A stretch of DNA of 64,000 nt from Larus michahellis (taxonomy: Eukaryota > Chordata > Aves > Charadriiformes > Laridae): positions 90,876,215-90,940,214 of the forward strand of contig NC_133896.1 of NCBI RefSeq assembly GCF_964199755.1. Reading direction: 5' to 3'. Below the pieces are notes generated by a model. It ran no database searches and was not told the DNA's origin. It was given only the letters and a program-made list of their open reading frames with translations. A program made the position numbers and the translations under genes. Positions within the stretch are counted from its first letter, which is position 1. Each line of letters opens with the position of its first letter. This document shows positions 1 to 64,000 of this stretch, piece by piece.

Positions 1-221
1 CAGATTGCCTTCAGAAACCTTGACATGGACCAGATTCTTCTGGAAGGGCCATATACTGTGTAAAATTCATGACCATCCTTCTTTACTGTTTTTCACTTGA
101 CTGTTTGAACCTCACACTTTAGCACTCTTAAAGTGAAGTGATAGCACTCAGAAACAGTTTGGGAAAATGGGATAGCACATCATTTAAGCAAATCTGAAAG
201 AAGTTATTGAACACTTCTTAC

Positions 222-320
222 CCAAGGCGTCTTGTGCTCTGATATCAGCTCAATTTTCAATGAGTAAATACACAATTTCCTCACTCCCAGCACAGTCAGC
301 GAAAGATCAAATATGTTTTC
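222..320 (-). pseudogene. TRPV5/6-like pseudogene exon 5
   Basis: 99 bp with acceptor cttcag and donor G|gtaaga. Two in-frame TGA codons (309-307 and 252-250) replace a leucine TTA and a glycine GGA of the intact exon 62609-62511. The rest is recognisable (SEEIVYLLIEN, ADIRAQDALG). By hand alignment about 26 of 99 bases differ from the intact copy, and about 12 of these are synonymous. Confidence 0.9.
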
Positions 321-759
321 CTGAAGAACAGTTACAAGAAATGCAGGAAATAACATGAAGTTAAACAAAACTAATGAAAAAGTCAGAAAAACTCTGTGTC
401 AAAAAATGTCTCCATTTACACAATACCACTTTATTTGAAATTCCCACAACAACATTCCAAATTATTTGCTGAAGGTGAAAGCAGCAGAGGAATGTAGAGG
501 TTTTGCCTGAGAAAGACAGAAAATTATTTTGACGAGAATCAAGTCATAGCAAAGAGTAAAGGCAGAGCAAATGAAAGATACATGTTCTTCGGAGGAGAAG
601 GCGGAGGGAGAAAGAAGATCTTCCAGGCTGGGCCTGAAGAACGTAAGACACAAACAACGAGCAAATCCAGGAAGAATTTTGAAACTGAGAAATTGCTTTG
701 GGCCTACAGCCTCAGAATGAACAAAAACGCAGCAAAACTTTTGAGAACAGGGCTAACTA

Positions 760-1243
760 GATTCCACTTCTCTGGGCAACCTGCTCCAGTGCTTTATCAC
801 CCTCACGGTAAAAAATTGTTTCCTGATGTTCAGACGGAACCTCCTGTGTTTTAGTTTGTGCTGATTGCTTTTTGTTCTGTCACTGGGCACCTCTTAAAAG
901 AGTCTGGCTCTACCTTCTTTAAAGCATCCCTCCAGATTTCTGTACGTGTTGAACAGCCCCAGGTCTCTCAGCCTTGCCTCATAGGGGTGAAGCTCCAGTA
1001 ACCTAAATTGTCTTAGTGGCATTTTGTTGGACTTCATGCAGCAGCTCCACCCAGAACTGGGCACAGGACTCCAGGTGTGGCCTCACCAGAGCTGAGTAGA
1101 AGGGAATGATCACCTCCCTTGATCTGCTGGCAGCATTCCTCCTAATCAGACCAAGGTACCATTAGATTTTTTTGTGGCAAGGGCACATTTCCGGCTCATG
1201 TTCAACTTGGTGTCCATCAGGACCCCCAGGTCCTTTTCTGCAA
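760..1243 (-). mobile_element. CR1 LINE fragment, minus strand
   Basis: The minus strand resembles the conserved CR1 stretch from the RT C-terminal region (kdlgvlmD, SLE..RLRG) toward the 3' part (HWNRLPREV). Recognisable plus-strand pieces are the CCCCCAGGTCCTTTTCTGC end near 1225-1243, and CACCTCCC and CTCCAGGTGTGGCCTCACCAG around 1066-1120. It is degenerate, without an open frame, and the 3' tail is missing. Boundaries are uncertain by about 20 bp. Confidence 0.85.
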
Positions 1244-2810
1244 AGCCACATAGACAGAGGCATGATTTATAACAGGTTTTTTTTCAGGAGAGAAAGAACC
1301 GTTCGTACAATGACATGCAAGCAGAAGCATAACAAAGAAAAGACTCTATTATTTACAAACATCAGAAAGGACAAACAAGAAGGGAAAGGAATAGTTTATA
1401 TTAATCTTAACTCCTTTGTATAATCTTAGCTCCGACTTATGGTCTCTATTAACAGGGCAAAACAGAACTACTCAGTATTCATTAAGTCAAGTTCATCATG
1501 TACGGAGAAGCAGTGCAAGGCCTACGTCTCACTTCATTCTTATTTTATAGTGTGAGTGGGATGTAAAGGAGTTGATAAGCCTCCTAATGGCTCTATTTAC
1601 ACAGATTATTTTTTTCCTCATAAAAGTAGTTCACTTAAAATGCCTTTCCTTCAATGAAATGTCACTATATTTACAGTGAAGTAATTAAGAGTAAAATCAG
1701 ACCACCATCTGTAGCAAAATTTATCTGAAAAATGTCTAACTCTCCAAAAATTTGCATTCATTAAACAAGTACATGGAAAGATAAGTGACCCTCTTTTGGA
1801 AGCTTTCATGCTTTCTCAATCTGAAATTAGACAATGGACCAGTAGCTGTTTTAGAGGACAATGTTGAAAACTCAATGGGGTGGAAAGATCTATGATACTG
1901 GTTTCAGTAGGAGTAAATTTTAATGTTATTGGGAAAGAAATTAAAGTAGAAGTTTAATATACACATATGTACATGCACATATAACCTCCATGTACATACA
2001 TATACCCAACACAGGTATATACATATATACACACCACAGATGTATGACTGATAAAGAACTGAAGGGTCTGTATAAAAAGTAGTAGTAAATTTCACTCCTA
2101 AACTTATTTTCTTACACTGATAGATCATGGCATTGACAATTACTAAGTAAATTGGCCAGATCATTGTCTAACAGAAATCAACTAATGACCTTTATTGCAA
2201 TATTCCAGTTTTTATCAAATGACAGTTCAGACCAGTAGCACTTAAGGGAAAAACCCAACTTTATAGAGAGAAGAAATATGACCAGCAAGTTAAAGAATTT
2301 TGAGAAATGAAAACAGAAATGAAATATGGAAATGAAAACAGTTTTGGGTTTGCATTCTTTTCCATCTGTCCTGCAGAGATTTTCTGCTCTTCAGGGGTAA
2401 TTCAGATTAACAGTACAATGAAAAGATGATTCCATCCTGCACCAAGTCACGATGCTGATCTCACATCTTCTCTGTCTTGCCAAATCCTGGCAGCAGATGT
2501 CTTCCAACATTTCAGGGAGTGTTTTTTTATTATACACAGATTGATGCTTTGTGTCAAGAGCGAGCCTTACTGACTGTTAGCAAACATATAATTCTTCTTT
2601 GCTTTTTCTGCTCTAGTTCTAAGTGACCAGTGCTTTGTCTGCTAATTGACTAATATTCTGTATCTCAAATTCTGTACTATCACAAATATTTCCTAATTCT
2701 CAGACTACACTTTTGCTTATCAAATTTCAATCCTTTACTTTTTGTTATATTTTCTGAGACCTTTTTGAAAAATTGCTCTCTATGGTTTTCGTATGCTTCT
2801 TTGAAGCATA

Positions 2811-2892
2811 TGATGAGGTGATGAGATGAGATGATGAGATGAGGTGAGGTGAGATGAGAAGCGGTGACAGGATATGACGTGATGTGACATGA
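2811..2892. repeat. GATGA/GAGGT purine-rich simple repeat
   Basis: An imperfect array of GATGA and GGTGA units from the TGATGAGG near 2811 to about 2892, purine-rich on the plus strand. The small minus-strand open frame across it is a product of the repeat. Confidence 0.8.
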
Positions 2893-3829
2893 AGACTATA
2901 GGAAAGAAGAGCAGAAAGAAATAGATTCACGTGAGAAAGAAATAGGAAAGACAGATGACTAAATCATAAGTCTGTGCAGTCTGAAACAATGATCTTTAAT
3001 TTCAAAATGGTAGATAAATTCTGTGAATATTTTATATATATATGTGTATATATATACTTTCTGACAGTAACATTTTAAGTGAACAATATCACTGACACAA
3101 AGCCATCTGCATTATATTAAGGGACAAACCATATCAAATATCAAATATTTCCTTACAACACATGTGGACCCACAGAAGAACAGTTCCATTTGAGAAGAAA
3201 ACATTATTCAACAGTATGGATACATTTGCACATTCTACACTTTTGTTCTTCAGATAATTTTTATGCTGACTTTAGTTTGGTATTACTTTCCACACACAGC
3301 AGAATTTCATATTGCATAATTCCATTCACAGTTGAGGTTGCTGAATGTTTTAATAGTTGGACATGGAAGAGCTGATGCTCTTGGGCACAAGAGCAAGCAC
3401 GGTATGAAGTTTCAGATTAGTTGTATTAGTGCTGTAATGGGTGATAGTTAATGACTACATTAACAGCTCTTGTCAATATCATTATATTACAGAGTCAACA
3501 CCCAGGATTAAAGTTTGGTCCTTCTTTTAACTGTATCAGGCTAACTGCAGGCTCAGACAGGCATTTCTCCATGGGTAACAGTTCCACTTCAGTACATGGA
3601 CTAAAGATTACTTCCTTTTTTAACGAAGACCAAACCTATGGAGCAAAGTTCTCTGACAAGATTTGCCTTCCTTGGCAATTCTGAAGTTAGGGCTTATGGA
3701 AGACACATGGATGTGCTACTGATTAGACAGATTGATAGAAAGAGGAAGAAAAGGAGCACAGATGCAAAGACACCCAGCTAGCATGTCACGGATGAAAACA
3801 TCACAGCAGTTTAGGCCACAGGTAAATAC

Positions 3830-3967
3830 CAAAGTAGATGAGATGGTAACTGTTGTGTCTGAAAACTTATCCCGTGGCCCGAGGATTCTTGACATCAGCT
3901 CCCTTTTCCATTCTTGCCTTCACCAAACTGGTTTCATTCACCACAGCAATGTGAAGAGCAGTCTCCC
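3830..3967 (-). pseudogene. TRPV5/6-like pseudogene exon 4
   Basis: 138 bp against 141 bp in the intact copy, a one-codon deletion in the VNxxxxLV loop. The acceptor is attacag and the donor G|gtattt. It reads ETALHIAVVNETSLVKARME then KGADVKNPRATG, followed by TAA at 3869-3867, then VFRHNSYHLIYF. The corresponding intact exon is 63145-63285. Confidence 0.9.
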
Positions 3968-5400
3968 CTGTAATACACAATTTGCTTGTTGTCTATCATA
4001 GCATACCAAATGTGCCAGAAGCACTACAACAATTAGACATCCACAGCACAGCCACAGGCATTTTATCAGTGGAAAACTGAGAGATACTTGGTAAAATACA
4101 GGATTTAAAGAAATTTCCATGGGAATGAGTAACGAATATCCATGGAACTGGGGACATGAAGTGTATGATTTCTCTAGAGTCTTGAAATTCTCAATTCAGA
4201 CTCTCATCTCATTTACATGTTAGGAGTGACTTTGTAGAAGACAATCTGGATTTTGTCGTGTGAGAGGGACCACAGGATCTGGCCTAGTTTTTCAGCCATG
4301 CAGTCTTTAATTTGTTTTGACCTGAAGGCAGATACTACAACTGTGAAATGACTTGCCACTCAGAATGAATGATATTCATACTCAGCATTTCTCAAAGTGT
4401 TTCAGCACCTTGTTTATTCCACTTATGTTCCTACTCACATTTTTACGCTTCTGTAATAACTTCTGTGTGAGTATCTCAAGCATTGGAAATGTTCACCAAA
4501 TTTTACATCAGCCTTTGTTTACGACTCTGAAATAATTCACGGTATTTTGCAGATGGAGAAACTGGGGCATAGAGAAATGAAGACCATTGTTCAGAGACAG
4601 GCAAATGACCATAGCTAGGTTTCCCACATAAATCACTGTATTTGCTACTTCTTTTCAGTCTTTTTCTGAAATAAGGGGATTCAATTCTCACACAATGTAC
4701 AGAGTTGCTACAAAACCATTCTAAAAAAGCGGCATCCTCCTTGAAAAACTCACAGAGTTAAATGTAACGTTCACACTGAAATTTAGGCAAAACAACTGGA
4801 TCAGTACTGCTGCTCCTGAGGGCTACATGAATGTACAAGAAATTCAGATGCGTTCTCCTCTCATTGAGTGTGTTCGGTCAGGGAGGAGGCTTCTCCCCAG
4901 GGCTGCTTACATTGCTTCCTCTGGCATGTCTCTGTGTAGCAACAACTGTGAGAATGAACTTCCGACAGGAAAAGCATCATTTTATGAATCCATACTGCTT
5001 CTTGAAGCACTGAAACATACCTGCAGAGGTTATCAAGAAGTGATCTTGCTCAACTATCAATCCAGACAAATCAAATGGGAATGAGAAATGGGGAAAAAAG
5101 GCTGAGAACAGGATATATTCTAAGGACAAAATAAACTTCTGGGCTACTTAGGTCAGCATATATACACAGCTTTTTTAGATCAGTGTAGGTACACAGTTCA
5201 CTTCTTGGAATGAGAGCAGAGTATCCAGAGGTGTCAAGCAACCGAGTCAGGGGACAATAAAATCAAATGTCCTTGAGTAGATAAGTTTCACTGGCTGATT
5301 GGGATCCTGAGTGATTCTTTAAGATGGATCTGGACCATTATTGGACCGTTTTGGACCATTTGGGTGTTCTGACACTCTCCTTTCAGCTCATCATTTTTAC
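3968..5400 (-). other. Intron 3 of the pseudogene
   Basis: 1433 bp between pseudogene exons 3 and 4. I see no further exon, repeat family or RNA gene in it. The short open frames (for example plus-strand 4827-5084) show no family resemblance. Confidence 0.6.
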
Positions 5401-5523
5401 CTGCTTACAGCTCAGATGTCATTACTTCATTGACAAGCTCCAGGGATGCCTCCATCACAGCCTGAGCAGCATCCACATTGCCGTACCAGGCAGCCACATG
5501 AAGGGCTGTCTCCTTCATTGCAC
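5401..5523 (-). pseudogene. TRPV5/6-like pseudogene exon 3
   Basis: 123 bp, exactly the family length. The acceptor is cactag and the donor G|gtaaaa. It reads [20 protein letters not shown] then [18 protein letters not shown], followed by TAA at 5407-5405 where the family has the tyrosine of ELYEG. The rest is open and well conserved, so decay looks limited to substitutions. Confidence 0.92.
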
Positions 5524-5711
5524 CTAGTGACACAATAGTAAGTTAACCACCTCAGTGCTGAATGCCCACCATTCAGCTGTTTCCACTCCACCCTGGCAAG
5601 TTTATTCTCTGCCACAGTTGCAGCCCTGAGCCCGTTATCCAAACATGCCGACCCCAGAAGTTTTCTTCTCAAAAGTATTTCAGACAAGGCTAGTATAGGA
5701 AGGGGCGCTAC

Positions 5712-5809
5712 CACTCTAATGCATACCACAGGCTTTACAAGCAAGAAGTTTCTGAATAGCTTGCACGTCATTATCCTTCGAGGCCTGGAGCAGGGGAGAT
5801 TCCCGGAGC
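5712..5809 (-). pseudogene. TRPV5/6-like pseudogene exon 2
   Basis: 98 bp with acceptor gttccag and donor G|gtagcg. It reads LRESPLLQASKDNDVQAIQK then LLACKACGMH, followed by TAG at 5718-5716 in place of the conserved glutamine of the VHQRG motif. The ESPLL.A.KDNDVQA signature is characteristic of the first TRPV5/6 ankyrin repeat. A T16 stretch lies 33-48 bp upstream of the exon on the minus strand. Confidence 0.9.
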
Positions 5810-8800
5810 CTGGAACAATAAAAATTCCCCATTCATAATCTTAAAAAAAAAAAAAAAAGTGATAATAGGAAACTAGTTTTGCTGCATCAGCAAAACAGAC
5901 TTGGTTAGAGGCTTTTGTTCTTAAGATATCAGACACTTTTGAGAACTGTCAAGACACATACATGAATGATCCACCTTTTAAAGGTCAGACATTTTGTATA
6001 ACCAGAAGATCTATAATTCAGCTTTTAAATGACTAGAGAGCTGATGAAAACATCACAGAGGAAATATGATTCTCACTCGGGTGGTAATTTAGCATTCCAG
6101 GGTAATTGCACATTTACTGTACTTGACTAGCTTTTGTACAAGGTGTCAAATTACCTTCAATCTTACACTGTCAGGCCTCAGCATTTTTTAGCAGGCGACA
6201 TCTGAGATCCATGCAGAAATTGCACATATTCCCTGCATTATTTCTGGATTTTTGTTCCCATTTCAAGTTCATCAGCCAGTCTCAAGTAGGCTGGATCATT
6301 GATTCTTGTCATAATACAAAATTCAGTAACCAAATCCTTTCTTTCTGACAGATGGAAATACACTGGCAGAACACAAACTGTCTCTTTGACTCCCAGCCCT
6401 CTGCTCTAACCAGGAAACTCGTGTAGAAAAAGAATCCTAATTAAATATGCAAACCTTTCATCTTGCTCCATCCCAGCATGGGAGCTTCAGCTGAATACAA
6501 TGCATAATGATCCCTCTGGAAAGTTTGAAAATAAAGACATCATTGTTAACAGAAATAAATAATTTTTAAGAAAAATAAAGATTGGCTGCATGCCCATTGC
6601 AATTATCTCTGATGCTGAGAGCCACAGGGGTTCTGTCTGTCTGTAACCAGCCAACTTAATCTGCCAAAATGAAAAAAAGAAAGAAAGAATCTTCTTCTTC
6701 ATCAGCTTATTAACTTAAGTAAAATAAGGTGATACCCTAAGGAAATGTACTAACAACATGCAGCATCATGCTTTTCATAAGGAGAGAATGAAAACCACTC
6801 CGCCTGCTTTTAATGGGGCAGGCTGTGCTTAAGAAAATGAGAAGTCAAGCCTGAAGTTACTGGCAAACCTGCTGAAAGGGCAAGACTGGGGTAACAGAGG
6901 ATCTTGCCAACAGGTATTACACCACGGCTATACAAGGTTGAAGAACTAAATTAGGAAAAGGGCTATGTCTCTCTGCTGACCTGCGTCTGCAAAACGGCAT
7001 GCAGAAACCAAAGACGAAAGAGCAGAAAGGATGCAGAAGAATACAGGAGTATGCTTGAATACATGGTCAACACTTGTTCAGCACTCATTGGCATTGCGTA
7101 ACACTAGGTAGTGCTGTCAGCTACTCATCTTTGCTGGCAATGCAATACCTGATTTATTAAAATGATAGATAAGATAAAATGGTTGTAATAGTTCCTTAAT
7201 TGTTCAGTGGGTAATATAAACATCTGCAGTTACAGTCCAGTACCTCTGTTTCACTGCCTCACAATGCCCAAGGAAATAAAGGTATTAAGTGTGAGTATTT
7301 GGATGCTAGTCTCAGTGAAACATTGAAAGACGACATAGGGCTCATCATTTATGCTAAATCTATTGTGGAAGGTGGGCCCTGATCCTCCAGAAGTATCCCA
7401 GAAAAAGATGGGAGAAATCTTTCTACCAAATCTTGTATGTTCCCTTCACGTGTTTCCCCTTGGTTTCCATATACTTCACAGGAAAGGAGCCTGCTCTGAA
7501 GTCGTTACAGCTTCTCTCTATGCATACGGACTATGATGTCTTCAGGGATTAGGAATAGACAGCAATGTAGATGGCAGAAACTAGCGCTCTCCTCCAGGAG
7601 GAGCATGGAATAATAGTTCAACAAACAAATAGCTTTCATTCTTCAATGAGTCAAGATGAAAATTCTAGGCTGATATTGCAGCTGCAGAAGGCATACAAGA
7701 TATACAGAGACTGAAAAAGAAACAGTTCTCCCACAAAATGCAATTTTAGGATTCCCCTTCAACCTGTAGTTGGTTGCCTGAGCTAACTGTAGAAGGAACA
7801 GTTTGTTCATGCAAGGCAGGTAATAGATGACATTTCTTATTTCAAAATCTTTGAATGTTCCTCAGTTTAGTAGGTTCTTCAAGAATATTGATGAAGCCTT
7901 CACAGTCACCATCCCTTCCTGACAGTTGTTACTCCCAGACAAAGTCAAGAATGAACTAAAGGTGTTGAACCTGAATGTTTGCCAAAGAATCGGCAGGCTG
8001 GAAATCTGCAATATCTCTGTGCAATGTTTATTTAGGGAGGAGATTCCAGTCTCCTGGGTTATCACTTGGAGTTCAGCAGTTCAAAACAAAATACATCTAA
8101 ACGGACTATGTTCAGTCAAGCAAAAGAGAATGGAAGTCCTAAGAGTCACCATGCAGTAGCTGTTCACCATATAGAATCTTCTCTGGATGGTTTCTGGTCA
8201 GGGAAATATCCAAAGCATTCTTCTATCCCAGGTGCAGCTATACAGCAGATGCACTGCACAGAACAGGACTTGAGCACATGAAATGCCTTGAGGCTGATGG
8301 CTGAAATCCAAGGGAGGGAGATGGCCCAAGGAATACTGTAGGTTACTATACATCTAAAAGGTGAGAGTGAGAAATCAGAGAGCTGACAAGAGCCAGCTGG
8401 CTCTACTGTTCAGGTTGCTTTTACACTCTCTCCAGAATTGACTCTAAGAAGTCTCTGAGAATACTGTAAAATCTCTGCAAAATTAATACAGTCCAAAACT
8501 AATTCACCTCCTGCTTCAGACTTCACAACAGATCACATCATCTGCAAATTTCTGTGAAGACACAAAGAAGACATTGGGCAGAAAAGGCTTTCCTCTCTAG
8601 CTAATATTCTCTAGACCCACAAAGGAGATGCTCTGCTTCGCAAAAAATTGCTACCTCCAAAGGGGATTGTTGAGGTTCTTCTGTCCCCCAATAGTCAGAG
8701 TATAAGGTGGGAGGCCTGAATCTAATTCAGACCAATCAATTAGAATTTTTAGAAATGGAATTAGTATATCTCTGAGGTTAAAGTGGATTTGATGCCTTTA

Positions 8801-10479
8801 TGAAAAATTGAGTCTGAACTATGTGTAAGATAAGGAAAGAATCTGGAAGCTGATTACAGAATAATTAAATATTTGAATGTGGAGTTGCAGGAAATAAAAA
8901 AATGGTCAAAAGTCAAACTTGAAAAGAAAATTTATCTCAGAAGAAAATATACATGAAAGTCTGGAATGTTATTTCATTGTGATCTACCCTGGATAGTCCA
9001 AAATCACACTTTCTTCTTGGGCTTCTGTGCTTGAGGTGACTGTTTCATAGACTTAGAGAGCTGTAATTGGGCAGAAGGATCTCTTGTCATCCTGCCTGAA
9101 TCTTCTGGGTTTGCCTAATCGCTTCCTTTAGTTCTCTGTGTTCTTCCAGACCACCCTAAACAATTTCGATTGCTTTAAGGATAAGAGCGCTGTCTATACA
9201 ACTTTACCTTTGTCTTAAAATTGTTTGTACCTATGCCTAATGTGCTCTCCTTCTTTATTCTTGACAGGTTGTTCATGATACTAAAATGCTTAAAATGAAT
9301 TTTTAAAGCCCACCATTAAAATTTTGTGAAGATGCAGTATATGTAATATCCCTGAATTAATACATTAATGAAACTTCAGTAAAATATATTATATATTATT
9401 TGGAATAATTTTTAAACCAGGTGCTCTTCATCTGATTGGATATGTGCACTTAAGGCTGGATAATTGCATAGATCTGATGAACTTGTCTAACAGGACTCTG
9501 AAAGAGTGTGTATGTGTTGATTCACTACCTATGAAGTGTCCAGGAATTAAGACGTTCCTTTCTTTTATTATGGAAGCTTATTTTTAGCATGCTAAAGTTT
9601 TCTTCAAAGGAATTAATCTATCCACAGAAAAATAGAAGCCCACAACTGGAAAAGGTAAAAACACATGGTTAATGAGCTAGGGTTCTTCAGGGTTTCTATT
9701 CCTATAGTCATTTTAGAAGCAGCAGAAAGGCTAGTGAGAATTTTCACCCTTCAGTGAGCTAGGAAAATGACTTGATCAATCTTTAGACATGCAACTGTTC
9801 ATAAAAGTCATTCTGCTGACGAGAGGATTTCTTGCTGTTTCTTCCTCTGAGAAATACGTATGTTATGAAAGCGGCCTGTTTATTACTTACATGCTAAATA
9901 GTCTGTTTTCACAATTTACCTTCCCTTTGGCATTGGCAATCTAACTTTTCCAGATAGGCTAACTAGCCTAACAGCCTAAATAAGATTGTTCTTGTTGAGG
10001 TAATTTTCAAATACAAAAAAAAAAAAAAAAGACAAGCTTGAATCAAATATTATCTTCTCTGCTTTAGATAGCTAGTTAGAAATAATCCACTTGCTCAATG
10101 AAGTGAACAATTTTGAAACATTTTAGGTGGGAATTCTGTTTATTGTTACGTGTCTGAATAACAGTTTGGGGAAAAAAATTAGAAGGGAAACTAAAAATAT
10201 GCCATTAAGGTGTTCAAGGCTAAGTCCCACATCAGGAATGGAACTAACTTAAGCCTCACTTCAGGCCAGGGACCGACTGACTGACGGGGACAGCTCTGCA
10301 ACAAGACTTTCAACTTGAATGTGCGTCAGCAGTATAGTGTGCCTTTGGGATAATGCCGTTTATCTGCTTGGTGTGATGTATTAGGAAAAGCACAGCCATC
10401 AGGGTAAGAGAAATTATTATTTGCCTCAGCACAGATGAGGTTGCATCAAGAAAAAAGTCTTGGGTTGAGCTCTGCAGTA
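5810..10479. other. Unassigned intergenic sequence
   Basis: AT-rich sequence with A tracts at 5842-5857 and 10015-10030. A first exon of the pseudogene would be expected somewhere here, but none was recognised. No other gene, repeat family or RNA gene can be supported. Confidence 0.5.
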
Positions 10480-10960
10480 CAAGAGAGACAATGATGAAGT
10501 GGAGCGAGTACAGTTAACAATCATTATGATGCTTAGGGTGCTGGAGCACATGACACATGAGGAGAGGCTGAGGATGGCTAGTTTGTTCAGCTTGGAGAAG
10601 CCCGGGGGAGATATAATTACTATCTTCCAATACCCATGGGGGGAGGAAAAAAATGAGGAGTCAAACTCTTCTCAGAACAACGCAGTGAAAGAGAGAGGTG
10701 ACAGGAACATGTTGCATTAAGGGAAATTCTGAAAGAGCATGAGGAAAAATTTCTTCTCCTGAGGGTGGTTCTGGCTCTGCACTAGAAAAGGTACCCAGAG
10801 ATCCTGGGGAATCTAGATTCTTTGAGATGTTCGGAAGCCACCTGAACAGCCTGATATGGCTTTGGAGTCGCTCCTGCTGTAAACTAGGATTTGGAGTAGA
10901 AAATTCCAGAGCAGAAACCACCAAAGGTCCTTTCCCATGTAGATATTTGTATAATGGAAC
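10480..10960 (+). mobile_element. Degenerate CR1 LINE fragment, plus strand
   Basis: The plus strand encodes a remnant of the CR1 block LEHMTHEERLRMASLFSLEK, matching the usual [20 protein letters not shown]. After this comes a weakly preserved 3' part (a KFFSPEGG-like stretch near 10745). There is no ATTCTATGA tail. It is more diverged than the copies at 12.9 or 58 kb, so probably older. The left edge is approximate. Confidence 0.7.
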
Positions 10961-12287
10961 TAGGTTAATTATTTCCCTCCCCACCCCTTGAATCTTGTCT
11001 CTAAATCAACTATTTTTTCCAAGTAATAAAAGCCTAATTTTGAGAATGGTTAAAAAATTATAATTTCAGTAAAGAAACGTTTAATATATTTTAATTAAAA
11101 ATGTAATGAAGAGTGTCAAAGCACCACGTGCCTGGTACTTCCATGCTCTAAAATAATATTGCTAATCTGTAGTGAAGTTCCAGTCAATGGAGGAAGAGAA
11201 CAGGGAGAAACTCCCTGCTTCTGTGTCCTTCCTACCTTTCAAGAGAGAAATTAATCTCAGCTCATGCCTCACTAGACTTATCTTCATTATTCCCAGACAT
11301 GTTTGATTGATTGTGCTACTTGCCAATTATTCATATTAAGATGACTCAAGCAATGAGGTTCTGTCACTTCTCTTGGAAGCACATGGCAATTTAAAGGCTT
11401 CTTATTGTTTCATTATTAAACCGTAAAGCAATCATTAAAGCCTGAAGGTTGGTCACTAATTATGATTTCGTCTTTACTGTCAGACAGCCTTTCCAAATTT
11501 TGAAGCTATCATTCCATGTATGTTTGTTTAAATACTCCAACAATGTCACAATACGTAAACAACAACAGAACTTCAGGCCTCCAAAGTTGCATAGCCCAGC
11601 CTTACTTTAATTTGAACAAACAGAGGATGTACGCCCTTTGGTAGAAGAGTTGCATCTTTCTACACAGCACTTCAGTGGTGGTCTCAGAACTGGTGCCACT
11701 TCATTCACCCATCTCTTACCCAAACAGCTGCCTCACAATACCCAGCTGGGGTCGGCTTGGCTGATAGTTTAGGTAAGAACAGTTCTGACAGGTGTGTTAG
11801 TGGCCTACAAAAGATAAACATATAATTTTGTCCAGGACACAGAGCTGAGCAGGATGGATTTTGCTGGGAAAAGAGCAGCGGGATACATATATGGACCACC
11901 TTATTATTGCAGTGCTTTAATTTGTTTAGGGTTTTTTGTTTGTTTGTTTCTTCTTTTTTTTCCCCCTGAAAAGATTTAGTGATACTGTCCCTGAGAAAAC
12001 AAGCCGGCAGTAAATCTGGTGCCAGATGCAAAAGGTATCAGATATAGGCAGGTGGATGTGAACTTCTCAGGCTTGCAAAAGCTTGAGAGTTTCACAGAAG
12101 TACACTTATTTTGCACAAAACTTGTATTTCTCTCTTCCCACTGGGCTGGAAAGACTGTATGGATGAAGTTGCCTCCATGCTAAAGAGACAGAAAAAAGGT
12201 CCAAGGCAACATAGGCGGGTAGATTCAATGGCTTGTTGGCCTGAATGGGAAACCTGTTTGCACAAATTTCTACAAATCCACAGACAG

Positions 12288-12322
<35 letters not shown>

Positions 12323-12877
12323 TTGAGAATGATCCTAATACTAAAAAAACCTACCCAAATTTGCTAACAGTCCAGAAAGGAATCCTGAATATCAGTTTCT
12401 ATGCAAAGGCTAAAGATTTAGGGTTTGGGGTGATTTATTTTTTGGAAATAAATGTAATGAATTTGGTCTGGGGCAGGAACAATAATCTAGTCTATTTTTA
12501 ACACTAAAATCTGCAAAGAATGTGTTGAGATGAGAAACGTGTACCATGAACCAGCACAAAACCTCAGATGATTACCTCAAATACTTTTCTAAATTTGAAA
12601 CTCTCAGTCTTGATTGTTACTGAGAAAGAGCCTAGTTTTGTGGTGAGGATACAACCATTCTGCTGCAGTGAAACTAAATGACCACAAGGTAGCAGCAGAG
12701 ATCAGAGTGGGAAACAGGAAGGGCTTGGTGAAATTCATCTCTGCCTGAACTCAAGATAAGAGGACTTGCTCGCTATCTGTCTGTTTAGAGAAGATATATA
12801 TGTGGCAACCTCAATTAAATACAAACCATTTGAACTAGGGTTTAGTTCAAACTGCTACAAACATCAGCGTAACCCCA
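10961..12877. other. Unassigned intergenic sequence with A30 tract
   Basis: No gene recognised. The notable element is a pure A30 run at 12291-12320. Open frames at 11705-12031 (minus) and 12111-12326 (plus) have no recognisable domain. Confidence 0.5.
12291..12320 (+). repeat. Uninterrupted poly(A), 30 bp
   Basis: Thirty consecutive A bases, the longest homopolymer in the window. No AATAAA lies just upstream and no flanking target-site duplication was found by eye, so a retroposed origin is not demonstrated. Confidence 0.95.
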
Positions 12878-13564
12878 TCTAGAGGGACTTGGGGATGTTG
12901 GTGGATGAAACGCTCAACATGAGCTGGCAATGTGCGCTCGCAGCCCAGAGAGCCAACCGCATCCTGGGCTGTACCAAAAGCAGCGTGGCCAGCAGGCTGA
13001 AGGAGGTGATTATGCCCCTCTACTCCACCCTGGTGAGACCCCACCTGGAGTACTGCATCCAGCTGTGGGGCCCTCAGCACAGAAAAGACATGGACATGTT
13101 AAAGCAGGTCCAGAGGTGCGCCACGAAGGTATCAAGGGCTGGAGCACCTCTCCAATGAAGACAGGCTGAGAGAGTTGGGGTTGTTCAGCCTGGAGAAGAG
13201 AAGGCTCTGGGGAGACCTTATAGCAGCCTTCCAGTATCTAAAGGGAACCTACAGGAAAGATGGGGAGGGACTCTTTATCAGGGAGTGTAGTGATAAGATC
13301 AGGGGTAATGGTTTTTAACCAAAAGAGAGGAGATTTAGGTTAAATATTAAGAAGAAATTCTTTACCCTGAGGGTGGTGAGGCACTGGAACAGGTTGCCCA
13401 GAGAAGCTGTGGCTGCCCCATCCCTGGAAGTGTTCAAGGCCAGACTGGATGGGGCTTTGAGCAGCCTGGTCTAGTGGGAGGTGTCCCTGCCCATGGCAGG
13501 GGGGTTGGAACTAGGTGATCTTTAAGGTCCCTTCCTACTCCAATCATTCTATGATTCTATGATG
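12878..13564 (+). mobile_element. CR1 LINE, 5'-truncated, plus strand, with 3' tail
   Basis: About 690 bp from the CR1 RT C-terminal region ([20 protein letters not shown], then the [17 protein letters not shown] block) through the 3' UTR (GGTTGGAACTAGGTGATCTTTAAGG) to the tail ATTCTATGATTCTATGATG. One frameshift near 13120 and a stop after GNGF break the reading frame. It is the best-preserved 3' end in the window and typical of 5'-truncated avian CR1 copies. Confidence 0.95.
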
Positions 13565-15184
13565 CAGCATTTAGACTTCTGTTTAAAAAAAAAAACCTGA
13601 AACAACTAACTACTCCAAAAGCCAGCACAATTTGACTTTCCTACACCTTGAAATACAGGAAGGGAAAGATGAGATTTTACCTTTACAGATGAGAAAACAT
13701 TTTGAAGGATTTTGAAATACTGAGAAAAACAAACTGATTGAGGAATTCTACAGCAATGTGATCCAACCAAAATTTGGCCTGTCTTGAGTCCATCTTTCTC
13801 CCCTATACCAGTGCTGGTATTCACATATTTGTGCAGAGAATCAATCTCAGGAGAGAGTGACTAGTGACTGGCTCAATAGATGGTTCTATGGGCTTCTGCC
13901 CAAAAGAGGGCACAGAGCACTGCAGCAGCCTGCAGCAGCCTTCTTTTGGTTTGTGCTTTGAAGGTGTGGAACCCCCATCCTCAGTCACAGTAGCAGATCA
14001 CAGTAAAATAACACTGCTAGAAAATGGAAAATCATCAAATATTATGGATCAGAAATGACAATTCTTATCTAAAATTTCCTTCCACTTTATCCTGAATGAG
14101 AGTTATTTCAATGGGTGTGTCCCACAGTAGTGAATCTGCTCTCTGATAAAACATAGGATGTTCTGTCTCTGTCATACACAGAATTATGCCTAGAAACCTA
14201 AATTCTGTAACTTTTGAGGAAAATACCTTTAACATATGATGTAAAGGAGCATGTAAGAGTTATGGGAGAGCAGACACTAATTGCCTTAGCCCCAGCCACT
14301 GAAACTCAAGGTGGTATTATAATCCACTAGCCAATATCCAGAAATAATCAGGACAGAGGCCTGTGATGATGTGTATTTCAACTAGACGTGTACTGTGCAA
14401 CCAATTCTTGCACAATGTACTATCTGAACAGAGACAAGAAATTCTTCACTTGATTTATTCTCTTTTTAATATGTGGCACCACTATTTGGTGCCATCTTAC
14501 AGGAAGAACCTTCATGCGTGATTATCAAGCCAGCAAGGTAAACTTAAGTAATTCAATGAATCAAAATATAAGCAAAACACCTCATATGACTGACAATCTA
14601 TGGTCATGCCAGAGTTAATGCACCAGATAAGAAACTAAACCTCGATTTCATCTGAACTAATGCTAGATGTCTTCTATAGAATTGTAGAATAGGTGTAGAT
14701 AAACTAAATTTCTAGATTATTGTTAATCTTTGGCACTTCAGAGGTCAAGGTGTGATTCTTCTTCCCACGTATAGGTGTCTAGTTTAGAGTTAAATGAGCT
14801 GTGCTTCATTTTATAAAACAATATAGCACAATGAGCAAAACAGTTTCTTCTGCAACATAAAGAGAACAGCTTAATGAGGCACAGGTGTTTTTCTTACTGA
14901 CTTAATAGCTCTCCAGCTGACTAGAATAGTAATGATAGCCTACTGAAATTATAGGATATTCTCCACCTCTGGGTTTTGCCAGGGAAGAGGACAGGACAAG
15001 GATTAGATGGGCTTTGTCTCTTTATTACCGTTTTGGCAGAAGGCGATGCTCTTACATGAAAAGTTGTGATCTTGGTAAAGTGTAGCTGTTCCAGCCTTCC
15101 TTTTTTCTCCCTACCCTTCTCCTCCACCCCTTTTCTCACCTAGACTGAGTTTGTGTTCCCTACTTGTTTGAAATGAAGGTGATT
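13565..15184. other. Unassigned intergenic sequence
   Basis: No gene or repeat family recognised. A short duplication (TGCAGCAGCC twice, near 13921-13940) is the only local structure I noted. Confidence 0.5.
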
Positions 15185-15660
15185 ATTAGATTTTAGGCCA
15201 GAAGCAACCCTAAAATCATCTAGTCTGACCTTCCATATATCTTAGACACTTACAATTCTCCACATATCAGGGATTTGGGTAAATATCACATATCAGGGAT
15301 TTGGGTAAATATTTATAGATAGAGCTTTTCTTGCAGAAAGTATTGGAGATGGAAAAATTACCATTTCTTGAGGAAATTTGTTCCCCAGTTAATCAACGTC
15401 ACTTTTATAGAAACTATCACTTTTTGTGTTTAAAATTAACATTGGCTTAAGCTCCCAGCCACTGCTTCTTGGTATGTTGTTCTCAGCTACTTTACAGAGC
15501 AAACCTGGCATTTTCTCTTCATGAAGGTATTTACACTTGTAAGGTGGCATTTCTCATTTTTTATATATGTGCACAGACTGCACTTTTTAAGCTTCTCAGT
15601 GTCAGGCATGTTTCTCTGATCAGTTATTCATTTTTAGGGTTCCCCTTAAGAAGTTTTTTA
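15185..15660 (-). mobile_element. Very old CR1-L3-like LINE remnant, minus strand
   Basis: The plus strand shows, in order, scattered matches to the antisense 3' part of CR1-L3-type elements: AAAATCATCTAGTCTGACC (15216-15234), a TGGAGATGG...ACCATTTC...TTGTTCC block near 15347-15385, and a TCCCAGCCACTGCTTCTTG block near 15452. It is strongly diverged. Family assignment is from remembered consensus features, so moderate confidence. Confidence 0.6.
15261..15312. repeat. Perfect 26-bp tandem duplication
   Basis: Two identical adjacent copies (15261-15286 and 15287-15312) of a unit that starts CACATATCAGG and ends GGGTAAATAT, inside the old CR1-like remnant. Identity of the copies inside a decayed element implies the duplication is much younger than the insertion. 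Confidence 0.95.
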
Positions 15661-18600
15661 ACTTTTCAGATGCTTTAACGATTTACATATTAATTAAAAA
15701 TTTACATTCTTTCTCCTGCGTAATACTTTCAATACCCATGCCAAGAGATTGCGGTAGTGTTTTTTACAGTTTCACATTGACTGTGATGTTGATTTATTTG
15801 TCCTCTACTGCCCCAAAATGGTTTTCAGTGCCAATGCTTTCCCCCACACCCAGTCTGTTGCCTTAGATAGCTTTCTTCCTTAAAATCTATAAAACTTTGG
15901 TTTCTTTGGCTGTATTATTAAAAAAAAAAACAAAACACCTAAGACTAACTGTGTATAGATCCAGGTTGCCAAAAAAACCACAGCGTCTTGTAAAACTGCT
16001 CTGTTTTAATCTTTATTTTGTTTACTATTGCATCACTGATGACACGTTTAACAGCAGTGATATGCTCCTTGTCTCTTTTTGCTAGTATCCATGTTATCCA
16101 GTTTCACATTAGGCTTGCAGTGAAACCTGAAAGAGAACCCTGGAGCAAAAGAATATGTTCTCATTTCCCATTCTCCCATCTTCCCAACAGACTGACTAAA
16201 CAATAAGTGGAGCAATGCCCTGGTCATAAAGTGTTCATGCACAGATACTATCTGCTGCCTTCTTACCTTACCTCCTGCTATAAGCAAGCACTGTCCTAGA
16301 ATTTCTGTATTTTCCTACACCACCCGTTCACCACGCCCCATGGTATGAAGCCAGGCTAGAAATGGTTGTCTGTCCCTCTGGAATAAAATAATTCATTCTA
16401 AAGAACAGCAGTTAGCGTCTACTCTCAATTAGGAGCCCTGCAATTTTTTGTGAACATGTGGTCAATGATAGGATTAATACACAGGGTTAATTCCTTCCTC
16501 TTTAGGAAGGTCAGTATAGAAAGTAAGCTGAATTTTAAGTCTTTTTCTTTGCCTTTTATAGAGGCTTTGCAACAAAGTCTGGAAAGGTTTAAACACATGC
16601 AAACACAGTGGCGTTTCTTGAGCTTGAATAATTTCAGTTATTCAGTTATTTAATTACACACAAGGCAAACAGGGCAACCAATGGAACTGATTTGCCTGAA
16701 GTTCTGTTTGTTGATGCCCTTTTGTTTAACCAATAGGAAAATATTTCCATGGGCTTGTGGCAAAACTTCTTAAGAAAAAGATAGAAAGAAAGAAGGGTAG
16801 AAGACAGGGAGGAAGGCAAGAAGGAAAAAGGCCTTGAGAATGATCGTTAGAGCAGACACTGCTTTGGTGGTACGTCTGTTAAATAATTCTGACAAAGTAG
16901 AATATATACCCCTTCTACACACCATCATAATATCTTCAGATGGGGAAACTCATACGTACAGAGGCATATGATGTGCCTAGAGCTGTAGACATATCCATTG
17001 CATGTATTAGAACTTGACCGTTTCTAAATATCAACACAGTGCTGCTCCCAGTCAGCCGTAGTGCCTCTCCAGCCCCAAGGGCTTACAATTATTCAGAATC
17101 AGAACTTGCATGATAAAAAGTATGACTGATTCTTTTTGACATTATCTCAAAATCACTTCAGGATTGTTTTCTTTTAGATTTGATTTTTAGGAATCAAATC
17201 AGTTAAGGAGTTTGAAGAGCTGTGGGTAGAAGAGGAGCTGAGCATAGGACTTTTTTTTTTTTTTCCCTACTTTTACTTTTGTATCTATAACTCAGGCCAG
17301 GAATACAGCAATTCCAGAATTATAAAACAGCAGATTGATGGGCGTTTTCTTAATTTGTTCCCATTCCCTATCACTACCCCTCACTGCAGATCATCTCTCA
17401 GAACAGAACTGAAGCCAGCACTATCCTATTTTATATCTATGATATGCTATTGCTGCAATACTGTTCAGCAAACACTCTGGGTGCATATGGGTCATAAACA
17501 AAGGCATTTTATGACTTCACAAAGATGTAGATGTGGTTCAGATACTTTGAATAATAGGGCATGTCTGAACTCAGTGGATTGCCTGATGTCAATCCAATAT
17601 TTGCTGCTTTTCTAGAATTTTTGCCCTACACTTTCTTCTCTGGCATAGCACAATCCTGCTAGTGTTCCAACTAGAAGGAGAATCCCTAGTGAAGAACAGT
17701 GAAGCCTACAAATGACCAGGCAGCTTGGAACGGGACTAAGTCAAATCATGTACCAACTTGCAATCACCTTCATCCTCTCACACTACACTCAGCAAGATCC
17801 TCTAACAAGGACTTGGTACTTTCCACAACACACTGGATTTGAACGAGACCTGAGCCAGTTATAGGACTCTGTAGCTCTGGGCAGAACATTTTCTTTTATG
17901 TCTTAGATGTTCAGGTAACCCTTGAAAAGTGCCCCTGGGAATTTGACATGAAAAACCATATGTTCTCTTTTCAAATAAGCTTGTCTTTCTACCAGTCAGC
18001 TTGTTGCCACATTAATAGAACGATGCAACAAAAAGCCCCAGCTTCCAGTTTGTGCCTGGCCTTGGACACAAAAAGGAACACAGGTCCCCTTGTTTCGTTT
18101 CTACTGTGCTGCAGGTACGTCTGCTGTGCTCCTCATGGTCACTAGGCCAGTCACAGGGTTCAAGAGCAATTTAACTGTATCATGTGGCTCATACCTCAGA
18201 GGACTTACTAGAGATCTTAAACATACTGGTAGCACAACACTATCGGCTATTTCTGCTGATATGGAATGTTCTGTGCTCCACTGAGATGATTGGTGACTCC
18301 ATGACGTCTTGATACCCTGATTCCCCAGAATATCAGGGGTTTTAGCAGACACACCTTGGATTCATCCTAACTGAGATTCAGGTGGGATTTCTGTGATTAC
18401 TTTTAAGCATTCATAGCATAGGTTGCTCATAGATGTCACCCTAGTTGCAACTGTCCTGGAATTTACAGATTTCCATACAGATGATTCATTTGATTGGGCG
18501 ACAAAACAAAACAAAGAATAAAAATAGGAAGACAGAAGTCTGTATTACAGACAATTTTATATTTATGCTTCCTTTCAGAGACATAAGTTTAGAAAACTCC

Positions 18601-21354
18601 CAAAGTTCCTGATATAAAATACAATAATACATAGATAAAATATATGTGGTTTCAGATAGTTTAAATACACATATAAAGTAACTTTTGAATAAAATGAAGA
18701 CCTCCATCAAAACTTTTCTGTTGGTCTAGAGGAATAAAAACACTTGCTTATAGTTTTTGCAATCACAATGGCATTCACTATTTTCAAAACAAAAACCGCT
18801 ATAAGTGATTCTCTAACATGTATTGCCCTTCCTGCAGTTTTCTTAAAATCCAGCTGTACCATTGGGTATTGTTTGGCCAGGATACAGAGTGACATGCAGC
18901 GAGTAGGAAACTTAGTGTTCCAGCACTGCATACTTCTTGTATATTTGCTATGGAGATCTACTGCCTCTTTCTTGTTCAAGGGATGCATGTGACATTAGAA
19001 AAGCATGAAAAATATAAAAGCAGGTAGATTATATATACATATAAAAGGGCTCTACCCTTCCATAATTTCATGGGTAAAATGTTTTTACAAGTGTCTGGAG
19101 GAAAAAAAATTATATTGATAACAACAACGAAATCCTTTCTGATGAAAAAAAAAGTGAAATTGATGAGCCTTGATTTTCAAACAATTACAGAAATAAAAAT
19201 GATAATGAAACTGCTCATTATGCTACACTTTCACACAGACTGAAGTGTCATTTACTTTCCTAATGTACTATCAGTGCAGGTATACTTATACCAGTCCAGT
19301 TTCTCTACTTTTCACCTCACTCATTTCCATTCTTCAATATTCCAGGTAGAATTGTCTTCATACAGGAATTGTGAAAAACACTCAACCAATGCTGAAAACA
19401 AGTGAGGTTCATGCCATCTCAGTGTAGATCCTACTACCTGTTAAATTGTGGTGCAAACTATCATCATGGCGTTTCTAGCCCAAACTGAGGTATGAAGTTA
19501 CATATTTCATGTACATGTTGCTGTTTACATCCAAGTATCTCACATCTTTTCATAACATGGCTGCATGTTTTCTATTTATTATGCAGATGAGGAAATTGTC
19601 AATCAAAATTATAAGAAAATACCCTGTCATACAGTGTCTTGGTGTAGCCACTAGACTCTACTGTCAGATGCGAGAGAGGAAATTTGCCTCTGATTTCAAA
19701 CACAACAGACATAGTCCAAGTTTAAAACCATGAAAATAATAGTTTATTATTTCAGATCTATTCAATGAAAGTGATTTTAAGGAACAATACCAAATACCCC
19801 TCTACCATGATCAGCAAAATTAAAAACTTCGGAGGTTACAAATAAAACTCACTATTTTTCCTTACTACACCAGAATTCTTTTCCAAAATACAGCTAGTGC
19901 AGCTTCTGGAAACACAATATCTACTACCCTATCTGTTCCATATATAGGTAACTCGGAAGATAAGGATTTCCTCTCGCCTGGAAGATCATCTCACCTCTGA
20001 TATATCTCGGTTTTAAAAGTTTTAGGGGTTAAGTTCTTTGAGAATTGTTGTAAAGAGTGAGGACCTTTGTTAGAAGTAATACAGATTGTATGACGCTACA
20101 AGATACTTATGTCTATAACTCTTTAAATACTACATTTTGCCCCAGAAGATGTAGTTTGAGAAGCACTTGCATACTAAACTTGTGATGCATAAATGCAACA
20201 AAGAAGTGGATATGTTTGAGATCCTAATCAGGTTATTTTTAGTAAAGAAAACATATGTGAACATACAAAATGTCTATGGACTAAATGACTAACGAAGCAA
20301 ACAGTATCACACTTGAGGTATTTGATTTCATACACTGGAGAGTTCATTCTTTTTTAAGAATAAACCTTAGTCTAGGTTAAGATTGGGACCTAATATTCTT
20401 AAAATTAGGACTCAACATTATCTTAATTTTGGCCACAGGGTACTTCTAGAGCAAAGTTGTTGGAATGTCACCACAGGAACCTGGAGTGGTGCTGCAAATG
20501 ACGAGAATAGCTTTGCATTTATCTGTGATATCCATTTGTAGAATCTCTTGACTAGAGTAGTGCTGAGGCACATCAAGCTTCTTGAAATCTATCAGAACTA
20601 AAATACTCAGCATGTTGTAACACTCGTACCTGGGTTTACTCCACTTAAGCTAATGGAATTTGTTGGGGATAGTTTTATAATTTTTGGCAAATAATTTATT
20701 TGCCAGAAAAATGGGTCACCTTGAGGAATTCAGGAATTTTACAACTAGTTTATGACCAAAGACTATGAATCATATATGGTATTTGGATTGAGGCACAAAT
20801 AAACAGAACTATCACACATAAAATTTAAAAGAAAAGGAAAACAATACCTTATTTTGTCTTTCAATTCAGTCACCTACTCTGAATTTAAAACCATATAATA
20901 TATGATTCAGAGCAGGATTTGAATCAAAACCTCAGGAAATGGCTATCACCAGTCTCCTACCAGGTATTCCATATTAAACTACTTTCAGTATCTCCAGGGG
21001 GAAGATAGTTTCTCTCTTTTTGGACTAATTATAAGGAAACGTTAAAAAGATGAAGGACTGCTAATTCTGGAAAAATCCTGTAGTTCAGTAATGTGAGCAG
21101 TCTCCTGCAAGGAAAGACTTATCCCTACTTTTATTCAAGGATGACGAATATTAGAACATGAGTTTCTGACATCACTGTGGCAGGCCATCTCCATGGTGCT
21201 CGTAAAGATGTCCCTCAGCTTTTGTTAAAAAAAGTAGACCTGCCAAAGACACCTTTTTTGAAGAGTAGAGCACAAACCTGTGTCTAAGTAGATTTTTTTA
21301 GCCCCATTTATTTCAATTCACTGAACTTACTATGCATGTCTGTTTACCTGATGA
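15661..21354. other. Unassigned intergenic sequence
   Basis: AT-rich, without a recognisable gene. It includes a GAAA/GGAA purine-rich stretch (about 16773-16832) and a T run near 17251-17264. All open frames are short and without domain resemblance. Confidence 0.5.
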
Positions 21355-22812
21355 AATCATCTACCAAAAGCTTTGGGAGTCTGGGGAGGTCATTGCTGAC
21401 TGGAAGCTGGAAGCTAGCCAACACTATTCCAATTTACAAGAAGGGCATGAGAGAAGACCCAGAAAACTACAGACCTGTTAGCCTAACCTCAGTACCCAGA
21501 AAATTATGAAGAAAATAATACTAGGTGGTATCGAGAGGCATTTAAAGGCCAATGAAATCATCAGGCACAGTCAACGTTCACAAAGGGAAAGTCCTGTCTA
21601 GCTAACTTGATATCCTTCTATGATAAGGTCACAGCCTAGTGGATGAGTGGAAGGCAGTAGGCGTATTTTTTCTGGATTTTAGTAAGATTATTGACATTGT
21701 CCCTCATGGTGTCTTTCTGGACAAGTTGTCCAACTGTGTGATAAGCAGGTACATGGTGCACTGTGTGAAGAACTGGCTGAAGGGCATGGCTTAAAGCGGT
21801 GTAGTGAATAGGCCTACATCTGGCTGGCGACCAGACACCAGTGGCATTCCTCAGGGTTCAATTCTAGGGCCAGTTCTGTTCAGTGTTTTTGTCTGGATGC
21901 AGGAGTTGAATGCACCATTAGCAAGTTTGCTGATGATACCAAAGCAGGAGGTGATGTTGACCCTCTTGAAGGACAAGAGGCCTTGCAGAAGGATCTAGAT
22001 AGATTGGAGCACTGGGCAATCGTCAATGGCTGCAATTTAACAAGAACGAATGCTGGATTCTGCACCTGGGACAGAGAAATGCCAGACACCAAGTATAAAC
22101 TGGGAGAAATGTGGCTGTAGAGCAGCCCTGCAGAAAGGGATCTGGGGGTGCTGGTTGACAGCAGGCTCAATAGGAGCCAGCAGTGTGCCATGGCAAACAG
22201 CATCCTGGGGTGCATCAAACACAGCATAACCAGCTGGTCAAAAGAGGTGATTGTCCCAGTGCTGGTGGCCTCACTTTTAGTGCTGTGTGCAGTTCTGGGC
22301 CCCAGTCTTTAAGGAGGATGGTAAGGTCCTTGAATGCCTCCAGAGCTGGTGAAAGGGCTGGAAGGAATATCCTATGAGGAGTGGCCAAGGACATTAAGTT
22401 TGTCTAGCCTGGAGAAAACAGAGGCTGAGGGACTACTTCATTGCTCTCTATAGCTTCCCAGGAAGGGAAAGTGGAGAGGGAGATGCTGATCTCTTCTTCC
22501 TGGTATCCAGTGACAGGACATGTGGGAACGGTTCAAAGCTGCATCAGGGGAGGTTCAAAATTGACATTAGGAAGCATTTCTTTACTGAGAGGATTGTCAA
22601 ACATTGCAACAGGCTTCCTAGAGAGGTGATTGATGCCCCAAGCTTGTCAGTGTTGAAGAGGTATTTGGACAATGCCCTTAATAACATGGTTTAACTTTTG
22701 GTCAGCCCTGAATTGGTCAGGCAGTTGGACTGGATGTTCGTTGTAGGTCCCTTCCAACTAAAACTATTCTATTCTATTCTATTCTGTTCTATTCTATTCT
22801 ATTCTACTCTAT
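21355..22812 (+). mobile_element. CR1 LINE with reverse transcriptase region, plus strand
   Basis: About 1.45 kb. It runs from the CR1 block resembling WESGEVIADWKLANTIPIYK and EDPENYRPVSLTSVP (around 21370-21510) through the RT core [16 protein letters not shown] (21848-21895) and KFADDTK-like DNA (around 21922-21945). The 3' UTR (TTGGACTGGATG...GTAGGTCCCTTCCAACT) follows, ending in an (ATTCT)n tail. Several frameshifts and stops make it inactive. The tail differs from the ATTCTATGAT type of the 13-kb copy, suggesting another CR1 subfamily. Confidence 0.92.
22766..22810 (+). repeat. (ATTCT)n tail microsatellite
   Basis: Nine pentanucleotide units of ATTCT with GTTCT and ACTCT variants, directly at the 3' end of the CR1 copy that ends here. 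Confidence 0.93.
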
Positions 22813-25800
22813 ATTAAAAAGAAAATCAAACTGTATTTTAAACATGAATAAAACCCCTTAAACTGTTTGTTTACCCTCATGAGACAACAGAGGAGGAGGT
22901 GAATACTGGTCAAAAGGTCATCTGTTCTTGAACCCACTTGGACAGGCTAACTGAGGTCAATGGGGTTGCACAGTGTCACTGAGAGTAGGATTAACTCATA
23001 AAAATGCAACGGCTGTGGGCTGTTTGTGTTACATAATAAACCTTTAGATAAACATGTTAGAAAAAGTCCCTCTTAAAAATACAGTCATTTATGGTAATGA
23101 CTACTTTCCTAATACTCTGTTAGCAGTGCTGCATTCCTCAACATGTTATCTATGTAATCATCTAAAAGAATGTCCCAGAGAGTTCTACATGAAATTCCTG
23201 TTCCTGCTAGGCAGTGTGGTGCTTTTTAGATATTTGAATAAACAATGTTGGTGTAACATGAAACATGAGGGTGCCACTGGTAGCACTTGGCCTTACCTAC
23301 ATCAGGAATGCACGTACTGTTGAAAAATGTTATGCATTTTCTAATGATATATGCATAATCTAATGATATATAGTAATTTTAAAGAGCATAATCAAAAAAA
23401 TATAATAATTTAAAGAAATAAAAACCTTTGGAAGATTAACTCAGTCCTATTTTTAATGCAACCAAGAATTACAATATGTTACCCCCTGTGATATAGTCAA
23501 AGATTTAATCAACATTAACCTACTGGGAAACAGGAGTTAACCAAAAGGGAAGCTCTACCCTGCAGATTCTAAGGTTGAAAATGGGGAGACGTAATACAAG
23601 TTATTCAAGACCATGCACCACAGTTAAATTCAGGGTTACATGACGCTTGTAACAATTTCCCTTTTTATTGTGTGAAACTAGGCTAACATAGGCTTGGCCA
23701 TACTGTGACACAATGGCAGCTCACTAACACAGTCTTCTGTCAGAGAACATGGCCAGTGACATGTATGATGAAGAAAGAAGCCAGTGGTTTTTTAAACATT
23801 AATACCAGGATCAGAGCCACACATGAAGTATATAAGGCAGTTCAGTGTGCCCGTCACAGAGTGGGGGGCATCACGTAGACTAGCATAATAGCATTGATGA
23901 TGGGAGAATCTGCAGTACATTTAACTGTCCCTTTCCTGGTAAAGCTTCACCTTGAGAATGCCATTGAACAAGTCTCTTGCGTCTCCAACTGCATACAGTA
24001 CATTTATGCTACTACTCATGGTATGAATGTGATCTACCTTAAAAAAAACCCAAACCCAAACCAACAAACAAACTCCAGATTCTCTACGATTTATTTTTTT
24101 GATTGTGCTGTGCTTTTTACCTCACTGTATCCTGTTCCAGAAGTAAATTACACCTTCTGTAAAAAGCATATTTCGGTTTTTTTCAGTTGCCAGCATCTCT
24201 TATTTCTTCCATTATATGAAGGACAGGATCATCCTCCTCTTTCTCATTCATTGTTTTAGGAAATCTTGCCTCTATGCACACTACCTCCCACTTGCTAACC
24301 TTTCTAACTAAAAAATTTCAACTCTGTCTCACATCATGGTTTCTTCATGCTTTAAATAAGTTTTTGTACCCATTCTCACATTCCCCTCTTTTTTTTTTTT
24401 TTGAGGTAGGATAACTAAGTCTGAATGCATGATTCCAGCAGAAATTTACAGAATGGGACAGGAGCAAGTTTTCTGAAGGATGTTGGCTCTGTGACTGTTT
24501 ACTTCTCTCATTCAGCTTGTGGTTGCTTCTAACCCTAAGCGTTACAATATTCTCATTGTTATTCTTTTCCTACTTTTAAATGGGCTAACATTTAAAAAAT
24601 GAAGTCACTACCAATGAAAATAGTCTAACATCTCAACCCTTTCCTGTTTTCAGACATGTTCCATTAATTTCACTATTTGGTTTGAACAGTTCATTAATTC
24701 AGTGGTAGTGAACACTGGTAATAGAGCAGGAGGGCTTAGAGGAAAGGTTTCCAGTTGCTAACCTTCTAGTTACTGTACAATTATTGGCCCTCTGGACTAC
24801 AGTTCTCAAGCCAAGTTTTACTGCCTTCATGTTCATTAATTCCTCAGGTGCAAGTCATCATGATTAAGCCAAATAGAATTACAGTATGCACACCCTAAGA
24901 CTTAACAGAATAAATAACCAATCAAGCCAGTCTAGTGATTCACCTATTTGGCCACCCACAGGCAACACACATCCACATTGTAGTACTCAGTTTCCTCAAA
25001 TACCGTGCAAGAGCAGAGTCCACAGCAGCTACTGTGTTAGCATTGTGAAATTTTTTTTACCCTGACAAAAGGGTTTTTTTCTTGCTGCATTCTGACCACT
25101 CAGCTACCGAGCAGCTGCTCGCCTTGATCATCTCCTCCCTCTCCTAAATATCGTTTGAGTAGCGCTGATGCTATGGCCCCCATGCTATTGATCCTGAAAA
25201 TTAGTAACAATGATGATTGTTATGTGTGGCTCCCTGCGGGTAAGGATGAGATACTTCTCAGACAGCTAAAACTCAGAGGAACTCCTTTGCTACCCATTCA
25301 CCAAGCACATTTCAGTGGTAGTCCCTTTGCTAGCCTCCACCTCACCAATGTCACTGTCAGAAGAGGAGGATGTCAAAAGCATGGCAGCAGAGCAAGGTGG
25401 ATCAGGAGGCGGTATGTTGTGTCCTGGGCTGCAGCTGCACAACCATTTTGATGGAGGGGCTCAGCCTCACCCTTGTGGGCGTTCTTCTGTACCTCCTTGT
25501 GCTGGGGTTAATTCCTGTTCAGTTCACAACACATCAAGAACCCACCCAGCGGAAAACAAACCTTTTTCTCAGGTTTCTAGTCTGCAACAAGCTTGCTTCT
25601 CTGCTACAGCCCACAGCACAACCATGTTAGCATTAGTGCTGGCCCAAGGAAGTTGATAGAGTAGATGTGAAAGGTTTTGGACACAGAGAGAAGACTACTT
25701 TCAGCATCAGCCAAAGCATATAACATCGGCTTACTGTGACCATGTAAACTTAGCCTCACTGAGGAGGCTATGCAATTTCTCATTGGCCAACTTTCTTCCC

Positions 25801-28205
25801 CCTGGGACTTTGCATGCGGATGGTGGAAGACTTCTGTGATCTCTGTTTTACTCTCCTCCACAGTCACACAATTTAAAACGCTTTAAAAATTTGTCCCTCT
25901 CCACAAACACTTCAGCAGAGAAGAGACCTATCAGAGAGGATGAGTAATAAACATGGGTGTGACACATCAAATTTGTGGTTGCAATTGGGCCAAAGGTCAG
26001 AGTATGGCTGCCTCAAGACCACAAACTATTAATTATGGCAAAAGATTCCTGATCTCTGTTGTGCTTTCCCTTACAATTTGGAGCTACTGAGTTCTCAGTT
26101 GTCAAATCAGCTATGCTATTGTGTTGTAGTGTGCTTTAGTCTGTCTTTGGGCATCTTTGGAATGCCCATTTCTTGACACATAATTATATATGAAAAGAAG
26201 AACTGTTTCTAAGCTGCCTGGAGACAACAATTATTCTCTGCATCCAAGTCTAGGCTAGAAAACAGGTAAACACCAGGTGGGGACAGTAGACAAGGAAAAC
26301 ACCTGAAGTAAAGGGCAGAGAGGAACATCAAGTCTCGGACGTACCCTTTTTTTTCTGCTGTGATTTCATCCAGGCACCTAGCCTGAGTTCTTTCACCCTG
26401 TAAGGAGTGCAAAAAAGAGCCCTAGAGCCAGAGGAGAAACCCATGATCCTCAGCAGGACCATCCCCATGGTTGTGTGCCCTCCTCAGCTGAGCTCAAACA
26501 GCTACCTCCATCTCTTTCTCCCTCTAGTGTGTGTCTGTAAATGGCACTTTCTCCTCCTGTTCCATCTGGGATAAGATTATCCAAGTGGGAAACAGGTGCT
26601 CCTGCAGAAAAGGTCAGTGCAGAAGAGTGGCAGAGAATTACAACATTTGGCTAAGGCAGGCAACTTGGCTGAGTTCCAGAGACAGCCAGCCTGCTGAGTG
26701 AAAGAGAGCGAGCATGCACCTGTCTTCCAAACTGCTTCCTGATTTAAAGAGAGGTGGCTTTCTTCAGAAGCTGTAAGAAGTCTACTGTGTTCCCCAAATA
26801 GTCTTGTTGGTACTCCACACAGGATTTCCAGCACATATTTTCAAGAACAGATTTTTTTGACAGAAACAGCAGAGTTATAACAGAAGTGCCAAAGGTTGTC
26901 AGGGGCTACTTTTGCCTCCTCTCCTTTTCACTTTCTTTCTCTTTCAGGTACATTTTGTCCCTGTCTGCAGAAGAGGGAACAATGATAGTGACAGGAGACC
27001 AAATGGGAAGGACTGCTTGAAGCTCTTCTGCTTCAAGTTCTAGGCAAACTCCTCTCTTGCATCTCTCACCACAAGCAAAGCCCACATGCATATGCTTAAA
27101 CCTCAGCCCTGAGTAACAGCTACCCATGCCCTTCAGCTATCCTAAGATGTTCTTTTCCCCCTGTGTGAGTCATTAAACCAAAAGTATATCAGCAAAGGGC
27201 CTGAAAAGGAGTCACCTCCGTAAGTTATCTTTAATGCAGACATCTGTTGCACATTCAAAAATATCCTTGCAGGTACTTGCTATCCCTGAATGAAAATTTC
27301 ATCATACTAGATTGGCAATGAAAAAATGTGAGGGCCCAGGCTGTCATTTTTTCTCTCTCATGCTACTCAACTGAATGAGCATGAAAAGCACACTAACCCA
27401 AAACTACTTGTGAGGCTGAGTTAGGTCACAGGTCTCTTGTTAAACAGACATCACAAAGCCACAGTATCATCTAGCTGTCACCATAAACCAAGGACGACAG
27501 CCTCATTCTCTAATCATGACTAGAAATCAAAGAAAACTTGTTTTGATCGGTAAAGCATGAGTTGGAATGACTGTAATCTGCTGCAGGTTTGGCAGGCTGG
27601 CTTGAGCCAGGTCTCTGGGTACAGTCTGTCTGCTGAACTGCATGAGGATAAACCCTGTGAACTCAGAGAGTGTCACCACCCCTTTCCTTTCAAAGGCACT
27701 GCAGGGTGGGTGACGGGGGGAGGGTTTACATGGACAAGTGTGAGAAATTCAGCGACTCGGAGCATAAACCTCTGTTTCCTCCTCGCGTCAGGGACAGTCA
27801 GGAAGAGAAATCTGTCTTCCTGCAAATGGATGAAGGGCTTTAAAGTGGTGGTGGTGGGAGGAATATGGAACTCAGTCTATATAGCAGCCTATCATCTTTC
27901 TCACATGAGGGTCTTTGTGAGTTCAGGTTAGATAGGAATGCATGTGTTCACACCATAAAGTAAAATTACTTTATATATAACTGCTCTGCTGATGGTTGTG
28001 ACTGAACTTGCCTTTAAGGACAGCAGTGATGCTTGTGTTCACAGGAACACTTACCCAAAATATCAGACAAACAGCATTTGTTCTGGTTTTCTTAGCTGGA
28101 AAATAGTCTCTTGAAAAGTGGTTAAATATCAAGGGCCTGATTTTTGACAAGGAAAAGGCTTAGAAGGAGTAAAACCCTGTATGGCCCTCTCAAAACAAAC
28201 TCTCA
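22813..28205. other. Unassigned intergenic sequence
   Basis: No recognisable gene or repeat family. The segments around 25.1-25.65 kb and 26.4-27.9 kb look less AT-rich than their surroundings and give longer chance frames (113 residues at 25315-25656, 124 residues at 27557-27931), but neither has a recognisable domain or a convincing splice context. An (AAAC)-like run lies at about 24041-24074. Confidence 0.5.
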
Positions 28206-29543
28206 TTCCCTATCAACCATTTCGTAGAATAGAATCATAGAATCATAGAATGGTTTACGTTGGAAGGGACCTTAAAGATCGAATAGTTCCGATGCCCCTG
28301 CCATAGGCAAGTATGCCTCCCAGTAGACCAGGTTACTCAAAGCCCCATCCAGCCCGGTCTTGAACACTTCCAGGGATGGGGCCCTCACAACTTCTCTGGG
28401 CACCCTGTTCCAGTGTCCCTTATAGTGAAAAATTTGTTCCTGATATCTGATCTAAATCTACCCTCTTCCAGTTTGAAGTCATTACCTCTCGTCAGTACAT
28501 GCCCTTGTAAAAAGTCCCTCTCCAGCTTTCCTGTAGGCCCCCTTCAGGTACTGGAAGGCTGCTATAAGGTCTTCCCAGAGCCTTCTCTTCTCCAGGCTGA
28601 ACAACCCCAACTCTCTCAGCCTGTGTTCATAGGAGAGGTGCTCCTGCCCCCTGATCACCTTCATGGCCCTCCTCTGGACCTGCTGCAACATGTCCACATC
28701 CTTCCTGTGCTGAGAACTCCAGAGCTGGACAAAGTACTCCAGGTGGGGTCTCACAGGACCAGAGTAGAGGAGGAAAATCACCTCCCTCAAGCTGCTGGGC
28801 CGCCCTTCTTTTGGTGCAGCCCAGGATGCAGTTCACTTTCTGGGCTGCGAGAGAGCATTGCCAGCTCATGCTGAGCTTCTTATCCACCAACACCACCAAC
28901 ATCCCTCTCCTCAGGGCTGCTCTCAATCAATTCTTTGCCCAGCCTGTATTTGTGCTTGGGATTGTCATGATCCAGGTGCAGGACCTTGCACTTGGCCTTG
29001 TTCCACTTCATGAAGTTGGTATGGGCCCACCTCTTAAGCCTGTCAAGGTGCCTCTGGATGGCATCCCTTCCTTCGAGCATGTCAACCACACCACTCAGCT
29101 TGGTGTTGTTGGCAAACTTGCTGAGGGTGCATTCAATCCCACTGCCCATGTTGCCAACAAAGATGTTAGACAGCACCAGTCTCAGTACCCACCCCTGAGG
29201 AACACCACTTGTCACTGGTTTCCATTTGGACATCAAGCCATTGACTGCAACTCTTTGTGGCCATCCAGCCAGTTCCTTATGCACCGAGTGGTCCATCCAT
29301 AAAATCCATGTCTCTCCAATTTAGATACCAGGATGTCGTATGGGACAGTGTCAAACACTTTGCCTGTAAGTCCAGGTAGCTGACATCTATTGCTCTTCCC
29401 TTACCCACTAATGCTGTAACCCATCATAGAAGGTCACCAAATTTGTCAGGCATGACTTCCCTTGTTGAAGCTATGTTGGCTGTCACCAGTCACCTCCTTA
29501 TTTTCCACGTGCCTTAGCAGAGTTTCCAGGACACACATAAATT
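28206..29543 (-). mobile_element. CR1 LINE with reverse transcriptase region, minus strand
   Basis: About 1.34 kb. The left end is the 3' tail (plus-strand TAGAATCATAGAATCATAGAATGG, 28213 onward). The minus-strand frame 29296-28880 reads [20 protein letters not shown], then the catalytic box as SKFANNTKL, where both aspartates of the usual FADD are Asn. A later frame (28790-28482) covers VRPHLEYFVQLWSSQH to [20 protein letters not shown]. Frames are split by indels and the catalytic site is mutated, so the copy is dead. Confidence 0.93.
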
Positions 29544-30806
29544 CTATTCTTCTTTTCTTCCCACACTTACCTTCAAAGTTGACTTTGCAGTTCTGACTCC
29601 TAAGTTATTGAATTTATTAAATGCATTTGGTTCTTTTTTTTTTCAGTTCCACTTATCCATTATAATTTTTCAGCATTCATATTTTCCTCAGAGTAAAAGT
29701 TTGAGTCATACATTGTTTTTTGTCTTTGAAGCATGGAGGTCTGAATACTAACATGACCCAACATGAACAGGTACTGAAACTGTCAACTGTAATTTAACAG
29801 TTTATTAAGTAAATTAGGCAGCTGTTATGAGAAAGAGCTTTTGATATGACACCACTCAACTTAAAGCATCACTGAGATATAAATGTATCCATAACAGACT
29901 GTCACCAGACTGACATCCGCCTTCCACAAGTACTAAAAGGAAAAAATTACAACAGAAGGAAATTCATACATGAGTGTGCACACATGAATATTCACAAAGT
30001 GAGAGGCACACAGATATGAATGAGGCCAAAGCTTAGAGTCCTTTATATGCGTACCTAAAGGATAACATTATTCATTTTAATCTTCTGTAATAAATTGCCA
30101 TGCCTGGTAAGCACTGTGTGAACATCCAGATAGCCAGGAGTCACTGGCTGTCTAAACAGTCAATAGTTTTTCTAGTTTGCTTTTCACTATTTCATTCCAC
30201 GTTCTCCTAGGCACTCCTCTGTCTGTAATGAGAAATCAGAGCTATTTTCTACTTCTGTCTCATCAGTTTATGCAGGATTTTTTCACCTCTTCATTCTTTG
30301 AAGTCACTGAGTTCACAGGGAGAAACACAGACTATCTGCCTTTAATCCCTCTGATCCTCTGTTATCTTCTTCTTCTATCTTTAAGAGTTTTAAGGTGAAG
30401 CCAAAACAATACTTCATACTATGTCTGGCAGGCCAATATCTGAGGGCTGTTGTCTTCTACTTATGCCTTAAGCAGAAAACATAAAGAAAAAGACCTGGCA
30501 GAATCTGGTGTGTGCATTGCATTAGATCCATCCTCATGTCACCATGCTTTAGGGTTTCCTGTTGCATTTTCTCCATGTCTCTGGGAAACATCTCTCTTTC
30601 ACATACATATTGTCAGTCTCAGAGCTGGGGAAACAGCTTTCGTGAAATTCAACTTCCATTGCTCATTTTAGCCATGGGTTAGCCAAGGCTGCTTATCAGG
30701 AAACTCTCAGCCACAAATGGAAATTTCAGGTTATCTTTTAATCCTGATTCACCTAGATCTCTGCTGTGCTAGGATTTCAATATATGTTAAGGAATATATG
30801 TGAATA

Positions 30807-30832
30807 TAGAATAGGAATATGTTCCTATTCTA
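30807..30832. repeat. Perfect 11-bp inverted repeat, 4-nt loop
   Basis: Arms TAGAATAGGAA (30807-30817) and TTCCTATTCTA (30822-30832) are exactly complementary around the loop TATG. Confidence 0.93.
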
Positions 30833-30996
30833 GCAAATCTGGGCAATGTTGGACCTAGCTGATTCTGTCCTTTCGTTTACACTTACTGTTTTTGAGAAGT
30901 ACCTTGAAAGAGTAATTAGTGCCTTTGTTTTCTAAGTACTGTATTCTTATGATAATGCTTGGAAGTCTTAAAAAACAACCCCAACATTGTTCTATT

Positions 30997-31031
30997 AGAC
31001 AATAGACATTGTGAAACAATGTCTATTGTCT
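30997..31031. repeat. Perfect 16-bp inverted repeat, 3-nt loop
   Basis: Arms AGACAATAGACATTGT (30997-31012) and ACAATGTCTATTGTCT (31016-31031) are exactly complementary around GAA. No repeat family or RNA gene is recognised here. Confidence 0.95.
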
Positions 31032-34000
31032 TGACAAACAGAAGAAACAAGTTACTGGAAAGGAAAATTGACTTGGCATAGAGGACACCACATAGCAGTA
31101 GAGGAATAGGAATAATTGAATCCACATCTCCAGATGGAATGATTCCTGTATCTTCTCAAATTAAAAATAAATCACGCACAGAGCTCTGAAGCAAGCTTAA
31201 GAGACGCTAAAACAGATTCCTCCAAGCTGTCCTTTCATAAAGAAAATACTTCTTTTAAAATTCTTTATTGCTTTGATGAGAAAGGATGAATGCTGGGAGT
31301 TAGCCATGCTCTGCTGTCGGTAGCAAGTGCACATCCTCACTCTGTTGGCATGTCTACAGATGTTTCGCTTTTTGTGATCTTCAAGTTAAGCCTGTATGAA
31401 CTAAGTCCTGCACAACCATTCCCATGACAGTTCAACCAGTGATGTAGAACAGAACTTCACTTGCTTGTGCATAAACATCCTATGAAAGTCATGCCTCCTC
31501 CAAGACTAATATAACTTTATATCCATGATACCCTCCACTTGCTTCAAGGCTATATTCCCCTTTATCCCAAGATTAAGTCAAAATGGACCATAGAGGCCTT
31601 TCTGTCTTAGGCTGTGATATTTTACTAGTTGTAGTTAGATTTTACTAAATTCATATGCCCCATGCTTACAAAATGAAAGAAGGAAATCTGAGGCAATATT
31701 TTTATTGTTATAAATATTAATATATATATACACAATATATATAAAAATTGTTATATTGTATTTTTAAAGTTATAACTGCAGATCACAGTATCATTAGATA
31801 GAAATCTCACCCCTTCATCTTCAGTGGAAACAATTGTCACTACTACCTGCAGGTCTGTGATCGCGTGGGTGTTATGTAAAAAGGGTTCAAGCTGTGTTTT
31901 AGAGGGAGCATTCGCTTCCTGTGATGATGTTAGAGAAACTTTTTCTTATTTTCATTTTGGCATAAAATCTTATAGATCTGATCTAAACCTTTTTGTGAAT
32001 CGCTTAATCTTAATTTTGTGAATCACTTGCCTTTCCCCCTTTTTTTTCTCTTTCTTATTGATGTCTGTCCTCTATTCCTCCATTTCTGGAGGAAATTAAT
32101 TTTTCCTTTTTCCTTCCCCTCATCTTCTCCCACATGAAGAAACATGTTTATGAGAAATGTGGAATGTAACAAAGTACAAAGACAGAATGCAGAAAGACTG
32201 ATTGTTCTAGTCAGAGAGTACTCTGAATCTACAATTGAGATCTACATGTGAGATCTTCAGATAATATGGTAATCCAGTCTTAAAAACACTCAGCAAGGTG
32301 GACAATTCTTTCCTTAGAAAAGGATAAGATTAAAATATTTACTTAGGTTTAACTTTAACTCCATGAAATAATCTTGATGAAATGCACTGAAATGAACTAG
32401 GTTAAAAGGAATTTAAGTATTGTCTCAATGTTGTCTTCTCAGATGTAGGTCTGAGCTTAGCAGAAAATTTTCCTTTACAATCCAAATGATTGTATGTCCA
32501 GTTCTACAGTCACAAAGCCTTTTGAAAATATCCAGGTAGTACTATTCCTGTGGAGAACAAGGCTGTTCTCAAGTATAGCAGTTCCTGAATAAAGCAATTA
32601 CAGCATTGGGCCCAATTTTAAACTGCATTTTTACTAAATGAAGGAAGTTAAATGAATCCTCAAATGGAGGAGTCTCTAATCATTTCATGATGTCTTGATG
32701 ATAAAAAACTTCCCTCATTTACTTGCTAAAAGTTATTTTAAATTTCTTTCTTTTCGTAATTATGTTTTTTATCAGACATATTTCAAGTTAGCAGAAATTT
32801 AAAAATGTAATAAAATGATGAGACTTGTCAAACAACATTTTGTATAAGTTCCTAATTTCTAGAAGCAAGTGTCTTGACTTACTGAGCTGTCATAACTTGA
32901 ATAGTTAGGCTAATGTCAGAGGCCCAGAGTCTAACCATCTGTATGTTACTATTAGGGAAGTAACTTTAGTTAAATAAGCACAATTAGAAACATGTTATGA
33001 AAAAACCCCACGTAACTGAAAGAAAGAAAACTTATACAAGAATATTTGTCTGGCTACTTGCCATACTGATCAACAAGCAGCAGCTTGAAGCAGTTCACCA
33101 CCCAGTAAGGATCAAACTATTTGGAAGATGCTCTCCACCTCATAGAAATCATCCACCTCAGCACAAAGTGGGACAGTACAACCCTACCATCAAGGATGTC
33201 TGACTGTGGAGGATCTCCAGGAATGTCTGGGTCCCAGCCTTACCGAACGTGATTAACACCTTGTTCCTCCCAGCTGCTGACAATTGCCATTGTGATTATT
33301 CAAGAAGCTGGAAAATAGGGCCTGAATAAGCCCTAACAAATAGCTATTAGCATCAATATTTAAAGTCTAACATTAATATTAAGACTTTCACATCTGGGAA
33401 GCTCATGCAGTCTTGTGAAATACTTGGGGCTGGTGTTCATGAATTATTTACTTTCTCACCTACCTTGAAAACAAGCTCTTCATCATAATGTTTTGAGAGA
33501 GCACCAAAAAGGGATTTTTCAAGTAGAAAAGCTTCAAAGAATTGAGAGCTGACAGAGTCTTGTGCCAGTCTGGAAAACGTAAGTTCAAATTCAGGCAGGA
33601 TATGGGATGTAAGAGCTGTAGCACTGTGTTCCCCCAAGGTGCAGGCTAAATACGGCCATTAGCACAGCCTGAGAATGTGCCTAGAAGATCATGCTTCGCA
33701 CATGAGGTTTCCATGGCAATTTCTTTATCCTAATAAATCATTATATTCATATTATTTTTCTCATAATTTTTGGATGCCTCTGTTTCTTTTTTTTCTTTAG
33801 TGATACTTAGGACCTGATCCGACAAGACTTAATGTAATTACAGTGTAACTTTTATGTTATACTTGGAGATTTTCCCAGCATCTGTGTGAATAAAGCAGAA
33901 AGGGTTCAGTTCCCAACATGACAGATCACAAAAGTTTCCATTGCTCCATGTGTAAACTGCCATATACTACTTCTTTTTAAATTCTCAAGCAGAGCTACGT

Positions 34001-35934
34001 AAGAATAGTTCCGTGTTCTTCCTCAGCTTCATGTGTAAGAGGATCTGTACATCTTCCTGTTAATAGTTAAGAAATATTTATAATACAGTAGTGCATGGTG
34101 TTTCCACGCTGTAAACCCACCTCCATTAATAGGATCTGAACTCATCATGCGCTCTGTTCCAGCTACTGTGTAAAGTCAAATTACTAGAAAACCACAGTCA
34201 CTCACTGCGTTGCCTGTGATCCTGTTTTCTGCACTCAGTAATACATGGAAAACTCCACATTGTCTTCAAGTAATTTGGAAAAACACTTGTTTTCAAGGAA
34301 GTTCTCATTGCTTTATTTACCTATGCATGGTCAGCACAGTGTTACATCTGCACACGATCTAGTATGAGATTTTTCCACTTTTGTCCAAGGAACCTCTTCC
34401 TGTTCTAATGCAGAGTGCATATATCTCGTTTTAGGATTATCAGATCTTACAGCTTGCAGTACTCCATGACTGCATAATGGCTTCTAAAGCATCTGGGTCT
34501 TACTGAAATAGACTGATTTTTAAATATTTTTTTTTTAAAACTTAGCTCTGGGTCTAAAACTTTATATCTTCTTTATGCTAATCACTTAAATTCAAGTAGC
34601 TGTTGTAATTAATGAAGAGTGAATAGAGTCTTACGGCTGTAAACTCTGTAACAAAGCCCTGCCTCTGTCATAGTCTGAATGGTAAGTGTGATACTATTGT
34701 CTAGTAGCTATACTAGAATACATAGAATATATTTCCATGATACTATGCTAAAGTTCACTCTGAAGCAGCCTTCAGGCGCTTCAAGGTCATATAGGATGCT
34801 GATGAAAAGCTGGGTTTCAGCTTTCTTCCCTTGCTTATGCCTCCGTCATCCATGGTAACCTGACTTTAATTCAGAGGTGTGCTTCCATTAGGTAAGCAGA
34901 AAGCACATTTATGTCCTGAAAGAAGGTGAAATGTGTACTCACCCATTGGTGACCAAGCAGAATAAAGTTACACGCATCTACCATGATGACACTGCAATTG
35001 CTGAAGGAGCATATTTAGGTTTTTGCTTTGTCAGTCAGCCATGTGTTTGCTGTGGATACATTAATACAGGATTTAAGAAAGAGATCAACTTCATCCTGCT
35101 TATGCCTGTTTTCAGAGAAGAAGTCTCAGGCTTACCTGCCTTTAGAGCATAGGCCTACCCATACTCAGACACAGACTTACTTCATATACATTCTGATTGT
35201 TTGCATAAAAGACCATGCACCGACAAGGATTTGGGCAAGGGGATAAGGACAGACAACATAGACCCAAACATGAAATCGTTTAGAGTATGGATGTGTCAGA
35301 CACATTCATTCCTCTTTAGTTGAAGTCTATCACCAAGTATATCTCATAACATTTTGTCGTTGCTCAGCACTAGTTAATAAATAGGGAATGGCTGTTGTGG
35401 ATGCTCCCTTGTAGTTGCTGTATGCAGCAAAGAAGGGTGAGGTAAACAGGACAGTCTGAACTTAGCAAGGGCATGCCGTACTTCAGCACAAGTACATTGG
35501 CTTAGCGGGCTTTCCAAGGGACAAGCCACCCCTAAGGTCATCACACACTGACAAGGTGGCCTATCAAAATGAACTTAGGAAACCCTCAGCAGCAATAAAA
35601 TACACCATTTTTCTTTACACTTTGCTTCTGTTGGTATTACCTCTAGTGTACCTGATGGATGCATTTGGTATATTTTCATTATTATTGTGGTAGTATACCT
35701 GAACGTAGGTAGATAAGAAGTTTCTTTTGAGAACGCCACTACATCACTCCTCTACTCTGACACAGGTAGTTTTTAGGGAGAGCAGAAGAATACTGTTTGG
35801 AGGCAGAATGAAGAGATTACCATCAAGGTGTCTTGACTCATGTCAGCAACTTGTGTTTATTCATTTTGCTTGACATATCAAACCCCCAAATCACTTAGAT
35901 AACTAAGCATCCAATGTGTTGCATATATTGTAGG

Positions 35935-35966
35935 ATTACATTACAGGATATATTACATTACAGGAT
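35935..35966. repeat. Short tandem duplication
   Basis: ATTACATTACAGGAT occurs at 35935-35949 and again at 35952-35966, separated by AT. Confidence 0.9.
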
Positions 35967-36479
35967 GACAGCATCTGTTCTTAGGACTTACTTTGGCACC
36001 TTTTCCAAATTAAGGCACATTCATTCCAGCACAAAATGTAAAATGTTTCACTCTTTTTGATGCTGTAGTGAAATGTTATCAAATAGAGGGTACCAAGTAC
36101 TGACTAGGAAAGGATTTTCAAGGCTTCAAACATCTCTGTGTGCCCTAAGGAACACAGACACTATTATGTAGGTTAGTATGGGAATGTACATAGAGCCTGG
36201 CCCCACAGACTAACTGAGCAAAACCACATCCAGGAGCACAGAAAAACTGGGAGTGGAAGGGCTACCTAAACACAATGCTGCCCACATGAAAAGAAGGAAA
36301 AGATAGCACTGTTTTCTTGCCATACTAGATCAGTGAATCTTCAGTTAAACTCTTGTTGAATTATTATGCAGCTACAATTAAAATGTTCTCAGAAGGACTT
36401 GATAAGCAGGAAGAACTGGTTGCAGACGAGATAATCAGTGGCATGCTTGAAATAGGGGAGTTCAAAATACTGAATGGTG

Positions 36480-39062
36480 TGAGGGTAGCAGAGTACAGAC
36501 CCTGAATTTCAGGTGGGCATATTTCAATTTCTCCAGGAAACTGGTGGGTGGGATTCCACAGGAGGAAGCTCTAGAGCGAACTCTAAAAGACCTCAGGAAA
36601 ACCTGTAGGTCTTTAGGGACAGCATCCTCCAAGTGCAAGAACAGTCCATCCACCCTCAGGAACAGAAATAGATGTCTCAAGAAATTGGTTTGGCTAAGCA
36701 GGGAATTAATGATAGAGTTCCAATGCAAAAAGGCAGCATACAGAACTGAAAGCAAGGTCAGGTTACAAAGGAGAAATATTGCATGAAGAGGTAGGAATGG
36801 TGTTAGCTAAAGCTCAACTAGAGTTGGCACTCACAAGGGCATCAACATCAACAAAAAACTTCTATTTCTATGTTAGTAGAAGCGAGAACAAAGAAAATTA
36901 TGGCCTATTGTTGAATGAGTGGGCAATTTAGAGTCAGCAGTCATAGAAAAGACTGAGGTACACACTGCCGCCTTTGCTCAGTTTTCATCAGCAAGCTCTC
37001 TAATGCCTCTGCGCTTGGATGGAGAGTTCAATGAGGAGAACTACCAGTGGAAGACTGAGTCAATGATCACATGCTGGGAAACTTCAAGCTGAATGGCTTC
37101 ACTTTAATCACTGGACAAATCATGGAGCAAATCCGCTGGGGACATGAGGAGAAGGTGATTTGGAACAGTCAGTGTGGATTTTCTAAGGTTAAATCATGTT
37201 TGACCAACTTCGTTGCTTTCTGTGATAAAACTATTTGATTTGTGGATAAGGGGACAGCAACAGATATTATTTACATCAAATTTGGCAAAGCCCTCAATGC
37301 TTTCTTGCTCAGTATTCTTGTTAGGCATTGTGGTCTAGATAAGCGGACAATCACAGAATCACAGAATCACAGAAACTTCAGAGTTGGAAGGGACCTCTAG
37401 AGATCATCTAGTCCAACTCCCCTGCTAAAGCAGGATTGCCTAGAGCACATTACTCAGGACTGCATCCAGGCGAGTCTTGAAAATCTCCAGAGAAGGGGAC
37501 TCCACAACCTCCCTGGGCAGCCTGTTCCAGTGCTCTGTCACCCTCACTGTAAAGAAGTTTTTCCGTGTATTTGAATGGAACTTCCTATGTTCTAACTTGT
37601 GCCCGTTGACCCTCGTCCTGTCACTGGGAACCAATGAAAAGAGTCTGGCTCCGTCCTCCTTCAACCCACCCTTTAGATACTTGTATGCCATAATAAGGTC
37701 TCCCCTCAGCCTTCTCTTCTCCAGGCTAAAGAGTCCCAGCTCTCTCAGCCTTTCCTCATAAGGGAGATGCTCCAGTCCCTCAATCATCTTAGTTGGCCTA
37801 CGCTGGACCTGCTCCAGTAGTTCCCTGTCCCTCTTGAACCGGGGAGCCCAAAACTGGATGCACCAGTGCAGAGTAGAGGGGGAGAATGACCTCCTTCGAC
37901 CTACTGGCCACACTCTTCCCTATGCAGCCCAGGATTCCATTGGCCTTTTTGTCAACAAGGGCACATTGTTGGCTCATGGATAATTTACTGTCTACCAGGA
38001 CCCCCAGATCCTTCTCCTCAGAATCACATGCATAAAAACTGATTGAATAGTCAGGCTCAGAGGGGACTGGTTACTTGATCAGTAGACTGCATTCTGCCTG
38101 GCGACCAGTAACCGTTGGGTTATGGCAGAGGTTATTCCTGCAGCCTGTGTTGTTCAACATCTTTGTCTATGACCTGGAGGAGGTGACAGAGTGCTTGCTC
38201 AACTTTACGGATGATGCCAAATTGAGAGGACCAGTTGATACATGTGAGAGCAGGACTGCCATCCAAAGGGACCGAGACAGGCTGGAAAAATGGACCAAAA
38301 AGAAGCTTCTGAAATTCAGCAGGTGTACACTTGAAGTCTGCGCTGCAAAAGTGCTCTCTTGGAACTGATTGTCTGGGAAATAGGTCTACTGAAAAGGATA
38401 TGGGGAGACTTGGTAAACAGCAAGCTGAATATGAACCAGCAGTGTACCCTGACAGAAAAGGAGGAAAACAATATCCTGGGCTGTATTCAAAGTCACATAA
38501 AAAGTAGATTGGGAGAAGTGATTATTCCCCTCTATGCAGCAATTTTTAGACCACATCTAGAGTATTGCATCCCCTAGTACAAGGAAGACAAACTGAATGA
38601 GATGAGAGGAAGGCCATGAATATAGCCAGAGGAATGGAATGTTTGCCCTTTGAGCAGATGCTGGAGGAACTGAGCTTGTTCAGCCTGGGCAAGGGAAGGC
38701 TTCAAGCAGACCTAATAGTAGCCTTTGAGCATATACGAATAACTTATTAAGAAGATGGAGCCAGGCTCTCCACAGCAGTGCATGGTGGGAGGACAAGAGG
38801 CAAGAGACAAAGTTAAAATGAGAGATTCCAACTGGATATTAGGAAAAAGCTTTTCACTATGAGGACAGTTCAACATTGGAACAGGTTTCTCAGAGGGTTT
38901 GCGCAGTTTCTTTCCTCAGAGGCTTTCAAGATCAGATTGGAGAAAGCCTTGAGCAATCTTGTTAAACCTCAGAGATGACCCTGCTTTAAGCAGGAGTATG
39001 GACAAAATAACCTCCTGAAGTCCTTTGCAACCTGAATTATTTCATGATCTTATTATCCTAGT
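36480..39062 (+). mobile_element. Older CR1 LINE, plus strand, split by a nested CR1
   Basis: Two plus-strand parts, 36480-37350 and 38031-39062, make one CR1 copy interrupted by the minus-strand CR1 between them. The left part shows the linker before RT (AQLELALTRASTSTKNFYFY near 36815-36875) and an early RT portion around 37085-37345. The right part resumes with the RT core near 38100, a DDAK-like catalytic box near 38212, and the 3' region (QCTLTEKEENNILGCIQSH at 38438, then RPHLEYCIP). It has many stops and frameshifts. Outer limits are approximate. Confidence 0.85.
37351..38030 (-). mobile_element. Younger CR1 LINE nested in an older CR1, minus strand
   Basis: About 680 bp. The 3' tail is at the left (TCACAGAATCACAGAATCAC at 37351-37370). 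The minus-strand frame 37913-37440 keeps a nearly unbroken CR1 C-terminus: [20 protein letters not shown], then [20 protein letters not shown] and [20 protein letters not shown]. Its low degeneracy compared with the flanking plus-strand CR1 fits a later insertion. Confidence 0.93.
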
Positions 39063-40594
39063 TCTCTAATCTTTCCACAACAGAGACTATGTCCAAAAAA
39101 AAAACCAAACCAGAATGTGTCCTGTTCTATCCATGTTCTGTATCACCTCCTAAAGACACAGAATAAGATGGTTAGAGAGAAGATTCTCAGTTCTATGTGT
39201 AGGCTTCCCTTGGCTAAGTCTTTTTTGGCTCATGGCAACAAGGACCTACACTTGAAAACTCAAAGTCTCCTTTGAAAACTAAGTCATCTCTTCTCTGGCA
39301 GCTTTACGATCCATATCATGAAATGGGGATCTATTCCATACTAAACAGCTCTACCTAGTTAGGTTTCTTTTCTTTTGACTTTTTAGTGCCAAGACAATGG
39401 AAGAAACATCCCTCACAGAAAGGTTAAATAGTGTTTAATTATTTTTGGAATTGTTTCATGCATTCACTTTCCTTCAAATAACTTTTTAAAAACTCTTCTG
39501 TCCTTAATGGATTTTGTTTTAATTATTGGCATGTAGAACTAGTCAAACAGGGCTCTCACCATTGCTGACCTTATTTTTCTTATGCATGACAGGGTTTTCT
39601 TAGTCTCAAATGTGAACTATAGAAGTAAGTGGCAAATATAATCAGGAAAGGGTTACTTGTTTGCATACTGAAGTTTGTAAGTGAAGAAAATGCTCAATGG
39701 TTACAGACAAGCAATTCCCACTTGTGTGTATATGGTTGCATGTTTGATGTGATCAAAATGAACAGCATTAGACTAACCAAGTACCTCCAAAGGTTCAGAA
39801 ATCTTATTTCAAAAGGATGCAACTCATAAAACAAACATACTAGTTTGAAAATGAAAGAAAGAGGTAGGAATTGAAGATCAGTTGCAGATAACAAAAGAGG
39901 ACTGAAACAGCATGACTAAGGAGCGCCCTGAAAACATATGAACCTTAACTAATGGAGACTGTGAAGGTAAATGGGAACAAGGAGCCCATAATAATGAGCT
40001 GCCTGAAATACTCAGAAGAAGAAAAGAAAAAAAAAAGAAAAAAAAAAAGGGGGAAAAAAAGCAGAGACTGCAGGAATTCAGATACCATTATTCAAGAGAT
40101 CAAAAATTACTGAGCTGTGATATTGCCCTTATTATTTACTAGATCTCATAGTATTTTATAAATAATGATGAATTTACATAAAATCAGATCCGAGTACAAG
40201 TAAAACACTAGCAAATTTACTCTGTAGTTTGGGTTTTTAAGGCACTTCTTTGGTGTTCAGAAGGTCAAATCCACAACTTTTTTTCAATGACTAATGGCCA
40301 AAAAGTTGAGTAGCTTCATGAAGACAGACTGAAAAAGCCAAAAACCAGATGTAATGGCTGTGTATTCTGGTCTTGTATCTTGAAAATAAACTGAACCATT
40401 TTTAGACTCCTAAGTCAAATGAAGTTTTGAGAGCTGCTGAGGTATCTCCCTTTGATTTGGCATTACCTGCCAAGAATATACAGGACTTCTGTATATAGGA
40501 CTTCTGTCTGGTCATCTCTCCTTCCTTAAGCATTTATTATTTCCTGACTCAGATCATTTCTCAAACAAGTTTCTGTGTAGTAAATGTGTTTCAC
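39063..40594. other. Unassigned intergenic sequence
   Basis: No gene recognised. It contains a GA/A-rich tract at about 40013-40060 and a small duplication of AGGACTTCTGTATAT-type sequence near 40480-40505. Confidence 0.5.
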
Positions 40595-41049
40595 TGTTGT
40601 GGATTAACCCCGGTAAACAATTAAGCCGAATGCACAAGCAAAGCAAAATAAAGAATTCATTCACTACTTCCCATCAGCAGGCAGCTGTTTAGCCGTTTCC
40701 AGGAAAGCAGGGCTTCATCACATGTAATAGTTTCTTGGGAAGACAAAGTCCCCCTCCTTCCTCCTTCTTCCCCCAGCTTTTATTTCTGAGCACAACGTCA
40801 TATGGCATGGACTATCCCTTTGGTCAGTTGGGCCCAGCTCTCCCAGCTGTGTCCCTTCCCAACTTCTTGTACGCTGCCAGCCTACTTGCTGGTGGGTGGT
40901 GTGAAGAGCAGAAAAGGCCTTGATGCTGTGCAAGTGCTCATCAGCAATAACTAACACATCCATCTGTTATCAACTCTGTTTTAGTCACAAATCTAAAACA
41001 CAGCATCATGTGAGCTACTATGAAGAAAATTGACTCTACCCTAAATTCA
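40595..41049 (-). mobile_element. ERVL-type solo LTR, minus strand, internally deleted
   Basis: Read on the minus strand it starts TGAATTTAGGG and passes ATTTTCTTCATAGTAGC. It has the poly(A) signal in AAATAAAAGCTGGGGGAAG (near 40788-40770), then a CTTTGTCTTCCCAAGAAAC block, and ends GGGGTTAATCCACAACA. These are landmarks of an ERVL LTR family widespread in birds (remembered family features). Against that pattern the distal part, between the GCTTTGCTTGTGCATTCGGC stretch and the terminal GGGGTTAA, is shortened. No internal retroviral region flanks it, so it is a solo LTR. No matching 5-bp target-site duplication was seen. Confidence 0.85.
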
Positions 41050-44000
41050 ATTAATTTTCTCTATATATTATTGTGCAGGAAGTCTAGATGGCTAAGTGAC
41101 AGCAGAAGACACCAGTGTGGGAGAAACCCCAAAACTAGTCATTATAATAATGATATAAGACAAGAGTCCAGCCCCCAAACCTCCAAACTTGGCCCAGATA
41201 TCTAACGCACAGCCTCAGGAGAATAAATAAAAGCAACTTGCATTACGTACCTAGTTATTTTATGTGCTTCTGTATCCTATTTGCATATTCTTCAGGTATG
41301 CCTCCAGAAAAGAAAATACTGTAGAATTTGCCTGAACTTTTCTGTAAGTCCTATGTTACTCTGTAGTTCTCTGCTTTGGAAGCTGCTATCGAGTTACCAT
41401 TAAAAATCAAGATTCTAGTAACAATGTAGCATTTGTGTCTGACTATAAGGACAAGTTCAAAGGTAAAACTGCAGTTCCTGAGAAGAAAATAAATATGCTT
41501 TCTATAAGCAGAGGAGAATTTTAGGTATAGGTGTCTTGCAAAAGTGAAGGTATGTACAGATGAACTTTTAAATGGATTTCAGCAATTTGGAGTCTGCAAA
41601 CATGATAATGAAAAACTGGTTTGGAAATCGGTAAGCTATCTCATTTCTGACCTTCGGCAATGTCACTCTGAATGACAAGTCTGTTATGAGGGGGGACATG
41701 GTAGTTTTTTTCACATTACAGTTGAAAATAAGTGGTTATGCCTTTGTTCTCATGGGCCTCATCTTTTCAGTACATTATTATACGCAGTCAGCACTACAAC
41801 ATGTGCAGTTATGTTTCTCTTTATTTCAGTTTTTTGAATTTGATCCCTTTGCTTTTTATTATGAGCCGATACTGAATGTACCAGTTTGCATACCTTTTGC
41901 ACAGGGCTGAGCGCATAAGTGGAGGTGCCCCACAGACAAATACAATTCTAGGCTTCCTTGAATTGTTTGTTACTCCAGAAGAGGCTTGTGCCTGAAGCTG
42001 AAATTAATATGATTAAGAGGTAGACAGAAGATTAGGGGAAGACCCAGGGGAAAGTATATACATGAGGAATCTCTCAGAAGGTTGAGGTTTTTTCTGTATT
42101 TTAGCTCCAGGATAAGATTTTCTTATAATGTCTCATTTTCTAGCAGGCTATTCATATTAGTTTTAGTATCAGGTTGCATGTGATATTAAAAACGGAGCTT
42201 GTATTTGTCACAGTGTTGCAAAGACCTCTAAAGAAGCTTGTGATTCTATAATGTAATAAAACTAGGGAACGTCTTGGTCGTATCTTTTCCTGTCAGGGAG
42301 TGGCCCCAATGCTACTGATTGAAAAAAGGCATTTGGGATAGAAATAGAGAGTTTTAAAAGACAACTTGGCAGACTATTCCATACTCAAAGAATTATATGG
42401 AAATACATAGAGAAGGAGCTGCTGGAGTTGTAAGCAAAGAGGACGAAAGGACAGAAATAGAAAAATACTTCCTTCCTACTAAAGAAAATCCAGACATACA
42501 GGATGTTAAAATATGAAGACAAATGCACATCTAGAAGATGTGCAAGATATTTCTTAGCATAGATCATAAAAAGGGGTATCAGAAACACTTGTCATCAACA
42601 ACACAGACATGACTGTTGAGAATTAAAGCATTTATTTAGTCAGCTTTTAGCAATATCCTCTGACCAGTCAATAGGAGAGCTGGTCTCACATAGGCAGAGA
42701 CACTTAAATATAAAGATGTTATTACTTTGGCATTCAATTATATGCCAGAATCTTTGGACTTAGGTCTTTGGAAAGTATTGGTGATGTAAGCTTTTAGAAA
42801 AGATCTAACCAAGAAAATACAGAGGTCCTACTATATTGCTTTACCCTTTTGTTTTTAATAGTGAAGAGTTGTGTTATAGTTAGGAAATGCATTCATTTTT
42901 CAGCATTCACCCGTATTCGAGTTTAAATAGGTCATCTATTTTGTATTGTGAGGAGATAGTTCTGACACTAGATCGTTTGATCTGTATTGATTGTTCTGCC
43001 AATAAGAGAAACATCATTGTGGCTGCATTTGTGCTTTCCTAAGGGAGCGTTCCCTCAGGTTCTCCTAGCACCCAGTTCACCAACTTCTTGGAAAGCCCTC
43101 TTAAAAACACTCAAAAATCACTTCCAGTGGTGCTCTCATTACCTGATCAATGTTCAAGGCTACAGATCAAATATTCATGAAGGAAAAATGTTGAACAAAA
43201 CCATAAATGGCAGCTCCTGTTTGGAGTGATGGAGGGGGAAATGCATTGCTACCATATGTAAAAAGCATTTCAAAATATCCTATCTTTGCCCTTCAGAGAG
43301 AATAGGAGGAGAACATTCTGACTTGTTGTGAAAAGGTGGTGGCTAAAGATCTTAGCGCAACCAAATAACCTGGACTGACCACATGCCTTCTTTCAACATG
43401 GATTCCACCAGACCATGAGTCTGATGAAACTGTTATGCTCTCAGTCCAGCTAGGATCACCATCTGCAAGCTGGTGAACCACTCCTTCTCTCAGCCCCTCC
43501 CTGGTGAGATTAGTATTTGTTAAAGGTCACTTGCTTTAGAATTACGATTGACACCCAGATATGTGTGTGCAGGCTGTCCAGAGCCAGTGCCAGCTGTTGA
43601 CACAATGCCATGAAAGTGACCTTTTGCACATTGACATTTATGATCCATTCCTGATTATTTCTTATGTGGAATATCATGTGGTTTTACCAACGGGAGTTGG
43701 TGAGGCCCATCCTGAACATTGAGACATAGGAGGAATAAGCGTGCTGGTGTTCTCAAGCATCTCAGCTCCATCCCCAGTGTATCACATTCGAGTGAGACAG
43801 TCTCTATTGCTTCAACAGTCCGGGGCACTGTCCCCATGAGACCAAACAAGCAAGCAGTACGATGACCATAGCTTGAATAAAGAACTAACTCTTATCTGAA
43901 TCCTTTAGATTCTGTTTCATGTCTGTCCTAAATGATAGTATGTGGAAGCAGTATGTACATCTATGTGCAAAAGCAGCATAGATGGAGTTCTGGGAAAATT

Positions 44001-46035
44001 ATGAGCAGCTGTGATCTCATTGCTTTATAAAAAAACCAACCAAACAAACAAAAAAAGGGAAATAGAATCATAAATCGAATTCTTCTGCTTGCTTCTGCCT
44101 TGTACCTCCTTAAAACTTATTCTTGTCATTTTATCTTTCCGTTTAAGTGCAAGAAAATTTATTGTATCCCACTTAGTGTTTTCATCTTTGGAATGTTTGG
44201 ATTTGTCACATTTAGTTCAAGTTCTAGCATTTGCTATGTAAGTAATCATCATCTACAGCTAAATGTTAATAGCAGCTTTCTTCAGAAACCTTGTCTGAAC
44301 TCACAGTTTATAACCAGCTTAAACAAATAGTTGAAGAGAAAATTTTCATCCTATAATGTACATTTCTCATTGATTTACTGTAAAAATTGGTTGAGGAATT
44401 GGATTCCTGTGCTTCTTTTCTCCTTTTCTGACTATAGCAGTATGACGAAATTCTTTCTCTAATGAGAGAGAAAAAAAACCTTTAAGGAGATGTGGACATT
44501 TTTGGTAGAGGCAAAGTGGCCCCAGTGCCATTCATTAAGAATGGACTTTGATGTGGTCAGGTTTCAGTATATTAGCAATTTTATTGACATCTAACAACAA
44601 TCCTTTGCTTACAGCTGAGTTTTTCAAGAGTATAGAAGGCACTTAAATAGTTTATGGAAATTCATTAATCAGGATTCATTTCATCAGTCCGACTTGCAGT
44701 TTCTTTGCCTTGTTTTCTTTAATGTGTAATATAAGATGAAGCCCTTAACCAGGTTTGAAAGAAAACCATATTAATCATTTAAGAAATGCTGTAAACATCA
44801 GATTCAGCAAGCCACGATTATACACACAAAACTGGGTTATCTGTATCTGTTTTGCATCTGTATTACCGAGAAAACTCTCTGTAACTATTTTTATTTTTTA
44901 TTGCAAGCAGCTAGAGCAAGGACTATTACCTCACCATCCAAAACAGGTCATTCCACCAACAGGAAAATAAGGCTTCTTCTCCAAAGAGCTTCTATTGCAG
45001 TTTCGACTCAATGACTTCAAAAAATAAGGGCCATGATAGTTCTTATTTTGAACTGGAAATAGGTATTTGAAACTCTACAAATTTTGTATAAAGAAATTTC
45101 TGAAGAGGATTGCTGTGGAAAAACAGCTTTAATCCAAAAAATTTAACATAGATCCAAACACGACAATCCAAACAATTTGTAAACTAATGTCTGTGATTGC
45201 TACTAGAGGAACAAACACAAAAATTGGCCCATGATATTTATTTTAGACACAAAGAAGCAGACAAAATACTCCATATATGTAAAATTTTTATTTTCAGCAA
45301 AATACTTCTCATTTTACTACAAGCAACTGGATCAAAACATTCATTCTTATCACATTATTATAAACTCAGAAGTTGCTTCAGTAATGTAGAAGATAGTTTG
45401 AAGTTAGCAGTTTCAAGGAGGAGAGGAATGCCTGCTTTGAAATTATTGCAAAGTTGTTAGGAGGGCGAGGAAGGACATCTTGCAACAGCAAGGAGGAGCA
45501 ACGCTGTTTTGGAATTTTAGGATACAACTCAAAATGCAAAAAATTGAAGAATATCCTGAAGCAGCACATTCATTCAGAATAGTGCAGCAAGAGTACATCT
45601 CACATTGCCTTTGTGAGACTGTAGTCATTGCTGTTTCCAAGCGTGAGCCAGATTGCATTGAACCAGCTCAAATGTTAGTTTAGTGTCTCCTATTACTTCA
45701 TCATCTGAGGTTCACATGGGCACAGCTCATGTGATATATGTCCTAATGGAAGAGGATGGGTATTCCACACTTACGTGTTAAATTTAATATTTCCAACTTC
45801 TGGTGTGCCCATTATATCTGCTGACTTTTCCCACCTCAAATTTTATTCTGTTGTTCTTCATCCTCCAGATCGAATAAATTATGCTAAAAATGGTCTGCAC
45901 CACTCATCATCGACACAAAGATTATGCAAAGTTGACTGGGGAATCACTGACTATTGGTAAAATATTCTGCTCCCTCTTGAATGAGGTCTTTTTCCAGGAT
46001 TTTTTTTTAATATGCAAGTCACCTCAGAAAAATGG
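41050..46035. other. Unassigned intergenic sequence
   Basis: AT-rich, no gene or repeat family recognised. Frames at 43293-43481 and 43655-43849 (minus) are short and have no known domain. Confidence 0.5.
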
Positions 46036-46266
46036 AAGCCAAATTCCAATAGCAGTCAGGAAGAAATTTTTTACAGTGAGAGAGGTGAAACACTGGAGCA
46101 CGTTGCCTAGAGAGGTGGTAGATGCCCCATCCTTAAAAACATTCAATGTCAGATTGGGCACGGCTCTGAGCAACCTGAGCTGATTGAAGACATCCCTGCT
46201 TATTGCATGAGGGTTGGACAAGATGACCTTTAAAGGTCCATTCCAACCCAAACATTCTATGATTCT
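46036..46266 (+). mobile_element. CR1 LINE 3'-end fragment, plus strand
   Basis: About 230 bp covering the last coding block (RKKFFTVREVKHWSTLPREV, DAPSLKTFNVRLGTALSNL) and the 3' UTR (GGTTGGACAAGATGACC, GTCCATTCCAACCC), ending in CATTCTATGATTCTC. A strongly 5'-truncated copy. Confidence 0.92.
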
Positions 46267-48508
46267 CTATCTTATTTAAATTAGGCAACTCCAAAGAGAG
46301 GCATGTTGCCTAAGAGGAAATAAATCACACAGTTCTGATGCTGTTCTGTGCATGGGTTCCATGCAAGGAGTTTGAAAGCTAACTATTACAGATTGTAATT
46401 CTACAAGAGAAGGCACTTCCTTAAAAATATCTGCTACTGGATTTCTTCTTTTCTGTTCTGTCTCCTGTAATGTCAATATGTTGTTTTGAGTTCCAAGATC
46501 AAAATTCTCATAATTGTTTATAGCAATGAAGAAGAACACAAATCAGAACCAGGGCTTACACAGCTTATACTTCAAACTAGTTGTAAAAATATTATTTATT
46601 ATTTTTATTATGTCACAAAGAGGAGTCCTTTTGTAGAATTAGCTATATGTGGCTCTATCATAATTGTATTTTTGCAGGTTTTCAAGCTAGTGAAAAGACT
46701 AACATGCTTGGGGGCAGGGGGAGGCCTGTGGAGAGTTCTCCACTTCCTGCTATTTCCTATTCACTATGAAAGAAAATTCATCTACAGTTAGAGCAGCAAC
46801 CCACAGTTCTGGTAAATGTGGCACTTTGTTCCTATTTCCAAAGACCACCAGTACAAACCTCAAAGGTTTTGGGAAGGACTGACAATACTTAAGTGAGCTA
46901 GACCAGGCAACACTTTCAATTCAACAAAATGAGTCAACTCAAAAGTATGCAGCTGAATTCCGGAAAGAGAGTCTTCTGTCAGTCTTCCACTGGAACATAA
47001 ATAAACGTTCAAGTAAGAGAAAGAGGACATTTAAATAAACACACATAGTTGCAAAGATCATGATGCTCACTACAGCACCTGCAAGAGAGGAGATGTAGGA
47101 GATGTTTGCTGTGATATTTCAACACAAACAGAAATCCACTGGATTCAGCTTTTTCATTATCTCCTTTGATTTTCACAGGGTGACTTGGCTCAAAATCTAG
47201 TGTTGGATAATAATCCTTGGTTTCTTAAAAAACAAAGTTTCTGTTACCAGTCCCATTGCAAGGAAATGTTAAGACCATCGATTGCTTTCCACACTCCTGA
47301 GAATACAAAAAACCTCGAAATGACAGTCCATTTCTCTGAACGTTTCTCCATTTTTCTTAAGGTGTCCCTAGCCAGGTGACAAACTGACAGCATCATGCCT
47401 GTAAGGGAACTGTGCGGATGACTCGGTTGTTCATTGCATAGTTTTAGGCTTTCAGAGAGAGAGAGAACACCAGTTTATGAACCACCTCTGCAGTAGCTCT
47501 TATTCATCTATCCAACATTTCCTCTCCATTTCTTTCAGTGCTATATTGTATCTCACTAGCCAGCCTTGATGGCTCAATAATTCAGAGAACTATGGTTCAG
47601 AATCTTACTCTTTCACAGAAAACAAAAGACCAGCTTCAGCTCACTTAGGAGATTAATAGTTCTGCTGAAATTCACACTGCTGAAAGTCACCTAACCAGGT
47701 CATACGTGCTCTCATTAGGAAAAGAAGTTCCCACTTCAGATCCTTCAGAATCCTCACAGGAATAACAATCACTTCATTTCAAAAGCTTAAAGTGCATTCA
47801 TGTGACAACAAAATAAAACAAACAAACAAACAAAACCACCACCAAAAAAACCCCAAACAACGAACAAAAACAAAACCAAAATCAAAACAGTCCTGCTAAG
47901 ATAGCAATATTGAAAATGAAGCTAATAGAGACTGCCTTTCTTCAGAGGGCAAAATCTGCCAGGCCCTGAATGCCAGCTGAGTAGTTAGAGTCCTTTTAAT
48001 CATCACAGTGTCAGCAACTACCTTCATTCCTGAGCTTTGTAACTAAGGGGTTTTTTTCAGTGCTGTAGCAAATCATAAAACAGAACTTCAGTCAGTTCTC
48101 TATGCTGTGAGAGCATTGGGATTTTGTGAAACTGGAGGGAGAGATTATACCGTATGTAGCAGTCTGGGAGAGGGTTACTCATCACTTCTTTGTAAATGGA
48201 TGAAATCCATTGCTGGCTTCTTTTGTGCATTTCTGTAGGCATTACAAAGCATAACAAACCGCCACAGACCTTAGCTCAACAAGCCCACCAAGTTGGTGCA
48301 AGTACCAGTGCAACAGCAGGGACACTTAAAAGTAGGAGAGAAAAGACTGCATTCATGTGTCATAGCATAGATGTCATGAACTGTTCACCAGCAGAGTTCT
48401 TCAAGGCTGACAAATGTGTGTAGCATGCTGGAGTGTGTATGAATAGTTGGAGAAGGCAACTGTTGTGGCAAAAGTGATCTGTATTGTGGAGTTAAAAAAA
48501 GAGGCTTC
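46267..48508. other. Region downstream of the TRPV6-like stop, including its 3' UTR
   Basis: The part next to 48508 must hold the 3' UTR of the minus-strand channel gene, but its end cannot be fixed from sequence alone. An ATTAAA hexamer on the minus strand lies at 48000-47995. An A-rich AAAC-type low-complexity tract lies at 47806-47887. No other gene is seen. Confidence 0.5.
47806..47887 (+). repeat. (AAAC)n-like low-complexity tract
   Basis: Plus-strand A/C-rich stretch built from CAAA and AAAC units with CCACCACC and CCCC interruptions. Confidence 0.85.
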
Positions 48509-63285
<14,777 letters not shown>

Positions 63286-64000
63286 CTGTAAGACACAGAA
63301 ATAAAACCTTGACTTCCAAGAAAGCAGCTTGAGGCTGATCAGTAGCCTGCAGTTCATATTTCACTCATGGTAAATTTAATTTTTTTGGAACTTCATCCAT
63401 AGTGGCTATAAGATGTAGCTTTGAAGATATCCCTCTTACGTGCAGAAGGTTGGACTACAGATTTTCCAGAGGTCCCATTCTATTTAAACGTTTTATGAAT
63501 TCATGAAAACTGTCTTCACAACCTGCCAAAAAAACCCAACAGGATGCCCTTTCTAGATTTTTTCTGGGGAAAAACAAGACATGCCACACTCTTCCAGGAA
63601 GCACACTGAAAGCTCATGTCTCTCAGAAAGGACTATACTTTCCTTCATGGGACATGAAGGCGAGGTCAAGACAAAGCTGCCAAAGATGACTGTCTCTAGT
63701 CCATCAAACTAGGTATTAGAATTTTTAAAACCCCATCATTACTATCTTAGTGGTTTCAGGATTCTGTCTGGCATTTCTCTGTAGTCAATGAGAACCATTC
63801 TTTAAAACCTGGCTCAGAGTCCAGACTCAAAAGCAGTGGCCACATTTGCTTTCAATCCCTATTCTTTGTCAACCAAAGAACCAGTTTTTCTCCTTTCAGA
63901 GGAGATCGGGTAGGTGTCCCCGTTGTTACACATGACTATGGCAGAAAGCAAACTGTACATATCCTTGCAATTCCACTATAGCCAACAGGCCCACCTGTGG

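Follow-up and report, generated by a model that had tools for sequence, protein, structure and literature searches.

The window analyzed here is a 64,000-nucleotide stretch of the Larus michahellis genome. Its minus strand carries a TRPV5/6-type gene with an open reading frame and, downstream of it, a degraded second copy, to which we refer as the relic (Table 1). Between positions 5809 and 222 we found four TRPV5/6-type channel exons (exons 2 to 5) in continuous phase and with AG/GT borders, as the original prediction had proposed. The five in-frame stops that it had reported were each recovered at their predicted positions, and all of them are in frame when the phase is taken from the splice sites, giving five stops in 152 codons. 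Its description of the exons as having the length typical of the family was accurate except for one codon. Exon 5 measures 99 nt in the relic as well as in the neighboring TRPV5, and exon 4 is 3 nt shorter in the relic than in its neighbor (138 versus 141 nt).

Table 1. Exons of the relic and of the neighboring TRPV5 gene in the window.
Feature	Coordinates	Strand	Description	Evidence
Relic exon 1	26345..26468	-	124 nt; ATG and GT donor kept; stop TAG 26424-26422	tblastn, borders from sequence
Relic exon 2	5712..5809	-	98 nt; stop TAG 5718-5716	splice borders, tblastn
Relic exon 3	5401..5523	-	123 nt; stop TAA 5407-5405	splice borders, tblastn
Relic exon 4	3830..3967	-	138 nt, one codon short; stop TAA 3869-3867	splice borders, tblastn
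Relic exon 5	222..320	-	99 nt; stops TGA 309-307 and TGA 252-250	splice borders, tblastn
Neighboring TRPV5, exons 4-15	48509..63285	-	12 exons, 607 codons, open, ends TAG	AG/GT at all intron borders

A tblastn comparison of Alligator TRPV6 (P0108) with the window detected exons 2, 3, 4, and 5 of the relic with E values of 3e-8, 2e-10, 9e-16, and 5e-10, respectively. The match of these exons to TRPV6 is far above chance. A frameshift initially suspected in exon 5 was dropped, because the split codon is set by exon 4 and the frame is continuous. The edge of the window falls inside the relic gene, which thus has at least five exons. Exons 6 to 15 would lie to the left of position 1, among them exon 7, in which a sauropsid TRPV6 carries its D/L/T triad. 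The flanking genes, expected to be EPHB6 and KEL for a sauropsid TRPV6, would likewise fall outside the window.

The extent of 222 to 5809 originally assigned to the relic is right for exons 2 to 5, but the relic reaches further. Exon 2 is preceded, at a distance of 20.5 kb, by an exon 1 at 26.4 kb, outside the region that had been recognized before. The GT donor of exon 1 matches the phase of exon 2. Our own alignment with the Alligator protein places a one-base frameshift deletion upstream of the TAG stop of this exon and shows the loss of about one codon near the end of the exon. The N terminus of Alligator TRPV6 matched the exon with 64% identity over 28 amino acids by tblastn, scoring 34.3 bits as compared to a best score of 20.0 bits in 40 scrambled windows. 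All six sauropsid TRPV6 N termini that we tried found their best match at this site (E from 1e-6 to 0.014), as opposed to none of the four other N termini (three of TRPV5 and that of human TRPV6). Among these four, the N terminus of Gavialis TRPV5 reached an E value of 0.14 at the exon 1 site, and the best match anywhere in the window, with an E value of 0.028, was that of Crypturellus TRPV5, which lay away from this site. Because of the latter, the weakest TRPV6 queries would be unconvincing on their own. When the interval from 5.8 to 48 kb was searched for more exons of the relic by tblastn with nine TRPV5/6 proteins, only exon 1 came out at E <0.01, and the remaining matches had E values of 0.2 to 1.

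The neighboring gene is on the same strand as the relic, as had been predicted, and lies upstream of it, with 22 kb between its exon 15 and exon 1 of the relic. The original prediction had called this gene intact; it does form a single open frame, a statement that holds for exons 4 to 15. No exons 1 to 3 turned up in the window; they are expected past its right end. The encoded protein is 95% identical to duck TRPV5/6 records over all 607 residues. Its closest records were those of Accipiter (98% identity over 85% of the query), Himantopus (98% over 84%), and Nyctiprogne (97% over 84%), each of which is incomplete or diverges at one of its ends, and each of which represents a cluster at 90% identity. 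In the tree described below, which for this gene covers exons 4 and 5 only, it clustered with bird TRPV5 (support 100/99). It also carries the E/F/S triad of the helix-loop-helix, whose positions we mapped by hand from the residue numbers in PMC7250927. The same triad was present in 6/6 sauropsid TRPV5 rows examined (bird, turtle, gharial, and anole), as compared to D/L/T in 7/7 sauropsid TRPV6 rows. Judged by its sequence, the neighboring gene is the avian TRPV5. Within its intron 14, positions 49245-49427 (minus strand) match the C-terminal tail of the Accipiter TRPV5 record at 80% and contain stops in the window; perhaps the gene model behind that record reads through the intron.

Over its first five exons, the relic carries six stops, one frameshift (in our own alignment), and two losses of about one codon each. 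It is changed at 9 of 52 columns that are invariant in 24 functional channels, a set that excludes the partial row of Struthio, and two of the nine changes are stops. In a similar test, each of six functional channels (Accipiter, Grus, Alligator, Pelusios, Gavialis, and human) was examined at the columns on which the remaining non-bird rows all agree; they were changed at 0 to 2 of 54 to 56 columns, as compared to 9/54 for the relic. The first stop lies in exon 1, ahead of the ankyrin repeats, and thus the ancestral frame cannot encode a channel.

Next to these lesions, all nine readable splice dinucleotides and the ATG of exon 1 are intact, a pattern that would suit a pseudogene that is still transcribed and whose splicing is maintained for some non-coding function. 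When a neutral simulation was matched to the invariant codons, 51 in number, the divergence of the relic came out at ~0.10 changes per site, the values of 0.05 and 0.20 lying close to the 2 to 3% tails. Under a simple neutral model, the chance that all 16 splice bases stay unchanged is ~0.2 at a divergence of 0.10 and 0.04 at 0.20. These values lend a non-coding role some support; however, given the divergence that the invariant codons indicate, intact splice bases are nothing out of the ordinary, and we consider such a role very unlikely. In the simulation, at least five stops together with at most nine changes at invariant codons occurred in no more than 0.2% of 1500 runs at each divergence from 0.05 to 0.30. 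The stops are thus too numerous for so small a number of invariant-codon changes under a simple neutral model, for which we see no explanation beyond chance and ascertainment. We put no weight on it, because the statistic was picked post hoc and the locus itself had been chosen for its stops and readable exons.

To assign the relic to a paralogue, we searched a database of 5.8 billion proteins with the read-through of exons 2 to 5 and used the best 120 of 302 matches. The candidates were limited to proteins of ~370 to 1190 residues, a range that short bird fragments would escape. The best match was Alligator TRPV6, with 73% identity over 99% of the read-through, followed by proteins of turtles, tuatara, and squamates. 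Among the best 120 of the 302 matches, 34 rows, all from non-avian reptiles, stood ahead of the first bird protein, and the bird channels reached 60 to 62%. A few of these 34 rows are turtle TRPV5 according to the tree (P0134 and P0140), and P0134, at 64%, ranks amid squamate TRPV6 rows. Thus, rank or identity alone cannot separate the paralogues.

The tree was built from 27 rows, consisting of the two copies from the window and 25 of the 175 proteins returned for these copies, hand-picked for spread. Eight sauropsid TRPV6 rows formed a clade with the relic (support 98/99), and forcing the relic among the sauropsid TRPV5 rows was rejected with a p-AU of 0.0095, a value that is not for the relic alone, as the constraint also held the sauropsid TRPV5 rows together. 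The support of the sauropsid TRPV5 group was weak (64/87). The end branch of the relic is long (0.36), which is what decay predicts. Within the TRPV6 clade, the tree does not fix the exact sister of the relic, nor does it fix how the sauropsid and mammalian groups branch relative to one another. These results bear on the possibility that the relic is a young copy of this bird's TRPV5, duplicated in tandem within its own lineage and soon inactivated. Its tandem position on the strand of TRPV5 would fit such an origin; however, the closer match to Alligator TRPV6 than to any bird channel among the matches listed, together with the placement in the tree, contradicts it, and we give it very little credence.

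It is just as hard to believe that the stops are assembly or sequencing errors in a gene that still works. All six stops, the frameshift, and the changes of invariant residues fall in one copy, its neighbor being clean over 607 codons, and the same gene has been reported as dead in other birds (PMC7250927, PMC9664204). A processed retrocopy is ruled out, with next to no chance left to it, by the four introns with AG/GT borders that split the five exons, as the original prediction had argued.

We are therefore highly confident that the remnant is an unprocessed tandem pseudogene, the avian relic of sauropsid TRPV6 (sauTRPV5-2). The sequence and the tree together bear out the earlier view of a dead, unprocessed paralogue in tandem and on one strand with an open TRPV5/6 gene. 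In the history that we propose, sauropsids started out with two epithelial calcium channels in tandem on one strand, of which the downstream member, TRPV6, has lost its function in this bird and is decaying by mutation. The relic probably yields no product. The upstream TRPV5, open in all exons seen, presumably carries calcium transport alone and would cover the function of the lost channel.

The relic has already been described in birds and is not new. Leftover exons of sauropsid TRPV6 were reported from the chicken genome in 2020 (PMC7250927), where it was stated that birds kept a single calcium-selective TRPV channel, the sauropsid TRPV5, and the loss of TRPV6 was placed in the bird ancestor by inference. 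As in chicken, leftover TRPV6 exons stand in our window beside one calcium-selective TRPV5 with E/F/S; the comparison in that report is between chicken and crocodile. Our window shows an exon 1. In 2022, a sauTRPV5-2 pseudogene was described in several birds, with 1 to 9 exons each: nine in duck, six in golden eagle, six in emu, five in chicken, and three or one in others (PMC9664204). It resembles our relic as a tandem TRPV5 paralogue that became a pseudogene and partly lost its exons, but differs in that our window holds five exons and ends inside the gene. The loss of a calcium-channel copy that the original prediction had put forward is thus real, but it had been named in these two publications. 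Beyond them, our literature search, which covered titles and the starts of abstracts of the papers listed, found no further work on the relic. What the window adds is small, namely a further avian sequence, an exon 1, and an approximate estimate of the neutral divergence (~0.1 per site, 0.05 to 0.20).

In mammals, TRPV5 and TRPV6 lie on one strand. They had been offered as a comparable pair, and as tandem calcium-selective channels they do serve as an analogue. However, they are not the same pair, since they arose by a duplication separate from that of the sauropsid pair (PMC7250927, PMC9664204), and, unlike in birds, both members work.

As argued in PMC7250927, the bird gene that often goes by the name of TRPV6 is orthologous to the TRPV5 of sauropsids. 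With one calcium-selective TRPV channel, birds transfer large amounts of calcium into the eggshell, whereas other sauropsids and mammals keep two. This point on bird calcium has already been made; it would be extended by a loss that is dated and resolved by lineage.

The avian substitution rate is near 2e-9 per site per year. At this rate, the divergence of the relic would correspond to an age of roughly 25 to 100 million years, a range so wide that a loss in the bird ancestor is not separated from later losses. The published view of a single ancestral loss may be wrong, and the relic may have been constrained well into the bird radiation and then silenced independently in several lineages; we hold this to be a serious possibility, albeit the less probable one.

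We also surveyed the remaining content of the window. No Rfam family of structured RNA reached its gathering score. Ten chosen open reading frames were compared with Pfam; eight matched nothing and two matched reverse transcriptase, one above and one just below the curated score. These two belong to LINE-like fragments, which we observed at 58064-58567 (plus strand), 28880-29320 (minus strand), and ~780-1240 (minus strand). The last of these, which we take to be CR1-like, sits inside intron 4 of the relic.
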